This document shows positions 1 through 64,000 of a stretch of 64,000 nucleotides of DNA, one piece after another. How positions within the stretch are numbered: position 1 is the first letter of the stretch; every line of letters begins with the position of its first letter. The translations under genes and the position numbers were made by a program. Below the pieces are notes generated by a model. The model was given only the letters and a program-made list of their open reading frames with translations, did not search any database and was not told where the DNA came from. This DNA is from Epilithonimonas mollis (GTDB lineage Bacteria; Bacteroidota; Bacteroidia; Flavobacteriales; Weeksellaceae). The DNA is taken from NCBI RefSeq assembly GCF_900142325.1, contig NZ_FRAM01000001.1, forward strand, positions 744,001 to 808,000, in the 5' to 3' direction.

Positions 1-1241
1 AAAGAGAAATATCCACGAATCTCTTGAATATTGCTCTTTCTTACTACAAGCTGAAAAATCATACTGAATCTAAAAAATATTACAACCAGTCCATAAACCT
101 TAGGAAACAATTAGGGGATTATAATGCTCTGGCTATTGCATATCTTAATTATGGAGATCTTCTCAAAGAGAATAAACAAAACAGAGAAGCAGAAAAATAT
201 TACAAAACAGCATTACAAATCGCTGAAAAGAATGATTTAAAAGACATCCAAAAAAATATTTTTGGTTCTATGGCAGAACTTTATGCCTCAGAAAAAAAAT
301 TCGAATTATCAACTGAATATTTAAAAAAACAAATCCTGGTAAAAGATTCAATTTTTGATTTGGAAAAGACCAAAGTTATTGCAGAAACGGAGATCAAATA
401 TCAAACAGAAAAAAAAGAAAAAGACCTGGCTGTTGCAAAAAACAATCTACTCAAAGAAGAAATCAAAACAAAAAGAAAAAATATTCTGCTGATTATTTCT
501 CTTATCATTATTTCATCCGGAATCATTATTTCCATTTTAATTTATCGAACTCTCAAACTCCGTAACAAGCAACAAAAACAAGAATACGAACTCACTACAG
601 CCATATCAAAAATTGAAACCCAAAACAAATTGCAGGAACAGAGATTATCAATTTCCCGGGACCTGCATGATAACATCGGTGCGCAGCTGACTTTCATTAT
701 TTCATCCATAGAAACGCTGAAACAGGCTTTCAACATTACTGATGAGAAAATCAATCATAAACTGGCCTCTATTTCGGGTTTTACAAAAGATACGATTACG
801 GAACTGCGTGATACGATCTGGGCGATGAACCATTCTGAGATTGATTTTAATGAGATCAGAAACAGGATTCTGAACTTTGTGGAAAAAGCCCAAAAGTCGA
901 ACGAACATATCAACATTATTTTTGAAAGAGATGCAGCTTTGGACGAGCTTCATTTTTCCTCAGTAGACGGGATGAACATCTACAGAATAACGCAGGAAGC
1001 CGTGAATAATGCCATGAAATATTCGGGAGCAAAAAACATTTTACTCGATGCTAAAAAAGCAGATAATCAAATCGAAATCATGATAAAAGATGACGGAAAA
1101 GGTTTTGATATGGATAATACAGAATTCGGGAACGGTATCAGGAATATGCAGAAAAGGGCTTCCGAACTGAAATCACAAATCAGCATCATGTCTGCCAACG
1201 GAAAAGGAACTTCTATTACTTTAACGATTCCAAAGGCTTAG
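1..1241 (+). CDS. TPR-containing sensor histidine kinase, 5' end missing
   Basis: The reading frame is open to the left edge of the window, so the N-terminus is cut off. A TTG at 24 is the first start-like codon but lies inside TPR-like sequence and is probably not the start. Numbering from that TTG: TPR helices to about residue 110, a coiled stretch, one membrane segment at about 154-176, then a HisKA_3-type dimerisation domain with SRDLHDNIGA (phospho-acceptor His 215). A HATPase_c domain follows, with an N-box (RITQEAVNNAMKYSG), DDGKGF and a final GKGTS glycine box. This is the NarL/LytS-like kinase class that usually signals to a LuxR-type response regulator; no such regulator follows here, so it may lie upstream. 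The stop is 30 bp before the next gene. Confidence 0.9.
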   Translation, partial: REISTNLLNIALSYYKLKNHTESKKYYNQSINLRKQLGDYNALAIAYLNYGDLLKENKQNREAEKYYKTALQIAEKNDLKDIQKNIFGSMAELYASEKKFELSTEYLKKQILVKDSIFDLEKTKVIAETEIKYQTEKKEKDLAVAKNNLLKEEIKTKRKNILLIISLIIISSGIIISILIYRTLKLRNKQQKQEYELTTAISKIETQNKLQEQRLSISRDLHDNIGAQLTFIISSIETLKQAFNITDEKINHKLASISGFTKDTITELRDTIWAMNHSEIDFNEIRNRILNFVEKAQKSNEHINIIFERDAALDELHFSSVDGMNIYRITQEAVNNAMKYSGAKNILLDAKKADNQIEIMIKDDGKGFDMDNTEFGNGIRNMQKRASELKSQISIMSANGKGTSITLTIPKA

Positions 1242-1271
1242 AATCGTCAGAATTTCATTATTTTTGAAGCT

Positions 1272-1832
1272 ATGAAAGTTTCTGTCAAAAATATGGTCTG
1301 TAACCGTTGCATTGCTGCAGTGGAAGCTATATTTGACGAATTGAAAATTGGGACCACACAAGTTGCATTAGGCGAGGTGGAAACCCGAGACGATATTTCT
1401 AAAACAAATCTGGAAGCACTCGGTTCCAGACTGAAATCAGCAGGATTTGAGATCCTGGAAGACGCATCCAAAAAGCAGATTGAAAAAATAAAAACCCTGC
1501 TTATTCAGAAAATTTCTGAGGAAGATCTCGGTGAAGATTTTATTCTGTCCGAATTCCTGAGCTCTGAATTACACAAAGATTACAGCTCTGTTTCCAAGCT
1601 TTTTTCTCAGAATGAAAATCTAACCTTAGAACAATATTTCATTCTTCAGAAGATTGAAAAAGTCAAAGAACTATTACTATATAAGGAATTTAACCTGACC
1701 GAGATTTCACAGAAATTGGGTTACAAAAGTGTTCAGCATCTTTCCAGTCAGTTCAGGAAAATCACAGGATCGTCCCCTACTCAGTTTCTGAATTCTAAGG
1801 ATAAAAAGAGGATTGCGCTGGATAAGGTTTGA
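1272..1832 (+). CDS. AraC-family regulator with N-terminal heavy-metal-associated-like domain
   Basis: 186 residues. Residues 1-65 have the beta-alpha-beta-beta-alpha-beta pattern of an HMA domain, with a CxxC metal site in NMVCNRC (Cys 10 and 13). The C-terminal half holds a single-unit AraC helix-turn-helix (LTEISQKLGYKS, then QFRKITGSSPTQF). Known metal-domain/AraC fusions of this shape occur in Bacteroidota near copper or other soft-metal transport genes; direct metal sensing is inference. A TATTTTTG -7-like box at 1259-1266 ends six bases before the ATG, which suggests a very short or absent leader. No metal transporter is visible next to it in this window. Confidence 0.85.
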   Translation: MKVSVKNMVCNRCIAAVEAIFDELKIGTTQVALGEVETRDDISKTNLEALGSRLKSAGFEILEDASKKQIEKIKTLLIQKISEEDLGEDFILSEFLSSELHKDYSSVSKLFSQNENLTLEQYFILQKIEKVKELLLYKEFNLTEISQKLGYKSVQHLSSQFRKITGSSPTQFLNSKDKKRIALDKV

Positions 1833-1851
1833 TATAATTGATTTGATTCTA

Positions 1852-2451
1852 ATGAAAAAAACATTTGCATTAATATTTCTTATATTTGGTTTGCTGAGTT
1901 CTGCACAAGTTCCAATTTTAAAGTTATCAAGTCCTGTCGGCAAAAATCAAAATTGGCCTGATACTTTAAATAAAAATGAAATTTGCATTATTTATGAGAT
2001 AAATGGTGGTTGGTCTGCTTATGATTTTTTTACTTATTATTTTATAAAGAATGACGGAAAAATAACAGCTTACAGACAAGAAAAAGCAAAGTCATATTTG
2101 AAGGATAAAGTTTCTGATAAAGCCACAGAAAAGATTGCTGTAGAAGATGAACTAAAACAAAGAATATCCAAACTGATTAATTCAAATCAGCTCAATGAAC
2201 TTTTAAAATTTAAGCAAGAGGATTTCAAAATAAAAACTTCTCAGGATCCAAATACAATTCCGCCACCCTGTATAATTCATGATGCCAGTGGTTATAAATT
2301 GACTTTTATTCAAAACAATAAACAAAGTTTATATTCTTACTATGCTCCTCAATATCATTATGATAAATGCACTAACAAACTCATCAATAAACCTGTTCTG
2401 AAAACATTCATAGATGTTCTGGAATTATTGTCAGGGAAATCATACTATTGA
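1852..2451 (+). CDS. secreted hypothetical protein
   Basis: I place the start at the ATG at 1852, because it opens a clean signal peptide (MKKTFALIFLIFGLLSSAQ). An upstream in-frame start at 1813 would overlap the preceding gene and spoil the signal. The mature part, about 180 residues, is lysine-rich and hydrophilic with no motif I recognise. It contains CIIYEINGGWSAYDFF near the start and two late cysteines. It is probably exported to the periplasm or outer membrane. The stop codon lies 15 bp before the next gene, so the two may be co-transcribed. Function unknown. Confidence 0.7.
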   Translation: MKKTFALIFLIFGLLSSAQVPILKLSSPVGKNQNWPDTLNKNEICIIYEINGGWSAYDFFTYYFIKNDGKITAYRQEKAKSYLKDKVSDKATEKIAVEDELKQRISKLINSNQLNELLKFKQEDFKIKTSQDPNTIPPPCIIHDASGYKLTFIQNNKQSLYSYYAPQYHYDKCTNKLINKPVLKTFIDVLELLSGKSYY

Positions 2452-2465
2452 TTTCAATATTATCC

Positions 2466-3005
2466 ATGCCAACCAAACTCAAACTTCTTCGCGAAGCCAA
2501 AAACCTCACCCAGACAGAATTGGCTGAGAAATCCGGATTGTCTTTGCGCACAATCCAGAGAATTGAATCAGGGCAAAGTCTCAAAGGTTTCACTTTAAAA
2601 GCTGTTGCACAAGCTTTGGAAACTGAACCAGGCAATTTATTTTCAGAGAAAGAAATCATCCAAATCGACAGAGCAAAACTCATCAATCTATCAGCTTTGG
2701 CAGGATTGATTATTCCGTTTGGCGGGATCATTTTTCCGGCGGTTCTGACTTATAAAACTCAGGATTCTGTGAACCGGGAATTGGGGAAAAGTGTGGTTTG
2801 TGTTCAGATTGTTTTGGCGTTTACCATTTCGGTTTCATTGATTCTCAGTCCGTTTATTCAGAACTGGTTTTCTGTTCGATTTCCATTATTTTTAGTCCCA
2901 TTGATTGTATTTATCATCCTCAAACTTTGGATTGTCATCAGGAATGGAATCAGCCTGAACCAAACCAATACGCTTTCTATTAAACTGAAAAACAACTTCT
3001 TATAA
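2466..3005 (+). CDS. XRE-family helix-turn-helix protein with membrane C-terminus
   Basis: The ATG at 2466 gives 179 residues; a TTG at 2448 is less likely. Residues 1-60 are a Cro/CI-type helix-turn-helix (LREAKNLTQTELAEKSGLS, then RTIQRIESGQ). The rest has about four hydrophobic segments, with a first block (LAGLIIPFGGIIFPAVLTY) resembling the DUF4870-type membrane region. Small membrane-tethered XRE proteins of this kind are common in Flavobacteria and of unknown ligand. It may sense the membrane state or be coupled to its secreted neighbour upstream; neither is shown by the sequence. Confidence 0.8.
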   Translation: MPTKLKLLREAKNLTQTELAEKSGLSLRTIQRIESGQSLKGFTLKAVAQALETEPGNLFSEKEIIQIDRAKLINLSALAGLIIPFGGIIFPAVLTYKTQDSVNRELGKSVVCVQIVLAFTISVSLILSPFIQNWFSVRFPLFLVPLIVFIILKLWIVIRNGISLNQTNTLSIKLKNNFL

Positions 3006-3092
3006 ACCAAGTCATAAAACTGACGTAAAATTGTCATATCCTATTTTATCCAAATTCAGTTTCTAAAACCGAATCTTGCAGAAAATTGGACA

Positions 3093-4004
3093 ATGAAACT
3101 TTTTAAGAAATTAGCATTAGGATTTGTAACTGTTTTGGTTTTGATATTGATTGGTGGTTACATTTATTTCGACCGAAAATTCACACCGGAAAACAATTAT
3201 TTAACTGTAAAAAATGAAAGCGGAGACATTCCTGTCACTTGGCTGGGAAATGAAAAAAATGTTTTGCTTCTGCCAATTCATTTTTCCGGAAATCCGCAGA
3301 CTTATTATTTGCAGTTTGACACGGGTTCGCCCTACACGTTATTTTATTCCTATCAAATTAAACGCATTAAGGAAATTACAATTGATAAAGAACGTGCAAA
3401 AATGTCTTTCCTGATTGGCAAAACTCAAATTTCGTCGAATCAATTTAAAATATTTAAAACTGAGAAAAATGATGTAAAAGACAGTATCAAAATCATTGGA
3501 ACACTTGGCGCAGATATTCTGGAAGGCCGAAAAACTGTTATTAATTTTAAAAACAATCAAGTGGTTTTTAATTTGAGCCAGATTCCACATGGCTTTAAAA
3601 ATCAACTTTTTGACTTCAAATTCAAAAAAAGGAGAATCGTTATTCCCGGATTTCTGAAAGGTGAAGAACGGAAATTCCTCTACGATTCCGGAACCAGCGC
3701 GTACGAATTGTTGACCTACAAAGAAGAATGGGAAAGCCTGAAATCCGTAAATTCAAAAATAAAAATTGAAAAATCACAATCGTGGAATGATGTTTTAACG
3801 ACTTATACAGTCGGTTGTAAAGAGAATATCCGGTTCAAAAACAAAATGATCCCTGTAAAACAAATTACCTATGTGGAAGGTTTCTCCAATGCCCAATTCT
3901 CAATGATGAAGTTCTCCGGAATGACAGGAATGCTGGGTAACAAAATCTTTATGAATTACCGTATGTACATCGATTGTGCGGATGGTAAAATTGGGATAGA
4001 TTAA
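3093..4004 (+). CDS. membrane-anchored aspartic-peptidase-like protein
   Basis: 303 residues with an N-terminal membrane anchor (residues 8-26) and the rest outside the cytoplasm. Two motifs match the active-site loops of bilobed aspartic peptidases: LQFDTGSPYTLFY (Asp 76) and FLYDSGTSAYELL (Asp 198), about 120 residues apart, each after a beta-rich stretch. A downstream hydrophobic-glycine pattern (IGTLGADIL, MTGMLGNKIF) fits the second half of each lobe. Whether it cuts protein is unknown; bacterial members are mostly uncharacterised. The gene ends tail-to-tail with the thioesterase gene and the two stop codons overlap in TTAA. Confidence 0.65.
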   Translation: MKLFKKLALGFVTVLVLILIGGYIYFDRKFTPENNYLTVKNESGDIPVTWLGNEKNVLLLPIHFSGNPQTYYLQFDTGSPYTLFYSYQIKRIKEITIDKERAKMSFLIGKTQISSNQFKIFKTEKNDVKDSIKIIGTLGADILEGRKTVINFKNNQVVFNLSQIPHGFKNQLFDFKFKKRRIVIPGFLKGEERKFLYDSGTSAYELLTYKEEWESLKSVNSKIKIEKSQSWNDVLTTYTVGCKENIRFKNKMIPVKQITYVEGFSNAQFSMMKFSGMTGMLGNKIFMNYRMYIDCADGKIGID

Positions 4005-4390
4005 TCCTTAAATATCTTCAGCGGCTTCTTGTCTTCATCGATAGCAACCAGTGTAAAATCGCCTGAAACTGCCTTTTCTCGTGTATCGGCATACATCTCT
4101 TCTATGAAGATCTCGATATTAACCTTTACGCTGGTATTTCCTACATATTTAACTCGACCAATGAGCTCCACCAAAGTATCTGCAGGAATTGGTTTCTTGA
4201 AATCTATCCTGTCACAGCTTACAGTCACAAAGGATTTTCTGGCAAAACGAGTCGCGGTCATAAACGCCACTTCATCCATCATTTCCATCACTTTGCCACC
4301 GAACATTGTATTATGGTGATTGGTAGTATTGGGAAAAACAACTTTAAAAACTCTTGTTTCGGAGCTTTTAATTTTATCCTCGTAATTCAT
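4001..4390 (-). CDS. acyl-CoA thioesterase (hotdog fold)
   Basis: 129 residues, the usual length for a single-domain YciA/BACH-type hotdog thioesterase, which hydrolyses acyl-CoA to free fatty acid and CoA in the cytoplasm. The signature is NHHNTMFGGKVMEMMDEVAF at residues 23-42, holding the conserved Asn, Gly-Gly and catalytic-helix Asp, followed by VSCDRIDFKKPI and a typical strand core. A TATCTTTG box on the minus strand at 4468-4475 implies its own promoter and a leader of about 70 nt. Its 3' end overlaps the aspartic-peptidase-like gene by four bases. Confidence 0.9.
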   Translation of the reverse strand: MNYEDKIKSSETRVFKVVFPNTTNHHNTMFGGKVMEMMDEVAFMTATRFARKSFVTVSCDRIDFKKPIPADTLVELIGRVKYVGNTSVKVNIEIFIEEMYADTREKAVSGDFTLVAIDEDKKPLKIFKD

Positions 4391-4769
4391 TTATTTTTGA
4401 GAGATTAAAAAATTAGACATTTGAAATGAATCGAAATTTGGAATAACTTATTCATTTTTTTGTTCTGCAAAGATAATCCTTAATATTGATAATACTTTCC
4501 TCGAAACAGCAATCCAGCAAAAAAAACAATTTTCAGATAACTCCTCAAAGTGTTTGTCAATAGGATTAATGGCATCACTTTAATTTCGAGAATCGCAAAT
4601 TTTTATAAACGATTTATAAGACTGATTTTTAAAGAAGAAAGAGTAACATTTATTATTTCTACAAAGAACAATAAAAAAAATAATTTACATTTTTATTTCA
4701 AGGTATTGTTTTTGATTATTCCTTAACAATAACACATTTCGATGAAGACATTTACTAAAATATGTTTAT
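4391..4769. promoter_or_regulatory. divergent AT-rich intergenic region
   Basis: 379 bp between the thioesterase (minus) and the large T9SS gene (plus). The only clear signal is a minus-strand TATCTTTG -7 box at 4468-4475. The half facing the T9SS gene is AT-rich with A and T runs but has no convincing TTG/TANNTTTG pair. I see no ORF, RNA or repeat in it. Confidence 0.5.
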
Positions 4770-7700
4770 ATGAGAAATGTTTTATCAATATTATTCGGGT
4801 TATTCAGTATTGCAATATTTTCTCAGACATCTTTACAGGTTGTAGTAACTGATACTTCAGGCAATGAGAACTTTCATGTGAGTTGTACTCATGATCTTGA
4901 TTCCAATGGCTGTTTATTACTCAATGTAAAATATCCTGAAATCAAGGCGACAACAGGATATGATGTTACTCAAGAAAACTACACTCTACCTGTCCCTATA
5001 AATCAAGGAACAGCCCTTAATGCAGATTATGATGATCTTTTTGCAACCAAGTTGGACCTTCCTTTCAAGTTTTGTTTTTTTAATCAGCCATTCGAATCTA
5101 TTATCGTAGGGTCCAATGGTATGGTAACTTTTGATCTTAGTCAGCTTGGGAAGATCAACTACCCAAATGTCGATTGGACCAATCCAAATCCAAACCTTCC
5201 AAAAAATTCTATATTCGGGGTTTATCATGATATCGTTTTTTCTTCCGGAGACTCGTCTGAGATCTATTATTCGGTCATTGGAACAGCTCCCAACAGAAGA
5301 TTTGTTATCAGTTTCTACAACGGTCGGGTTACCGGTTGTACAGACAGGTCATCGTCTCAGATCGTTTTGCATGAAACAACTAATATTATTGATGTTTTTG
5401 TTGAGAAAAAAGATATGCCGTGTCCCACAAGAAAATTTGAAAATGCAATGATTGGCGTTATGAATGGTGACGGAACCATCGGGGTTTCTCCATCAAACAG
5501 AAATACAGGTCTCTGGCAAGCTTATCAGGAAGCATGGAGATTTACCCCACAAGGTAATGCGATTGTTCCAGAAGTAACTTGGACGGACTCTTCCGGACAG
5601 AATGTAGGTTCCGGAATCCAAGCCACAGTTTGTCCAACACAGAATGAAACCTATACTGCGAATGTAAAATTCAACATTTGTGGCAGTGACTTTATAACCT
5701 TGAAGGATGATTTTACCATCACCTTTGATCCCACATATCCTGTAGCTAAAAATTATACCCAGAGCTATTGTGGAACCACTTCCCAAAATATTGATCTTGA
5801 CGATTTCAAACCTAATATAACATCGCAGAATCCTACCAATTTCACTTTTACCTATCATGAAAGCAGAGCAGACGCTCAAAGTGGACAAAATGCAATACCT
5901 GCAAACTATACACTTACCGCAAACAAGATCTTTTATGTAAGAATTCAGAACCCTAGCATTCCTACCTGTTACAGAATTGCGGTCTTGACATTAAACTTCC
6001 TCTCGAAGAATCTGATAAAAGACACGGTAGAAATTTGTGACACCAACAATGATGGTATAGAAAAAAATTATAATCTCAGTTTGATCAATAAAGAACTATT
6101 TCCATCCGGAACAACTGATATTTCTTATTATCTTTCAGAGTCAGATGCAGAAAACAATATCAGTCCTGTAACCAATATTGATATTACAACTTCCACCATC
6201 GTCTGGCTGAAGGTCAGCACAACCGGTTGTACATATGTTTTAGGACCATTGAAATTTAAGTTTAAACCTGGGGTCAACTTGAATTCGCCAATTAATTTTT
6301 CTTTTAGTATGTGCGACATTAATGATGACAATACAGAACCCTTCAGTTTTGATGTGATCATTGGTCCTCTTGTTTCCAATGATCCGGGTGTCGTCTTTAA
6401 AGCTTACCAGACCTATGCTGCAGCATTTTCCGGAACAGGATCAACCTTAAAAACAATTAAAGATGGTCAATACAAGGTATACATCCGAGTCGAAATACCA
6501 AATGGCTGCTTTGCCATAGCGGAGGTAAATATGGATGTGACCTTCACAAAAGTTGAAGTTAAAAAGAAGGATGTCTATATCTGTTTCAATGGGACAGATG
6601 ATATCAGCGTCGATCTTCTAACTTTGTCTTCAGATATGCTGATATCTCCTTCAAGCGTACCGATCATATCATACTATTCTAACATGCAGGATGCTTCTAC
6701 ATCCATCAATCCTATTCCTACAAATCAAATCATCACGGAAGATGGAAATTTTGTTACAAAAACTTTTTATGTAAGATTTGAGCAGTCTATTGATTGCTAT
6801 ACGGTAAGGCCTATCAATATCCGCCTGGTTCATCCTATTATTTTTAATTCCACCGTAATGGCATGTGATTTTGACAATGACAATACCGAGCTTGTACAGC
6901 TGGCACAATTTACACCCGCAATTATAGGAACTCAAACTGCCACTACACAATTCTACGATACATTGCAAGATGCGCAAAGCGGTTTACGCCGAATCACCAG
7001 TACAACAGTTAATGGCACAAAACAGATATTTGTAAAAATCACCTCTTACGGCTGTTCGGAGATCTATCCTCTTAATATAGGTCTAACCTCTACTCCAGTC
7101 GTTAATTCTGCCGTAAATATCAATATCAATAATATCTGTGACAATAATAACGACGGCACAGAAATATACAACCTGCAACTAGCACAGCCTCAGATTTACT
7201 CTGGATCAGACGTTACCTATACTTATTACAGATCTTACAATGCTGTGACCCATGTTTTTTCTGACATTATCAATAGCCCCGACCGTTTTCCTGTGCCGGG
7301 TAACGCTACAGTGTATGCCAGGGTAAAGTATAATAGCAACAACTGTTTTTCTGCCGCGCAGATCAATATCAAGATGTCTTTTTTACCTCCTGTAGTTGTG
7401 AAAAGTGCGGTTTTGAATAAATGCGACCTTGATTTTAACCTGAATGAAACATTCCAGCTGAATGACGCTATCCCGCAGTTATTCAACGCTTCAGAAAATG
7501 TACAACCTTTGTCTGATATGCAGGTCTCATATTATAGAACAGCTGCACAGGCCAACATTGGCAATCCTGCAAATCAGCTGGGCAATACCTTTACAACTAA
7601 TATCTCAACCGTGGAAGTATGGGCCAGATTTGAGTCCAAAACATTGGGTTGCTATTCTACGGCGTCTATCAAACTAAACACCTATCTTCCACCGAAGGCC

Positions 7701-8966
7701 ATCAATTCAACCATTAGAATCTGTGATGAAAATCTGGATGGAAATTACGAAGTCAACCTGATGAATTTCACCAGCCAGATGGTCGATATTTCCAATCCTA
7801 TCAACACTTTCACATTCTATCCAACTTTAACCGATGCACAGAGAGAAACAAATGCTATTACTGACCCGCAAAATTATATCTCAACTCCTTTTCCAAGACA
7901 GGTCTGGGTGAAAGTGCAAAACATACCTGGCTGTAATGATATTGCGAGCATCGATCTGGTTCAAGCCAATAAAATCAATATCCAGAATACAGTTCCTTAT
8001 CAACTGGTGGTCTGCAAGGATGGAGATTCGGGAATTGCCAATCTAAGCCAGGTCGAAAGTCAGATATATCCCGGAGCCGGAGCAAGCTTCTTATATTATC
8101 CTTCCCTGCCCGATCTTAATGCCGGAACCAATCCTATCACCAATCCGACGGATTATTCATTCAGTTCAATGACCGGATCCAATATCATTTATGTTAGAGT
8201 GGTTGCTCCGGGACTTTGTCCTGACAAGGCAGAGATTCATCTGTCGATAAAACCGGCACCAGAATTCGATATTCCTACACAGTATATATGTCCGGGCGAC
8301 AAGCTGGATTACACCGTATCTGTTCCGGGTTTTACCATTAAAAGCTATGTCTGGACAAATCCTGCAGGTCAGGTCATCGGAAACAATACATCCAGCATTT
8401 CTGACATCGGAGAAATTGGCACTTATAAACTTACAGTAACAGCTGACAACGGATGTTCCTACACTGATACTTTTGAGCTCACATATTATGACGTCCCAGT
8501 CATAGAACGCCTGGAAGCCAATGGTAATACTTACACCATATTCACATCAGGTTCCAAACCTGTCTTATATTCGATGGATGGTGTTACTTGGCAGCCTGAA
8601 AATATTTATACTAATCTGCCAGTAGGAATCCAGACTTTTTACGTAAAGTATGAAGGCGAAGATTGTATCGTGAAACAGCAAGGTGTCATCCTCAACATCC
8701 CGAATGTCATCACGCCCAACGGCGATGGATACAATGATCAATGGATCGTCAGGAATCTTCATGTATTCGGTGGCAAACCTACTAATGTCAAAATATATGA
8801 CCGTTTCCAGGTCTTGGTTTTTGAACAGAGCAGCAATACCGAGATTGTTTGGAACGGCAAGATTCGGGGTCGAGAAATTCCTACGACCTCATACTGGTAC
8901 ATCATCACATTACCAGATGGTCAGCAGTTTACGGGCTGGATTGTTCTGAAGAACCGTTTGAACTAA
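4770..8966 (+). CDS. giant T9SS type B sorting-domain (gliding-motility-associated C-terminal) protein
   Basis: 1398 residues with signal peptide (MRNVLSILFGLFSIAIFSQ). After an N-terminal beta-sandwich-like region, about eight modules of roughly 90-110 residues each open with a cysteine and an acidic turn, such as EICDTNNDGIE, SMCDINDDNTE, MACDFDNDNTE, NICDNNNDGTE and RICDENLDGNYE. Each continues with a Tyr-rich strand and YV(R/K)(V/I) near the end. The last 90 residues are the type B sorting domain (VITPNGDGYNDQW, IYDRF, WNGK, PTTSYWY), the family first named for gliding motility. It is therefore exported through the type IX system and kept at or released from the cell surface, probably as an adhesin-like filament; the binding partner is unknown. 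The acidic turns could bind calcium. Confidence 0.92.
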   Translation: MRNVLSILFGLFSIAIFSQTSLQVVVTDTSGNENFHVSCTHDLDSNGCLLLNVKYPEIKATTGYDVTQENYTLPVPINQGTALNADYDDLFATKLDLPFKFCFFNQPFESIIVGSNGMVTFDLSQLGKINYPNVDWTNPNPNLPKNSIFGVYHDIVFSSGDSSEIYYSVIGTAPNRRFVISFYNGRVTGCTDRSSSQIVLHETTNIIDVFVEKKDMPCPTRKFENAMIGVMNGDGTIGVSPSNRNTGLWQAYQEAWRFTPQGNAIVPEVTWTDSSGQNVGSGIQATVCPTQNETYTANVKFNICGSDFITLKDDFTITFDPTYPVAKNYTQSYCGTTSQNIDLDDFKPNITSQNPTNFTFTYHESRADAQSGQNAIPANYTLTANKIFYVRIQNPSIPTCYRIAVLTLNFLSKNLIKDTVEICDTNNDGIEKNYNLSLINKELFPSGTTDISYYLSESDAENNISPVTNIDITTSTIVWLKVSTTGCTYVLGPLKFKFKPGVNLNSPINFSFSMCDINDDNTEPFSFDVIIGPLVSNDPGVVFKAYQTYAAAFSGTGSTLKTIKDGQYKVYIRVEIPNGCFAIAEVNMDVTFTKVEVKKKDVYICFNGTDDISVDLLTLSSDMLISPSSVPIISYYSNMQDASTSINPIPTNQIITEDGNFVTKTFYVRFEQSIDCYTVRPINIRLVHPIIFNSTVMACDFDNDNTELVQLAQFTPAIIGTQTATTQFYDTLQDAQSGLRRITSTTVNGTKQIFVKITSYGCSEIYPLNIGLTSTPVVNSAVNININNICDNNNDGTEIYNLQLAQPQIYSGSDVTYTYYRSYNAVTHVFSDIINSPDRFPVPGNATVYARVKYNSNNCFSAAQINIKMSFLPPVVVKSAVLNKCDLDFNLNETFQLNDAIPQLFNASENVQPLSDMQVSYYRTAAQANIGNPANQLGNTFTTNISTVEVWARFESKTLGCYSTASIKLNTYLPPKAINSTIRICDENLDGNYEVNLMNFTSQMVDISNPINTFTFYPTLTDAQRETNAITDPQNYISTPFPRQVWVKVQNIPGCNDIASIDLVQANKINIQNTVPYQLVVCKDGDSGIANLSQVESQIYPGAGASFLYYPSLPDLNAGTNPITNPTDYSFSSMTGSNIIYVRVVAPGLCPDKAEIHLSIKPAPEFDIPTQYICPGDKLDYTVSVPGFTIKSYVWTNPAGQVIGNNTSSISDIGEIGTYKLTVTADNGCSYTDTFELTYYDVPVIERLEANGNTYTIFTSGSKPVLYSMDGVTWQPENIYTNLPVGIQTFYVKYEGEDCIVKQQGVILNIPNVITPNGDGYNDQWIVRNLHVFGGKPTNVKIYDRFQVLVFEQSSNTEIVWNGKIRGREIPTTSYWYIITLPDGQQFTGWIVLKNRLN

Positions 8967-8992
8967 TATTGTGCAGGTTTTTAATGAAAGCT

Positions 8993-9024
8993 TTTGTTAA
9001 TGTTTTTCATTTTGGATATCTTTA
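8993..9024 (+). promoter_or_regulatory. promoter for the small membrane protein/hutU operon
   Basis: TTTG at 8993-8996, 20 bases, then TATCTTTA at 9017-9024 fits the flavobacterial -33/-7 form with one mismatch. Predicted transcription starts near 9031, 17 bases before the ATG at 9048. Confidence 0.55.
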
Positions 9025-9047
9025 AAAATTGAAATTGAAACTGCAAT

Positions 9048-9482
9048 ATGAGAAAGCTTTTTACAGAATATTTATTTGTTGTATTACTTTTTCCAGTTTT
9101 GTTATTAATTATTTTTTATTGTTTATCAACAAAAGGCGCAGTCGGAACTTACGACATTAACAGAACGATAAGCTTTCGAGGAATTGATATTAATGCTGTT
9201 CTTAGAAATCCAATTTATAATTCTTCTGCTTTCATTTTTACTTATCCAATATACATTTTGAGTTATTTTATTGTTTTTCTAATTCGAAGATATACAGAAT
9301 TTATCTACTCTATCCTGTCTTTTAGCATCTTGACTATTAACTACATTTTGCTTTGTATTAATCCCGAAAATAGAATTCTAATTCCATTAACAATAATTGG
9401 TCTTATAATTTTCATTTTGAATATCTTTAAAACCACAAAAAATCCAACAACCAATAACAAACAACCATCAACTATAAAATGA
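9048..9482 (+). CDS. small integral membrane protein, translationally coupled to hutU
   Basis: 144 residues with about four hydrophobic segments (roughly 8-26, 60-85, 88-105 and 110-128) and a hydrophilic tail rich in Asn, Lys and Thr. I recognise no family. The stop codon overlaps the hutU start in ATGA (9479-9482), so the two are probably co-translated. Base composition is more AT-rich than in hutU. It could be a transport or anchoring partner for histidine degradation, but nothing in the sequence proves that. Confidence 0.65.
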   Translation: MRKLFTEYLFVVLLFPVLLLIIFYCLSTKGAVGTYDINRTISFRGIDINAVLRNPIYNSSAFIFTYPIYILSYFIVFLIRRYTEFIYSILSFSILTINYILLCINPENRILIPLTIIGLIIFILNIFKTTKNPTTNNKQPSTIK

Positions 9483-11467
9483 GTTTCCAAGAACAGATAC
9501 AACAGGGAATCCCTACCGAATTACCTCAGCCAAAACCATACGACCCAACCATCAATCACGCTCCGAAACGTAAAGAAATCTTAACGGATGAAGAGAAAAA
9601 ACTTGCTCTGAAAAACGCCTTACGTTATTTTGAACCGAAATTCCATGCAGAATTATTACCGGAATTTAAGGAAGAGCTGGAAAAATATGGAAGAATCTAT
9701 ATGTATCGATTCCGTCCGGATTATGAGATGAAAGCGAGAGACATTGCAGAATATCCGGGAAAATCGGAGCAGGCAAAAGCGATTATGCTGATGATTCAGA
9801 ACAATCTGGATTATGCAGTGGCGCAGCATCCGCACGAATTGATTACTTATGGTGGAAATGGAGCGGTTTTCTCCAACTGGGCGCAATATCTTCTGACAAT
9901 GAAATATTTGTCGGAAATGACGGACGAACAAACTTTAACAATGTATTCCGGTCATCCGATGGGATTGTTTCCTTCGCACAAAGATGCACCGAGAGTAGTG
10001 GTAACCAACGGAATGATGATCCCGAATTATTCTAAACCGGATGATTGGGAGAAATTCAATGCTTTGGGTGTGACTCAGTACGGACAAATGACGGCTGGAT
10101 CTTATATGTACATCGGTCCGCAGGGAATTGTTCACGGAACGACGATTACGGTTTTGAATGCGTTCAGAAAAATCAATAAAGAACCAAAAGGCGGATTGTT
10201 TGTAACATCAGGTTTAGGCGGAATGTCCGGAGCTCAGCCAAAAGCAGGAAATATTGCAGGTTGCGTAACCGTGATTGCAGAAGTGAACCCAAAGATTACC
10301 AAAATCCGTCACGATCAGAAGTGGGTCAATGAGATCCACGAAAATCTGGATGAATTGGTGGCAAGAGTTAGAACAGCTCAGGAAAATAAAGAGGCGGTTT
10401 CTCTGGCTTACCTTGGAAATATCGTTGATATCTGGGAGAAATTTGATGAAGAAAATTTAAGAATCGATATCGGATCAGACCAGACTTCGCTCCACAATCC
10501 CTGGGCTGGCGGTTATTATCCGGTCGGACAAACCTTCGAGGAATCCAATACGATGATGGCAGAAAACCCTGAATTATTCAGAGAAAAAGTTCAGGAAACC
10601 CTGAGAAGACACGCTTCAGCCATCAACAAACATACAGAAAAAGGAACTTACTTCTTTGATTATGGCAATGCTTTTTTACTGGAAGCATCAAGAGCCGGAG
10701 CCGATGTAATGTCAGATCATCCTACGTTGGGAAGAGAATTCAAATTCCCTTCTTACGTTCAGGATATTATGGGTCCGATGTGTTTCGATTATGGTTTCGG
10801 ACCGTTCCGATGGGTTTGTACCAGCGGAAAACCGGAAGATTTACAGAAAACAGACGAGATTGCCTGCCAAGTTTTGGAGGAAATGATTAAAAATTCGCCA
10901 GCCGAAATTCAACAGCAAATGAAAGACAATATCCAGTGGATCAAAGGTGCTCAGGAAAATAATCTGGTCGTGGGTTCACAGGCGAGAATTTTATACGCCG
11001 ATGCGGAAGGAAGAATGAAAATTGCAGAAGCCTTCAACAAAGCCATTGCCAACGGAGAAATCGGGGCAGTGGTTTTGGGTAGAGACCATCACGATGTTTC
11101 AGGGACAGATTCGCCGTACAGAGAGACTTCCAATATTTATGACGGTTCGAGATTTACGGCAGATATGGCGATCCACAATGTGATTGGTGACAGTTTCCGT
11201 GGGGCGACCTGGGTTTCTATTCACAATGGCGGCGGCGTTGGCTGGGGCGAAGTGATCAACGGTGGTTTCGGGATGTTGCTCGATGGAAGTGATGATGCCG
11301 ACAGAAGACTAAAATCTATGCTGTTCTGGGACGTCAACAACGGAATTTCCCGACGAAGCTGGGCAAGAAATGAAGGTGCTGTTTTCGCCATCAAAAGAGC
11401 AATGGAAGCCGAACCAAATTTGAAAGTAACGCTGCCGAATTTTGTGGATGAAAATCTATTAAGATGA
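9479..11467 (+). CDS. hutU: urocanate hydratase
   Basis: 662 residues. The enzyme adds water to urocanate to give imidazolonepropionate, the second step of histidine degradation, using tightly bound NAD+. Strong signatures are GHPMGLFPSHKDAPRVVVTN, the NAD-site glycines in SGLGGMSGAQPKAGN, SDQTSLHNPWAGGYYPVGQT and GRDHHDVSGTDSPYRETSN. The reactive cysteine lies in FRWVCTSG (Cys 447). It is longer than the roughly 555-residue proteobacterial enzyme, as is usual for the Bacteroidota form. No hutH, hutI or hutG is in the window, so the pathway is split. The stop is directly followed by a palindromic repeat. Confidence 0.97.
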   Translation: MSFQEQIQQGIPTELPQPKPYDPTINHAPKRKEILTDEEKKLALKNALRYFEPKFHAELLPEFKEELEKYGRIYMYRFRPDYEMKARDIAEYPGKSEQAKAIMLMIQNNLDYAVAQHPHELITYGGNGAVFSNWAQYLLTMKYLSEMTDEQTLTMYSGHPMGLFPSHKDAPRVVVTNGMMIPNYSKPDDWEKFNALGVTQYGQMTAGSYMYIGPQGIVHGTTITVLNAFRKINKEPKGGLFVTSGLGGMSGAQPKAGNIAGCVTVIAEVNPKITKIRHDQKWVNEIHENLDELVARVRTAQENKEAVSLAYLGNIVDIWEKFDEENLRIDIGSDQTSLHNPWAGGYYPVGQTFEESNTMMAENPELFREKVQETLRRHASAINKHTEKGTYFFDYGNAFLLEASRAGADVMSDHPTLGREFKFPSYVQDIMGPMCFDYGFGPFRWVCTSGKPEDLQKTDEIACQVLEEMIKNSPAEIQQQMKDNIQWIKGAQENNLVVGSQARILYADAEGRMKIAEAFNKAIANGEIGAVVLGRDHHDVSGTDSPYRETSNIYDGSRFTADMAIHNVIGDSFRGATWVSIHNGGGVGWGEVINGGFGMLLDGSDDADRRLKSMLFWDVNNGISRRSWARNEGAVFAIKRAMEAEPNLKVTLPNFVDENLLR

Positions 11468-11469
11468 AA

Positions 11470-11535
11470 ATTCCCCTCCTCTGGAGGGGTGGCGATTCGC
11501 TAAAGGCGAATTGACGGGGTGGTATATATGAGCTA
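11470..11535 (+). repeat. palindromic repeat, copy A (faces the DUF559 gene)
   Basis: Two hairpins and a conserved tail. CCCCTCC-TCT-GGAGGGG at 11473-11489, then TGGC, then ATTCGC-TAAAG-GCGAAT at 11495-11511, then TGACGGGGTGGT at 11512-11523 and an AT tail. The same layout recurs at 12028-12094 (inverted) and 12135-12197. It also lies just after the hutU stop, where the first hairpin may help end transcription. Confidence 0.85.
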
Positions 11536-11556
11536 CCCTTTTTCATTTTAAGATTA

Positions 11557-11976
11557 CTAACTAAAATTCTCAATAATAAAATCCTCAAGATCCTTCATTA
11601 CCAAGGATAGATTCTGTTTCACATCAAAATCAGTAATCCGAAAAACTTTCAGCCCCAGACTTTCCAAAAACTTAGTCCTTCCCGAATCATACTCTTGTTT
11701 AAAGTCGTGACTTGATCCATCAATCTCAACCACAAGTCCCAAAGTTTTCACATAAAAATCAACAATATAATTACCGATAATTCTCTGTCTGTCAAAATCA
11801 ATATTGTGGAATGTTCTGTTTCGAACCTGTTTCCAGAACAAGACTTCTGACAAAATCCCTAATTTTCTTTTTTCTCTTGTTAATCGCTTAAGATGAGGAT
11901 TGTATGGAAGGTTTTCAACGAAATTGCGGTAGATGATGATGCCATCAATATTGGTGAGTATCTGCTTTTCGGACAT
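11557..11976 (-). CDS. DUF559 / Vsr-like endonuclease domain protein
   Basis: 139 residues, the normal size for stand-alone DUF559 proteins. These have a PD-(D/E)XK-type nuclease fold related to the very-short-patch-repair endonuclease. Visible motifs are SEVLFWKQVRNR, FDRQRIIGNYIVDFY (the catalytic Asp strand) and LGLVVEIDGSSH (the ExD-type strand), then YDSGRTKFLESLGLKVFRIT. The gene is bracketed by palindromic repeats that face inward, one beyond each end, with a third copy beyond the right one. That makes it a candidate for the gene that moves or maintains these repeats; this is inference. A host gene with a repair role is the alternative. Confidence 0.85.
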   Translation of the reverse strand: MSEKQILTNIDGIIIYRNFVENLPYNPHLKRLTREKRKLGILSEVLFWKQVRNRTFHNIDFDRQRIIGNYIVDFYVKTLGLVVEIDGSSHDFKQEYDSGRTKFLESLGLKVFRITDFDVKQNLSLVMKDLEDFIIENFS

Positions 11977-12027
11977 TTGTGTTTATGTTTGAACTAAGTT
12001 ACATTTTTTTCAGTGAACTTGTAGATA

Positions 12028-12094
12028 CATACACCACCCCGTCATAAATTCTCCGAATTTCTGCCACCCCTCCAAAGGAGGGGAATTTCCATCG
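12028..12094 (-). repeat. palindromic repeat, copy C (inverted, faces the DUF559 gene)
   Basis: Read on the minus strand: CCCCTCC-TTT-GGAGGGG, TGGC, AAATTC-GGA-GAATTT, then TGACGGGGTGGTGTATG. Both stems are perfect. The inner tail resembles that of copy A (GGGGTGGT followed by TATRTAT-like bases). Copies A and C are therefore inverted and point toward the nuclease gene from its two ends. Confidence 0.85.
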
Positions 12095-12134
12095 CTCCCG
12101 AATTTAAAAGCTAAGTTTCGAAATGTTGTAAGTA

Positions 12135-12197
12135 AAAAATTCCTCTCTTTCGGAGGGGTGGCAATACGCCTCTGGCGTATTGACGGGGTGGTGATGC
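12135..12197 (+). repeat. palindromic repeat, copy B
   Basis: First stem imperfect (CCTCTC/GGAGGG). Second stem is a perfect nine-pair hairpin, CAATACGCC-TCT-GGCGTATTG, followed by ACGGGGTGGT. About 40 bp separate it from copy C. The stem sequence differs between copies while pairing is kept, a sign that the folded form matters. Confidence 0.85.
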
Positions 12198-12269
12198 AGA
12201 ATGAATCACTTTTGAAAGGGCATTCTTCGTGCGTAACCAAATTAATAACAAACTTCTAATCACATTTTT

Positions 12270-12277
12270 TATCTTTG
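12270..12277 (+). promoter_or_regulatory. -7 promoter element for the M23 peptidase
   Basis: TATCTTTG matches the flavobacterial -7 box exactly, 16 bases before the ATG at 12294. No TTG is found at the expected distance upstream. Confidence 0.5.
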
Positions 12278-12293
12278 ACTTCTGATAAATAAA

Positions 12294-12974
12294 ATGGACA
12301 CATTAGAAAATATTCTCCAAAAACAAAACGACGTAAAGGTTATTGACGCTTCTATCGACATCAAAGATTATGTGGCGATTGATCTTTCTGCTCCGCGTAC
12401 AGATACTTTGGATCTTGATCTTACAGATGCAGAAGAATTTGAAGATTTTATTGAAGATTATCTTTCAAAAAACAAGGCTAAAGTAGCATTTGGTGGCTAT
12501 CTGGAAAAACGAAACCTGTATAAAAGAAGCGAAAATTTTAATGCAGAAAATACGGAGGAAAGAAATATTCATCTCGGTCTGGATCTATGGATTAAATCAG
12601 GAACTTCAGTGTTGAGTGCTTTGGACGGTACCATTCACAGTTTTCAGAACAATACATTTCTCGGGGATTACGGGCCCACTATCATCATACAACATACTGT
12701 TGAGGATTTTACTTTTTATATACTTTACGGCCATCTAAGTCTGGAAAGTCTCGATGGAAAAACCGAAGGTCAGCCCGTAAAGAAAGGCGAAAAAATTGCG
12801 GAACTCGGGAAAGCGCCTGTCAATGGAGACTATGCGCCGCATCTGCATTTCCAGATCATCAAAGATTTGGAGAATAAAAAAGGTGATTATCCCGGTGTGA
12901 GCAGTCAAAAAGACCTGGTGCATTACCGAAACAATTGCCCTGACCCGAATATATTGCTGAAGATTACTGATTAG
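12294..12974 (+). CDS. M23-family metallopeptidase (LytM-like)
   Basis: 226 residues without a signal peptide. An acidic N-terminal segment of about 85 residues precedes a LytM/peptidase M23 domain with HxxxD in NIHLGLDLW (His 93, Asp 97), GHLSL (His 147) and PHLHFQI (His 183 and 185). These are the zinc ligands and catalytic histidines of enzymes that cut peptide cross-links in peptidoglycan. The missing export signal is odd for a wall enzyme; it may be released by lysis, exported another way, or act on a cytoplasmic substrate. The next gene follows after 40 bp on the same strand. Confidence 0.85.
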   Translation: MDTLENILQKQNDVKVIDASIDIKDYVAIDLSAPRTDTLDLDLTDAEEFEDFIEDYLSKNKAKVAFGGYLEKRNLYKRSENFNAENTEERNIHLGLDLWIKSGTSVLSALDGTIHSFQNNTFLGDYGPTIIIQHTVEDFTFYILYGHLSLESLDGKTEGQPVKKGEKIAELGKAPVNGDYAPHLHFQIIKDLENKKGDYPGVSSQKDLVHYRNNCPDPNILLKITD

Positions 12975-13014
12975 CAACCTATTATTTTTCAGAATTAAAC
13001 TTTAAAACAATCCA

Positions 13015-13773
13015 ATGCAAAACCTAGGAATCATCGGCTTTGGCTGGCTCGGAAGCCGCATCGCAGCAAGACTGTCTGACAGATACCACATCTTCACTAC
13101 CACTACCACACCTGCCAAAGCAAAAGACCTCAACGCCAAAGGCTACCAAGCCACTTTGGTAAGTTTTCCGGACACTTTAGATGCGGAGATGAAACCGTGG
13201 GAAGTTGCCAAAGACTTGGACGCCATCGTCATCAGCGTTCCGTTTTCCGGACTTCGGGGCGCACAGATTCCGATGAATGATAAACGCCAGAACCTGCTCA
13301 GCTTCCTTGGCGATTACAAAGGTCAGCTCTTCTACACCAGCTCTACGGGAGTTTATCCGCAAACCGAAAAGGAGTTTACAGAAGATGACCTGCCGGATGA
13401 GGAGGTGGAAAGCGAAAACTTCATTCTGGAACAATTTCCCCAAACCAATATCCTGAGATTAGCTGGCCTGATGGGCGATCATAGACTGCTTAAGAACTAC
13501 AACATCTCCAATCTCGATCAATTGGTAAACCATATCCATTACGCCGACATCTGTTCCGCTATCGAGAAAATGCTGGAGCAAAAATCCCGATCCAAAGTGT
13601 ATAATATCGTGGCGCCCATCCATCCCAGCAAAGAAGAAGTCATCAATGCCCAAAAAGGACTTCCCTACTCCGGCGAACGCACCACCAAAGGCAGAACCAT
13701 CTCACCCGCAAAACTGATTCAGGAATTGGATTTTGAGTTTCAGTATCCTGATCCGAGGTATTTTCATTTGTGA
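13015..13773 (+). CDS. NAD(P)-binding epimerase/dehydratase-like oxidoreductase (YeeZ-like)
   Basis: 252 residues. The N-terminal Rossmann motif is GIIGFGWLGSRIAARL, and the strand LFYTSSTGVYP matches the Ser/Thr site of extended SDR enzymes such as E. coli YeeZ. LRLAGLMGDHR and the C-terminal helix are as in that family. The YxxxK catalytic pair of classical SDRs is not obvious, so activity is uncertain. Substrate unknown. It probably shares a transcript with the M23 peptidase. Confidence 0.8.
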   Translation: MQNLGIIGFGWLGSRIAARLSDRYHIFTTTTTPAKAKDLNAKGYQATLVSFPDTLDAEMKPWEVAKDLDAIVISVPFSGLRGAQIPMNDKRQNLLSFLGDYKGQLFYTSSTGVYPQTEKEFTEDDLPDEEVESENFILEQFPQTNILRLAGLMGDHRLLKNYNISNLDQLVNHIHYADICSAIEKMLEQKSRSKVYNIVAPIHPSKEEVINAQKGLPYSGERTTKGRTISPAKLIQELDFEFQYPDPRYFHL

Positions 13774-13964
13774 GAAGCGAGTTGGTTTAAGCGCTTTTCA
13801 GGATGGATATGTTTTCAGTAAGAGACAAAGACGCCACCTCCAAATCTGGTACAAAAGAGGAAAATTGGATTTTGATTGTTTGTTTGAAAAAGAAGTGGAT
13901 TAAAAGATTTACAGTTTGAATCTATTTGAGAAAGTTAATTACAAAATAAATTTAACTTGTAACT

Positions 13965-15434
13965 TTACAAAAGCTTCTTTTCGAGTTCTTCAGCAATTTC
14001 TTCGATATTTGTGAATTTATCACTATACAATATAAAATCTAAATCTCTAATTTCTTTATTTTCATTTCTATTTTCAATAAAAGTTTTTAGACACAAATCA
14101 GATAAATTCTTATGCAGGATTACCTCATCAGACTTCCATTCCTTAAAAGTTTTATTTTGGAAAAATTTCTTAGAAAACGCAATTTTAAATGCTTTTAAGA
14201 ATGGGTTTTTCTGCTTAGAATTATAAATATCATTAAATGTATAGCAAAATTGGGGTTTTTGCTTAAAGTCTTTATACTTATTATCAAAATATTCTTTTAA
14301 AATATCTGGAATGCGGTTTTGAAATATGAAACTAAGTTTAATTATACTAGAGATATTTGGGTGCTTTGGATTTTCAATTAGTTGTGTGAATATCTCAGCT
14401 ATCTTTAATGCAGGGAGTTTAGTGAGCCAAAAAATAAATGGAGAATATGTATCGATAGCTCCATATTTTGCTAACATTTCAAAATCAGAGATAGTGTAAT
14501 TAACATAATCCCTCTCCGAATATATTCTATAATAAACTGATGTTCCTAATAAAAATTTATTTGAGTTTTTTCCTAGAATTCTATTAGCATCTAAGATATT
14601 ATTGATTTCTTCAAAAATATTATCTTGTAATTCCTCGTGGACTAACAGAGCGTTAGCGGTACTTTTATCGTTTGTTAGGAAAAGTGGTTGACCGTCAGAA
14701 CCTATTTTTATTTTATTAATTGGTTTTGTATTAATAGTGAGTGTAGCTTTTGAACTATTATCAATACCTGCAATAAGGTCAGCATTTTTTATTCTACTAA
14801 CATTAGTTAAATTCATTTTAAATTCAACAAATATTGCCTCATCAATATCTTGATTATGCAAGTTCTCGGTCGCAACAATAATCGTTTTTAGAAAATCCTT
14901 AACTTCTTTTGAGGTATTTTTATTAACTGATGTGTTTGAAATATAATCAATGGGAGAAATTGGTCTCTTGAATCCAATTGGTAATAAAATTAAATCCGAG
15001 GTTTCAGTTAAATCTATCCCAAAATTATCATTAATAAATTTGCTGTAAAAAATAATACTTTTACTTACTAACGAGAATAAAATTGGGTTAATTTCATCCA
15101 AATAAAAATGAGCTACTTGGTTTCTATAATTATACAAAACATCTAAGTTTTCTTTGATTGGATTGAAATCTTTACCAAGCTTCAGTCCCGTTATATTTAG
15201 GCAATTTTCAAATGGTTTAGTTCTCCCATCTTTTTCAAAAATCCTTACGTCTTTCTTATGATTTTTATATAGATAACTTTTTAAAGCTAGTTCCCAAGAA
15301 TTTAAAAGCAAAATAACTACCGTTTCATATCTATATTTAATTTCAGGTTTGTTATGTAGCTCAATAGTCGAAATCATTGCCGACACAGAATTATTTAACA
15401 AACTTTTTGCTATTGGCGATTTTCTTTTTCTCAT
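13965..15434 (-). CDS. DUF3644-domain protein with HEPN-like RxxxxH motif
   Basis: 489 residues. The N-terminal part (NSVSAMISTIELHNKP, then YRYETVVILLLNSWELALKS) is characteristic of DUF3644. At residues 104-109 the sequence RNQVAH fits the R-x4-H motif of HEPN ribonucleases, in a helix after YNY. The C-terminal 300 residues are lysine- and isoleucine-rich and unrecognised. The gene is clearly more AT-rich than its neighbours and stands alone on the minus strand, consistent with transfer. HEPN proteins often act in toxin-antitoxin or phage-defence systems; a defence role is inferred, not shown. Confidence 0.7.
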   Translation of the reverse strand: MRKRKSPIAKSLLNNSVSAMISTIELHNKPEIKYRYETVVILLLNSWELALKSYLYKNHKKDVRIFEKDGRTKPFENCLNITGLKLGKDFNPIKENLDVLYNYRNQVAHFYLDEINPILFSLVSKSIIFYSKFINDNFGIDLTETSDLILLPIGFKRPISPIDYISNTSVNKNTSKEVKDFLKTIIVATENLHNQDIDEAIFVEFKMNLTNVSRIKNADLIAGIDNSSKATLTINTKPINKIKIGSDGQPLFLTNDKSTANALLVHEELQDNIFEEINNILDANRILGKNSNKFLLGTSVYYRIYSERDYVNYTISDFEMLAKYGAIDTYSPFIFWLTKLPALKIAEIFTQLIENPKHPNISSIIKLSFIFQNRIPDILKEYFDNKYKDFKQKPQFCYTFNDIYNSKQKNPFLKAFKIAFSKKFFQNKTFKEWKSDEVILHKNLSDLCLKTFIENRNENKEIRDLDFILYSDKFTNIEEIAEELEKKLL

Positions 15435-15541
15435 CTCAGATTATAGTATTAGTTCTAATGAAATTTATCAAATCTACAAAACCTCAACCACTTACAATTA
15501 CGGATTCCCGTAAACCAACAAAATAAATTCAAAAAAATCAC

Positions 15542-15663
15542 TCTGCCAAACTGTCAAAAACCACTCAAAATCCAAAGCTGACAAAAACACACTTAGCTCA
15601 CGGAAACCTCACGGCGACCTCACGGAAATGGCCTCTCAAAAATCATCTGCCAAACTGTCAAAA
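15542..15663. repeat. paired 18-bp direct repeats around an 11-bp triple repeat
   Basis: TCTGCCAAACTGTCAAAA occurs at 15542-15559 and 15646-15663 on the plus strand. Between them CTCACGG-containing 11-mers stand three in a row at 15597-15607, 15608-15618 and 15619-15629. The second copy ends just upstream of a sigma-54-like promoter, so the pair could be activator sites for the DoxX gene. The whole 323-bp gap holds no ORF. Confidence 0.6.
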
Positions 15664-15667
15664 TATA

Positions 15668-15685
15668 TTGGTATGAACAAAGCAT
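15668..15685 (+). promoter_or_regulatory. sigma-54-like promoter upstream of the DoxX gene
   Basis: TTGGTATG-AACAAA-GCAT has GG at 15670-15671 and GC at 15682-15683 with exactly ten bases between them, as in the -24/-12 consensus (TGGCAYR-N4-TTGCW). The TT before GC is replaced by AA. The leader to the ATG at 15758 would be about 60 nt. Confidence 0.4.
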
Positions 15686-15757
15686 CTTAAAAATATTTTA
15701 ACATCCCAATTACACCCTTTGGAATCATTCTTGAACCGCTTCCATAAAATATTCAAT

Positions 15758-16147
15758 ATGGAAACCAATACAATCAAAACCATCGCAAAATACGGATTGG
15801 GCGCAATGCTCATTACAGCAGGAATCGGACACTTGACCTTTGCAAGAAAAGAATTCCAGGCCCAGGTCCCGGAATGGGTGCCATTGGAAAAAGACGATAC
15901 CGTAGTGTACTCCGGCATCGTGGAAATCGCAATGGGAGCGGCCATTATCGCTGCTCCCAAGAAGTACGAATCATTGGTAGGCAAAGTAGCCGCCGGCTTA
16001 TTCACAGCCGTTTTTCCGGGAAATTATACGCAGTACAACGAGCGGAGAAACGCCTTCGGACTGGACACGGACAACAAGAGATTTGCAAGACTCTTTATGC
16101 AACCTTTGCTGTTATTTTGGGCAATTAAATCAACGGATAAGGGTTAG
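15758..16147 (+). CDS. DoxX-like membrane protein
   Basis: The ATG at 15758 gives 129 residues; a TTG at 15719 in the same frame would add a non-hydrophobic stub. Hydrophobic segments lie at about 9-23, 47-61 and 69-82 with a final one near the C-terminus, and the pattern GLGAMLITAGIGHLTF is typical of DoxX-family proteins. The family is linked to redox and stress functions, without a settled activity. Its stop overlaps the convergent GAF-protein stop by four bases. Confidence 0.8.
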   Translation: METNTIKTIAKYGLGAMLITAGIGHLTFARKEFQAQVPEWVPLEKDDTVVYSGIVEIAMGAAIIAAPKKYESLVGKVAAGLFTAVFPGNYTQYNERRNAFGLDTDNKRFARLFMQPLLLFWAIKSTDKG

Positions 16148-18471
16148 ATATTTTCGATAAACTCATAATCCACATCTTCCGCCTCATAATTCACGGCAAC
16201 ACGCAACGCCCGAAGACCGTTGATTCCCTGCAAATCTTCAACTTCCAGTTCTTCTATGGTTGAAAGTATATGTTGGTCCTGCAGGATTTTGATGAGTTTC
16301 AGATATTCTTCACGTTCCTTGTCCTGAGAATAGATAATGCTGATTTTTCCGGCTTGCGTAATGCGTTCGTCAGAATTCTTAACCAGAGATTTGTCGATAC
16401 GTTTTTTGATCATTTCGTAGCGGGCATTGTAGCTGCCATCGACATCGAAACGCTTCTCATCCATCCTGAACCTGATGCTGATGGGCGTGCTGTAAACCAA
16501 AATCAAAGACGACACATCCAAAGTATAATCCAGGGTTTGTTTGTATTTATTATAAAGCAATTCACTTTCGCAGATCACGCGCAGTTGCCACAATCTTAAG
16601 TTCCTGAGGAAAATCGGATCATAAGTCAGATCGGGCTCGATGGATGAACCGATGTACATATTATGCTCTACGCCGTCCGTTTTGAAACGCTCATAATAGA
16701 ACGGAAATCTCTGCTGTTGCTCTTCCTGACGCTTGTCCAGGATGTCTGCCAGAGTACTGTTGACGGAAGACAGACTGTCATCGAATTTCTTTCTGAACTC
16801 ATAAATCAGGTCGGTTTTAGAATCCAGCTGTTTTTGATAATCTGTAATGATCTGATTATAATCGACATTCTGAAGCTTTTTCGACTCCAGCAAAGGATGA
16901 ACTTCCTGATGAATAAAATGCTGAACCTGGCTTTCCGTATCAGCTTTTAAATCTCTCATCAACAATTCCTGAAAATGAATCAGTTTCAGATTGACGGATT
17001 CCAGATCATTGTCATAATTCATATTCTTGAAAACATCAGAAATCAGCGTCAGATTGAGTTCCAAATCTTTTTTAATCGCAAGATTTCTCGAAACCGAAGA
17101 ATTCCTGATATCCGTTTGACCAAAAAGTGGTGTCAGATTTTCGAAAGTTATGCGTCGATAAGGCAAGTCAAATTCTTCTCTGTAAAACCCAATATGGCGT
17201 TCGGCCTCCTGCCGGAATTTCCAGTAAACACTCGGATGTATGGATGTATATTCCCGCTGAATAATTGCCTGGATTCTCGTCTCGATACCATCATAAAGCC
17301 TGTCCATCGTATCTTCCAGATAGGGCATCACGATTTCCATTTTTTGAGCATTGATGCTGTTCAGCATTTTTTTTCTGGAAATCAATTCGATGATCCCTAG
17401 AATTTTTTTGTCCTTCATGATTGGTGCAAAGATCGCACTTTTGATTCCGGCTTCGTAAAAATGCTTCGCCATCTGGCTATCCGGGAATTCTTTGTAAGTC
17501 TGCTCTATATCAGAAATGCTGAAGAATTTTTTGGATTCTACCAATGAATTGAAATTCTTCTCACAAAGCAATTCATTTTTACAATCCTGCGAATTCCCCA
17601 GGAGAATAAAACTTTCTATAACTCCATTTATAGGACTTCGGACAAATTTATTTTCATCATGATCTATGGAGGTAAAGCCCACTTCCAGATCAGGAACCTG
17701 AAAAATCGAACGGAAAATTTTGTTCAACTCCGGCTTCAGATTTTCGTCATCTTCCAGATTGATCAACTTGGTTTTGAGATTGGAAACGGCTATTTCTGTT
17801 GTTGCATCAAAGAAATTTACCACTGCAAAGCCTTTCAGTTCCCAGCTTTTTGGCGGAAATTTTTCTTTCCACAATGCATAGTCTTCAAAATTATCAAGCA
17901 ATTCAGAAATCTCTTGCTCCGTTAATCTTTTGACATCCTTCAGGGGATAGACATCCATAAAATCAGCATTGGTCAGAAATCTGTAATGCTTCATAACACC
18001 ATCTTCATTGGGGATATCAAATATAAATGGCATGGAAAAGTTTAGCGGAATATTATAAAATTCATTCAGGATAATGCAGCAGCTCATCACATAAAAACGA
18101 TGCGGATCCATATCTTTGATAATCATATCGAAATTGCTGCCCGCTTTTTTGATTATCGATTCGAAACGTTTGGTGGGATTGAAAAAAAAATTGTAAAAAG
18201 GAAAACTGATTGCTTTGATCTCATTTTCTGTCAGCATGGGCGGAAAAAGGTCGCGTAACAGTTCCTTCATCAAGGTTTCATTTTTATCAAAAAAGTCAAG
18301 ACTAGCAATGCCATTCAGAAGTTCGGGAAATTCTTTGGTTTTGTTCAAAATCCTTTGATGCGACAGGGCATATTCCGGGTTGTCAGAAGCTTCTGCTTCC
18401 ATTTTCTGGATAAGTTTTTCAAAGGAAAAATTCAGTATAAATGGGCTATCGTAAAAGGCTTGGAACTTCAT
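16144..18471 (-). CDS. GAF-domain protein
   Basis: 775 residues, soluble. A GAF domain lies around residues 270-390 (FFSISDIEQTYKEFPDS, GIKSAIFAPIMKDKKILGIIELIS). The N-terminal 250 residues and the long C-terminal half, with helices suggestive of coiled coil near 480-590, match no domain I can name. There is no kinase, cyclase or DNA-binding motif, so it may sense a small ligand and signal by protein contact. Orthologues with this layout occur in Flavobacteria as uncharacterised GAF proteins. It stands alone, convergent with the DoxX gene. Confidence 0.8.
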   Translation of the reverse strand: MKFQAFYDSPFILNFSFEKLIQKMEAEASDNPEYALSHQRILNKTKEFPELLNGIASLDFFDKNETLMKELLRDLFPPMLTENEIKAISFPFYNFFFNPTKRFESIIKKAGSNFDMIIKDMDPHRFYVMSCCIILNEFYNIPLNFSMPFIFDIPNEDGVMKHYRFLTNADFMDVYPLKDVKRLTEQEISELLDNFEDYALWKEKFPPKSWELKGFAVVNFFDATTEIAVSNLKTKLINLEDDENLKPELNKIFRSIFQVPDLEVGFTSIDHDENKFVRSPINGVIESFILLGNSQDCKNELLCEKNFNSLVESKKFFSISDIEQTYKEFPDSQMAKHFYEAGIKSAIFAPIMKDKKILGIIELISRKKMLNSINAQKMEIVMPYLEDTMDRLYDGIETRIQAIIQREYTSIHPSVYWKFRQEAERHIGFYREEFDLPYRRITFENLTPLFGQTDIRNSSVSRNLAIKKDLELNLTLISDVFKNMNYDNDLESVNLKLIHFQELLMRDLKADTESQVQHFIHQEVHPLLESKKLQNVDYNQIITDYQKQLDSKTDLIYEFRKKFDDSLSSVNSTLADILDKRQEEQQQRFPFYYERFKTDGVEHNMYIGSSIEPDLTYDPIFLRNLRLWQLRVICESELLYNKYKQTLDYTLDVSSLILVYSTPISIRFRMDEKRFDVDGSYNARYEMIKKRIDKSLVKNSDERITQAGKISIIYSQDKEREEYLKLIKILQDQHILSTIEELEVEDLQGINGLRALRVAVNYEAEDVDYEFIENI

Positions 18472-18693
18472 CGGGTAAAAATCAATGCAAATGTAATAAT
18501 TATGAATCTATTAATAAAGTCGATTTATAATTTGTAATACTTTAATTCTGCTTCATAAGATCAAGAATTATAATTGTAATCCGTTATCAATGTAAAACTT
18601 AGGTTCAAAATTAATTTTTTAAATTAAAAAAATCAATATTATTAGATATATCTATCGTTCTGTTATCAGATTTTTAAATTGTCACATTAAACG

Positions 18694-18701
18694 TATCTTT
18701 G
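18694..18701 (+). promoter_or_regulatory. -7 promoter element for rlmN
   Basis: TATCTTTG, an exact -7 consensus. A start about seven bases on gives a leader of only about 13 nt before the TTG start codon at 18721. No TTG stands at the expected -33 position. Confidence 0.55.
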
Positions 18702-18720
18702 CAAAAATTTTCTGAATACC

Positions 18721-19752
18721 TTGAAAGATATCCGCACACTTTCCCTCGACCAGCTCAAAGATTACTTCAGCTCAATTGGCGACAAGACTTTCCGGGCCAA
18801 GCAAGTCTATGACTGGCTATGGAGCAAGAATCTGCATTCTTTTGATGAGATGACGAATCTTTCCAAGGAGCTTCGGGAAAATCTGAACCGCGATTTTTTC
18901 ATTAATCCAATTTCGGTTGATTTGTTACAAAAATCGACGGACGGAACAATTAAAAATGGGGTTAAACTGCATGACGGACTGATGGTAGAATCAGTGTTGA
19001 TTCCTACTGAAAGCCGTTCTACAGCCTGTGTCTCTTCTCAGGTCGGATGTTCTTTGAACTGCGAATTCTGCGCAACAGCCAGACTGAAAAGAATGCGGAA
19101 TCTGGAAGTTGCAGAAATCGTAGACCAAGTTGCATTGATTGACCGACAAAGCAAAGAATATTTCGACAGACCGCTCACAAACATCGTGTTTATGGGGATG
19201 GGCGAACCGATGATGAATTACAAAAACGTTGTCGAAGCCATTCATAAAATCACAAAACCGGAAGGCCTGGGAATGTCACCAAGAAGAATTACGGTTTCAA
19301 CATCCGGAATTCCGAAAATGATAAAAATGCTAGCAGAAGAAGAAATCAAGGTAAAATTGGCACTTTCGCTACACTCGGCAATCGAGCATAAACGAAACGA
19401 AATAATGCCTTTTTCTGAGAAATTTCCTTTGACAGACATTATGGATTCACTACAGTATTGGTATCAGAAAACCGGGTCTCCGGTCACGTTTGAATATTGT
19501 GTCTGGAAAGGCATCAACGATGGGGATGAAGATATCAAAGCTTTATTAAAATACTGCCGACAGGTTCCGAGCAAAGTGAATTTGATCCAGTACAATCCGA
19601 TTGGTGAAGGGAAATTCGACCACAGAAGTATTGAAGCTGAGCAAAAATACATCCGTGAACTCGAAAAAGCCGGAATCACAATTGTCGTAAGAAAAAGCCG
19701 TGGCAGCGACATCGATGCTGCCTGTGGTCAATTAGCAAACAAATCAACATAA
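18721..19752 (+). CDS. rlmN: dual-specificity 23S rRNA A2503 / tRNA A37 C2-methyltransferase
   Basis: 343 residues, normal length, from a TTG start. This radical-SAM enzyme methylates C2 of A2503 in 23S rRNA, and of A37 in some tRNAs, in the cytoplasm. The iron-sulphur cluster motif is CSLNCEFC (Cys 110, 114, 117). The two catalytic cysteines appear as STACVSSQ (Cys 103) and DAACGQL (Cys 335), and VFMGMGEP is the family GGE-like motif. The TTG is chosen because the family N-terminus (DIRTLSLDQLKDYF) starts right after it. The downstream membrane gene follows after seven bases. Confidence 0.97.
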   Translation: MKDIRTLSLDQLKDYFSSIGDKTFRAKQVYDWLWSKNLHSFDEMTNLSKELRENLNRDFFINPISVDLLQKSTDGTIKNGVKLHDGLMVESVLIPTESRSTACVSSQVGCSLNCEFCATARLKRMRNLEVAEIVDQVALIDRQSKEYFDRPLTNIVFMGMGEPMMNYKNVVEAIHKITKPEGLGMSPRRITVSTSGIPKMIKMLAEEEIKVKLALSLHSAIEHKRNEIMPFSEKFPLTDIMDSLQYWYQKTGSPVTFEYCVWKGINDGDEDIKALLKYCRQVPSKVNLIQYNPIGEGKFDHRSIEAEQKYIRELEKAGITIVVRKSRGSDIDAACGQLANKST

Positions 19753-19759
19753 GTAAAAA

Positions 19760-20479
19760 ATGTTCAGTCATAAAGGAAAGACCAGAACAGATAAGCATAA
19801 CCTGGGAATTGCCTCCTTATTATCGTTTGTAGCAGGTTTGGTCAATGTGGTTGGTTTTATGTCGGTTGCGAAGCTTACTACTAATGTTACCGGGCATTTT
19901 GCCTATTTTATAGATGAGGCTTTTTTGCTCAGATTTTCACAGGCTTTTCACACTGCTTTATATATTTTCTTTTTCTTTTTAGGCGCATTTTTTTCCAATT
20001 TTGTGGTGGAGATCTATTTAAGAATCAGGGAAAATCTTGTTTATATTATTCCCACTGTTACAGAAGCTGTAATACTTTCTCTAATAGCCATTTTTGGAAA
20101 TACTTTGATGGAACTTCATCCCAATATTATCGCATTGTGTCTTCTCTTTGCAATGGGAATGCAGAATTCTCTGGTAACAAGTATTTCTCATTCTGTTGTC
20201 AGGACAACTCATCTTACAGGGCTTTTTACAGATATGGGAATTGAGATTTCGCAGCTCTTTTTTTATAAAGACAAAGATCACAAAAGCAGACTGATTCAAT
20301 CTATCAAGCTTCGGCTAACCATTATACTGATGTTTTTCCTAGGCGGAATTGTAGGTGGATTTTTATATAAATATTTAGGAATCCGGACCCTGCTTTTAGG
20401 AAGTTTCATTCTTATTATCGGGCTCGCTTATGATTTTATAAAAATCAGAATTCTTCTTTCTAAAAGAAAGCATTTCTGA
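19760..20479 (+). CDS. YoaK/DUF1275-family membrane protein
   Basis: 239 residues with six or so membrane segments. The opening (LASLLSFVAGLVNVVGFMSV-like, with TTNVTGHFAYF) and the central MGMQNSLVTSISHSVVRTTHLTG are hallmarks of DUF1275/YoaK proteins, whose transport substrate is unknown. It begins seven bases after rlmN and is probably transcribed with it. Confidence 0.88.
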   Translation: MFSHKGKTRTDKHNLGIASLLSFVAGLVNVVGFMSVAKLTTNVTGHFAYFIDEAFLLRFSQAFHTALYIFFFFLGAFFSNFVVEIYLRIRENLVYIIPTVTEAVILSLIAIFGNTLMELHPNIIALCLLFAMGMQNSLVTSISHSVVRTTHLTGLFTDMGIEISQLFFYKDKDHKSRLIQSIKLRLTIILMFFLGGIVGGFLYKYLGIRTLLLGSFILIIGLAYDFIKIRILLSKRKHF

Positions 20480-20522
20480 GAGTTTATAATTTAGTTAATA
20501 TCTTTACATAAAAAATATAAAA

Positions 20523-21446
20523 ATGGAATTCATTTTTGGTGAAAATGCACTGGAAAGTGTTTACGTCTGGGCGATTCCGCTTCATGCCACAGTGATCCTT
20601 GCAGAGATGATATACAGCCACATCATGGAGGCCAAATTATACAGCAGGAAAGACCTGGCGACGAACATTTATCTTGCATTAATGAACTTCGGATTAGATC
20701 TGGTAATGAAGGTTTTTGCAATGGCCGTTATGTTTTTCTTTTACCAATTCCGAATTTTTGATTTCAATATTTCCACCTGGTATTATTGGGTTTTATGTTT
20801 TCTGGCAACGGATTTAGCTTATTATTTTCATCACTTGGCAGACCATCGTTCCAGAATTTTTTGGGCGGTTCATATCACGCATCATAATTCGGAATATTTT
20901 AATTTGACAACAGGATTCAGAAGTCCGGTTTTCCAACCGCTTTACCGTTATCTTTTCTTCTCGCCATTGGCTTTTTTAGGGTTCAATCCCTGGACAATAA
21001 TGGTTTGTTACGCTGTTGGTCAGGTTTACGGAACCTGGGTTCATACACAGACTATTAAAAAAATGGGCTTTCTGGAATATATTTTCGTGACACCTTCTCA
21101 TCACCGGGTTCATCACGGTTGCAATATCAAATATCTGGACAGGAATATGGGAATGGTTTTTATTTTTTGGGATAAGTTATTCGGGACTTTTGAACCGGAA
21201 GACCCGAATGTTCCTGTAAAATTCGGGATTTATCCGAAGATGCCGGATGATGGACCAATGACAACCCTACTCTATGAATGGCGAAAAATATTTAAAGACC
21301 TGAAACAGCCTAATCTGACTATCAGTGATCGATTCAATTATCTTTTTAATTCTCCCGGCTGGCGACACGATGGTACAGGAAAAACCGTTAAACAATATCA
21401 GAAGGAATATTGGGCGAAGAAAAAGAAATCCGAAAATCAGTCTTAA
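20523..21446 (+). CDS. sterol desaturase/fatty acid hydroxylase family protein
   Basis: 307 residues with about four membrane segments. The di-iron histidine clusters are visible: HHLADHRSRIFWAVHITHHN and PSHHRVHHGCN, with HTQTIKK between them. The family carries out O2-dependent hydroxylation or desaturation of lipids at the membrane. The substrate here is unknown; flavobacterial lipids such as sulfonolipids or hydroxy fatty acids are possible. A TATCTTTA-like -7 box lies about 20 bp before the ATG. It starts 43 bp after the DUF1275 gene. Confidence 0.88.
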   Translation: MEFIFGENALESVYVWAIPLHATVILAEMIYSHIMEAKLYSRKDLATNIYLALMNFGLDLVMKVFAMAVMFFFYQFRIFDFNISTWYYWVLCFLATDLAYYFHHLADHRSRIFWAVHITHHNSEYFNLTTGFRSPVFQPLYRYLFFSPLAFLGFNPWTIMVCYAVGQVYGTWVHTQTIKKMGFLEYIFVTPSHHRVHHGCNIKYLDRNMGMVFIFWDKLFGTFEPEDPNVPVKFGIYPKMPDDGPMTTLLYEWRKIFKDLKQPNLTISDRFNYLFNSPGWRHDGTGKTVKQYQKEYWAKKKKSENQS

Positions 21447-21489
21447 TTTTTTAATTAATATTTCAAGTCATTCGATTTAAATTTATCAA

Positions 21490-22368
21490 ATGAAAAAATT
21501 ATTTGTCATTCAGTTTTTATTGATCTCATTTTTGGGATTCTCACAGAAAACTGAAAAACTGAATCTCAAAAAATACAGAATTGCTGTTCTAAGCGATTCT
21601 TTGGAAGAATCTTCTGGTTTAACCAATATTAACGGAAGGTTATTTTCATTCAATGACAGCGGCAATACGAGCGAAATTTTCGAAATAAAACCAGGCAGCT
21701 CGCAGATCGAAAAGACTTTTCAAACCGGTCTTAAGAACATAGACTGGGAAGCGATGACCAATGATGGAGAAAATTTCTACATAGGAGAATTCGGGAATAA
21801 TCTGGGAACGAGGAAAGATCTGAAGGTTTATCGGATTCCCTTCAGAAATGATTCTTTGATGACAGATTCTATTAAGACCATTCAGTTTTTTTATCCTGAA
21901 CAAATAGATTTTACTCCGAAAAACATCAGTAATAATTTCGATACAGAAGCGATGATTTTTCTTGATGGAAATATTCATCTTTTCACAAAGGAATGGATTA
22001 CGAATACAGTTTCTCATTATGTCATCGATAAAGATCTGACAGAAAACCAGCCTGCTCAGAAGCTGGAATCTTTTGAAACTGGATTTGTGGTTACAGATGC
22101 TTCTTTTTTGGACGATAAATTATACATTGTTGGTTATACCAAAAAAGCTTCGGTTTATATGATGATTTTTGAGAAAGATGGTTCTGGAGATCTGTTTTTC
22201 AATAAGCCATTGAAAAAGTTTTCTTTGGGAAGGGCTTTCAACATTGGTCAGATCGAAGGAATCACGGCAACGGAAAAAGGCATTTATATTTCAGGAGAAC
22301 GCTTTAGTATCAAAGTTAAAAAAGTACCTCAAAGTCTTTATTTTATTCCTTATAAAGATTTAGAATAA
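21490..22368 (+). CDS. secreted hypothetical protein, probable beta-propeller
   Basis: 292 residues with signal peptide (MKKLFVIQFLLISFLGFSQ). The mature protein shows repeated four-strand patterns with W/Y-rich turns (FSFNDSGNTSEIFEI, IDWEAMTNDGENFYIGEFG, NFDTEAMIFLDGNIHLFTK, GQIEGITATEKGIYISGE), suggesting a beta-propeller of five or six blades. The recurrent acidic E-A-M/E-G-I positions are conserved-looking and could line a site. No catalytic motif is certain. It has no T9SS tail, so it probably stays in the periplasm. Confidence 0.7.
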   Translation: MKKLFVIQFLLISFLGFSQKTEKLNLKKYRIAVLSDSLEESSGLTNINGRLFSFNDSGNTSEIFEIKPGSSQIEKTFQTGLKNIDWEAMTNDGENFYIGEFGNNLGTRKDLKVYRIPFRNDSLMTDSIKTIQFFYPEQIDFTPKNISNNFDTEAMIFLDGNIHLFTKEWITNTVSHYVIDKDLTENQPAQKLESFETGFVVTDASFLDDKLYIVGYTKKASVYMMIFEKDGSGDLFFNKPLKKFSLGRAFNIGQIEGITATEKGIYISGERFSIKVKKVPQSLYFIPYKDLE

Positions 22369-22410
22369 TTATATTTGTAGAATAGTTTTTTTTGGTCAAT
22401 AGACAGACAA

Positions 22411-22490
22411 CCCCAGAACATAGCCCCGATTGCAGTGGAAATCCTTTTTTTGCAAAAAAAGATTGCAGCGGAAAGCGGGTTGGAAAAGTG
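22411..22490 (-). repeat. intergenic repeat R1 of a four-copy family
   Basis: On the minus strand it holds CCGCTTTCCGCTGCAATC, a poly-T run, TGCAAAAAAAGGATTTCC and then ACTGCAATCGGGGCTA. The two CTGCAATC segments and the T/A runs can form a stem. It resembles copies at 26957-27064, 31921-32013 and 37560-37700. It would lie in the leader of the polyprenyl synthase if transcription begins at the TATATTTG box at 22370-22377. Confidence 0.7.
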
Positions 22491-22543
22491 AAAAAAAAAT
22501 GAATCGTCGTGCTCCAAAAAACATCAACTTTTAATCATAAATA

Positions 22544-23521
22544 GTGGCAAATACAGTAGAATTAATCAAAGCTCCGATTTCTGACGAAATGAAACTTTTT
22601 GAACAGAAGTTTTATGAATCAATGAAAAGTAATGTAGCGCTTCTGGATAAGGTCACGCGTTTTATTGTCACTACAAAAGGGAAACAGATGCGCCCGATGT
22701 TTGTGTTTCTCTGTGCCAAGCTGGTGGGAAATGTGAATGAAAAGACCTTCCGTGGCGCAAGTATGATAGAGCTGATCCATACGGCAACTTTGGTTCACGA
22801 TGATGTTGTGGATGAGAGTTTTAAACGCAGGAATTTCTTTTCTATCAATGCCCTTTGGAAGAATAAGATCGCAGTTTTGGTCGGTGATTACCTGCTTTCT
22901 AAATCGGTTCTGCTTTCTACAGATAACAAGGATTTTGATTTGCTTTCGGTGATTGCAAGAACTATCCGGGAAATGTCTGAAGGTGAACTGCTGCAATTGG
23001 AAAAAGCCAGAAAACTGGATATCACCGAAGATGTTTATTACGAAATCATCCGTCAGAAAACGGCAACGTTGATTGCAGCGTGCTGTGAAGTTGGTGTTCT
23101 TTCTAACAATGTTGATGAAGCAACGGCGAAAAAAATGCAGGAATTCGGGACTTATACGGGAATGGCTTTCCAGATCAAGGATGACCTTTTTGATTATCAG
23201 ACGAGCAATATCATTGGAAAACCTGTTGGAATTGACATTAAGGAACAGAAGATGACTCTGCCTTTGATCTATACTTTGAAGAATGCAAGTCCTGAGAATC
23301 ACAAAAAATATTTCGCAACGATAAAGCGTTATAACAACGATTCTAAAAAAGTGCGCGAGTTGGTAGAATTTGTGAAATCTTCCGGCGGAATGGATTATGC
23401 CATCCAGACAATGAAAGATTACCAGCAAAAAGCGCTTGATATTTTGGCAGAATTTCCTGATAACGAAGCCAAAGAATCTTTGAAACTGATGCTGGATTAT
23501 GTGATTAACAGGAAATTATAA
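22544..23521 (+). CDS. polyprenyl diphosphate synthase (trans-prenyltransferase)
   Basis: 325 residues from a GTG start. The enzyme adds isopentenyl diphosphate units to an allylic primer to make the side chain of menaquinone, the likely role here. The first aspartate-rich motif is LVHDDVVDES and the second is IKDDLFDYQ, with the Lys/Arg and GGK-like regions in TKGKQMRPMFVFL. The GTG is used because the family N-terminus begins there and no ATG is nearer. A repeat element and about 160 nt of leader precede it; a clear terminator follows. Confidence 0.92.
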   Translation: MANTVELIKAPISDEMKLFEQKFYESMKSNVALLDKVTRFIVTTKGKQMRPMFVFLCAKLVGNVNEKTFRGASMIELIHTATLVHDDVVDESFKRRNFFSINALWKNKIAVLVGDYLLSKSVLLSTDNKDFDLLSVIARTIREMSEGELLQLEKARKLDITEDVYYEIIRQKTATLIAACCEVGVLSNNVDEATAKKMQEFGTYTGMAFQIKDDLFDYQTSNIIGKPVGIDIKEQKMTLPLIYTLKNASPENHKKYFATIKRYNNDSKKVRELVEFVKSSGGMDYAIQTMKDYQQKALDILAEFPDNEAKESLKLMLDYVINRKL

Positions 23522-23541
23522 AATAATTTTAATAGATATTT

Positions 23542-23577
23542 AACCCTTTCAAAGCTCAAACTCTGAAAGGGTTTTTT
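23542..23577 (+). terminator. rho-independent terminator after polyprenyl synthase
   Basis: AACCCTTTCA / TGAAAGGGTT stem with a 12-base loop, followed by a T run. Confidence 0.9.
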
Positions 23578-23601
23578 AATTTAATTCCGTAATTTTGAAT
23601 T

Positions 23602-24882
23602 ATGAACAATTCGCCACTTGCCGAAATTCTCCGTCCAAAAACCCTGGATGCCGTTTTGGGACAAGAACATCTCACCGGTAAAACCGGGACTATCAAAAGA
23701 ATGCTGGAGAATGACACCATCAATTCTCTGATTTTCTGGGGACCACCCGGAACCGGGAAAACGACTTTAGCAGAAATCATATCGGAAAGTTCGGGAAGAA
23801 AATTCTACAAATTATCCGCCGTTTCTGCAGGCGTAAAAGATGTTCGGGATATCATCGACGAAGCTAAAAAACAGAATCTCTTTTCCGGGAAAAGCCCGAT
23901 TTTGTTTATTGATGAGATTCACAGGTTTAACAAATCTCAACAAGATTCTTTGCTTCACGCCGTAGAGAAAGGCTGGATTATTCTGATTGGTGCAACGACT
24001 GAAAACCCAAGTTTTGAAGTAGTTTCCGCCTTGCTGTCCCGTTCTCAGGTTTATGTTCTGAAAGCACTGACTTTTGAAAAGCTGGAAGAACTGACGGATA
24101 TTGCTTTTTCAAAATATAATGAAATCAATAATACCAAATTTTCGCTTGAAGAAAAACAGGCTTTCATTCAATATTCCGGCGGAGATGCCAGGAAACTCAT
24201 TAATGCTATCGAACTGGTTTTGAACCAATTCAAATCCGCTAAAAAAAATAAAATCTCCAACAAAGATGTTCTCTCTGTTTTGCAGGAGAATATGGCTTTG
24301 TATGATAAAAATGGTGAGCAGCATTACGACATTATTTCTGCTTTCATCAAATCAATGCGAGGTTCTGATCCGAATGGTGCTGTTTATTGGCTTGCCAGGA
24401 TGCTAGTCGGTGGTGAAGACATCAAATTCATTGCCCGGAGAATGATGATTCTCGCAGCAGAAGACATCGGACTTGCAAATCCTAACGCCCTTGTTATGGC
24501 AAATAACTGTTTCCAGGCCATCAATGTTATCGGAAATCCAGAAGCCAGAATTATCCTCAGTGAAACCGCAGTCTATCTCGCCGTTTCACCAAAAAGCAAT
24601 TCAACTTACAATGCAATAAACGAAGCAATGGCTTTTGTAAAAAAAACCGGCGATCTGCCAGTACCTTTACATCTCAGAAATGCACCAACCAAGCTGATGA
24701 AAAACCTGGATTATGGCAAAGATTATCAATATGCGCATTCTTATGAAGGCAACTTTGTGGATCTGGAATTCCTACCAGATAAGATCAAAGGAACGGCATT
24801 TTATCAGCCCGCCAATAATTCTACTGAGAAAAAAATCCGTGAGCAGCTAAAAGATAAATGGGGAGACAAATATGATTCTTAA
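23602..24882 (+). CDS. rarA: replication-associated recombination protein A (AAA+ ATPase)
   Basis: 426 residues, standard for RarA/MgsA, a tetrameric clamp-loader-like ATPase acting at stalled forks. Walker A is WGPPGTGKTT, Walker B is LFIDEIHRFNKSQQD, sensor 1 is IGATTENPSFE and arginine-finger region is SALLSRSQVY. The C-terminal tetramerisation domain carries GSDPNGAVYWLARM and the typical RRMMILAAEDIGLANP. Confidence 0.95.
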   Translation: MNNSPLAEILRPKTLDAVLGQEHLTGKTGTIKRMLENDTINSLIFWGPPGTGKTTLAEIISESSGRKFYKLSAVSAGVKDVRDIIDEAKKQNLFSGKSPILFIDEIHRFNKSQQDSLLHAVEKGWIILIGATTENPSFEVVSALLSRSQVYVLKALTFEKLEELTDIAFSKYNEINNTKFSLEEKQAFIQYSGGDARKLINAIELVLNQFKSAKKNKISNKDVLSVLQENMALYDKNGEQHYDIISAFIKSMRGSDPNGAVYWLARMLVGGEDIKFIARRMMILAAEDIGLANPNALVMANNCFQAINVIGNPEARIILSETAVYLAVSPKSNSTYNAINEAMAFVKKTGDLPVPLHLRNAPTKLMKNLDYGKDYQYAHSYEGNFVDLEFLPDKIKGTAFYQPANNSTEKKIREQLKDKWGDKYDS

Positions 24883-24923
24883 TTAAAAATTATTATGTTA
24901 ATTTGCAGAACATAAAACAAACT

Positions 24924-26108
24924 ATGAATCAAGCAATTAACAGAATCAAAACCATTGATATTATCCGTAGCATCGCATTGTTGGGAATATTGATTTTTAA
25001 TATCCAGACCTATGCCCTTTTTACATTTCTTACCCCTGAGCAAGTTTATAAATTAGGATTGGACAGTCCTGAAATTTATGCTCCTTTACAATTCCTTTTG
25101 CACATATTCGTCAATGGTCAGTTTTACACGATATATAGTTTCCTATTTGGATTGGGATTCTATTTGTTATATCAAAAAAATATTCGGCAAGGTCTAGATG
25201 CCGGGAAAATATTCAAACGTCGTCTCTGGATTCTATTGCTAATCGGGCTTGTTCACGGTTTGGTATTTTGGTTTGGCGACATTTTGCACAAATATGGCAT
25301 ATTTGGATTCACATTACTTTATTTCAACAAAAAATCTGTCCGAAGTATTGTCAAATGGATTATAGGATTGATGACTTTCTCTTTCCTATTACAAATTTTA
25401 ATTTCCTTTATAAATCCAGCAGCTCCCAAGACTTTGGAGATAAACCCTATCATTATGGAAGTTGTCCAGACTTGGCAACACGGTTCCATTGGGGCGGTTT
25501 TCAGTCTACAAAAACTAGGTGTTGCAATGCTTTGGGTAATGAATGTTGAAAATGGATTGTCATCAAACATCCATTATTTGTGTATGTTTCTGTTGGGATT
25601 GATTGCTGGAAAAATGGATGTTTTCAATAGAATTCCTGAATTTAAAAACAAACTACTGAAATCAGCCCTTATCATTTTCCCAATCCTGATTTTAATTAAA
25701 GCCATTACCAATTTTGATATTCTTGGCATAAAAGTTATGACCGAAATACCTTTCCAATTTCGTGAATTGATTTTTAAATTGATGATTTTTATAACCACAC
25801 CTTTTATTACAATTTGTTATCTTATTTTTTTCTCAGTACTTTTTAGCAATACAAAATCAGCTGTTTTCGATTGGATTGGCAATACTGGAAAATTAGGATT
25901 AACCAATTATTTGATGCAAACTCTTTTGTGTATGATTCTTTTTTACGGATATGCTTTTGGATTATCTGGCAAAACAACACTTTTAGAAACAACATTTTAT
26001 GCAATTTTAATATACATTTTCCAAGTAATATACAGCAATATCTGGTTAAAATATTTTAAAACAGGGCCGGTAGAAAATCTTTGGCGGTTACTCTCAAAAA
26101 GCAAGTAG
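24924..26108 (+). CDS. DUF418-domain membrane protein
   Basis: 394 residues from the ATG at 24924; a TTG at 24903 overlaps what looks like a TTAATTTG -7 box, so I prefer the later start. About eight to ten membrane segments. The N-terminus (RIKTIDIIRSIALLGILIFN) and the C-terminal DUF418 block (GKLGLTNYLMQTLLC, ending in KTGPVENLWRLLS) are diagnostic. The family resembles acyltransferase-3 membrane proteins; its role is unknown. Confidence 0.9.
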   Translation: MNQAINRIKTIDIIRSIALLGILIFNIQTYALFTFLTPEQVYKLGLDSPEIYAPLQFLLHIFVNGQFYTIYSFLFGLGFYLLYQKNIRQGLDAGKIFKRRLWILLLIGLVHGLVFWFGDILHKYGIFGFTLLYFNKKSVRSIVKWIIGLMTFSFLLQILISFINPAAPKTLEINPIIMEVVQTWQHGSIGAVFSLQKLGVAMLWVMNVENGLSSNIHYLCMFLLGLIAGKMDVFNRIPEFKNKLLKSALIIFPILILIKAITNFDILGIKVMTEIPFQFRELIFKLMIFITTPFITICYLIFFSVLFSNTKSAVFDWIGNTGKLGLTNYLMQTLLCMILFYGYAFGLSGKTTLLETTFYAILIYIFQVIYSNIWLKYFKTGPVENLWRLLSKSK

Positions 26109-26181
26109 ATATCAATAGTTATTATTAAAGTTAAATATTCCTAAAAAATTCTTTTCTATCGGTGTTTTCGGTTTGTTTTAA

Positions 26182-26189
26182 TATATTTG
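26182..26189 (+). promoter_or_regulatory. -7 promoter element for the DedA gene
   Basis: TATATTTG, an exact match to TANNTTTG, 16 bases before the ATG at 26206. Confidence 0.5.
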
Positions 26190-26205
26190 CGATTCACAGA
26201 TAAAT

Positions 26206-26886
26206 ATGGAACATTTCGAAAGCTGGAAAGACTTATTAAACCCCGAATTTTACATCAAGCTTGGTGGTTTTTGGCTGATATTATTTATTATTTTTGCAGA
26301 AACCGGACTATTTGTTGGCTTCTTTTTGCCTGGTGACAGTTTACTGTTCATTTCCGGAATATATGCTGTGGAAATCATCGATACAACTTTCGGATCAACA
26401 GGCTCCGATTTTCTGGATACAACCATCCTTGCAACTGCTGTCGCCATTGCAGCCATCATCGGAAACGAAGTCGGATACTGGTTTGGTTACAAAAGCGGAC
26501 CATTGTTGTACGAAAGAAAGGACACCTTCCTTTTCAAAAAAAAGTACCTTTTCAAAGCCCATGATTTTTTCGAAGAACATGGTGCTGTTGCAGTGATCCT
26601 TTCAAGATTCTTACCAATTGTTAGAACCTTCTCCCCGATTGTCGCAGGAATTGTAAAAATGAGCAAACCGAAATTCTTTTTCTACAACGTTGTAGGGGCC
26701 ATTCTATGGTCATTTACAATGATTTTTGCAGGACACTATCTGGATAAATTATTCATGGATCAGTTCGGCATCGATCTCAAGAAAAAACTGGAAATCATAA
26801 TCCTGATCATAGTTCTGGTAACAACTTTGCCTATTATTATCAAATTCTTTTTTACAAAAGACAAAGAAAGACCAACGCAGGAATAA
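26206..26886 (+). CDS. DedA-family membrane protein
   Basis: 226 residues. The motifs AETGLFVGFFLPGDSLLFISG, GNEVGYWFGYKSG and SRFLPIVRTFSPIVAGI define the DedA/SNARE-associated family, which includes undecaprenyl-phosphate and phospholipid flippases. Both re-entrant segments with the key Glu (ETGL) and Arg (SRF, VRT) residues are present, so it should be functional. It is its own transcription unit, with a promoter box before and a terminator after. Confidence 0.92.
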   Translation: MEHFESWKDLLNPEFYIKLGGFWLILFIIFAETGLFVGFFLPGDSLLFISGIYAVEIIDTTFGSTGSDFLDTTILATAVAIAAIIGNEVGYWFGYKSGPLLYERKDTFLFKKKYLFKAHDFFEEHGAVAVILSRFLPIVRTFSPIVAGIVKMSKPKFFFYNVVGAILWSFTMIFAGHYLDKLFMDQFGIDLKKKLEIIILIIVLVTTLPIIIKFFFTKDKERPTQE

Positions 26887-26916
26887 TTTTTGATAAGAAT
26901 ATCATGACAACTACAG

Positions 26917-26939
26917 ACCGGAAATATTTTCCGGTTTTT
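26917..26939 (+). terminator. terminator after DedA gene
   Basis: ACCGGAAA / TTTCCGGT stem with a three-base loop followed by TTTT. Confidence 0.85.
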
Positions 26940-26956
26940 GCATTTTAAAACATCAG

Positions 26957-27064
26957 GATTTGGGCAGCTTTATCCGTCCTCCGTTCCCGCTTTTTTCTTT
27001 TAATAAAAAGAAAAAGAGCTACACTCAGGCCGGGCTGCAGATTCGGTATCAGCATTCCCGCTGA
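26957..27064 (+). repeat. intergenic repeat R2 of a four-copy family
   Basis: Starts TTTGGGCAGCTTTATCCG, then TCCTCCGTTCCCGCT, an A/T-rich stem region (TCTTTT/AAAAGA), then CACTCAGGCCGGGCTGC. The outer blocks match R3 (minus strand, 31921-32013) closely and R4 more loosely, while the centre is variable. Confidence 0.75.
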
Positions 27065-27106
27065 GTAATTTTTGATTTAAAATTATAAATATAAAATCTA
27101 AACAAA

Positions 27107-28078
27107 ATGAAAGTATTCCTCAACAAAAAAATTCCGCAAATCGGAATCGATATTCTGAAATCCAATCAGCTGGACATCATTGTGCCGGAAAATGAAAGCC
27201 CCACCCAAGAAGAGTGGCTGGAGAACTGCAAAAAAGCAGATATCATCCTGAATGTCGGGAAAAACAAATTCGACAAAAACTTCTTCGATACCTGTTCCAA
27301 CATAAAAGCAATCTCATTATTTTCAGTCGGGTTTGACCAAGTTGATATTACAGAAGCGAACAGACGGAAAATCCCTGTTGGGAATACACCCGATGTTCTG
27401 AGCAGAGCCACCTCAGACATCGCATTTTTATTGATGCAGATGGTTTCAAGAAAAGCAAGTTATAACATAGACAAGGTAAAATCGGGAAACTGGAAAGGTT
27501 TCGACGCATTGGAGGAACTTGGGCAGGAACTGTATGGAAAAACGTTAGGAATATTAGGTTTGGGAAGAATCGGTTTCGAAATGGCAGAAAAATGTAAAAA
27601 GGCGTTCGGGATGAAGATCATCTATCATAACAGAAGTCATAATGAGCAGGCTGAAAAAGACCTTGGCGCTACATATGTTTCTTTTGATGAACTGATACAA
27701 AAATCGGATATCATTAGCATTCATGCCAATTATACGCCGGATCAAGCCGGTATTTTTGACAGGGAAACCTTTGGAAAAATGAAACCGAATTTGATTTTCA
27801 TCAATACAGCAAGAGGTGGTTTTCAAAATGAAGAAGATCTGCTTGAGGCTTTGAAATCCGGTAAAATCTGGGGAGCTGGTTTGGATGTCACAAATCCCGA
27901 ACCGATGGAGCAGAACAATCCATTGCTTCAGTTACCGAACGTCTGCGTTCTGCCTCACATCGGTTCCGCAACTGCCGAAGCCAGAAACGGAATGTCAAAA
28001 ATAGCGGCAGAAAACATTGTTGCTTTTTCAAAGAATCAGCCCATGCCTAATTGCGTGAATCCTGAAATTTATCAATAA
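27107..28078 (+). CDS. D-2-hydroxyacid dehydrogenase (glyoxylate/hydroxypyruvate reductase-like)
   Basis: 323 residues, normal for the family, which interconverts 2-oxoacids and D-2-hydroxyacids with NAD(P)H. The Rossmann motif is LGILGLGRIG; the catalytic Arg, Glu and His are in NTARGG, LDVTNPEP and LPHIGSAT. Substrate class is judged from general resemblance to GhrB/hydroxypyruvate reductase and is not certain; serA-type phosphoglycerate activity is less likely because there is no ACT domain. Confidence 0.88.
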   Translation: MKVFLNKKIPQIGIDILKSNQLDIIVPENESPTQEEWLENCKKADIILNVGKNKFDKNFFDTCSNIKAISLFSVGFDQVDITEANRRKIPVGNTPDVLSRATSDIAFLLMQMVSRKASYNIDKVKSGNWKGFDALEELGQELYGKTLGILGLGRIGFEMAEKCKKAFGMKIIYHNRSHNEQAEKDLGATYVSFDELIQKSDIISIHANYTPDQAGIFDRETFGKMKPNLIFINTARGGFQNEEDLLEALKSGKIWGAGLDVTNPEPMEQNNPLLQLPNVCVLPHIGSATAEARNGMSKIAAENIVAFSKNQPMPNCVNPEIYQ

Positions 28079-28126
28079 TTGTCTTTGTAGAATCTTAAGT
28101 AAAAAGCAGAAGATTCTTTATAAAAA

Positions 28127-28149
28127 AAAGCGGTAAAAATTACCGCTTT
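28127..28149. terminator. bidirectional terminator between dehydrogenase and yidC
   Basis: AAAGCGGTAA-AAA-TTACCGCTTT, a perfect ten-pair stem flanked by A and T runs, placed between two convergent genes. Confidence 0.9.
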
Positions 28150-28154
28150 ATTAT

Positions 28155-29939
28155 TTATTTCTTTTTGTTTCTAGCTTCCTGCGCTTTCTGTTGTTCCTGC
28201 GCTTTCTCCATCATCTCTCTCATTCTCTTTTGGAAACTTCCTTCTTTCTTAGGTTCTTTCTGCTTGTTAGCCTGTATCTGTGCATGGATCTTCTTCTCAT
28301 CCAGGATGAAATATTTAATCACAAGGATAATCACAATGTTGATCGCATTCGATACGAAATAGTACCAGGAAAGACCAGATGCAGAGCTATTCAGGAAGAA
28401 AAGGAAAGTAACTGGGAAGATATACATCAGCACTTTCATATTTGGCATCCCTTCCTGCTGAGGCTGCTGGATGTTCCCTGAAGTCATGATGGTATAAATC
28501 AGAATCACAATCGTACAAGCCAAAGCAAATATGCTAAGGTGGTTTCCTAACAATGGAATATTGGTTCCCCAGCTGATGACATCATCATAAGCAGTCAGAT
28601 CCGGAACAAACCAGAAGCTTTTACCTCTGAGGTCGATCATGTTCGGGAAGAAACGGAATAAGGCATAGAATAGCGGAATCTGAACCAGAGCCGGCAAACA
28701 ACCCGCCATCTGATTAACACCGGCTTTCCGATAGACCGCCATGGTTTCCTGCTGTTTTTTCATCGGATCCGCATCCTTGAACTTGGCATTCACCTCATCA
28801 ATCTCGGGACGAATTACTTTCATCATAGCACTGAGCTTGTGCTGCTTGAACATCACCGGCGACAGAATCAGCTTTACGATAATCGTCATCCAGAAGATCG
28901 CCCATCCAGCAGCAATGCCCCAACCGGAAATCAGGCTGTACATCGGCATAAACACATGGCGGTTCAGCGAGCCAATGAATGACCAGCCTAGTGGAAGAAT
29001 CTCATCAAAGTTTTTGTCATAAGACTTCAGCAGGTCCATATCCAAAGGCATAAAATACCATGTGAAATCCTGATTCAGTTCATTGCCGGCCAAAGTAACC
29101 TGACCATCATAATTGAACTTCTTCAAAAACTCGCCTTCCGGAATCGCTTCCTGATTTCCTTTTGATTTGGTGAAACCATTCTTAGCTTCGATTACTGCTG
29201 AAAAGAATTGCTGCTTGACACCAATCCAGTTCAGGGTTTCTTCCGGCTCATCCATATCAGAACGGGCGTCGTAATCGTAATCTTTATAATTGTTGAACGC
29301 ATAAGCAAACTCGGTATGGGTCTCTTCCTGCGAGCGTCCTTTTTCTGCGCCTCTTACATTGTAATTCCAAACAAAATTGGCTTTTCCGTCATTCACCATA
29401 CTGGCCAAGCCCTGCGTTTTCACCTGGAAATCAACTGTATATTTTGCTTTCAGGGTATAGATGAACTGGATCACCGCATTTCCTATTTTGGAATTAAGAG
29501 TGACCATGTTTCCTGCAACCTGTGGCGTAAAGACCAGGTCTTTTGTATTGAAAACTTTCCCTGACTTATCCGTAAACTGGAATCCGTAGTTGGAATTGTT
29601 ATTATTAAAAAGATATAATGGCTTTCCGCCAAACGCCTGGAATTTATTAAGTTTAACAGAGCTCAGCTGGCCGCCAACGCTCGAGAATTCCAAAGCCAGC
29701 TCATCATTCTGAAGGTTAACTTTCTGAACTGATGTTGGTGTTACCTCAGCAGCATTCAGGTTAGCAGTCACAGGCTTTGCTTTGGTAGTCTGTTCTGTTT
29801 TTTTGGCTTGTGCGGCCAGTTGTTCCTGTTCGGCTTTGGCGTTTCTGTTTTGGAAATAAAACATAAAACCGATAAGAATCATAGAAAAAACCGCAAAGCT
29901 AATAAGCTGGCTTTTGTCTAATCCGTTATTCTGTTGCAT
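28155..29939 (-). CDS. yidC: membrane protein insertase YidC
   Basis: 594 residues with the Gram-negative layout: N-terminal membrane segment (6-24), a large periplasmic beta domain (about 70-340), then five membrane helices with the insertase core. IFWMTIIVKLILSPVMFKQ, MAGCLPALVQIPLFYALFRF and WYYFVSNAINIVIILVIKYF are typical. The C-terminus is a basic coiled tail (KEPKKEGSFQKRMREMMEKA) for ribosome contact. It inserts membrane proteins alone or with SecYEG. A minus-strand TATTTTTG box at 29995-30002 gives it a separate promoter from pyrG. Confidence 0.96.
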   Translation of the reverse strand: MQQNNGLDKSQLISFAVFSMILIGFMFYFQNRNAKAEQEQLAAQAKKTEQTTKAKPVTANLNAAEVTPTSVQKVNLQNDELALEFSSVGGQLSSVKLNKFQAFGGKPLYLFNNNNSNYGFQFTDKSGKVFNTKDLVFTPQVAGNMVTLNSKIGNAVIQFIYTLKAKYTVDFQVKTQGLASMVNDGKANFVWNYNVRGAEKGRSQEETHTEFAYAFNNYKDYDYDARSDMDEPEETLNWIGVKQQFFSAVIEAKNGFTKSKGNQEAIPEGEFLKKFNYDGQVTLAGNELNQDFTWYFMPLDMDLLKSYDKNFDEILPLGWSFIGSLNRHVFMPMYSLISGWGIAAGWAIFWMTIIVKLILSPVMFKQHKLSAMMKVIRPEIDEVNAKFKDADPMKKQQETMAVYRKAGVNQMAGCLPALVQIPLFYALFRFFPNMIDLRGKSFWFVPDLTAYDDVISWGTNIPLLGNHLSIFALACTIVILIYTIMTSGNIQQPQQEGMPNMKVLMYIFPVTFLFFLNSSASGLSWYYFVSNAINIVIILVIKYFILDEKKIHAQIQANKQKEPKKEGSFQKRMREMMEKAQEQQKAQEARNKKK

Positions 29940-30032
29940 CTATAGAATATTTAAAGTTTGAGATCCGGAGTTCAGATCTGTTTATTTGGTCTGCAAAAAT
30001 AGGATTTATTTTTCAGATTCCGTTATAAAGAC

Positions 30033-30063
30033 GAATGGCTCAGAGAAATACTTTGAGCCATTC
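30033..30063. terminator. hairpin between pyrG and yidC
   Basis: GAATGGCTCA / TGAGCCATTC, ten pairs with an 11-base loop. The T run is better on the plus side, so on the minus strand it may end pyrG transcription only partly. Confidence 0.65.
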
Positions 30064-30070
30064 TTTCAGT

Positions 30071-31684
30071 TTATTTTTTATTTTTAACCGCAGCATTAAT
30101 AAACGCTTTGAACAAAGGGTGCGGTGTGGCAACCGTACTTTTGTATTCCGGATGATACTGGACTCCGATGTAGAACGGATGGTCTTTCAGTTCCAGGGTC
30201 TCAACCAAATCCGTTTCGGGATTCAGTCCTGTCGGCATCAGGCCTTTATCTTCGAAGTCTTTTTTATAATCACTGTTGAACTCATATCTGTGACGGTGAC
30301 GTTCGGATATGGTTTTGGCACCATAAACTTCTGCCAGTCTGGAACCTGTTTTCAGAACACACTTCCAGGCACCAAGACGCATTGTCCCGCCTTTGTCTAC
30401 AACATTTTTCTGTTCTTCCATCAGGGAAATCACCGGATCCGGTGTAGAAGTATCAAACTCCATGCTGTTGGCTTTGGCTAAACCGAGGACATTTCTTGCG
30501 AATTCAATAGTCATAATCTGCATTCCCAAACAGATGCCCAATAACGGCATCTTATTCTCTCTTGCATATTTCGCCGCCTGTATTTTCCCTTCGATGCCTC
30601 TGTCACCAAAGCCTGGTGCCACCAATACACCATCTACGCCCTGCAACAATTTTTCTGCACCTTTTTCTTCGATATCACCACTGTAAACCCATCTTACCCT
30701 GACTTCGGTTTCCATATCAGAACCTGCGTGGATAAAGGCTTCTGCAATCGATTTATAAGAATCCTGAAGCGATACATATTTCCCAACCAAAGCAATTTCC
30801 ACACTGCGTTTCGGGTTTTTATATTTTTTCAGGAATGACTTCCAGTCTTTTAAGTTAATCTCTTTCCCTGCCGGTAAGTTCAGTTCTTTGAGAACTACCT
30901 CATCAAAATGCTGCTTCTGCAGGTACAGAGGCACTTCGTAGATCGTTTCCATATCGATACATTCGATCACGTTTTCCAGTCCTACATTACAGAACTGCGC
31001 CAGTTTGGAACGAAGCTCTTTGGGAATGGTGTGTTCTGTTCTGCAAACCAGGACATCTGCCTGGATACCGCTTTCCATCAACTGACGTACAGAGTGCTGG
31101 GATGGCTTTGTTTTCAGTTCTCCGCTGGATGACAGATAAGGCAGCAATGTCAAATGGATGACCATGGAATTGTTCTTTCCCAGCTCCCACTGCAGCTGGC
31201 GGACACTTTCTATATAAGGCAAAGATTCTATATCGCCGACTGTACCGCCGATCTCTGTGATGATGATATCATAATCTTTTTTGGAAAGGATTTTTATTCT
31301 GCGTTTGATTTCGTTGGTAATGTGCGGAATCACCTGCACTGTTTTCCCAAGAAAATCGCCTTTGCGCTCTTTTTCGATAACAGTCTGGTAGATCCTTCCT
31401 GTTGTAACGTTATTGTTCTGAGATGTCGGAGAGTCCAGGAATCTTTCGTAGTGTCCGAGGTCCAGGTCTGTTTCTGCACCGTCTTCCGTCACATAACATT
31501 CACCGTGTTCATAGGGGTTTAGCGTTCCGGGGTCGATGTTGATATAAGGGTCCAGTTTCTGGATGGTAACTTTGAAACCTCTCGATTTCAGCAGAAGCCC
31601 CAAAGAAGCGGAGACTATTCCTTTACCCAGTGAAGAAGTAACACCTCCTGTTACGAAGATATACTTCGTGTCTTTCTTACTCAT
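30071..31684 (-). CDS. pyrG: CTP synthase
   Basis: 537 residues from the ATG at 31684. An upstream in-frame start at 31744 would read through the promoter and is rejected. The enzyme makes CTP from UTP, ATP and glutamine. Synthase-domain motifs are FVTGGVTSSLGKG (P-loop), DPYINIDPGTL and GGTVGDIES. The class I glutamine amidotransferase domain has GICLGMQ (nucleophile Cys) and VQYHPEY (His). Three tandem dyads lie 125-190 bp upstream of the start and could be regulatory. Confidence 0.97.
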   Translation of the reverse strand: MSKKDTKYIFVTGGVTSSLGKGIVSASLGLLLKSRGFKVTIQKLDPYINIDPGTLNPYEHGECYVTEDGAETDLDLGHYERFLDSPTSQNNNVTTGRIYQTVIEKERKGDFLGKTVQVIPHITNEIKRRIKILSKKDYDIIITEIGGTVGDIESLPYIESVRQLQWELGKNNSMVIHLTLLPYLSSSGELKTKPSQHSVRQLMESGIQADVLVCRTEHTIPKELRSKLAQFCNVGLENVIECIDMETIYEVPLYLQKQHFDEVVLKELNLPAGKEINLKDWKSFLKKYKNPKRSVEIALVGKYVSLQDSYKSIAEAFIHAGSDMETEVRVRWVYSGDIEEKGAEKLLQGVDGVLVAPGFGDRGIEGKIQAAKYARENKMPLLGICLGMQIMTIEFARNVLGLAKANSMEFDTSTPDPVISLMEEQKNVVDKGGTMRLGAWKCVLKTGSRLAEVYGAKTISERHRHRYEFNSDYKKDFEDKGLMPTGLNPETDLVETLELKDHPFYIGVQYHPEYKSTVATPHPLFKAFINAAVKNKK

Positions 31685-31699
31685 TAGATTAGGTTTGTG

Positions 31700-31730
31700 C
31701 AAAGTTAAAGCATCTCGGCCTAAAAAACAA
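31700..31730 (-). promoter_or_regulatory. promoter for pyrG
   Basis: On the minus strand TTG (31728-31730), 20 bases, then TAACTTTG (31700-31707), a full -33/-7 match. The leader to the ATG would be about eight bases. Confidence 0.75.
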
Positions 31731-31809
31731 TTTTCGGGGAACAATTAGGGTTTTGTTAACGCATAGCCTGGCGGTTCATCCGTTCTATTTCTGATGCCGG
31801 TATCAAGGC

Positions 31810-31871
31810 TTACTAATTATTAGTAACGAGCCTTACTAACTGTTAGTAACGGGGCTTACTAATGTTAGTAC
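31810..31871. promoter_or_regulatory. three tandem TTACTAA/TTAGTAA dyads upstream of pyrG
   Basis: Dyads at 31810-31826 (TTACTAA-TTA-TTAGTAA), 31833-31849 (TTACTAA-CTG-TTAGTAA) and 31856-31870 (TTACTAA-TG-TTAGTA). Centres are 23 and about 22 bp apart, close to two helical turns, so the sites face the same side of the DNA. Spacers are GC-rich. This resembles an operator array for a dimeric regulator; which gene it serves is not known. Confidence 0.55.
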
Positions 31872-31920
31872 GGGGACATCCTAAATTCCAGTACAGCGTA
31901 TCGCTATTATAAAGCATCAC

Positions 31921-32013
31921 CGGAACAGCGAATTGCCCGCAGCCCGACCTGAGTGGAGCTCATCCGTCAGCGGCGGATAGCGGGAACGGAGGGCGGAAAT
32001 AGCTGCCCAAATT
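31921..32013 (-). repeat. intergenic repeat R3 of a four-copy family
   Basis: The minus strand reads TTTGGGCAGCTATTTCCG, CCCTCCGTTCCCGCTATCCG, a small stem (CCGCTGACGG), then CACTCAGGTCGGGCTGC. The ends match R2 at 26957-27064. It sits between pyrG and the next T9SS gene. Confidence 0.75.
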
Positions 32014-32023
32014 ACTGATGAAG

Positions 32024-32053
32024 AAAACCCGCACCAATGCTGATGCGGGTTTT
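32024..32053 (-). terminator. terminator of the GEVED/HYR T9SS gene
   Basis: AAAACCCGCA / TGCGGGTTTT ten-pair stem just beyond the minus-strand stop at 32077. Confidence 0.85.
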
Positions 32054-32076
32054 GCTCCTAATTATGATGAAATGAT

Positions 32077-34074
32077 TTATTTCTTTATGACCTTAAACGT
32101 TGTTGTTTTACTATCCCTGGTTGTTGCTTTCACTACATAAGTTCCTGTGACTAATGTTGACAAATCCAAGCGCACTCTGGATTCGCCAGAACCTGCAAAG
32201 TTTCTGACCAGCTTCCCTTCGATGTTATAAACCGACACGTTGGTTACATTTTTATCACTTACCAGATTCAGGATATCCTTCACCGGGTTTGGATAGTAGC
32301 TGATGGATTTTGAGCCGATGTCATTCACGCCCAGCGATTCTTTGACATCCAGGGTATAATCTTCTGCCTGTCCGTACTGGTAGACGGAATTGTCGCAAGG
32401 AGTGGTCACCGAGGCATCCCAGCTAAGCATCACTCTCATTCTTGCTTTACCTACAGTGGCGGTAGAAGGAACTGTGATGTTTCCTGTGATCTGTGCACCA
32501 TCCATTCCGTCGGAAGTTACTGCCCCAACCTCATATATTTCGCCTGCATCTGTGAATACGCCATTTTGATTCCAGTCTATAAAAACTGTTGCATAGTCAT
32601 AGCCACCGTTGGTATTAGCTTCTATTGCAATCGGATATTGGCTGCCCTGATAGACTTCGCCTACTTTGTCCAGAAAATATTCATTGGCACTATTAGTATA
32701 AGCCTCTGAAACATTATCAATCCCCGCAAACTGAACTTTGGTAATTGCGTCTACACCATATTGTGGCGTTGTAGAACAATAAACATCATTCACCTTCACC
32801 TGGAAAGAGCAGACATAAACGATTTTACCGTCTGCATCTACCAGGTTGTGGACCACATTGGTCACGCCAATCGGGAACTGGGCACCAGATTCGTAACCAG
32901 ATACCAAAACGGTCTGCAATCCTGTGGAAGATGATGTACCACAAGTGACCGGTAATGAGTAAGTCACAACTGCTGATGTCTGGGATGCGCTTTCAATAGT
33001 AGTTTCGATATTGTCCGGGCAAGTTATTGAACAGTCATTGCCACTTAATAAAAGATTATTTAAGTTAACTGCCCAGCCTGCTGCGAAGAATGGCGGAATA
33101 GAATTATCAAATCCGGCGATGTAGTTTCCGTCGGGCGAAATGCCCATGGCAGTTCCCAGTTTCCCATCGAAAGTAGTTATGGTCACGTTTTGGCTCGTCA
33201 GGAGATCCTTCAGTAAGACAGGATTGGAACTTAATGAAGGATGATAGATGATCACCTCTCTGTTACCTGCATCTCCTGCGTAGCCAACAGCCACACCTGT
33301 TTCCGAGATGGATGTGAATGTCGCCGAATCGAATCCTGCAGGGATATTGAACGCTTTGTAAACATTGGTATTGATATCATATAAAAATGGCTTTCCATCC
33401 TTCTCTCCCACTACCTGGCCAGCATCATTGATATCAGCCGCCTCGCCATATCCCAAATCTCCGATGTAATGCACAACGCCATCCGGTGTATAATAAACCG
33501 GAATCCAATAAGTACTTCCGTTGATAGAATATTTGTTGACAAAGCCTGCAACTATGCCAGAACTGTTGACACCCTCGCCTCTTCCGTACTCAAAAGAGCC
33601 GTCTCCGTCCAGTTTTTTGATGGTTCCCGCTTCTGTATTATAGATGTAGGCGTAGCTGTTTTCAACACTCGTGGATATTTGCCCTGTTACATATTTACTG
33701 TTTCCGGAGATGGCATTGGCAGAACTAAACCAGCTGTTGCCTGGCACATCACCCGTGAAATAGCCAATTGCCGTCCATGTTCCGTTTTTCTTATATGCCG
33801 CCTGTCCCAGTTCTTCACCTTCGGAACTTGTGTAAGCCATCAGTCCGGCTACGTCGCCAGCATTATTGATTCGGTTGGTGTTTTGTTCGCCTTCTGTTGG
33901 TGTTGTAACACCGGTTGCAAAATCAAAGTAGGCGCCGGAATGAATGGCCATTCCATTGTCATTGATGTCGTATAGACGTGAGCCCATTCCTTCAATCACC
34001 TTCAGCTCTATTTGCTGGGCATGGATTTCCGACAATGTGATAATCCCTAATAAAAGCAAGTAAACTTTTTTCAT
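32077..34074 (-). CDS. T9SS type A secreted protein with HAF-like, HYR and GEVED domains
   Basis: 665 residues with signal peptide. The first 340 residues are repeats of the type A.NDAGQVVG / INDNGMAIHSG / AISGNSKYVTGQ, the HAF-repeat pattern of an extracellular propeller. Then comes an HYR-type immunoglobulin-like domain (about 350-440: GAQFPIGVTNVVHNL, VCSFQVKV), a GEVED domain (about 445-580: FIDWNQNGVFTD, GQAEDYTLDV), and a type A sorting tail (YYPNPVKDILNL, ending TTTFKVIKK). It is therefore a surface or secreted protein; binding or enzymatic activity is unknown. A terminator follows and a repeat element separates it from pyrG. Confidence 0.9.
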   Translation of the reverse strand: MKKVYLLLLGIITLSEIHAQQIELKVIEGMGSRLYDINDNGMAIHSGAYFDFATGVTTPTEGEQNTNRINNAGDVAGLMAYTSSEGEELGQAAYKKNGTWTAIGYFTGDVPGNSWFSSANAISGNSKYVTGQISTSVENSYAYIYNTEAGTIKKLDGDGSFEYGRGEGVNSSGIVAGFVNKYSINGSTYWIPVYYTPDGVVHYIGDLGYGEAADINDAGQVVGEKDGKPFLYDINTNVYKAFNIPAGFDSATFTSISETGVAVGYAGDAGNREVIIYHPSLSSNPVLLKDLLTSQNVTITTFDGKLGTAMGISPDGNYIAGFDNSIPPFFAAGWAVNLNNLLLSGNDCSITCPDNIETTIESASQTSAVVTYSLPVTCGTSSSTGLQTVLVSGYESGAQFPIGVTNVVHNLVDADGKIVYVCSFQVKVNDVYCSTTPQYGVDAITKVQFAGIDNVSEAYTNSANEYFLDKVGEVYQGSQYPIAIEANTNGGYDYATVFIDWNQNGVFTDAGEIYEVGAVTSDGMDGAQITGNITVPSTATVGKARMRVMLSWDASVTTPCDNSVYQYGQAEDYTLDVKESLGVNDIGSKSISYYPNPVKDILNLVSDKNVTNVSVYNIEGKLVRNFAGSGESRVRLDLSTLVTGTYVVKATTRDSKTTTFKVIKK

Positions 34075-34328
34075 AATAATTTAAATAATATTGATAGTTA
34101 TTCTTCTCTTAACCATTAAAGTCTTTGTCCTAAAAACTTCTTTACAATTTTATGTCTTAATAAGCTCAATTCCTAAAGTTTGGCTTTTCTAATTCGTGAA
34201 TTTCTAAAGCACAGAAATCACAAACAACTTAATATCAATTAATTAAAAACATTGCCTTATGATTGATTAATCCTCAAAGAATTGTTAAAAATCGTACAAT
34301 TCACAAATAAAAAAACTATTTTTGTAGT

Positions 34329-35894
34329 ATGTTCAGGGTATTTTTTTTGTGTTTGGTGGTCTTTTCTGGCGTCATTATGACATCAGCTCAAAGCAATCCA
34401 GAAACTTTGCAACTTCTTGACAAAGCCTATAAAAGTCTTTATGAAAATCCTGATAATGCTTTCCAGATCCTACAGAATATCGATGAAAATAAGGAGTCAG
34501 AACTCATCAGACAACGGGTTCAGATCATTCTTTCCAGAGCGTATAACTTCAAAGGCGATTATGCAAAATCCATCGACCAATCCATCAAGAATCTGAATGA
34601 CAAAAGAAAAGATAACAATTCCTTATATGCCGATTATGCCTTTGCCCAACAATATCAATCGCTCAGACTTTATAAGCAATCGATAAGGATCTCGCAGAAT
34701 CTTGTCGATAAAGCTGCTAAAATAAGGTCTCTGCGTTATCCGGAAAATCTTTTGGCGTACATCTATCAACTGAATGCTTCGAATCTGATGGTCCAGAAAC
34801 GGTGGAAAGAAGCCGAAGAAAACCTTAAGCAAAGCCAATCCCAATTAAAAAACACGGACGAGGATTTTATCATTTCGATAGAAAATCAGATTTACCAGAC
34901 GTTTATTCACATTTCTCAAAATCAAATTGATAAGGCTGAGGATTTGGTGAAAGACATTCAGCAGAAGCTGGAGAAAACGCCACAATATGTTTTTCTTACA
35001 GCTTTCAATCTGGATAATTCAGGAAGGATTAATTTCCTGAAAAAAGATTATATCCAATCTACTGAAAACCTGAATCAGGCTTTGGAATTAATTGAAGATA
35101 AGCCTTATAATGCTTTGAGATACAGAATCTATGATGATCTTTCCAAGAACTATCTGGCGATGAAAAATGAAGAATTGTATCAGAAATATTACTCCATATA
35201 TAAGGAGCAAACGGATAAACTCGACCAGAATAAAAAAGAAGCCATCAGGAATCTGATTCGCCTGAATGACCAGTATGAAAATAAGCGTATTGAAGATTCT
35301 GACAAAGATTTTTCACGGACGATTTGGTTGGTTTCCTTGGTTTGTCTGATTGTAGTTATAACCATCAGCATCATCAGCATCAACGAAAAAAGAAGAACAA
35401 AATCCATTCAAAAAAGAATCGATTTCTACACCAAACAGCAGGAATATATCAGGAAAATCGAGGAAAGTAAAACGGTCATTGAACCGAAAACAGAAAAACC
35501 GGATTCTGACATTTCTAAAAAACCATTGGTGATTTCTAAGGAAAAAGAAGCGGATATTTTAGCCCGGCTCGAGGAATTTGAGAAGTCCGAAAACTTCCTG
35601 AATCGCGATATGTCGCTCGCCGTTCTCGCGGGACAACTGGATACCAATACCAAATATCTATCCGAAATCATCAACAAATACAAAGAAAAAAATTACAACA
35701 ATTACATCAACGAACTCAGAATCAATTATATCGCTTACCTTTTGAAAACTGACCCAGCCTATCTTAATTATAAAGTGAGTTATCTGGCGCAGAAAGCTGG
35801 TTTTTCTTCTCACAGCACATTCACAACGGTTTTCAAATCTGTAACCGGGATTTCTCCTAACACATACATTCAGCAATTGACTCAGAACAAATGA
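34329..35894 (+). CDS. membrane-bound TPR regulator with AraC-type DNA-binding domain
   Basis: 521 residues: signal peptide or anchor (1-20), TPR helices to about residue 310, one membrane segment (about 335-352), a linker, then an AraC helix-turn-helix (LAGQLDTNTKYLSEIINKY, LAQKAGFSSHSTFTTVFK, ISPNTYIQQ). This is a one-component layout common in Flavobacteria, where periplasmic TPRs probably sense a peptide or protein partner and the cytoplasmic domain binds DNA. The stop overlaps the next gene in ATGA. A TATTTTTG box at 34317-34324 abuts the start. Confidence 0.9.
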   Translation: MFRVFFLCLVVFSGVIMTSAQSNPETLQLLDKAYKSLYENPDNAFQILQNIDENKESELIRQRVQIILSRAYNFKGDYAKSIDQSIKNLNDKRKDNNSLYADYAFAQQYQSLRLYKQSIRISQNLVDKAAKIRSLRYPENLLAYIYQLNASNLMVQKRWKEAEENLKQSQSQLKNTDEDFIISIENQIYQTFIHISQNQIDKAEDLVKDIQQKLEKTPQYVFLTAFNLDNSGRINFLKKDYIQSTENLNQALELIEDKPYNALRYRIYDDLSKNYLAMKNEELYQKYYSIYKEQTDKLDQNKKEAIRNLIRLNDQYENKRIEDSDKDFSRTIWLVSLVCLIVVITISIISINEKRRTKSIQKRIDFYTKQQEYIRKIEESKTVIEPKTEKPDSDISKKPLVISKEKEADILARLEEFEKSENFLNRDMSLAVLAGQLDTNTKYLSEIINKYKEKNYNNYINELRINYIAYLLKTDPAYLNYKVSYLAQKAGFSSHSTFTTVFKSVTGISPNTYIQQLTQNK

Positions 35895-37012
35895 AACGCT
35901 TCATCATCATATTAATCTTATTCATATTTACCGGAATTTATAAATCCCAGTACAATGAACAAGTGTACAAAAAAGCATTTTCTTACGTGTATGAAAACCC
36001 AGACAACGCATTGAAGCTGGTTCATCAAATGCTTAAAAATGAAAAGAATATCGACAATCAGATTAAGCTTTATCAGTTACTTTCCAGAGTTTATATGTCG
36101 AAAAGGGATTTTGATAAATCTTTGGATTGCGTCCTGAAAATGAAAGAACTCAGCAAATCGATTTCAAATCCGGAACAAAAAATAAAAATACTGAATTCTA
36201 TTGCGTTGCAATACCAAAATATGGGATTGTACAGCAAAACAATAGAATCTCTGGACGAATATTATAAACTTTGTCAGACTTTGCCCGATGGAAAATTCAA
36301 GACCTTATATACAGGAATGAATTCCGCTGTACGAGGTTTGGTGTATAAAAACCAAGATAATAACGAGTTGGCTCTGGAAAAATTCTTCATTGCATTACGC
36401 TACATCAAACAAGTCGGCAATTATGAAAACTCTATCGCCAACACAAGCGTGATACTTTACAACGTCGGTTACAGCTATTTCTATCTCAAAAAATACAATG
36501 AAGCTGAGAAATATTTCAGACAATCTGCCGAGGTTGCCCAATCGGCGCATGCGGAAAGTCTGGAAGCTTTTGCCTATAAAGGTTTGTCCGAGAATTACAC
36601 CGTTTTGGGAAAACATCAGGAAGCGATAGAACTTTTGAAAAAATCGGTCAATCTGTCCAAAAAAGTCGGCGATTTGGTCCTGAGCGAAGGTATTTACAAA
36701 GGTTTTTCTGACAATTATCTCGCACTTCAAGATTGGAACAATTATGAAGTGTACAACAGACTGTATATCGAAACCAAATTTGCCAGGGAACAGAGCGAAC
36801 TTGCCTCTCTCAATAAAAGCATAGATGCACTGAATCTGGAAAACAATCAGAAAATCGAGGAACAGAAAAGCAGGCTGAACATCATTTTATTTATCATCAT
36901 TGCTATTTCTTCAGCAGTTTTTATTGGTTTTCTGATTAATTTTATAAGCCACAAAAAGCGCAACCAATTATTAATAGAAAAACTTAATCAAATCAATAAA
37001 ATCACGACATAA
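35891..37012 (+). CDS. TPR membrane protein, paralogue lacking the DNA-binding domain
   Basis: 373 residues with signal peptide, TPR helices (about 20-300) and one C-terminal membrane segment (about 327-350), ending in a short basic cytoplasmic tail (KKRNQLLIEKLNQINK). It shares the YENPDNA motif and the repeat phase with its upstream neighbour, but stops where that protein goes on to the AraC domain. Start overlaps the previous stop by four bases, so the pair is made together. It may partner or restrain the regulator, or be a decayed copy; the frame is intact. Confidence 0.85.
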   Translation: MKRFIIILILFIFTGIYKSQYNEQVYKKAFSYVYENPDNALKLVHQMLKNEKNIDNQIKLYQLLSRVYMSKRDFDKSLDCVLKMKELSKSISNPEQKIKILNSIALQYQNMGLYSKTIESLDEYYKLCQTLPDGKFKTLYTGMNSAVRGLVYKNQDNNELALEKFFIALRYIKQVGNYENSIANTSVILYNVGYSYFYLKKYNEAEKYFRQSAEVAQSAHAESLEAFAYKGLSENYTVLGKHQEAIELLKKSVNLSKKVGDLVLSEGIYKGFSDNYLALQDWNNYEVYNRLYIETKFAREQSELASLNKSIDALNLENNQKIEEQKSRLNIILFIIIAISSAVFIGFLINFISHKKRNQLLIEKLNQINKITT

Positions 37013-37015
37013 ACT

Positions 37016-37471
37016 ATGAAGAATATATTCGACCAGGCGGACACAAGCCATTTCATCAGGAGAATCAACGCACTCACGGAAGACTCTTTCCCAAAATGGG
37101 GCGTGATGTCAGTGGACAAAATGCTGGCGCACTGCAACGTGACCTACGAACTGATTTACGAACAGGAAAAACATAAAAAACCGGGCTTACTTACCAAATG
37201 GATTTTGAAAAAGTTTGTTAAGTCAAAAGTGGTCAGCGAAACACCTTACAAACACAACTCCCCGACTGCTGCGATGTTTGTCATTACTGACAACAAAAGT
37301 TTTGAAGAAGAAAAAAAACGAATTATTGGTTTCATTCAAAAAACGCAGCAGTTGGGAGCAGACGCTTTTGAAGGGAAGGAAAGTTTTAACTTCGGCAAAC
37401 TTTCTGCTACCGAATGGAATAATATGATGTCAAAACATCTGGATCATCATTTGCAGCAGTTTGGGGTTTAG
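37016..37471 (+). CDS. DUF1569 protein (DinB-like fold)
   Basis: 151 residues. MSVDKMLAHCNVTYE and the final MSKHLDHHLQQFGV place histidines where DinB-like four-helix proteins bind metal. Members of DUF1569 are uncharacterised; DinB relatives include thiol-dependent S-transferases. It follows the TPR gene after only three bases and is probably in the same operon. Confidence 0.85.
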   Translation: MKNIFDQADTSHFIRRINALTEDSFPKWGVMSVDKMLAHCNVTYELIYEQEKHKKPGLLTKWILKKFVKSKVVSETPYKHNSPTAAMFVITDNKSFEEEKKRIIGFIQKTQQLGADAFEGKESFNFGKLSATEWNNMMSKHLDHHLQQFGV

Positions 37472-37559
37472 GAATAATATCGCACGCTGATTTAGCAAAT
37501 TTTGACAGATTTATTTATCTGCTCAATCAATAAAATTTGCGAGAAAATAAATATTTTTA

Positions 37560-37700
37560 TTTAGGCAGCTTTATCCGCCTTCCACTCCCAAACCTGACGA
37601 AGTGGTTCGACGAAGTCAATCTTTTTTGCAGGCGATTTCTGTTTAAACAGAACTTTTTCGATACGCGAAAAAGAATTTCCGTTCAAGTCGGGTTGCGAGT
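37560..37700 (+). repeat. intergenic repeat R4 of a four-copy family
   Basis: Starts TTAGGCAGCTTTATCCG, CCTTCCACTCCCAAACC, then TCAATCTTTTTTGCAGGCG, stem AACTTTTTCG/CGAAAAAG-like bases, TTTCCGTTCAAGTCGGGTTG. Its head matches R2/R3 and its centre and tail match R1, which ties the four copies into one family. It precedes the secreted protein at 37726. Confidence 0.7.
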
Positions 37701-37725
37701 GATTCATCGTTTTAAATTGACAGTT

Positions 37726-38199
37726 ATGAAAAAATATTTCTTCCTTTTAATCATGATTTTTGCGAGCATTTTTACTAATGCGCAAACTGAAAATCTCATA
37801 AAGAACAACAATGATTTTTATTTAGGAGACATTGATAAAAAAACAAAAATAAAAGTAGTTTTTGATTCTGTCTCATTACAAAATAATTCACTTGAAACTT
37901 ATAATGTAAAAGGCTATTCTGATGTCGAAGGAACGAAAGCCAATTTCAGCGGAACAATTACTCTCAATATTGAAAGAACGAAAAATTCTCCTAAAGGCAA
38001 TTTGAAAATTTACAATTTCAAGTTCTCTGAAGAAGGAACAGGCAAACACAGCGGAACTTTTTCTGGCGATATGCTTTCATTAAGTTTGGGAAAATTAGCG
38101 GTTATAGGTTTTGAGGGAAATTGGGAAAACTATGAAAAATCTTTGAAATTCCCTGTTTACTTTGACAACAGCAATAAAATATATAATTTAAAAAAATGA
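37726..38199 (+). CDS. secreted hypothetical protein
   Basis: 157 residues from the ATG at 37726, which opens a signal peptide (MKKYFFLLIMIFASIFTNAQ). Upstream in-frame sequence is the R4 repeat, so the long ORF starting at 37537 is rejected. The mature part is a small beta-rich domain (GYSDVEGTKANFSGTITLNI, GTGKHSGTFSGDM) of the kind seen in periplasmic lipocalin-like or barrel-like proteins. Function unknown. Its stop overlaps the next start in ATGA. Confidence 0.75.
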   Translation: MKKYFFLLIMIFASIFTNAQTENLIKNNNDFYLGDIDKKTKIKVVFDSVSLQNNSLETYNVKGYSDVEGTKANFSGTITLNIERTKNSPKGNLKIYNFKFSEEGTGKHSGTFSGDMLSLSLGKLAVIGFEGNWENYEKSLKFPVYFDNSNKIYNLKK

Positions 38200-39257
38200 A
38201 GCTTTTCACACCCATAACATTCAGAAATGTAGAACTGAAAAACCGAATCGTAATGTCACCAATGTGTATGTACTCCGCAGAAGAAGGCGTTGCGAATGAC
38301 TTCCACTTTGTTCATTATGGCAGTCGCGCCCAAGGCGGCGTCGGACTCATCATCACCGAAGCAACAGCCGTAGAACCAAAAGGGAGAATCAGCGACAAAT
38401 GTCTCGGAATCTGGACCGATGAACAAGCTGCTGAACTTAAAAAAATTGTTGATTTTGTTCATCAGAATTCAGAAAGCAAAATCGGGATTCAACTGGCACA
38501 CGCTGGCAGAAAAGGTTCTATTTCCGCAGCAACCAACCGACAGATGAGTTTGGAAGAAGGCTGGGAAACCATTGCACCAAGCCCAATTCCTTTTCATCAT
38601 TCCGAAAGAATCCCTCACGTTTTAACTGTTGAAGAAATAAAAGAATTAGTCGAAGATTTCCGAAAAGCAGCAAAAAGATCAATCGAAGCTGGATTTGATG
38701 TTTTAGAAATTCACGCAGCACACGGCTATCTCATTCACCAATTCTTATCACCACTTTCCAACACAAGAACGGACGAATACGGCGGAAATCCTGAAAACAG
38801 AGCCAGATTTTTAATGGAAATTGTGGATGCTGTCAACTCAGAAATTACAGAAAACCAAGCATTATTTGTAAGAATTTCCGGAACCGAATATGCAGAAAAC
38901 GGTTGGGAAATCTCCGACAGCGTAGAACTTTCCAAAGCTTTGAAAGCTAAAAATGTAGATTTGGTAGATGTTTCAAGTGGTGGCAATATCAACGGTGTTA
39001 CTATTCCTTTGAGTCCAGGCTATCAGGTTCCGTTGGCAGAAGATGTGAAGCAAAAGGCAAACATCAAAACTGGCGCTGTTGGGCTTATCACCACTGCTGA
39101 ACAGGCAGAAGAAATCCTGCAAAACGGACAAGGTGATTTGATTTTCTTAGCCAGAGAAATCTTGAGAAATCCTTATTTTGCTGTTCAGTCGGCTTGGGAA
39201 AATGATGAAGATAATTTTTATCCGCATCAATATTTGAGAGCGAAACCTGCAAAATAA
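38196..39257 (+). CDS. Old Yellow Enzyme family NADPH:flavin oxidoreductase (YqjM/NamA-like)
   Basis: 353 residues, typical of the YqjM/NamA subclass. FMN binding: MSPMCMYSAEEG (with the subclass Cys) and GLITTAEQAEEIL; substrate site: QLAHAGRKGS; phosphate loop near LIFLAREILRNPYF. The enzymes reduce C=C bonds of enones and related electrophiles with NAD(P)H. Start overlaps the upstream secreted-protein stop by four bases. The neighbouring HxlR/SDR locus also suggests electrophile or quinone stress, but that link is inference. Confidence 0.93.
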   Translation: MKLFTPITFRNVELKNRIVMSPMCMYSAEEGVANDFHFVHYGSRAQGGVGLIITEATAVEPKGRISDKCLGIWTDEQAAELKKIVDFVHQNSESKIGIQLAHAGRKGSISAATNRQMSLEEGWETIAPSPIPFHHSERIPHVLTVEEIKELVEDFRKAAKRSIEAGFDVLEIHAAHGYLIHQFLSPLSNTRTDEYGGNPENRARFLMEIVDAVNSEITENQALFVRISGTEYAENGWEISDSVELSKALKAKNVDLVDVSSGGNINGVTIPLSPGYQVPLAEDVKQKANIKTGAVGLITTAEQAEEILQNGQGDLIFLAREILRNPYFAVQSAWENDEDNFYPHQYLRAKPAK

Positions 39258-39380
39258 AAAAACCATCCTCACAAAAAAGGACGGTCTTAAATGAATTTGG
39301 TTTATCATTTGGAGTCACCAAGGTATAAAATAAAAAAACCACAGCAATTTTCCTAAACTGACTTTTAACATACTGTTGAT

Positions 39381-39410
39381 AAAACTTTCCTTTTTGGGGA
39401 AAGTTTTTTT
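39381..39410. terminator. bidirectional terminator between the OYE and HxlR genes
   Basis: AAAACTTTCC / GGAAAGTTTT stem with T runs on both strands. It overlaps the last two bases of the convergent HxlR gene. Confidence 0.8.
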
Positions 39411-39771
39411 ATTCAATATTCAGTCTCTTCAAAATAACTTCGCGCAGATGCTTTTCATTCGCATCGCCCCATTCTCCTATGGCTGAAATCACAGGAATCA
39501 ATGTTTTTCCCAAATCCGTAAGGCTGTACTCCACTTTTGGCGGAACAACAGGAAATATCTCTTTGGTCACCAATCCGTGGTCTTCCAGTTCCTTCAACTG
39601 AATATTCAAAACTCTCCTTGTCGCATCCGGAATTTTCCTTTGCAATTCACTTGGGCGCTGATGTCCCTGATGGATAAAAAACAGCAGACGGATTTTCCAT
39701 TTTCCATAAAGCACTTCACCAATCAAATCTAAACCACAGTTCAGATTCGGAATTATTTTTCGCTCATACAT
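39409..39771 (-). CDS. HxlR-family transcriptional regulator
   Basis: 120 residues, the normal size. The winged helix is plain: YGKWKIRLLFFIHQG, RPSELQRKIPDATRRVLNIQLKELEDHGLV and PPKVEYSLTDLGKTL. The family responds to electrophiles, aldehydes or quinones through an N-terminal cysteine; here Cys 12 (NLNCGLDL) is in the right place. It is divergent from the SDR gene and its own promoter overlaps a 23-bp dyad. Confidence 0.95.
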   Translation of the reverse strand: MYERKIIPNLNCGLDLIGEVLYGKWKIRLLFFIHQGHQRPSELQRKIPDATRRVLNIQLKELEDHGLVTKEIFPVVPPKVEYSLTDLGKTLIPVISAIGEWGDANEKHLREVILKRLNIE

Positions 39772-39775
39772 AAGA

Positions 39776-39806
39776 CAAATTTAATCCTATGTTCCAAATC
39801 GTGCAA
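39776..39806 (-). promoter_or_regulatory. promoter for the HxlR gene
   Basis: Minus strand: TTG at 39804-39806, 20 bases, TAAATTTG at 39776-39783. The start point would fall at or near the ATG. Confidence 0.65.
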
Positions 39807-39828
39807 TAGGGGAAAAATTTGTCCCTAT
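39806..39828. promoter_or_regulatory. candidate HxlR operator
   Basis: ATAGGG at 39806-39811 and CCCTAT at 39823-39828 form a 23-bp dyad between the divergent promoters. It touches the -33 box of the HxlR promoter, as expected for autorepression. A further CCTAT half-site lies at 39786-39790. Confidence 0.5.
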
Positions 39829-39847
39829 AGGAATCGTATTTCAGTAA

Positions 39848-39878
39848 TTGTGAGATGCGTACATAAGTCTGAAATTTG
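39848..39878 (+). promoter_or_regulatory. promoter for the SDR gene
   Basis: TTG at 39848-39850, 20 bases, GAAATTTG at 39871-39878; the -7 box has two mismatches. Leader to 39897 about 12 bases. Confidence 0.5.
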
Positions 39879-39896
39879 CCTAAATAATTAAAACAA

Positions 39897-40691
39897 ATGG
39901 AACAACAATTTAATTTCAATAATGAGTTATCCGGCAAGATCGCCTTGGTAACAGGCGGAACAAAAGGCGCTGGAAGAGCCATTGCAGAACGACTTCTACA
40001 AGCTGGAGCAACTGTTATTATTACAGCTCGAAATGCACCTGAACAAGAAAACAGTAAGCTTCATTTTATCGCCTCAGATCTGAGCAAAGCAGAAGATTCT
40101 CAAAAAGTAATCAGCGAAGTGCTAACGACTTACGGAAGGCTGGATATTCTGGTGAATAATCTAGGTTCATCGGTGACGCCAGCCGGAGGTTTTGTGGCTT
40201 TAAGTGATGAAGATTGGGAATCAACTTTACAAGCCAATTTGCTGGCTCCTGTAAGATTGGACAGAGGATTTTTACCGCAAATGATTGAGAAAAAAACCGG
40301 TATCATCATACACATTGCCTCGATCCAGGGTAAACTGCCTTTGTATGATTCCACTTTGCCTTATGCAGCTGCAAAAGCCGGATTAATCAATTACAGTAAA
40401 AGCTTATCCAACGAAGTGACGCCAAAAGGCGTTCGTGTACTGACTGTTTCTCCCGGATGGATTAACACATCTTCCTCAAAAGCCTGGCTGGGCGAAATCG
40501 CTAGAAACGCGAACAGTACCGTAGAAGATACGCAACAGGGCGTGATGGACGCGTTGGGCGGAATCCCGTTTGGGCGACCTGCCGAATCCGAAGAAGTAGC
40601 CGAGCTGGTTGGATTCTTAGTTTCACCGAGAGCCAATTATTTAACAGGAACCAACTTCGTCATCGATGGCGGAACTATTCCAACGATTTAA
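39897..40691 (+). CDS. SDR-family oxidoreductase
   Basis: 264 residues. Classical short-chain dehydrogenase: cofactor motif VTGGTKGAGRAIAERL, NNLGSS, catalytic Ser (HIASIQGK) and YAAAK with the Tyr and Lys, then SPGWINT and a C-terminal GTNFVIDGG. Substrate unknown. It faces the HxlR regulator, which probably controls it, and is followed after 21 bp by a SnoaL-like protein. Confidence 0.95.
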   Translation: MEQQFNFNNELSGKIALVTGGTKGAGRAIAERLLQAGATVIITARNAPEQENSKLHFIASDLSKAEDSQKVISEVLTTYGRLDILVNNLGSSVTPAGGFVALSDEDWESTLQANLLAPVRLDRGFLPQMIEKKTGIIIHIASIQGKLPLYDSTLPYAAAKAGLINYSKSLSNEVTPKGVRVLTVSPGWINTSSSKAWLGEIARNANSTVEDTQQGVMDALGGIPFGRPAESEEVAELVGFLVSPRANYLTGTNFVIDGGTIPTI

Positions 40692-40712
40692 CAACTTTTA
40701 AAAATAAATATT

Positions 40713-41027
40713 ATGAACTTACCAAAAGTAGTAGAACAATTAGTAAAAACACAAAACGAGTTTGACAGCACAGCTTACGCCCAGTGTTTTACAGATACAG
40801 CCCTAGTTTTTGACGAAGGCAAAACACACACAGGCAGAAAAGAAATCGAACAATGGATAGACAAAGCCAACAAGGACTACCACGCCACAATGAAACCTAT
40901 GGAATATTCGGAAGCAGAACAGATTTTGACCGCTGAAGTTTCGGGGAATTTTCCCGGGAGCCCGATTATGATGAAGTATCATTATGAATTCGAGGACGGA
41001 CTGATTCAGACTTTGAAAATTGTTTAA
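40713..41027 (+). CDS. SnoaL-like / NTF2-fold protein
   Basis: 104 residues. FDSTAYAQCFTDTALVFDEG and HTGRKEIEQWIDKA are the opening of the SnoaL-like NTF2 fold, a cone that binds small hydrophobic molecules and sometimes acts as isomerase or cyclase. It follows the SDR gene closely and probably belongs to the same HxlR-controlled unit. Confidence 0.88.
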   Translation: MNLPKVVEQLVKTQNEFDSTAYAQCFTDTALVFDEGKTHTGRKEIEQWIDKANKDYHATMKPMEYSEAEQILTAEVSGNFPGSPIMMKYHYEFEDGLIQTLKIV

Positions 41028-41053
41028 TGTTAACGGGACTTTGACTAAATTTG
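41022..41053 (+). promoter_or_regulatory. promoter for the AraC regulator
   Basis: TTG at 41022-41024, 21 bases, TAAATTTG at 41046-41053. It begins inside the end of the SnoaL-like gene; leader about 20 bases. Confidence 0.65.
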
Positions 41054-41081
41054 TCTGATTAACAGCAATCATCCGGATACA

Positions 41082-41912
41082 ATGCTCAAAGAATTTTCAT
41101 ACAAACAGTTTGGCCAGTTACGTTCTATAGATGATGAAATCGGGGAAAGTACACTGTTGTCTATCGCAGAAAATATCAAGATTCTTTTTTTGCCGAGAAA
41201 TACTGCGGTAAAGGTTGATTTTAACACCTTCAGTTTAGAAAAGGATGCACTGCTGTTCATCAATCCGAAAGTGAAGATCCAATTTCTGAACAGTGCGGAA
41301 AATAAAGAAGTGCTTCTGCATTTTAACCGGGATTTTTACTGTATCGAGATCCACGATCAGGAAGTGGCCTGCGATGGTATTTTATACAATAATGTATTCG
41401 AAGTGCCCTTTATTGAGCTTAACGAAGATCAGGCTGCCGGCATCAGATCGATCATTGAAGACATACAATCTGAGATGAGCAATGAAGATGCAAATACAGA
41501 AGAAATGCTCCGGATTTATCTCAAACTGATCATTCTAAAATCGACAAGAATCTGGAAAGAGAAACATCAATTGTCGGAAGATGAAAAACAGACGGATGTC
41601 CATTTTCTGAGGAAATTCAGCAAGCTTGTGGAGGAAAACTATAAAACCCATCACACGGTAGCCGATTATGCAGAGATGCTTTTCATCACCCCAAAAAGCC
41701 TCAGCAAAAAAATCAGCTTACTGAGCAAAGAAACCCCGAACGACATTATTAAAAACCGAATTATCCTCGAAAGCAAACGGCTTCTGGCGCATACGACAAT
41801 GAGCGTCAAAGAAATTGCCTACAGCCTGAATTACGATGACGATGCTTATTTCGTACGATTTTTCACGAAGAACACAGGCGTTTCTCCGACTTCCTTCCGG
41901 AAACAATTCTGA
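41082..41912 (+). CDS. AraC-family transcriptional regulator
   Basis: 276 residues: a cupin-like N-terminal domain (about 1-140) and a C-terminal AraC helix-turn-helix pair (VADYAEMLFITPKSLSKKIS; VKEIAYSLNYDDDAYFVRFF, TGVSPTSFRKQF). Ligand and targets are unknown; the adjacent SDR/SnoaL unit and the hydrolase downstream are the nearest candidates. It has its own promoter and a strong terminator. Confidence 0.93.
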   Translation: MLKEFSYKQFGQLRSIDDEIGESTLLSIAENIKILFLPRNTAVKVDFNTFSLEKDALLFINPKVKIQFLNSAENKEVLLHFNRDFYCIEIHDQEVACDGILYNNVFEVPFIELNEDQAAGIRSIIEDIQSEMSNEDANTEEMLRIYLKLIILKSTRIWKEKHQLSEDEKQTDVHFLRKFSKLVEENYKTHHTVADYAEMLFITPKSLSKKISLLSKETPNDIIKNRIILESKRLLAHTTMSVKEIAYSLNYDDDAYFVRFFTKNTGVSPTSFRKQF

Positions 41913-41935
41913 TTGGTATTGAATTAAATATTAAC

Positions 41936-41964
41936 AAAAAGCGTGATTCCCGGTCACGCTTTTT
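41936..41964 (+). terminator. terminator after the AraC regulator
   Basis: AAAAAGCGTGA / TCACGCTTTTT, eleven pairs, seven-base loop. Confidence 0.9.
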
Positions 41965-42016
41965 CCATTTTTAATGGTCTGGGGGAAAAAGTACAATTCA
42001 AGGCGAAAGGCGTCCA

Positions 42017-42047
42017 TTGATATGAGATGCTTTTTGGCAGAACTTTG
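42017..42047 (+). promoter_or_regulatory. promoter for the alpha/beta hydrolase
   Basis: TTG at 42017-42019, 20 bases, GAACTTTG at 42040-42047 (one mismatch in the -7 box). Leader about 34 bases. Confidence 0.55.
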
Positions 42048-42087
42048 CATCATCAAACAAACCATAACAAATTAAAATTTTAAAACA

Positions 42088-42990
42088 ATGAAAAATTCAG
42101 CTTTAGTAATCGTAATGTTAGTGTCTCTTTTTGCCGGTAATTTTATGGCTCAGACTCAAAGAACGCCCGCTTCTGCCGGAAGGGCAGAATACATCGAAGT
42201 CGAAAAAGGTGTCAGACTGCATGTGACCGACCTGGGCGAAGGCCAACCTATTGTCCTGATCCACGGATGGCCTTTGAGCGACGAAATGTATGAGTACCAA
42301 TACCAATACCTGTCCAGAAAGGGATTCCGTGTGATTGGCATTACACTTCGTGGTTTTGGAAAATCCGACAAACCTTACGGAAGATATGATTTCGATGTGT
42401 TTTCTGATGATATCAAAGTCGTTCTTGACAAATTAAAGATTGAAAATGCTACACTCGGCGGCTTTTCTATGGGTGGCGCAGTCGTGCTTCATTATGTGAC
42501 CAAATACAATTCTGCCCACGTTGCAAAACTTGCACTGTTCGGCGCAGCAGCACCTTCATGGAGCCAAAGAGACGGTTTTCCGAATGGTGTTCCTGCCGAT
42601 GCAGCCAACAATCTGATCAAAGCAACAATGACTGACCGACAAAATCTGGCAGCCGGTCTGGGCGCTGCTTTCCAAGCCAAAGAAGGCAATATTTCCAAAA
42701 ATACGGAACGATGGATCGAGAGAATCAGCCTGGATGCATCGCCCTATGCCACTACAGAATCCATCAGGTCTCTGAGAGATCTGGATCTGAGATCCCAGCT
42801 TTCAAAAATCAACATTCCGGTGGCTATTTTCCACGGTGTGCAGGATAAAAGCTGTCCTTTCGTCTGGGCAGAAGATTTGCACAAAGGCATCAAAAACTCT
42901 CAGTTAATCCGATTCGAAAACAGCGGCCACGCGTTATTCCTGGAAGAAGTGGACAAATTCAATACTGAGTTGGAAAAATTTGCGAAATAA
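42088..42990 (+). CDS. exported alpha/beta hydrolase (haloperoxidase/esterase-like)
   Basis: 300 residues with signal peptide (ends near FMAQ). Oxyanion region LIHGWPLS, nucleophile elbow GGFSMGGA, acid in VQDKSCPF and His in NSGHALFLEE complete the Ser-Asp-His triad. It resembles cofactor-free haloperoxidases and esterases; substrate unknown. The last 46 bases of the gene are duplicated, three mismatches, at 44988-45033. Confidence 0.9.
   Translation: MKNSALVIVMLVSLFAGNFMAQTQRTPASAGRAEYIEVEKGVRLHVTDLGEGQPIVLIHGWPLSDEMYEYQYQYLSRKGFRVIGITLRGFGKSDKPYGRYDFDVFSDDIKVVLDKLKIENATLGGFSMGGAVVLHYVTKYNSAHVAKLALFGAAAPSWSQRDGFPNGVPADAANNLIKATMTDRQNLAAGLGAAFQAKEGNISKNTERWIERISLDASPYATTESIRSLRDLDLRSQLSKINIPVAIFHGVQDKSCPFVWAEDLHKGIKNSQLIRFENSGHALFLEEVDKFNTELEKFAK
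42943..42988 (+). repeat. 46-bp direct repeat, left copy (hydrolase 3' end)
   Basis: Matches 44988-45033 at 43 of 46 bases. The two copies bracket 2045 bp that hold the 21-bp repeat array and the cassette-like gene. Confidence 0.85.
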
Positions 42991-43011
42991 AAGATCATAA
43001 TAATAAATATA

Positions 43012-43044
43012 AAACACCTTGATAAAATGTATCAAGGTGTTTTT
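43012..43044 (+). terminator. terminator after the hydrolase
   Basis: AAACACCTTGAT / ATCAAGGTGTTTT, twelve pairs, seven-base loop, T run. Confidence 0.9.
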
Positions 43045-43209
43045 ATGCTTATTAAAAATTCATGATACAGCAGCATAAAGTGCATTATTTCCATTTGTAA
43101 ATCAGATCAGGTTAAAAAAAATCTTGTAGTATCAAAATTTTATTTATCTTCGCCACCATAAAACACACGATTTTAACACTCGTATATATATTAACTTTTA
43201 AAATCAAAA

Positions 43210-43698
43210 ATGATGGGATTAACCAATTTGAACTCCACACATTTGAGCAGTGCAAAGATCACTGCCGCACAGGATGCCATCGCGGCACTGGAAACAGCAC
43301 TTGCTGAAATCACAGTCAACCTTTCACCCGAAGACCGCAAACGCTACGGCAGTATCAACGAGCAAAACAAGCTTTTTGTGAACAAGGTCTACGACTACAA
43401 CCAGAGCCAGAACAACCTGAGCTCGCCCGAAGTCGACTGGGAAGAATACAACAATGACCACAGATCCAGAAACCTGATGGAAGCACTGATCAGCAGGCTG
43501 GAAAGCATCATCACCAGGCTGAACAATGCCAAAACCCTGCATGACTACGACAACTATCAGTCGGCTTTGGTGGATTATTCCTACACCACGTACAAAGCGG
43601 GAAGTTCTGCACCGGGGTTTGAAGACAAATACAAAGACCTGAAGCAGTTCTTTGTGAAAAACGGCACTTCTACCGCACCGCCGGAAGAGACAAAGTAG
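43210..43698 (+). CDS. small helical hypothetical protein next to a 21-bp repeat array
   Basis: 162 residues, no signal or membrane segment. It is predicted mostly helical: a first helix pair (AAQDAIAALETALAEI), a central block (LSPEDRKRYGSINEQNKLFV, VDWEEYNNDH), and helices AKTLHDYDNYQSALVDYSY before a disordered Thr/Pro/Glu tail. Codon use is richer in C and G than in neighbours. A possible promoter (TTG 43124-43126, N18, TATCTTCG 43145-43152) and a terminator at 43717 make it a single unit, and a 21-bp tandem array starts about 70 bases after its stop. I recall similar proteins in other Flavobacteria without a known role; no function is assigned. Confidence 0.8.
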   Translation: MMGLTNLNSTHLSSAKITAAQDAIAALETALAEITVNLSPEDRKRYGSINEQNKLFVNKVYDYNQSQNNLSSPEVDWEEYNNDHRSRNLMEALISRLESIITRLNNAKTLHDYDNYQSALVDYSYTTYKAGSSAPGFEDKYKDLKQFFVKNGTSTAPPEETK

Positions 43699-43716
43699 AA
43701 CAGAAATAATCAAAAG

Positions 43717-43748
43717 CCCCTTCGAATCATTCGGAGGGGTATTTTTTT
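43717..43748 (+). terminator. terminator between the helical protein gene and the array
   Basis: CCCC-TT-CGA / TCG-GA-GGGG stem with a T run at 43742-43748. Confidence 0.8.
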
Positions 43749-43769
43749 ATGCATCTCCCACATCATTCA

Positions 43770-44123
43770 AGTCTTCGGACAGGTTTGGCAATAGTCGGTT
43801 GGCGTTGTCTAACCTGTCCCGATACGTTGGTTACAGGTCCGGAGACGTCTTTCAACCCTATGGAGACGTTGTTCAGTGGTCCGGCGAGGTTGTGGACTGC
43901 TCCGGATACGTTCCGGACGTGTCGGGATGGGTCTTTCACCTCCCGGGTGGTGTCTTTGACGTATCGGGATAGGTTGTGGGACGTATCGGGAGGCATCCAT
44001 AACCCCGTGGGAAGGGTAAAGAACCCCGCCGGATGTTTGTGGGACGTGTCCGGATGTTCGTAGAACGTATCCGGATAGGTCCGGGACGTGTCCGGATAGG
44101 TTGGGTGACGTGTCGGGAGGGTT
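43770..44123. repeat. degenerate 21-bp tandem repeat array, about 17 units
   Basis: Cores of the form ACGTRTCSGGA recur at a 21-bp period, with a few 20-, 22- or 23-bp steps. Core T positions include 43901, 43922, 43964, 43986, 44049, 44070, 44091 and 44113. The other 9-10 bases of each unit vary (TAGGTTGTGG, GGCATCCATA, TGTTCGTAGA, TAGGTCCGGG). The array is GC-rich in an AT-rich setting. Because 21 is a multiple of three, both strands stay open and give heptad-like fake proteins; no start or ribosome site supports translation. Confidence 0.88.
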
Positions 44124-44202
44124 TTTATTGTGAATTAAAGTTTGTTGTATGTTTTTATTTGATTATTTTTAGGGAAGATATTAACTGGATTTGCGCGAGG
44201 CG
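44107..44202 (+). repeat. conserved right flank of the 21-bp array, copy 1
   Basis: About 95 bp alignable to 51062-51160, with a 24-base identical block at 44150-44173 and 51110-51133. It joins the last array unit to the cassette-like gene. Confidence 0.8.
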
Positions 44203-44213
44203 TGGAGCCAGAT

Positions 44214-44223
44214 GTTGTGCGTA
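44214..44223 (+). repeat. left 10-bp inverted repeat of the cassette
   Basis: GTTGTGCGTA, the exact reverse complement of TACGCACAAC at 44876-44885. Confidence 0.75.
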
Positions 44224-44237
44224 ATTTTACAGACTAT

Positions 44238-44870
44238 ATGGATAAACAAAAACTGAATAAGGATGTAACTGAAGATAACTTAAATCATACGTTTAAGAAC
44301 ATTCTTCTTCTAGAGAAATTATTTATCCTCGAGATTAAAAAGATTTATGAAATTGAAGATGGAATAAGTGAAATTAATCACTACATAATGTCCATTGCAA
44401 ATAGAGCGATTTCTTTAAATAGAGGATTTGTGACATTAGCTGAAAGTAATAATTATCAGTCGGCTGTTTCATTAATGAGACTTCAGATAGACAACTGCTT
44501 AAGACTTTATGCTTTAAGTTTATACAGCAATTCTAGCGAATTTTATGAAAAAGTACTAAAAGGAGAACATATTAGAAACCTTAAAGATAGAGATGGTAAC
44601 AAAATGACAGATAACTATTTGGTGAATAAAATTGACAAAATATTCCCCCAATTTGAATCATTATACAAAAAACTTAGCGGACATATTCATTTTTCTTCCG
44701 AACATTTCTCTTTTAACAATAAAGTCGACAACGGGATTGTTTCAATATCTGTAGGGAATATTGAAAATCTAGACATTTCTAAAAAAGTGGATTATTCATT
44801 TAATATGTTTTTAGTTGGTAAAGATCTTTTATCTTTAATTACTGAATACAGAAATGAAATTACAAATTAA
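44238..44870 (+). CDS. accessory helical protein, cassette-like (DUF5677-like)
   Basis: 210 residues from the ATG at 44238; a start at 44202 would read through the left inverted repeat and is rejected. All-helical with RAISLNRGFVTLAESNNYQS, AVSLMRLQIDNCLRLYALSL, LKDRDGNKMTDNYLV and LSGHIHFSSEHF, a pattern I associate with an uncharacterised family often found in mobile cassettes (DUF5677/HEPN-like); this is from memory and not certain. It is strongly AT-rich against the array beside it. It lies exactly between perfect 10-bp inverted repeats at 44214-44223 and 44876-44885. Confidence 0.75.
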   Translation: MDKQKLNKDVTEDNLNHTFKNILLLEKLFILEIKKIYEIEDGISEINHYIMSIANRAISLNRGFVTLAESNNYQSAVSLMRLQIDNCLRLYALSLYSNSSEFYEKVLKGEHIRNLKDRDGNKMTDNYLVNKIDKIFPQFESLYKKLSGHIHFSSEHFSFNNKVDNGIVSISVGNIENLDISKKVDYSFNMFLVGKDLLSLITEYRNEITN

Positions 44871-44875
44871 AAAAC

Positions 44876-44934
44876 TACGCACAACAAGGGTTTGCCAAAA
44901 GCGGGGCTGAAGTTCTTCGGTGAACTTTTGTGCG
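44876..44934 (+). repeat. right inverted repeat and attC-like foldback
   Basis: TACGCACAAC (44876-44885) begins a 57-bp foldback whose outer arms are CGCACAA (44878-44884) and TTGTGCG (44928-44934), with a nested stem AAGTTC-TTCGGT-GAACTT. Size and layout resemble integron attC sites, but the consensus ends GTTRRRY/RYYYAAC are not matched exactly and no integrase is in the window. Confidence 0.5.
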
Positions 44935-44968
44935 AAGTTAAAGATTATAACAAAAAACTTCCCAGGTA

Positions 44969-44989
44969 TCGCAGATTTGCAATCCGTGA
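44969..44989 (+). repeat. 21-bp palindromic element shared by the two accessory loci
   Basis: Differs at one base from 52402-52422. Core (C)RGATT-TGC-AATCCG can form a short hairpin. One copy follows each accessory gene (44238-44870 and 51397-52374). Confidence 0.7.
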
Positions 44990-45033
44990 AGAACTGGACA
45001 AATTCAATACTAAGTTGGAAAAATTTGAGAAAT
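44988..45033 (+). pseudogene. duplicated 3' fragment of the alpha/beta hydrolase
   Basis: 46 bp encoding the last 15 residues of the hydrolase (EELDKFNTKLEKFEK here), with three base changes from 42943-42988. It has no start and cannot be a gene. It forms the right-hand direct repeat of the 2-kb accessory block. Confidence 0.8.
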
Positions 45034-45193
45034 CATAACCCACCAATTTTTTAAAACCGCTGAAAAAACTTTCCAAAATGGGAAGTTTTTTTTCGTTTTC
45101 ACAGAAATGGACAGTAGTTGTCACACAATGTCACGCCTCAGGTTAAAGTTTTCGGGTTTCTAATATATACCTTCACTCTACAAAAAATTATAT

Positions 45194-46694
45194 ATGGAAA
45201 AGTATCTATTATCGGGAATTTTAAACAGAGGCATTTCATCAATTGCTGTTTTAGGTCTGACATTGGTTTTTGGACAATATCAATCCAAAAAAATCACCGC
45301 TTCTACAAGAGAAAGCCGCGCGGAGTTTGGAACATCGGTTGCGATCAACAGCCAGTTTCTGGCGGTTGGCGCTTCCAGAGAAGCCGTTGCAAAAGGCGCC
45401 GTCTACATTCATCAGAAAGACGGAAGCAGCTGGAATTTCAATCAAAAAATCATGGCTCCGGACGGCTTTGAAATGGCGGAATTCGGAGGAAGTATAAAGT
45501 TTGGAAACGATTTTCTTGTGATTTCTGCGGGAAGAGCGGATATTGAAAATACCATCCGGGCAGGCGCTTTGTACGTTTATGATTTAGGTTCTGACAATCA
45601 ATGGAATTTCAGGAAGAAACTAACTGCGTCCGATTATGATAATGATGCGCTGTTAGGCGTTAATCCGACTTCCATTGCTGTTGACGGCAACACGATTGCT
45701 GCTGGTGCTCCAGGATACAGCAGTTGGAATGGCACTGTTTATATGTATGAGAAAAGCGGTACGGACTGGCTGGAAAAACAAAAAATAACTTCGCCGGAAA
45801 GTGTGGATTTTGGAAATTTTGGAATTGGCGTCAGTCTGTATGGTGATTATCTTGTGGTTGGTGCAAGTGGTGTCAGCAACAGTACAGGGAAAATTTATAT
45901 TTATAAAAAGAATAATTCCGGAGAATGGATCTTTCATCAGAGCTTAACGTCATCAGAGCTTAACGTCATCAGACAATGTTGAGAATTCTTATTTTGGAAA
46001 TTCGGTGAGTGTTTTTGGTAATGAGTTGGTTGTGGGCGCTTACACAGAATCCGGAACGAGCAATCCATCGATGGCTTATATTTTCAAACTGAATGATAAT
46101 GGAAACTGGGAAGAATCTCAGAAAATCCCAAGTTATGAATCTTCCGAACATACTTATTTTGCATGGATGTGTGAACTGAAAAATGACAGGCTCCTGATCA
46201 GCAGTCCGCATCTTTATGGTGCTGAACCCGGAAGAGCGCTGCTTTACAAAAAGAACAGCCAGAACCAATGGGAACTTGACCAAGAACTGAAACCTGAGAA
46301 CGACGTTGCAGAAGATTTTTACGGCTGGAGCATTGCGATGAACGATAACGAAATCATTGTGGGTGCATCAAGAGATAATTGGGACAATAATGAGGAAAAT
46401 GAACTCAATGATGCAGGTTCTGCCTATCTATTCATATCCCAGAATCTCGCAACCAATGAAAGTAATCTCTCTAAAAACAATGTGAAGATCTATCCTAATC
46501 CTGCTAAAGATTTTATCCATATTACAAGTAAACAACAAATTAATTCGGTTGAGCTTCTGGATCAATCCGGAAAAAGAGTTTCAGAATCCAAAGAATCAAC
46601 AATCAATATTTCAACTCTTTCAAAAGGCATTTATATTCTGAAAATAAAATTCCCGAACGGAAGTTCAGCGATTCAGAAATTGATCAAACAATAA
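45194..46694 (+). pseudogene. T9SS type A beta-propeller protein, broken by a 16-bp tandem duplication
   Basis: Signal peptide, then FG-GAP-like propeller repeats (EFGTSVAINSQFLAVGAS, NFGIGVSLYGDYLVVGAS, YFGNSVSVFGNELVVGAY), then a type A sorting tail (KIYPNPAKDFIHI, AIQKLIKQ). The frame breaks at 45941-45972, where AGCTTAACGTCATCAG occurs twice in a row. Removing one copy joins the two halves as SLTSSDNVENSYFGNSVS without any other change. The first half as it stands would end at 45982, giving a protein with no sorting domain. All other parts look intact, so the break is recent or reversible. Confidence 0.88.
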
Positions 46695-46705
46695 TAAAGA
46701 AAGCA

Positions 46706-46767
46706 CTTCGACTTCGCTCAGCGTGACAACTCAGATACTGAAAATGTCAGTCTGAGCGTAGTCGAAG
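46706..46767. repeat. 62-bp inverted repeat of the CTTCGAC...GTCGAAG type
   Basis: 23-base arms at 46706-46728 and 46745-46767 (CTTCGACT, GCTCAG, TGACA and their complements) with a few mismatches around a 16-base loop. It resembles a dispersed intergenic palindrome I know from many Bacteroidota genomes. It follows the broken propeller gene and may end its transcription. Confidence 0.8.
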
Positions 46768-46851
46768 ACTTTGAATTATATCGTTCACAGTCTCATCTTC
46801 TTGCTTTTACGATTAATTATATCTATATTTCGTTATCGATTTGACGAGAAG

Positions 46852-48480
46852 ATGAAACTGTTTCTGAAAACAATCCCAATAATTATACTTTTTGTTCTGC
46901 CTTCAGCAATATCCGGGCAGTCAGAAAAAGAATGTGAGGTCATCATCGATTCTGCCATCCAGAAGATGTTCAGGAAAGAACATACGAAGTCTCTGGAGAT
47001 GCTGATTCGGGTAAAGTCTGTTTCCGAGCAAAAGAAATGGGACAAATCCAATTTCCGTGCGACCAACAATATCGGTCTCAATTATTATCTGATGACAGAC
47101 TTTGGCGAAGCTCTGAAATATTATCTCGAAGCTTATGACATCGCAACCAATATGCCTGAGAAAAAGCATGTGATGACCGTGGTCAATAACATTGCAATTC
47201 TTTATTTTCAGGAAAAAAATAATCAAAAAGCCTACGAATATTTCCTCAAAGCCTATCAAACTGCGAAAGAAAATGACCGAAATGATAAAGCGGGCGCTTA
47301 TGCGGTGAATCTTGGTTTAGTTCTGAATAAATTGAAAAAAATCAATGAAGCCTACAAATATATTCAGGAAGCGGAAATTCTGACAAAAGATGACCCGAAA
47401 GTCAATGTAATGAACAAAATGTCTTTGGCGGAAAATCTTTATCTCAAGAAAAAAATTAACGAATCTGAAGCTATTATCGATAATCTGATTCCTAAACTGG
47501 AAGCCGATAAGCAAACCGAAAATCTGGTGTTTATTCTTTTGATAAAAGCACAGATTAATGAGCAAAAGGGCGATTTTGCCCAGGCAAAATCTTTGGCTTT
47601 ACAGGCCAGGAAACTTTCGCCAAACATTAATAACAGAGAGGAAGTTTACAATTATCTTTCAAAGATCAACGCGGAAACTAAGAATTATGACGAGTCTCTG
47701 AAGTATAAAGATTCTGTCATTATTACAAATGATTCGATTTCGAGAATTAATAATTCGGCGCTGTTCAATAATGGCAAAATCAAGTTCGAGATGCAGAATT
47801 ACCAATTCGAACTCAAAGAAAGCCAGCAACGCTTGAAAGATGAAAGAAAAATTTTCTACATCATTATCGCTTCTGCTGTTATCATCATTTTGCTGGTTTT
47901 GCTTTTCCTTTACAATAACTCGATTAAATACAGACAACAGAAAAAAATAACGCAGCTGGAATTTGAGAAAAAACAAAGTGACAACCTGATTCTGACGCAA
48001 CAATTGAAAGAACAGGAAACTTTGTCTTTATTAGAAAAAGAACGTCTCAAAAACGAAATCGAACAGCAAAACCGACAACTCACTTCGCAGGCTTTGACCA
48101 TTTCCAGCAGAAATGATGTGGTGGAAGAGATCATTGAGGCAATCGTCAACCAACCTGAGATTTCTAATAATACAAAACTGGTCAATTCTATCAAGGATTT
48201 GAAAATTCAGCTTAAGAGTAATAATCAGTGGGAGAGTTTTTTCAAACATTTTGAAGGCGTCAATCAGAATTTCATCGCCACACTCAAAGAAAGACATCCG
48301 GATCTGAGTTCTTCCGAAATCAGATTCATCTGTTATGTTTATATGAATCTCAGTCATAAAGAAATTGCATCGATTCTCAACATCAGTCCGGAATCCTGCA
48401 GAAAAAGAAAGGAAAGAATCAGCAAAAAACTGAATCTTCCTGACAAAATAAATTTATACGATTATATTTCAGCGATTTAA
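46852..48480 (+). CDS. membrane-bound TPR regulator with LuxR-type DNA-binding domain
   Basis: 542 residues from the ATG at 46852, which opens a signal peptide (ends SAISGQ). TPR helices run to about residue 320, a membrane segment lies at about 337-357, then a coiled coil and a LuxR/GerE-type helix-turn-helix at the C-terminus (LSSSEIRFICYVYMNLSHKE, ILNISPESCRKRKERI). It parallels the TPR-AraC protein at 34329 with another output domain. Targets unknown; the flanking T9SS genes are candidates. Confidence 0.9.
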   Translation: MKLFLKTIPIIILFVLPSAISGQSEKECEVIIDSAIQKMFRKEHTKSLEMLIRVKSVSEQKKWDKSNFRATNNIGLNYYLMTDFGEALKYYLEAYDIATNMPEKKHVMTVVNNIAILYFQEKNNQKAYEYFLKAYQTAKENDRNDKAGAYAVNLGLVLNKLKKINEAYKYIQEAEILTKDDPKVNVMNKMSLAENLYLKKKINESEAIIDNLIPKLEADKQTENLVFILLIKAQINEQKGDFAQAKSLALQARKLSPNINNREEVYNYLSKINAETKNYDESLKYKDSVIITNDSISRINNSALFNNGKIKFEMQNYQFELKESQQRLKDERKIFYIIIASAVIIILLVLLFLYNNSIKYRQQKKITQLEFEKKQSDNLILTQQLKEQETLSLLEKERLKNEIEQQNRQLTSQALTISSRNDVVEEIIEAIVNQPEISNNTKLVNSIKDLKIQLKSNNQWESFFKHFEGVNQNFIATLKERHPDLSSSEIRFICYVYMNLSHKEIASILNISPESCRKRKERISKKLNLPDKINLYDYISAI

Positions 48481-48588
48481 CTAAAACTGTGTCACGCAGA
48501 AAATGCAGGGATGTCACGCAATGTCACGCCATTATTGATGCATTTTTTTTGATTTATCATCAATTTTACATCAATAAAATTTTTGAAT

Positions 48589-50919
48589 ATGAAGAAAATA
48601 TTGACTTTATTTTTATTGGCAATCTGTTCCGGTCTTTCTACAAAGTTGGCAGCACAGTTGTCATTTTTAACTTCGCCAGATTATGGGCAAATCTTTGATG
48701 TAACTTATGACCAAACCAAGCAAGACGTTTTGTACGCCAACACGGTGACCAATCACATTGTGAAAAGTTCTGATAACGGGAAAAACTGGAAAGTGCTTTA
48801 TTCATTCCCGATTAACCTGAGTTTTGGGACGATAAAAGAACTGAAATGGACCTCTGACCAGAAATATCTGAGTTTTATTTTAACATCAGAAGGCACCGCT
48901 TACAATCAGGTGATTATCATTGACCCAGCCAATGGCAATGTCATTAAAAGAATCGATTCTCCCAACGGAAATCAGTCCGGTAACCTGATCATGTCCTACT
49001 CTATTACAGGAAACAGCTACGAGAATATTCTTTTGCACACGACATATATGTACAATTTCGGTCTTGTGACAGATGTTTTTTATAGTAAAAACGGCGGAAG
49101 CGATTGGCAAAAAGTTTATACAAGTTCGGCGAATGATGGCGTTCACATTAATAATGTAGCCATCCACCCGACCAATCCCGAGAAATTATTTTTAGCAAGA
49201 GGATTTTCTCCGGGAGAGGTAAACGGCGGATTATATGTATCTGATAATTCCGGAAACAGCTGGACAGAAAAAATCGCAGGACAGAATTATTCCGCAATAA
49301 CATTTGACCCTGCAAATCCTCAAAAAATGTTTCTGGGAACATTTTATCTTACAGAAACCCAAACCGAAAATCTTTATAGATCCACAGACGGTGGCAATAC
49401 CTGGAATATTGTCCCGATTACGTGGACAGAACTTTCTACCAACAGTATTCAGAAGATTGTCATCAATCCAAAAAACACGAATGAAATAATGGTTTTGGAG
49501 GAAAATGAAATCGTGATCTCAAAAGATGGCGGAAGCACCTGGACGAATTATGTTTATCCGAACAATGATCTGGAAAACAAATATTATTACGGCCTGAATG
49601 CGACTTATAATCCTTCGAATAGTAATGAGGTGATCATCAGTTCCAATTATTACCCCTTCCATTCTTTGGATGGCGGAATTACATTGTCAAGATTCAAAAA
49701 TCCGTTTGCTAACAACACCGACAGAGTCACCTTTCACAAAAATTCGCAGAAGCATTTGTATTATGGATTGAGAAGAGGCTTCATCCATCAGGATTTCCAG
49801 ACCGGGCAAGAAACGGGAATTGGATTGATGGCTATTAATTTCTTTCCGAATTTCAAAAGCACCGGTCTCTACGCTGATCCGTTGGTTGCAGGAAGAGTTT
49901 ATGTCACTTCAAGTAATTTTATGGGTTCTACATTTGCTGTAAGCAACGACCACGGTGCCAATTATTCCACAGGTTACAGCGATTATGGATTGAATATCAT
50001 GAGAGTCGCTACATCCAAATCGAACACCAATCATTCCTGGGTTGCTTTCGATGAGTCTGTAAGGAAATTTGATTTCTCCGATATGAGCGGAATCACAAGT
50101 CAAGAAGTGACACTGCCATCATTCGGACCAGTTTTCGGAATCAGCATTGATGAAACCAATGAGAACAAAGTAGTTATTTCTCAAAACAATAATGTTTACA
50201 GAACTGCAGACGGCGGACAAAACTGGACACCATCGGAAAGCGGATTGGAAATACTGGAAAGCAACGCCGATTTCATTTATGACATCAGTAAAAATCCTTT
50301 CAACAAAGACCAATTGCTTTTGTCTACCACACAAGGTATTTTCATTTCCAATGATGCCGGTGTGAAGTGGACTCAAATCTATAGTGGCAATGTTATCAAC
50401 AAAGCAGAATTTTCAAGCTATAAAGACGGTGTCATTGTGGCAACGTCTAACTATATGAACGGCAGCGGAGACGGATATGCCTATCCACCATCTCAGGTTA
50501 GGATTGTTTATTCTAAAGATTCCGGACAAAACTGGAGCGAAATTTCGCCTGAAAATCTGGGACATCTTTTCTCAGAATCTTCTGCCATCGATTTTCTGGA
50601 TGATGACAAAGCGGATATCTACTTCAGCACATCAGATCTGGGATTGACAAAATATCAGATCAGTCTGGAAACTTTGGGAACCAATAATACTTCTCTGTCA
50701 AAGGTAGATCTGATCATTTATCCAAATCCAACTTCGGATTACATCAACATCGCCAGCGACAAAGTCAAAGAAGCAGCGATTACAGATCTCACAGGAAAAA
50801 CCGTACTGAAATCAACATCGAAAACGATCGACCTGTCGAATCTTCCAAAAGGCGTTTACATGATGAATGTAACACTGGAAAACGGAAAATCTGTTTCGAA
50901 GAAAATCATCAGAAAATAA
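48589..50919 (+). CDS. T9SS type A secreted protein with BNR/sortilin-like propeller
   Basis: 776 residues from the ATG at 48589 (a TTG two codons earlier is less likely). Signal peptide, then a large propeller marked by Asp-box motifs: SSDNGKNWKV, SDNSGNSWTE, STDGGNTWNI, SKDGGSTWTN, TADGGQNWTP, SNDAGVKWTQ and SKDSGQNWSE. Such folds occur in sialidases, xyloglucanases and sortilin; no glycosidase catalytic set is evident. The tail (IIYPNPTSDYINI, KSVSKKIIRK) is a type A sorting domain. A strong terminator follows. Confidence 0.9.
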   Translation: MKKILTLFLLAICSGLSTKLAAQLSFLTSPDYGQIFDVTYDQTKQDVLYANTVTNHIVKSSDNGKNWKVLYSFPINLSFGTIKELKWTSDQKYLSFILTSEGTAYNQVIIIDPANGNVIKRIDSPNGNQSGNLIMSYSITGNSYENILLHTTYMYNFGLVTDVFYSKNGGSDWQKVYTSSANDGVHINNVAIHPTNPEKLFLARGFSPGEVNGGLYVSDNSGNSWTEKIAGQNYSAITFDPANPQKMFLGTFYLTETQTENLYRSTDGGNTWNIVPITWTELSTNSIQKIVINPKNTNEIMVLEENEIVISKDGGSTWTNYVYPNNDLENKYYYGLNATYNPSNSNEVIISSNYYPFHSLDGGITLSRFKNPFANNTDRVTFHKNSQKHLYYGLRRGFIHQDFQTGQETGIGLMAINFFPNFKSTGLYADPLVAGRVYVTSSNFMGSTFAVSNDHGANYSTGYSDYGLNIMRVATSKSNTNHSWVAFDESVRKFDFSDMSGITSQEVTLPSFGPVFGISIDETNENKVVISQNNNVYRTADGGQNWTPSESGLEILESNADFIYDISKNPFNKDQLLLSTTQGIFISNDAGVKWTQIYSGNVINKAEFSSYKDGVIVATSNYMNGSGDGYAYPPSQVRIVYSKDSGQNWSEISPENLGHLFSESSAIDFLDDDKADIYFSTSDLGLTKYQISLETLGTNNTSLSKVDLIIYPNPTSDYINIASDKVKEAAITDLTGKTVLKSTSKTIDLSNLPKGVYMMNVTLENGKSVSKKIIRK

Positions 50920-50936
50920 AATTTCTTCATATCAGG

Positions 50937-50974
50937 AAAATAGCCTTAACAGATTTTGTTAAGGCTATTTTTTG
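50937..50974 (+). terminator. terminator after the BNR-repeat T9SS gene
   Basis: AAAATAGCCTTAACA / TGTTAAGGCTATTTT, fifteen pairs, then T run. Confidence 0.92.
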
Positions 50975-51005
50975 TTTTATCTAATTCTGAAACTTTTCAG
51001 TATAG

Positions 51006-51160
51006 TCGGAAGTGGTGATGGTACCTGTTGTGACCATTTTAGATGCGTCGGCTTAGATGATGGACGTGGTTGGATGGAATTTTTGGTGAGAATTAAAAGT
51101 TTTGGTGTGTGTTTTTATTTGATTATTTTTAGGAAATAATAGTTTGGATTTAAGTGCGGT
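51006..51160 (+). repeat. decayed 21-bp array remnant plus conserved right flank, copy 2
   Basis: Degenerate core positions at about 51006, 51027, 51048 and 51069 keep a 21-bp rhythm, followed by the 95-bp flank that aligns to 44107-44202. No gene like 43210-43698 is beside it. The remaining 230 bp to the next gene are AT-rich, with a possible 32-codon hydrophobic frame (51182-51280) that I do not call. Confidence 0.7.
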
Positions 51161-51396
51161 TAAAAGACGAAATAAGGATAATTGTTTAAATCTTTTGGCA
51201 AACGTCTTTGTTTATGTGGATTTGTATTGTTTTGCTGTGCAATTACCGGTTATTTTGCGATTGGATTGATTAAAATATGAATAAAGAAAATTAAATCATA
51301 AAAACTCAGCATATATATATAATTAATTTAAAAATTAAAAAAGTATAGATAGAATAAATAAACTTTCATACATTCGAAAAAAAAAAACAAATAACT

Positions 51397-52374
51397 ATGG
51401 CAAAGAAAGTAGATATAAATGATGCGAAAATTGAATACGAGGATCACATTAAGGAATTTGAAAAATTCGAGAAAGCTGTAATAGATCAGATTTCAGTTTT
51501 GATAAATGAAAATGATATTAAATTAGCTATTCCAATACAATCACGAATCAAAGCATTCGCTTCGCTCTCGGAAAAACAAGAAAGTGGACGATTTACAATG
51601 AAGAAAAGTATACTTGAGCTTCAAGATCTAATTGGTTTTAGAATTTTAATGCTTTTTAAGAGGGATGTTGAATCAATAGTAAGACTTATTGATGACAATT
51701 TCGACATATTAAAGGAGTACAATACTGATGAAAAGCTTTCCGCGGATCAATTTGGTTATTCCTCAAAACATTTGATAATTAAAATTAAAGATGAATGGTT
51801 AAAAGTTCCCCTGTACAAAAATCTTGGAAAATATACAGGAGAAATTCAAATTAGAACTTTATCACAACATCATTGGGCTGAAACATCAAATATTCTTCAG
51901 TATAAGGATAAAACTAGTGCACCTAGAGAAATACTTAGATCTATTGGAAGGGTTTCTGCTTTATTGGAAATGGTTGATTTAGAATACGAACGTTTATTAA
52001 ATGAACGGGAAAAATATAATGAGGAAATCAAAACTGACTACAATAAATCCGAAAAGCTGAATGTTGATACATTAAGAATAGTTTTAGATAAAAATTTACC
52101 TATCAAAAATAGAAAGGATGATGAACCTTACAGTGAACTATTGAGAGAGATTCTAGAATTTGGAATTGATACGTCAGAAGAATTAGAAGCTTTGATTGTT
52201 AGAAGAAAAGATGAAGTTATTATTGCTGAAAAAGAAGCACTTGAGAAAAGTACAGTTAACCCTAGAGCTGATATTGGTGTGTTCTATTCATTTGCTGGCT
52301 TAATTAGAAATATAATGCGTTTTGAAGATCTAGAGAAGTATGTTAAGATTAGAGAGAAAAATAAAAAGAATTAA
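51397..52374 (+). CDS. RelA/SpoT-domain nucleotidyltransferase, stand-alone
   Basis: 325 residues. The RelA/SpoT synthetase domain (about 45-185) shows LQDLIGFRILMLFKRDVESI, QFGYSSKHLIIKI (the G-Y-x-S-x-H motif) and GEIQIRTLSQHHWAETSNI. A helical C-terminal part of about 140 residues follows. There is no hydrolase, TGS or ACT domain, so it is a small alarmone synthetase or a toxic relative such as a toxSAS or CapRel-type protein. The AT-rich composition, the repeat-bounded locus and lack of housekeeping neighbours favour an accessory defence role; this is inference. No antitoxin ORF is evident downstream. Confidence 0.85.
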   Translation: MAKKVDINDAKIEYEDHIKEFEKFEKAVIDQISVLINENDIKLAIPIQSRIKAFASLSEKQESGRFTMKKSILELQDLIGFRILMLFKRDVESIVRLIDDNFDILKEYNTDEKLSADQFGYSSKHLIIKIKDEWLKVPLYKNLGKYTGEIQIRTLSQHHWAETSNILQYKDKTSAPREILRSIGRVSALLEMVDLEYERLLNEREKYNEEIKTDYNKSEKLNVDTLRIVLDKNLPIKNRKDDEPYSELLREILEFGIDTSEELEALIVRRKDEVIIAEKEALEKSTVNPRADIGVFYSFAGLIRNIMRFEDLEKYVKIREKNKKN

Positions 52375-52401
52375 AGATTTAGATATTAATTAATCCCGAT
52401 G

Positions 52402-52422
52402 TCGCGGATTTGCAATCCGTGA
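52402..52422 (+). repeat. 21-bp palindromic element, second copy
   Basis: 20 of 21 bases identical to 44969-44989; CGGATT-TGC-AATCCG is a perfect hairpin here. Confidence 0.7.
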
Positions 52423-52462
52423 CTTTAATGAAAATTAATCAATCACAAAAACTTCTCCTATC

Positions 52463-52605
52463 GAAATCAATGGCGTCGGGCTTTAGCCCGATGATAGAAA
52501 TTAAAATAGAAATCGGCTTTAGCCAAAATTTATCCATAGTTATTTTGGCTAAAGCCAGATTGACAACCATAAAAAAACGGGCTAAAGCCCGTTCCTATTG
52601 ATTTC
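52463..52605. repeat. 143-bp nested foldback element (GGGCTTTAGCCC type)
   Basis: Outer arms start GAAATCAAT (52463-52471) and end ATTGATTTC (52597-52605), with CGGGCTTTAGCCCG (52477-52490) and AACGGGCTAAAGCCCGTT (52576-52593). Inner arms ATCGGCTTTAGCCAAAAT and ATTTTGGCTAAAGCCAGAT pair at 52512-52560. It lies between the RelA/SpoT gene and the hemL stop and could act as terminator for both. Confidence 0.85.
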
Positions 52606-52611
52606 TTTTCT

Positions 52612-53892
52612 CTAATACTGAAACTTCCTGAAAGCTTCCAGCGTTTTATCAATCTCTGTATCGCCAATGGCGGATGAAATAAACCAGGTCTCATAGCCAC
52701 TTGGCGGCAGATAAATCCCCTGTTCCAAAACCTGATGAAACACATTATTGAACAAACCGATGTTGGAGTTATTCACTTCATTAAAGTTACTCGCAGACGT
52801 CACATCAAAGAAAATCGACATCATACTTCCCTTTCGGTTGATGCGGTGTCGAATGCTTTTCTCGTTTAATATTTTCCCGATTTCGAAATCCAGAGTTTCA
52901 GTCGCTTTGTCTAATTTTTTATAGAAATCAGCATCTTCTTTTATCAATTGCAACGTTTTGAGTCCGGCTCTCATAGCCAAAGGATTTCCACTCAAAGTTC
53001 CGGCCTGATAAACGCGTCCTCTTGGCGAAAGCCAGTTCATAATTTCGTTGGGCCCGGCAAAAGCACCAACCGGCAAACCGCCGCCAATGACTTTTCCATA
53101 AGTTACCAAATCCGCTTTCACGCCGAGAGCTTCCTGCGCACCGCCAAATGCCAAACGAAAACCGGTCATTACCTCATCGAAAATCAATAAAGTTCCGTGC
53201 TCATCACACAATTTTCTAAGGTTTTGAAGGAACTGATTTTCCGGTAAGATACAACCCATATTTCCAGCAATCGGTTCTACGATAATCGCCGCAATCTGCT
53301 CAGGATTATTCTTGAAAAGTTCTTCAACCTGTTCGATATTATTGTATTCGGCGAGCAAAGTATCTTTTGCTGTACCTTGCGTAACGCCCGGAGAATTCGG
53401 ACTTCCGAAAGTCGCCATTCCACTTCCCGCCTGAATCAGAAAAGAATCCGAATGCCCGTGATAACAACCTTCGAACTTGATGATTTTTTCTCTTTCCGTG
53501 TAACCTCTCGCCAAACGAATCGCACTCATACAAGCTTCGGTTCCGGAAGAAACCATTCGGATCTGGTCTACATTCGGCACATTTTCTACGATAAATTTCG
53601 CAATCTCAGTTTCCAATTCTGTCGGAGCCCCAAAAGAAAAGCCTTTCTCAGCCTGTAATTTAAGAGCTTCCAAAACCTCGGGATGTGTGTGTCCGAGAAT
53701 TGCTGGTCCCCAGGAATTGATATAATCGATGTAGGTTCTGTCATCCTCATCTGTAAGGTAAGCACCTTTGGCAGACTTCATAAAAATCGGAACACCTCCA
53801 ACAGATTTGAAGGCACGGACCGGCGAATTAACACCGCCCGGAATATATTGGTACGCTTCTTCAAAAAGCGCTGAACTTCTTTGGTATAACAT
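52612..53892 (-). CDS. hemL: glutamate-1-semialdehyde 2,1-aminomutase
   Basis: 426 residues, standard length. It converts glutamate-1-semialdehyde to 5-aminolevulinate for haem synthesis, using PLP. Signatures: [49 protein letters not shown] and the PLP lysine in [17 protein letters not shown]. No other hem gene is in the window. Confidence 0.97.
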
Positions 53893-53968
53893 TTTTTGTT
53901 TTGTATTTGGTATTTAGTATTTTGTGTTTAGATAAGCTAAAAACAAAACACCATAAACTATAAACTAA

Positions 53969-55033
53969 TTAGCTTCTCGGTTTCTTACTTTGCAGATAAA
54001 TCGTTTGTCCCGCTCTCGGTTCTTCGCCCGATTCCATTCTGTTTTTGGAATAGAGTTTCTTCATTTTGATTCCGAATTTTTGGGCAATATCGTGCATTGT
54101 TTCGCCGATTCCGGCTTTGTAAGTTTCCTTATTTCCTGATGAATTTTTGCCTTCCAGGAAAATGATCTCATTCTTCGCCAGTTTGGAGTCCTCCAGTTCG
54201 TTGTATTTCATCAGACGTTTTTCACTGATTCCAAATTTCTTCGCAATATCAGACATATCCGCATCCACAGGCATCACAAAGAATTTCAGATCGCCGTTCG
54301 GATGATTTTTTACGAGGATATTTTTCAGTAGCTCAGCCTTACTTTTAGCATCCACCAATTCGGAAACTTTGCTTTGTTGTTTAGCGTAGGAACCTTGCGT
54401 ATAATCCACCTTAATGGTTGGCGGCGACACTTTTTCGTTTTGTTTTTCCTGGCTCAGCTGCGCCATAAAAACCGCATCGCTATTCAGGCTTGGGTACAAT
54501 TTCAATATGGCGTAATAAACTTCATCTTTAGAAGTATTATCAAATTCATACAGCTTATAACGCTCGATTTTGTCAATCAGGATATAGGCATACCTCGGGT
54601 TGGTTGCATAACCTGCTTTTTTAAGACCGTGTGCCCAGGCTTTGTAATCTTTTGGGTCGAGGTCAAAAAGTTTGGTGTAATATTTACGCGTTGCCAAAAA
54701 AACCGAATGGTCTTCATAAGATTGCTTCGGGTCTTCGTAAACACGGAAGCATTCGTTTGGTGCGTCGTCCGTATGCTTCATTGTTCTGCCCGTCCAGTCT
54801 TCCTTACATTTGATCCCGAAATGATTTTTTCCTTCCAGCGCCAATCGGCTTTGTCCGCCGCCGGTTTCCAAAAGTCCCTGAGCAAGTGTGATGCTCGCCG
54901 GGATTTTATATTTCTCCATTTCTTCCACCGCATACGGTGCAAACTTCTGGATGTATTGGTCTTCTGTCTTCCAGGTCTGTGCTTTTGCAAATCCTAAAAT
55001 ACAAACAAAGCCAATCCCCAATAATTTTTTCAT
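53969..55033 (-). CDS. exported glucosaminidase with two LysM domains
   Basis: 354 residues with signal peptide (ends GFAKAQ). A glucosaminidase domain (about 30-165: ASITLAQGLLETGGGQSRLA with the catalytic Glu, NHFGIKCKEDW, YEDHSVFLATRKYY) cleaves the glycan chain of peptidoglycan. Two LysM modules (about 245-295 and 302-350) bind it. It starts 10 bp after the ACC deaminase-like gene and is likely co-transcribed with it, though the functions are unrelated. Confidence 0.93.
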   Translation of the reverse strand: MKKLLGIGFVCILGFAKAQTWKTEDQYIQKFAPYAVEEMEKYKIPASITLAQGLLETGGGQSRLALEGKNHFGIKCKEDWTGRTMKHTDDAPNECFRVYEDPKQSYEDHSVFLATRKYYTKLFDLDPKDYKAWAHGLKKAGYATNPRYAYILIDKIERYKLYEFDNTSKDEVYYAILKLYPSLNSDAVFMAQLSQEKQNEKVSPPTIKVDYTQGSYAKQQSKVSELVDAKSKAELLKNILVKNHPNGDLKFFVMPVDADMSDIAKKFGISEKRLMKYNELEDSKLAKNEIIFLEGKNSSGNKETYKAGIGETMHDIAQKFGIKMKKLYSKNRMESGEEPRAGQTIYLQSKKPRS

Positions 55034-55043
55034 TTTTTATATT

Positions 55044-55976
55044 TTAAAATTTTGATCCTATTTTTTCATCCACCAAAACTCTGTTCTTATTTTTCAAAAA
55101 CTGGTTCGCACCCTTGATTCCCTGTAATCCGCCGGTGTGGAATGTCAGGATTTTTGAACCTTCCGGAAAGTAACCTTTCTCCGCCAAATCAAAAACTCTC
55201 TGCATCATTTTTCCTGTATAGATTGGATCCAGCGGGATCTGATATTCCTGATGAAACCAATTTATAAAACGGACATTCTCATCAGATATTTTTCCGTATC
55301 GGTTTTCACTGGAGTCTATCAGTTCAAAATTGCTCCGTCTGCTCCATTCCTGGACTATTTTTTCCAGCGAATCATCCTTAACAACTTTGATTCCGATCAC
55401 GTTTTGATGTTCTTCCGCAAACCTGGAAATCCCGGCAATTGTTCCGCCTGTTCCAACAGCTGTGCAAAGATAATCAAAATCTTTGGTGTCATTTCCCAGC
55501 ATATACCGGACACCTTCAACTGCCGATTCATTACTTCCGCCTTCCGGAATTATCAATGAATTGGGAAATTTTACAGAAAATTCCTGTGTTAATTTTTCCT
55601 TGTTTTGATAATCTTCCCTTGAAACAAAGAAGAATTGCATACCGTTTTGGGAAGCTTCGGAAAGTGTGGGATTGTCCTGCCAATTATTTTCCAGTTCATT
55701 GCCCCGGATAATTCCAATTGTCGGGATATTAAATTGTTTCCCAAATGCAGCAACCGATGCAATATGATTGGAAAATGCACCGCCAAAAGTGATTAATAAA
55801 GGCTTTTGGGGTTCTGTTCCCAGATATTGATTGACATTGAGGAAGAGTTTCCAGAACTTGTTTCCCGAAATGGCTGGATGAATCAAATCTTCTCTTTTGA
55901 TGAAAATCCGGACATCGAAACCGGATTTCAATTCTGTGATTGGGATTTTATGGTCGGGAATCTGGAGCATCATCAA
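55044..55976 (-). CDS. PLP enzyme of the ACC deaminase / D-cysteine desulfhydrase family
   Basis: 310 residues. PLP lysine in SGNKFWK, FGGAFSNHIAS and the phosphate-binding glycines of AVGTGGTIAG define the fold-type II family. Bacterial members are mostly D-cysteine desulfhydrases rather than true ACC deaminases; the sequence alone does not decide. The start is given at the first Met of MMML; a later one is possible. Confidence 0.88.
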   Translation of the reverse strand: MMMLQIPDHKIPITELKSGFDVRIFIKREDLIHPAISGNKFWKLFLNVNQYLGTEPQKPLLITFGGAFSNHIASVAAFGKQFNIPTIGIIRGNELENNWQDNPTLSEASQNGMQFFFVSREDYQNKEKLTQEFSVKFPNSLIIPEGGSNESAVEGVRYMLGNDTKDFDYLCTAVGTGGTIAGISRFAEEHQNVIGIKVVKDDSLEKIVQEWSRRSNFELIDSSENRYGKISDENVRFINWFHQEYQIPLDPIYTGKMMQRVFDLAEKGYFPEGSKILTFHTGGLQGIKGANQFLKNKNRVLVDEKIGSKF

Positions 55977-56016
55977 AAATAAAAAATTGAGAACGAATAA
56001 CCGTCTTTTATAACGA

Positions 56017-56694
56017 TTAATTAAGCTCAGAATTCTTCGCTGCTATTACCAGCCTATTCATCTCCGCATAAAGCAGCTGCCATTCTGCCACATTATTCAT
56101 CGCAGTGAGGAGATTCAGAAAAGACTTCAGCACTTTTTCCAATGCTCTTCGTGTAGCGGAGGCACTTTTCGTGAGCCTGAGTTCTGCATTGGCAGTTGCC
56201 TGGGCAGCGAATAATTCCTCAAAAATGCTCTGTTGTGCCTTCATATCATCGATTGTAGTCTTGAGAAAAAGTGCGAGGATTTTCTGCTGATTCTCGGGCT
56301 GCTCCAGTTCTTCCAGCAGCTTTTTCATTTGGGCGGTCTGTGAAGAATAACTCATCTTATCCAGCGACAGACCGTACTTTCTGATAATCTGAAAAAGCTC
56401 ATTCGCCATCTGATGATTGGGTAATCGCGGCATATCTTTGTAGCCATCCAGAAATTTTTTGAGGTTTCGGAATGCAGTATCTCTCTCAGCATCCGCATCA
56501 GCAACCATTTTTCCTTTTCCATTGAAAGTTGCTTTCCCATAAGCCTTATCGTAATCAGCATATTCTGCTTTGATTTCTGCTAAAAGCGGATGCAAAACGA
56601 TCACCGGATATTTACCTGAATCTGCTGTGCTGATGATTCTCTGTGTTAGTGTTGCCAAATCTTTGGTCGACAATTCTGATAATGTGATTTTCAT
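56017..56694 (-). CDS. DUF6261-type helical protein next to a 41-bp repeat array
   Basis: 225 residues, no signal or membrane segment, nearly all helix (LSTKDLATLTQRIISTA, NHQMANELFQIIRKYGLSL, AEWQLLYAEMNRLVIAAKN). From memory it fits DUF6261, a Bacteroidota family of unknown role. A tandem array of 41-bp units lies 75 bp upstream, in its leader or promoter region. It resembles the 43210-43698 gene in being a small helical protein beside an array of about 21-bp monomers. Confidence 0.75.
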   Translation of the reverse strand: MKITLSELSTKDLATLTQRIISTADSGKYPVIVLHPLLAEIKAEYADYDKAYGKATFNGKGKMVADADAERDTAFRNLKKFLDGYKDMPRLPNHQMANELFQIIRKYGLSLDKMSYSSQTAQMKKLLEELEQPENQQKILALFLKTTIDDMKAQQSIFEELFAAQATANAELRLTKSASATRRALEKVLKSFLNLLTAMNNVAEWQLLYAEMNRLVIAAKNSELN

Positions 56695-56768
56695 TGAATG
56701 TGTTTTTTATTAATTCATTAAAAATAAAAAAAACAGATGATTTAAAACCATCTATTTTTCATTGATAC

Positions 56769-56923
56769 ACCAGTCTGTTTTGATTTGCCAAGTCAGATCA
56801 GACCTTCACAGATCTCCGTTTGAGTTCAGCAGATGAAATTAGACCTTCACAGATTTCTGTTTAAGTTCCTCAGGTCAGTTTTGACCTTCGCAGAATGCTG
56901 TTTTAGTCCAGCAGGTCAGATTA
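56769..56923. repeat. 41-bp tandem repeat array, about 3.7 units
   Basis: Units start with GACCTTC at 56801, 56842 and 56883, with a partial unit before. Each splits into two related halves of 20 and 21 bases (TTCaCAGAT and TTCagCAGAT cores), so the monomer is about 20.5 bp. Conserved blocks GACCTTCRCAG and GTTTNAGTTC alternate with variable 6- and 9-base parts. Confidence 0.9.
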
Positions 56924-56950
56924 CATTTAGAATGAGTCATTAAACCAAAA

Positions 56951-56972
56951 AATCCACCAATAATGGTGGATT
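56951..56972 (-). terminator. terminator after the transketolase genes
   Basis: AATCCACCA / TGGTGGATT, nine pairs, with a T run on the minus strand. Confidence 0.85.
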
Positions 56973-56995
56973 CTTTACAATATAATTGATTAAAA

Positions 56996-57949
56996 TCATT
57001 TTGTTCTCTCGATGATTCTTTTCACTGCTTTTACCACAGCATCGGCATCGATTTCATATTTTTTCATCAGTTCTGCCGGCGTTCCCGATTCCCCGAATGT
57101 ATCGTGAACGGCTACAAATTCCTGAGGTGTTGGTCTTCTTCTGGAAAGCATTCCCGCAACTGATTCGCCAAGACCTCCAAGATAATTGTGCTCTTCAGCA
57201 GAAACTATTTTGCCAGTTTTCTCAACAGATTTCAGGATAATCTCTTCGTCCAAAGGTTTGATCGTATGGATGTTGATGATCTCTACAGAAATACCTTCTT
57301 TCTCCAGCTCGTCTGCTGCTAATAAGGATTCCCAAACCAAATGTCCGGTTGCTACGATCGTAACATCAGTTCCTTCCTGCAAAAGAATTCCTTTTCCAAT
57401 CTCGAAAGGCATATCTTCCGGGATGAAAACAGGCACCACAGGACGCCCGAATCTCAGGTAAACAGGACCTTCGTGTGCTGCGGCTGCTAAAGTTGCCGCT
57501 TTGGTCTGGTTATAATCGCAAGGATTGATCACTGTCATTCCCGGTAACATTTTCATCATTCCTATGTCTTCCAAAACCTGATGCGTTGCGCCATCCTCTC
57601 CCAAAGTTACCCCTGCGTGGGAAGCTGCGATTTTTACATTTTTGTTGGAATAAGCAATCGACTGACGAATCTGGTCATAGACTCTGGATGTTGCAAAGTT
57701 GGCGAAAGTCCCTGCAAAAGGGATTTTCCCGTTGATGGTAAGACCTGCCGCCAAGCCCATCATATTAGCTTCGGCTATCCCTGTCTGGAAAAATCTTTCG
57801 GGTGCTTTTTCTATGAATTTCTCCATTTTAAGTGATCCGATTAAATCGGCGCAAAGTGCTACCACATTTGGATTGGTGTCCGCTAACTCTGCCAGACCGG
57901 CTCCAAAACCGGAACGTGTATCTTTTTTTTCTGTGTATGTATATTTCAT
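56996..57949 (-). CDS. transketolase, C-terminal subunit
   Basis: 317 residues, the pyrimidine-binding and C-terminal parts of transketolase as a separate chain. GIAEANMMGLAAGL holds the catalytic Glu that activates thiamine diphosphate; SHAGVTLGEDGATHQ, MTVINPCDYNQTKAA and SAEEHNYLGGLGESVAG are typical. With the N-terminal subunit upstream (58 bp away) it forms the active enzyme of the pentose phosphate pathway. Confidence 0.95.
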   Translation of the reverse strand: MKYTYTEKKDTRSGFGAGLAELADTNPNVVALCADLIGSLKMEKFIEKAPERFFQTGIAEANMMGLAAGLTINGKIPFAGTFANFATSRVYDQIRQSIAYSNKNVKIAASHAGVTLGEDGATHQVLEDIGMMKMLPGMTVINPCDYNQTKAATLAAAAHEGPVYLRFGRPVVPVFIPEDMPFEIGKGILLQEGTDVTIVATGHLVWESLLAADELEKEGISVEIINIHTIKPLDEEIILKSVEKTGKIVSAEEHNYLGGLGESVAGMLSRRRPTPQEFVAVHDTFGESGTPAELMKKYEIDADAVVKAVKRIIERTK

Positions 57950-58007
57950 TTTGTTATAATTGATGGGTGAATATTATAATTGATAAATGATAGTCGATAA
58001 TTTATCA

Positions 58008-58859
58008 TTAATAATCCGCTGGTGCTTCTAGATATAATTGTTTGAAAGCTGTGGCCAACTGGTCATCATTCGGAGCTTTTCCGTGCCAAGCGTGGCTGCC
58101 AACCATAAAATCTACACCGCTTCCCATCTCTGTATGAAGAAGAATAACTACTGGTTTTCCTTTTCCTGTCTCGGATTTTGCTTTGTTAAGAATCGCGATA
58201 ACTGACTCCAGGTCATTTCCTTTTTTCTCTTCAAGAACCAACCATCCAAATGCTTCTAATTTGGCATGCAGATCACCCAAAGACAATACATCGTCTGTAT
58301 CGCCATCAATCTGTCTTCCGTTATAATCTATAGTAGAAATAATGTTATCCACTTTCTTCGCAGAGGCATACATGAATGCTTCCCAGTTTTGTCCCTCCTG
58401 GAGTTCTCCATCACCGTGCAGGGTGTAAACTAAGGAATTGTCTCCGTCTAATTTTTTACCCTGAGCAGCGCCCAAAGCCACAGAAAGACCCTGACCCAGC
58501 GAACCAGAAGCCACTCGGATTCCCGGTAAACCTTCGTGCGTGGTCGGGTGACCCTGTAATCTTGAGTTCAGTTTTCTGAAAGTTGCCAGTTCTGCTACCG
58601 GAAAGAATCCGAATCTTGCCAATGTGCTGTAAAACACAGGAGAAATGTGTCCGTTTGACAGGAAGAAAAGGTCTTCATTTTTGCCTTCCATGGTGAAAGG
58701 TAACTTGTAATTCAGGATTTCTCCGTAAAGTGCTACGAAATATTCTGTACAACCAAGAGAACCTCCGGGATGACCACTGTTTACATCGTGAACCATTCTC
58801 AGAATATCTCTTCTGATCTGCGTTGAAAGGCTTTTCAGCTCTTCTATTGATTTGCTCAT
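58008..58859 (-). CDS. transketolase, N-terminal subunit
   Basis: 283 residues, the thiamine diphosphate-binding part. VNSGHPGGSLGCTEYFVALY, the HGDGELQEGQNWEAFMYA motif (GDG...N for Mg and diphosphate) and DYNGRQIDG are clear, as is GSHAWHGKAP. First gene of the pair; a TATTTTCG box lies about 20 bp upstream on the minus strand. Confidence 0.95.
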   Translation of the reverse strand: MSKSIEELKSLSTQIRRDILRMVHDVNSGHPGGSLGCTEYFVALYGEILNYKLPFTMEGKNEDLFFLSNGHISPVFYSTLARFGFFPVAELATFRKLNSRLQGHPTTHEGLPGIRVASGSLGQGLSVALGAAQGKKLDGDNSLVYTLHGDGELQEGQNWEAFMYASAKKVDNIISTIDYNGRQIDGDTDDVLSLGDLHAKLEAFGWLVLEEKKGNDLESVIAILNKAKSETGKGKPVVILLHTEMGSGVDFMVGSHAWHGKAPNDDQLATAFKQLYLEAPADY

Positions 58860-58937
58860 TATACTTAGATTTGCTTTCTTGCGAAAATACGATTTTTTGA
58901 TGAGGTCTGAAAATTCTGAATTTAAAAAACATCATAA

Positions 58938-58963
58938 AAAAAACCGCCGATTGGCGGTTTTAA
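58938..58963 (-). terminator. terminator of the first beta-barrel gene
   Basis: AAAACCGCC / GGCGGTTTT with a four-base loop and T run on the minus strand. Confidence 0.88.
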
Positions 58964-58982
58964 ATATTCATTACAGTAAGAA

Positions 58983-59540
58983 TTATTTTCCGAACTTGTA
59001 AGTAAGGCCGAATTGGAAAACACCATTTCTGGCAGCATCACCTTCATTTTCTTTAGCAATATCCGTAACACCGGCTACATATCTGATATTAGCCCCAAAG
59101 TTTGATGTGAAATCATATCCAGCACCTAGACCGATACCTAAATCAAATCCTTTTATAAAGTCTTTTGCATCTTCTGATTCACCATCAAACTTATATTTTG
59201 CACTTACTAAAAAGGCAAACTCAGGTCCTGCTTCCAGATAAAACTGAGGTGTTGCCTTGTACTGAAACATAACAGGAACAGAAATGTAATCTAAATTCAA
59301 TTTAACATCTCCTGGGCCATCACTCTTTGCTCCCTTCGCATTGTAAAGGACTTCTGGCTGAAGGTTGAAGCTTTCTGACAATGGAACATTAACAAAAGCA
59401 CCTGCATAAAATCCGAATTTAGATTTGCTATCATCAAGGTTAGAAACACTCGAAACGTTTGCGCCCGCTTTCAAACCAAAAGTTTGTGCATTAGACAATC
59501 CAAATACTGCAACAGCAGCTAATAAAATTAATTTCTTCAT
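58983..59540 (-). CDS. outer-membrane beta-barrel protein (PorT/OmpA-like family)
   Basis: 185 residues with signal peptide (MKKLILLAAVAVFGLSNAQ). Alternating strands ending in aromatic residues (GFYAGAFVNVPL, FNLQPEVLYNAKG, LDYISVPVMFQYK) and the final FQFGLTYKFGK indicate an eight-strand barrel. Its signal peptide is nearly the same as that of the next barrel gene, a likely tandem relative. Confidence 0.9.
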   Translation of the reverse strand: MKKLILLAAVAVFGLSNAQTFGLKAGANVSSVSNLDDSKSKFGFYAGAFVNVPLSESFNLQPEVLYNAKGAKSDGPGDVKLNLDYISVPVMFQYKATPQFYLEAGPEFAFLVSAKYKFDGESEDAKDFIKGFDLGIGLGAGYDFTSNFGANIRYVAGVTDIAKENEGDAARNGVFQFGLTYKFGK

Positions 59541-59682
59541 AGTTATAATTTAAATGTTATTTATTGTTAAATTAACTTAAAACATTGCTAAATTAATAAT
59601 AATTTTTAAACTGCCAAATAAATTTTGGTTTTATGACTGAAAAGGTATCAATTATTTAACATTGCCTGTCTTATTTAATAAA

Positions 59683-59711
59683 AAAAAGTCTCCGATACAA
59701 AAGTACCGGAG
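59683..59711 (-). terminator. terminator of the second beta-barrel gene
   Basis: CTCCGATAC / GTACCGGAG with a four-base loop; T run on the minus strand. Confidence 0.82.
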
Positions 59712-59740
59712 ATATTAAATATTTTTATAATTAATTTTCT

Positions 59741-60232
59741 TTATTTCAGAAAGAAATTATAACCTAAGCTGACAGCACCTACCGAATAATCATTGCTTAC
59801 ACCCTGGTAACCCAAGTATAGTTCTCCCTGAGAAAAATTATAGGCAACTTTTGGCTGGAAATAAAAACCACCATCCATATTATTTTTGGTTGCAAATCCA
59901 TAACCCAAGTCAAGACCAAGTGAAACAGGAGAACCGGAAAATCTGTATTTACCTGCAACTGCTAAAGGGATAAATCCAAAATCATCAGCTTTTATGGAGC
60001 CTCCGGGAACATCAAAACTTTTACCAAAAAAGTGGGAGTATCCAGTAGCTACACCCAGATCAAAGCTTGGTGCAACATTCCACATATAAGCACCATCCAA
60101 ACCTAATGTAAAAGAAGAAACATCGCCGGCATCACCTACAGGAATACCTATGTGAGCTCCTATTTTGAAACCTTCCTGGGCGTTTGAAAACCCGAATACA
60201 GCCATAGCTGCGATCATAAGTAACTTTTTCAT
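59741..60232 (-). CDS. outer-membrane beta-barrel protein
   Basis: 163 residues with signal peptide (MKKLLMIAAMAVFGFSNAQ). Repeated glycine/aromatic strands (FKIGAHIGIPVG, FTLGLDGAYMW, LGLDLGYGFAT, AVSLGYNFFLK) fit a small eight-strand barrel. It lies next to a barrel with a similar signal peptide, and each has its own terminator. Confidence 0.88.
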   Translation of the reverse strand: MKKLLMIAAMAVFGFSNAQEGFKIGAHIGIPVGDAGDVSSFTLGLDGAYMWNVAPSFDLGVATGYSHFFGKSFDVPGGSIKADDFGFIPLAVAGKYRFSGSPVSLGLDLGYGFATKNNMDGGFYFQPKVAYNFSQGELYLGYQGVSNDYSVGAVSLGYNFFLK

Positions 60233-60286
60233 AGTTTAAAAATTTAATTCAGAAAAAAGTGTTACCAAGTTTCGTACCAAATGTAT

Positions 60287-61234
60287 TTATTTTTTCTCGC
60301 TTGTATTATAAGCCACAATAATTTTCTTAACCACAGGATGTCTCACCACATCTTCTTCCGTCAGGTGGACAAAACCGATCTCATCGATGTCTTTTAGAAT
60401 TTGCATAGATTCTTTGAGCCCGGACTGTTGTTTCGGCGGCAGGTCAACCTGGCTGGGATCACCTGTAATAATGAATTTGGCATTCATCCCCATTCTGGTG
60501 AGAAACATTTTCATTTGGGAATGTGTGGTATTCTGAGCTTCATCCAGGATCACGAAAGCTTCATCCAGAGTTCTTCCACGCATAAATGCCAATGGTGCCA
60601 CTTCAATGATTTTTTTCTCCATGAATCCTTCCAGCTTCTCATGCGGAATCATATCACGCAATGCGTCATATAAGGGCTGCAAATACGGATCAAGCTTTTC
60701 CTTAAGATCGCCGGGAAGAAAACCGAGGCTTTCTCCTGCTTCTACCGCAGGTCTCGTCAGAATAATCCTTTTTACTTCCTTATCGCGCAAAGCTCTGACT
60801 GCCAAAGCAACACTGGTGTAGGTTTTCCCGGTTCCTGCGGGACCGATTGCGAATACCATATCTTTCTTTTCAGAAACCTTTACCAATTTTTTCAGATTGG
60901 TGGTCTTAGCTTTGATGGCTTTTCCATTGACGCCTTTGACGATGATATCCTGATCGAATACCAGCTGTTTTTCAGAATCATCTTTGAGTTTTAATAAAGA
61001 TTCCAGATGTTTAACGTCAATTGAATTATGTTTGGATATGTAGGCTGAGATATCATCCAGTTTTTGCTTGAGGAGATCAAGCGTTTCGCGGTTGCCCATT
61101 GCGAAGATAAAGTTATCTCTGCCTGTGATCTTCAGCGTTGGGAAGCTGGATTTTATGAGGTTGAAATTTTGATTCTGGACACCATAAAACGTTTTGGTGT
61201 CGATGCCTTCGAGTTCATAATTTATTTCGAACAT
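60287..61234 (-). CDS. PhoH-family ATPase
   Basis: 315 residues. Walker A is AIGPAGTGKTYTS, Walker B FVILDEAQNTTHSQMKMFL, and ILTRPAVEAGESLGFLPGD and ITGDPSQVDLP are family signatures. PhoH proteins are cytoplasmic ATPases linked to RNA metabolism, and in E. coli to phosphate starvation; the exact role here is unknown. A minus-strand TATATTTG box near 61260 gives a short leader. Confidence 0.93.
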   Translation of the reverse strand: MFEINYELEGIDTKTFYGVQNQNFNLIKSSFPTLKITGRDNFIFAMGNRETLDLLKQKLDDISAYISKHNSIDVKHLESLLKLKDDSEKQLVFDQDIIVKGVNGKAIKAKTTNLKKLVKVSEKKDMVFAIGPAGTGKTYTSVALAVRALRDKEVKRIILTRPAVEAGESLGFLPGDLKEKLDPYLQPLYDALRDMIPHEKLEGFMEKKIIEVAPLAFMRGRTLDEAFVILDEAQNTTHSQMKMFLTRMGMNAKFIITGDPSQVDLPPKQQSGLKESMQILKDIDEIGFVHLTEEDVVRHPVVKKIIVAYNTSEKK

Positions 61235-61312
61235 ATATAATATTAGGAGTTAGTCTAACAAATATATGAATAGATTTGATATGATATGACCGTTTTAAAA
61301 ATTGAATTATAT

Positions 61313-61320
61313 TAAATTTG
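61313..61320 (+). promoter_or_regulatory. -7 promoter element for the SAM hydroxide adenosyltransferase gene
   Basis: TAAATTTG, an exact match, 18 bases before the ATG at 61339. It is divergent from the phoH promoter. Confidence 0.55.
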
Positions 61321-61338
61321 CAACTAAATCAAAGGAAC

Positions 61339-62166
61339 ATGTCAGTCATCACGCTTACTTCAGATTATGGACTTGTGGATCACAGGGTTGCAAGCATCAA
61401 AGGAAAAATACTCAGCTGGAGCGAGGAAGTAAAGGTTGTGGACATCACACACAACATCATGGCTTACAACCTGCTGCAAACCGCCTACATCGTTCGCAAC
61501 GCTTACAAATTCTTCCCGGAAGGAAGCATTCATATCATCTCTGTGGACAGCTTTCATCATAAATCAAGGAAGAATATCATCACGAAAATCGATGGCCATT
61601 ATTTCATTTCGGCAGACAACGGTATCATCAATCTGATGTTCTTTGATATAAAACCTGAGGCCATCTACGAGATCACACTTAACAACCGGTTTGACGATAC
61701 AGTTTCTTTTCCTTCCACCGATATTTTTGTTCCTGCTGCGATGCATCTTTACAAAGGCGGACTCCCGGAAGTAATCGGCAGAAAAATCAAAACAATAAAA
61801 GATATTTCTTTTCCAAAAGCTATATATAATGAGACTGAGAAAATGATTGTAGGAGAAGTAATGTACACGGACAATTTTGGCAACGTGGTGTCTAACATCA
61901 GCCGGAAATTTTTTGAAAAGCACGCTTCTGTTAATAATGATTTCACGGTAAAATTCAGAAATATTGTTTTGTCCAAAATTTTTGATCAATATACGGACGT
62001 GGTGACCGACTGGAACAGAGAACAGGAGTTTCACGGTAAATCTTCAGTAATTTTTAACGATGCAGACCTGCTGGAAATCACCATCTACAAAGGTAGTGTA
62101 CTGAATGGCGCCTCTACCCTGTTCGGAATGAACGCGGGCGAGAAGATCTATGTAGAATTTTCATAA
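61339..62166 (+). CDS. SAM hydroxide adenosyltransferase (DUF62 / SAM hydrolase)
   Basis: 275 residues from the ATG at 61339, which puts ITLTSDYG at the N-terminus as in the family; a start at 61318 would sit in the promoter box. The family splits S-adenosylmethionine to adenosine and methionine with water; halogenase relatives use chloride or fluoride. SDYGLVDHRVASIKG, DITHNI and the later TDNFGNVVSNI are typical of the hydrolase branch. Confidence 0.9.
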   Translation: MSVITLTSDYGLVDHRVASIKGKILSWSEEVKVVDITHNIMAYNLLQTAYIVRNAYKFFPEGSIHIISVDSFHHKSRKNIITKIDGHYFISADNGIINLMFFDIKPEAIYEITLNNRFDDTVSFPSTDIFVPAAMHLYKGGLPEVIGRKIKTIKDISFPKAIYNETEKMIVGEVMYTDNFGNVVSNISRKFFEKHASVNNDFTVKFRNIVLSKIFDQYTDVVTDWNREQEFHGKSSVIFNDADLLEITIYKGSVLNGASTLFGMNAGEKIYVEFS

Positions 62167-62196
62167 AAAAACCGGTAATTTTATTTACCGGTTTTT
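62167..62196. terminator. bidirectional terminator
   Basis: AAAAACCGGTAA / TTACCGGTTTTT, twelve pairs, between two convergent genes. Confidence 0.92.
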
Positions 62197-62212
62197 ATAG
62201 ATTGAGAATAAG

Positions 62213-64000
62213 TTATTCTTTGATTAATTTTTTGGTAAAACTTTCGTTCTCAGTTTTGACTTTGACCACATAATTTCCTGTTTTCAATCTGGAAACTTCA
62301 AAAGTATTTTTACCAAGACTTTCCTTATCAAACTGTTTTACAAGTTTTCCGGAAATATCATAAACCTCGACAGATTCTACTTTATTGATTCCCTTCAATG
62401 TGAATTGGTTTTTCACAGGATTTGGGGATAATGCAACATCCCTGGAATTCACCACATCATCGACAGCAAGTGCGGAACAGCTGAAGCTGGCTTTGAAACC
62501 AGGCTTGGTCATGCCTGTTGAAGATCTGAAAGTTATGGTAAGAGCCCCGGATGCATGTGTAGATTCAAAAGAAGGTGGAATTGTATTGCCACTGATCGTT
62601 CCCTGGAAAGGGATACCTGTTGACAATCCATCTCTAACAATAATGTAATCACCATCGCTTATATCAAATTCTGAGAATGTGATTTTCAGTTTCTGGCTTG
62701 GATCATTCGGATAAAATGTTTTTGTCCAGTTTTCGTTATTTGAATAATTACCATTATCGCCACCTGTATCTGTTATTGTTTTGCCGCACCAGCTGTCTCC
62801 TGTCAGGATAACCTGAGATCTTTGGTAAAGGGGAGAACAATCTGTGCCAACTTCCACTTTGTAGAATACATTGGAAGAAAGCCCGGTAATGTTGATTACT
62901 TTGGTATCAGAAATTCCTGATTTTATAACTGTACCATCCATTGCAGAAACTCTATACTTCCACGAGGAAGATGTATTGTCTGTGATAGTAACTGTTGCCG
63001 TATTCTCTCCGAGATTACTTATAGTCATTCCTGTTACAGTCACAGCACACGATTTTGAACAATCACCACTCATACACGCCTTTGAGTCTATAGTCTGCCT
63101 GATAAGATCTCCAGGCTGCGGTCCAAATCCATTAGCGAAGCTAATGCCCACTGAAGAAACCAGATGACAATAGCTCATAATAGTTCCTTTTGTAGAAGTA
63201 GGCAATGGTCCGTTACAACCCTCATCATTTCCTGATGCCGGCCCACAGCCATCGATAGCTGTATTGTTGCCATTCCATGCACAGGCATGGGTATGCGGAG
63301 ACCCGAGATTATGACCCAGTTCATGCGTCATCGCCTCAATATTCCAGGAATAAGTCGGAACGGATATGTTCTGGTTATTAACACCACAGTAAGAGTATTT
63401 ATAATTTCCACAGAGTCCGTCAACATAAGCGACACTTGTAGTAGCAGGATTTCTGATCAGCTGAGCAAGATCCCCATTGAAGGTTGTCCTTGTAGTTCTG
63501 AACTGATTAAGAATCGTTGATGGTGATCCTGAATAAGGATCAGTAGTTGTCCATACGTAAACCGTACTCATTGCTACATTCACATTTTCATTGGTATAAA
63601 GTGCTTTGATATTATTGAACAAAGCAGTTACCCAATTGGTAGTAGTCGTTACGTTAGATCCATTCTGAGTGTATGGTCCGTATCCAACTTCAAAATAAAC
63701 CCGGATACAATTAAGTGTAAGTTTCGAGGTTGTTTTACCCGGATCATAAGAAATATGTTTGCTCGCATTTTCCGGAAGCTCTTCTGCACCACAAGCAAAT
63801 GGATTTTTTGGTTTTAGTTTATAATCGCTGTAAGAAACAAAATCTTCTGAACTTGCAGCTTTTCCTAAAATTACATTTCCCACTTCATTGGCAGAAGCAA
63901 CGCCTACCACATCATTATCAAAAAAGCTAAAAGCAACAACAGAACTGTTATTACCTTTTATAATCCCCTGATAATAAACACCTGGCGTATAAGCCCTGAC
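62213..64000 (-). CDS. T9SS type A metalloprotease (M12B/reprolysin-like) with FN3 and CUB domains, 5' end missing
   Basis: The frame is open to the right edge of the window, so the signal peptide and part of the propeptide lie outside. Within view: end of a propeptide, a zinc protease domain with MTHELGHNLGSPHTH (the HExxHxxGxxH zinc site) and the Met-turn TIMSYC, a fibronectin III-like domain (VTVTGMTISNLGENTATVTI), a CUB domain (WCGKTITDTGGDNGNYSNNE ... FKASFSC) and a type A sorting tail (LSPNPVKNQFTL, ESFTKKLIKE). It is a secreted protease, probably degrading host or environmental protein. Confidence 0.92.
   Translation of the reverse strand, partial: VRAYTPGVYYQGIIKGNNSSVVAFSFFDNDVVGVASANEVGNVILGKAASSEDFVSYSDYKLKPKNPFACGAEELPENASKHISYDPGKTTSKLTLNCIRVYFEVGYGPYTQNGSNVTTTTNWVTALFNNIKALYTNENVNVAMSTVYVWTTTDPYSGSPSTILNQFRTTRTTFNGDLAQLIRNPATTSVAYVDGLCGNYKYSYCGVNNQNISVPTYSWNIEAMTHELGHNLGSPHTHACAWNGNNTAIDGCGPASGNDEGCNGPLPTSTKGTIMSYCHLVSSVGISFANGFGPQPGDLIRQTIDSKACMSGDCSKSCAVTVTGMTISNLGENTATVTITDNTSSSWKYRVSAMDGTVIKSGISDTKVINITGLSSNVFYKVEVGTDCSPLYQRSQVILTGDSWCGKTITDTGGDNGNYSNNENWTKTFYPNDPSQKLKITFSEFDISDGDYIIVRDGLSTGIPFQGTISGNTIPPSFESTHASGALTITFRSSTGMTKPGFKASFSCSALAVDDVVNSRDVALSPNPVKNQFTLKGINKVESVEVYDISGKLVKQFDKESLGKNTFEVSRLKTGNYVVKVKTENESFTKKLIKE

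What the first reader, a model, noticed from the sequence alone, without database searches (positions are those of the whole stretch)
43210..44123. Small helical protein gene followed by a 17-unit array of 21-bp repeats with a conserved core and a variable half
The array is GC-rich and strictly phased at about 21 bp (two helical turns or seven codons). Each unit keeps an ACGTRTCSGGA-like core while the remaining 9-10 bases differ from unit to unit. It is separated from the adjacent 162-residue helical protein gene by a terminator, so the array is probably not just its 3' UTR. Neither CRISPR (units too short, no cas genes) nor a translated repeat explains it. A protein that binds, copies or diversifies the array is one reading; a plain minisatellite is the other.
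Basis: partly seen in the sequence, partly recalled or inferred. Interest (0 to 1): 0.82.

Follow-up and report, generated by a model that had tools for sequence, protein, structure and literature searches.

The report
Helix-phased repeat array with partner gene
A small bacterial gene of unknown function is almost always followed by a string of 21-letter DNA repeats whose letters change between distant lineages while the 21-letter spacing hardly does, which points to an unrecognised protein-DNA system in the Bacteroidota.

Summary
The array is real: 43775-44123 has ~17 units in one 21-bp register, with cores on both strands because each unit is a degenerate dyad. It is not peculiar to this genome. 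In the 80 best named homologue loci, the best period within 500 bp after the stop codon is 21 bp in 77 and 22 bp in 1. A strong 20-23-bp period (z>5) is found in 73 of 80, against 0 of 79 upstream and 0 of 223 after other ORFs of the same loci. In a class-wide sample 22 of 29 loci have it (z>4.5). Repeat sequence differs between distant lineages; period and self-complementarity persist. In the main clade the skeleton GGT-N5-ACC shows phase-dependent conservation. Coding and a conserved RNA fold are not supported. Orphan arrays lie 3' of unrelated genes, mainly in genomes carrying the gene (16 of 18 against 121 of 302). Scanned family members match no Pfam, NCBIfam or PDB family significantly. 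Best reading: a cis-acting, helically phased DNA-site array with a dedicated trans-acting helical protein, REP/RAYT-like in logic only. Binding itself is inferred.

The parts
43210..43698 (+). Gene of the 162-aa all-helical protein, here called the array-associated protein
   Evidence: ORF list; homologues in 135 of 320 family genomes; AlphaFold2 mean pLDDT 86.9, pTM 0.67, all-helical with a 55-residue helix 77-131
43716..43748 (+). Intrinsic-terminator-like hairpin and T run between gene and array
   Evidence: Sequence; kept in Chryseobacterium orthologues and the main helix RNAalifold keeps
43775..44123 (.). Array of about 17 units of 21 (22) bp; each unit a degenerate dyad, here by eye ACSTRTCCGGAYASGT plus about 5 bp
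   Evidence: 77% identical second copy in the genome
43775..43911 (-). Left part of the array; its exact cores are on the - strand (43817, 43901)
   Evidence: head-to-head organisation in 55-59 of 70 arrays
43912..44123 (+). Right part of the array; its exact cores are on the + strand (43917, 43959, 43981, 44044, 44065, 44086, 44108)

Best explanation
The array is a cis-acting double-stranded-DNA element: roughly 7-30 degenerate palindromic sites placed every 21 bp, two turns of B-DNA, so that all sites face one side of the helix, in two head-to-head blocks. It belongs with the adjacent gene, whose small all-helical acidic protein, alone or in a complex, recognises, organises or maintains such arrays. 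Arrays also lie alone at 3' ends of other genes, where the protein could act in trans. Shown: linkage, period, dyad skeleton, phase-dependent conservation, orphan arrays and their co-occurrence with the gene. Inferred: binding by the protein, one-face geometry as the reason for 21 bp, and action in trans. The cellular purpose (chromosome organisation, 3'-end insulation, or self-propagation) is not determined.
For: Linkage: z>5 at period 20-23 in 73 of 80 loci downstream, against 0 of 79 upstream and 0 of 223 after other ORFs of the same loci; 119 of 129 non-redundant loci have period 21 or 22 with z>4. Geometry tied to the protein: 22-bp arrays in 11 loci need 5 changes on the protein tree, shuffled mean 10.7, minimum 8 in 200 shuffles. 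DNA-level symmetry: one 21-bp skeleton from 243 blocks, score 3.70 against null 1.11-1.18, T 86% and A 81%, strand-symmetry correlation 0.94. Conservation by phase: mismatch 0.093 (T10) and 0.120 (A16) against 0.27-0.34 at positions 2 and 12-14 in 24 disjoint orthologue pairs; T at phase 10 mismatches 0.066 against 0.222 for T elsewhere, A at 16 0.086 against 0.234. Trans logic: orphans in gene-bearing genomes 16 of 18 against 121 of 302, p 7e-5; orphan most similar to its own genome's gene array in 10 of 16. Site number per array: rough delimitation.
Against: The protein is acidic (median pI 5.4 of 79), shows no recognisable DNA-binding domain and no significant fold match. Two of 18 orphan-bearing genomes lack a detectable gene. 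Six of 16 orphans do not match the sampled gene array of their genome, and several of the ten matches are by small margins. Arrays of both strands fold better than shuffles (mean z -4.5 and -3.9), which self-complementary repeats would do anyway but which leaves RNA open. Two loci have the array upstream of the gene (L035, L221). Many 1-9-bp indels appear in array alignments (472 against 329 of 10 bp or more). The preset 8-position core is the slowest of 21 rotations only narrowly (0.193, next 0.200).
Confidence: 0.5

Rival explanations
1. Selfish dispersed element: the protein's job is to spread or rewrite arrays (copying, gene conversion or transposition), as RAYTs are proposed to do for REPs; orphan arrays are its non-autonomous copies.
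For: Orphan arrays mainly in gene-bearing genomes, orphan most like its own genome's gene array in 10 of 16 (the closest are G215 L170 and G000 L011), unrelated repeat sequences between lineages with near-perfect arrays in some (L245, L240).
Against: No nuclease or transposase family detected in the members scanned, array on one side of the gene only, few orphans per genome in the strict-pattern sample, and no target-site analysis was made.
Confidence: 0.2
2. The array is a binding platform for a general host protein such as gyrase or a nucleoid protein, as BIMEs are; the helical protein does not touch it and the linkage is regulatory or structural for that locus.
For: Orphans sit 3' of genes, 7 of 16 between convergent genes and 0 between divergent ones (read by eye, no baseline measured); slow positions about half a helical turn apart.
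Against: A general binder does not explain why one gene family has the array in 119 of 129 loci while 0 of 223 other ORF ends nearby do, nor why period follows the protein tree.
Confidence: 0.15
3. The array is a transcribed structured RNA (long hairpin or hairpin series) bound by the protein, as in type III toxin-antitoxin loci.
For: Folding energy below the shuffle mean on the + strand in each of 32 arrays, mean z -4.46; one candidate long-range helix in the orthologue alignment (24 pairs, 86% paired, no control run for it); in the 22-bp clade the array end looks like a terminator by eye.
Against: RNAalifold of 21 orthologous arrays gives only -18.0 kcal/mol over 513 columns, mostly the terminator before the array; complementarity is no higher at hairpin distances than far away; the skeleton is strand-symmetric; Rfam has no credible match in 42900-44400.
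Confidence: 0.1
4. Neutral minisatellite carried along with the gene.
For: Unit gain and loss (indel peaks at 21 and 42 bp), fast substitution (downstream identity 68-96% where the proteins are 79-98% identical).
Against: Neighbouring units are only about 50% identical, which makes slippage an unlikely keeper of phase; conservation depends on phase also when letters are matched; linkage reaches across the class.
Confidence: 0.04

Closest known systems
REP/BIME elements with REP-associated tyrosine transposases (RAYT)
   Same: Dispersed extragenic palindromic repeats, a gene regularly accompanied by them, repeat type tending to match the gene of the same genome (RAYT features from the abstract and 12 passages of PMC2817692)
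   Different: No Y1 transposase domain; array on one side only; fixed 21-22-bp period; repeat sequence not shared across distant lineages; few copies in the strict-pattern sample
Type III toxin-antitoxin loci (ToxIN/CptIN/TenpIN; recalled)
   Same: Small protein gene next to a tandem array and a terminator
   Different: Array after the gene, no conserved RNA fold found, dyad-symmetric DNA, protein matches no known endoribonuclease family
Iterons and centromere-like sites of plasmids (recalled)
   Same: Short phased sites beside the gene of their binding protein
   Different: Chromosomal contigs, at 3' ends, no Rep, ParB or ParR match in the scans made, solitary arrays elsewhere
CRISPR arrays (recalled)
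   Same: Repeats with a constant and a variable part
   Different: 21-bp period, no cas gene noticed near the window array, no spacers; the variable part is dyad arm and spacer

Membership tests
REP/RAYT | Gene encodes an IS200/IS605-type tyrosine transposase (Pfam Transposase_17, PF01797) | tested here: not met
   Pfam scans of the window protein and six relatives give no such match
[quoted passage not shown]
   Strong 20-23-bp period upstream in 0 of 79 loci and 2 of 29 of the class sample
REP/RAYT | Palindromic repeats dispersed elsewhere in gene-bearing genomes | tested here: met
   15 orphans among 29 distinct loci fetched; 16 of 18 orphan genomes carry the gene
REP/RAYT | High copy number (more than 100 per genome) | tested here: inconclusive
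   Strict pattern finds 0 to 50 overlapping site hits per genome; degenerate arrays, such as both of the window's genome, are missed by it
Type III toxin-antitoxin | Tandem RNA repeats with a conserved fold, upstream of the toxin gene (recalled) | tested here: not met
   Array is downstream; alignment fold -18.0 kcal/mol, essentially the terminator; no credible Rfam match
Type III toxin-antitoxin | Toxicity neutralised by the RNA | not testable with these tools
   Needs expression assays
CRISPR | Near-identical repeats of about 23-47 bp with unique spacers (recalled) | tested here: not met
   Period 21 bp, neighbouring units about 50% identical, pooled
CRISPR | cas genes nearby | tested here: inconclusive
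   ORFs of 36-52 kb listed show no cas-like gene by eye; no cas profile was searched
Neutral minisatellite | Evolution without positional constraint inside the unit | tested here: not met
   Mismatch rate varies with phase, 0.093 to 0.337, correlation -0.76 with letter frequency; holds for the same letter on and off phase
Coding repeat | One reading frame kept open | tested here: not met
   17 of 70 against 24.9% null; 22-bp arrays in 11 of 129 loci
DNA-site array bound by the adjacent gene's product | Specific binding of the protein to the units | not testable with these tools
   Needs EMSA, ChIP or SELEX

The most novel reading that the evidence does not exclude
A previously unrecognised, class-wide bacterial system in which a dedicated helical protein defines arrays by spacing more than by sequence: any strand-symmetric repeat will do so long as its sites recur every two helical turns, so the protein (or its polymer) reads or writes a 21-bp ruler on DNA and seeds such rulers at 3' ends across the chromosome, a bacterial analogue of satellite DNA with its own ruler protein.
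Probability: 0.3. Interest if true: 0.92.

Novelty: categorically new. Interest (0 to 1): 0.82.

Why it matters
A gene family found in 137 of 320 genomes of the window's family and 32 of 295 sampled across the class, whose scanned members have no significant match in Pfam, NCBIfam or PHROGs, comes with a non-coding element conserved in geometry more than in sequence, so ordinary sequence searches would not find it. If the protein writes or reads a 21-bp ruler, this would be a new principle for marking bacterial chromosomes, and sequence turnover under fixed spacing would give a tractable model of satellite-like concerted evolution.

Tried and rejected
Coding heptads: 21 bp is seven codons, but frames are open no more often than in a column-permuted null (17 of 70 against 24.9%), and 22-bp arrays exist (11 of 129).

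RNA: single-sequence folding looked promising (32 of 81 delimited arrays, chosen by me, first 420 bp, 30 shuffles each; mean z -4.46 on + and -3.88 on -; the window's delimited stretch overshot the array end). The orthologue alignment does not keep a fold (three of 24 arrays, L019-L021, were dropped beforehand as shorter), and pairing is not local (complementarity in the dyad class 0.379 against 0.252 in other classes, but 0.325 when columns are permuted and the best class is picked again; 66 arrays). One long-range candidate helix was not tested further.

Known families: Pfam, NCBIfam, PADLOC and PHROGs (seven, four, three and four members scanned) gave only weak hits (best phrog_2196, unknown function, E 0.0027; NCBIfam DpdI, E 0.0049 for L104, far below its cut-off). 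PDB sequences: best E 0.012 to a helical IFT70 stretch. Foldseek: no hit at E 0.001 or better for the window protein in PDB and BFVD or for the C5 paralogue in PDB. One scan of viral contigs found no relative.

A class-wide pattern search was a poor assay: outside the family the reversed-pattern control also hits arrays, apparently because skeletons differ there.

Literature: seven searches in the held open-access library; among the listings shown (capped in 77 and 95) none names a 21-bp array beside this gene family. Only PMC2817692 was opened (abstract and 12 passages). Subscription papers are not covered.

Not done: transcript data, strain-level comparison within a species, whole-genome scan for degenerate arrays, a baseline for gene orientation around orphans.

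Full report
WHAT IS THERE. The window array lies at 43775-44123, about 27 bp after a terminator-like hairpin that follows the 162-aa gene 43210-43698. Identity at lag 21 is 0.518; the highest value at any lag 12-40 in 1000 shuffles was 0.371. Among 150-bp windows of the 64 kb, the best lag-21 score away from the array is 4.0 (43451, inside the gene) against 7.6 in the array. Nine exact cores fall in the array, seven on + and two on -, and their dyad centres fit one register (84, 21, 42, 22, 63, 21, 21, 22 bp apart). The genome has a second array, 77% identical over 328 of 366 query bases. It lies 3' of a 675-aa ORF that looks like an outer-membrane beta-barrel by eye and faces a convergent ORF, with no copy of the helical gene beside it.

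LINKAGE TO THE GENE. In the window's genus the array DNA is found in 4 of 23 genomes, own included; in the three relatives it follows the orthologue directly, which is 83-84% identical. More distant homologues also carry arrays, of different sequence. Of 22 loci examined, 18 show a period of 21 or 22 after the gene among their top windows (no threshold was set there); the exceptions are L034 (an inverted-repeat insertion stands there instead), L035 (array before the gene) and two truncated genes (L010, L047). For a test by rule I took the 80 best of 236 loci in titled genomes (17 of them are close orthologues, 76% identity or more) and scanned 150-bp windows at periods 12-40 in the 500 bp after the stop codon. 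The best period is 21 in 77, 22 in 1 and other in 2 (L113, L128); 73 of 80 have z above 5 at period 20-23. The same criterion is met upstream in 0 of 79 and in distal controls in 0 of 74 and 0 of 74. A control matched for gene ends, the 500 bp after 223 other ORFs of at least 150 aa in the same loci, gives 0 of 223 with z above 5 (best period 20-23 in 25, none above z 5). L113 carries the same downstream insertion as L034, and L128 shows a degenerate 21-bp pattern by eye. In L077 a stop early in the frame moved the scan start.

DEPTH. Across 295 genomes of the class the gene is found in 32. Of the 30 loci fetched, one is the window's own and was left out; in the other 29 (one from the same family) the best downstream period is 21 in 21 and 22 in 3, and 22 of 29 reach z>4.5 at period 20-23, against 2 of 29 upstream, one of which (L221) is an array placed before the gene. 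Pooling all gene loci, 160 were given and 31 dropped as duplicates, too short downstream or without a frame of 110 aa; of the 129 left, 108 have period 21, 11 have period 22 and 10 have neither by the z>4 rule. The 22-bp loci need only 5 changes on the protein tree, against 10.7 on average and 8 at least in 200 label shuffles, so the period follows the protein's ancestry. Unit sequences look unrelated between distant lineages. What is shared is the gene, the period and self-complementarity.

THE SKELETON. Cyclic alignment of 243 four-unit blocks, from arrays with the same filter as the 70, gives one 21-bp skeleton: GG-T(86%)-T-NNN-A-A(81%)-CC, with a second dyad centre half a period away. Its score is 3.70 against 1.11-1.18 for column-permuted blocks, and its strand symmetry is 0.94. 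In 24 disjoint orthologue pairs the mismatch rate is 0.093 at T10, 0.120 at A16, 0.135 at position 0 and 0.157 at positions 5 and 9, against 0.27-0.34 at positions 2 and 12-14. The slowest places (0, 5, 9-10, 16) are thus about half a turn of B-DNA apart. The preset 8-position core is the slowest of 21 rotations, but narrowly (0.193, next 0.200). Matched for the letter, T at phase 10 mismatches 0.066 against 0.222 for T at other phases, A at 16 0.086 against 0.234, G at 9 0.095 against 0.273. The array is therefore held by selection on DNA positions, although neighbouring units are only about 50% identical (0.499 pooled). Arrays are built head to head: in-phase identity is higher within halves than across in 59 of 70, and complementarity higher across than within in 55 of 70.

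NOT CODING, NO CONSERVED RNA FOUND. Fully open frames are no commoner than in a null (17 of 70, 24.9%). Arrays of both strands fold better than shuffles, as strand-symmetric repeats tend to. But the alignment of 21 orthologous arrays keeps only -18.0 kcal/mol on + and -10.1 on - over 513 columns, mainly the terminator before the array, and complementarity is not concentrated at hairpin distances. One long-range candidate helix (24 pairs, 86% paired) was seen and not tested further. Rfam gives nothing near a gathering score in 42900-44400.

ORPHANS. A strict three-site pattern hits 29 of 320 family genomes, while the reversed control hits 2. It misses degenerate arrays, both of the window's genome among them. 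Of 29 distinct loci fetched (30, one a duplicate), 9 carry a full-length gene beside the array, 2 a truncated or broken one (L171, L178), 3 hits lie inside ORFs and are taken as chance (L164, L165, L185), and 15 are orphans within the 1.5 kb seen on each side (the array of L186 lies in open frames and may be coding). Read by eye, with the own-genome orphan added, 7 of 16 orphans lie between convergent genes, 8 between tandem genes, 1 is unclear and none lies between divergent genes; no baseline was measured. Eighteen genomes have at least one orphan (list assembled by hand); 16 carry the gene, against 121 of the other 302 (Fisher p 7e-5; the genomes are related, so the p value is optimistic). 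The orphan is most similar to a gene array of its own genome in 10 of 16 cases, several by small margins; the six failures include genomes in which not all gene arrays were sampled.

THE PROTEIN. Homologues occur in 137 of 320 family genomes with the deep profile. The 80 loci listed are, by their titles, Bacteroidota; one scan of viral contigs found none. AlphaFold2 models of the window protein (pLDDT 86.9, pTM 0.67) and of the divergent paralogue on C5 of the same genome (best model pLDDT 90.6, two of five models below 70) agree on an all-helical protein with one 55-residue helix, about 8 nm long by arithmetic, near the 7.1 nm of 21 bp; this coincidence is only suggestive. No fold match is significant. 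In 59 close members the invariant residues are mostly charged or polar (R43, E51, N53, K54, N58, E79, D83, R87, D112, D114, Y116, Y123); in the deep alignment of 31 only one tyrosine is invariant. The median pI is 5.4, which speaks against simple unaided DNA binding.

HOW IT LIKELY WORKS. I commit to a DNA-level element read by the linked protein or its complex: sites every two turns on one face, in two head-to-head blocks, able to act also where arrays stand alone. The logic resembles RAYT genes and REPs (abstract and passages of PMC2817692), but the defining transposase and the two-sided flanking were tested and not found, so it is not filed as a member. Whether the protein writes arrays, organises DNA on them, or only shares their locus is open. 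The window genome probably belongs to Epilithonimonas (inferred: L042, from the window's genus, carries the array of L119, Epilithonimonas lactis).

Noticed in passing
window 45934-45973: 2.5 perfect copies of a 16-bp repeat sit where two ORFs (45194-45982 and 46005-46694) of what looks by eye like one secreted beta-propeller-type protein change frame; 16 is not a multiple of 3, so slippage could switch the gene. Described only.
   Followed up: no
window 44190-44900: The 222-aa ORF right after the array (weak DUF5677-like match) is bounded by GTTGTGCGTA and TACGCACAAC in inverted orientation, like a cassette. Orthologous arrays in two relatives (L030, L031) are followed by a similar tail and then other sequence, as at an insertion hot spot.
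   Followed up: partly
L034 and L113, directly after the gene: Two loci without an array carry instead an inverted-repeat (MITE-like) insertion bounded by ACCTGAATTCGGGATAAG and its complement; they look like the same species.
   Followed up: no
L038, L044, L045: In the 22-bp clade an ORF that looks by eye like an IS200-type small transposase begins shortly after the array in three genomes.
   Followed up: no
L035 and L221: The array lies upstream of the gene, with TAAAATTTTA-type units, in two hosts of different families.
   Followed up: partly
G000 C10:116445-116693 (L010): Truncated 89-aa paralogue in the window's own genome, without a detected array.
   Followed up: no
window 31807-31884 and 56792-56923: Two other tandem repeats (23 bp x 3.4 and 41 bp x 3.2) in the window.
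   Followed up: no
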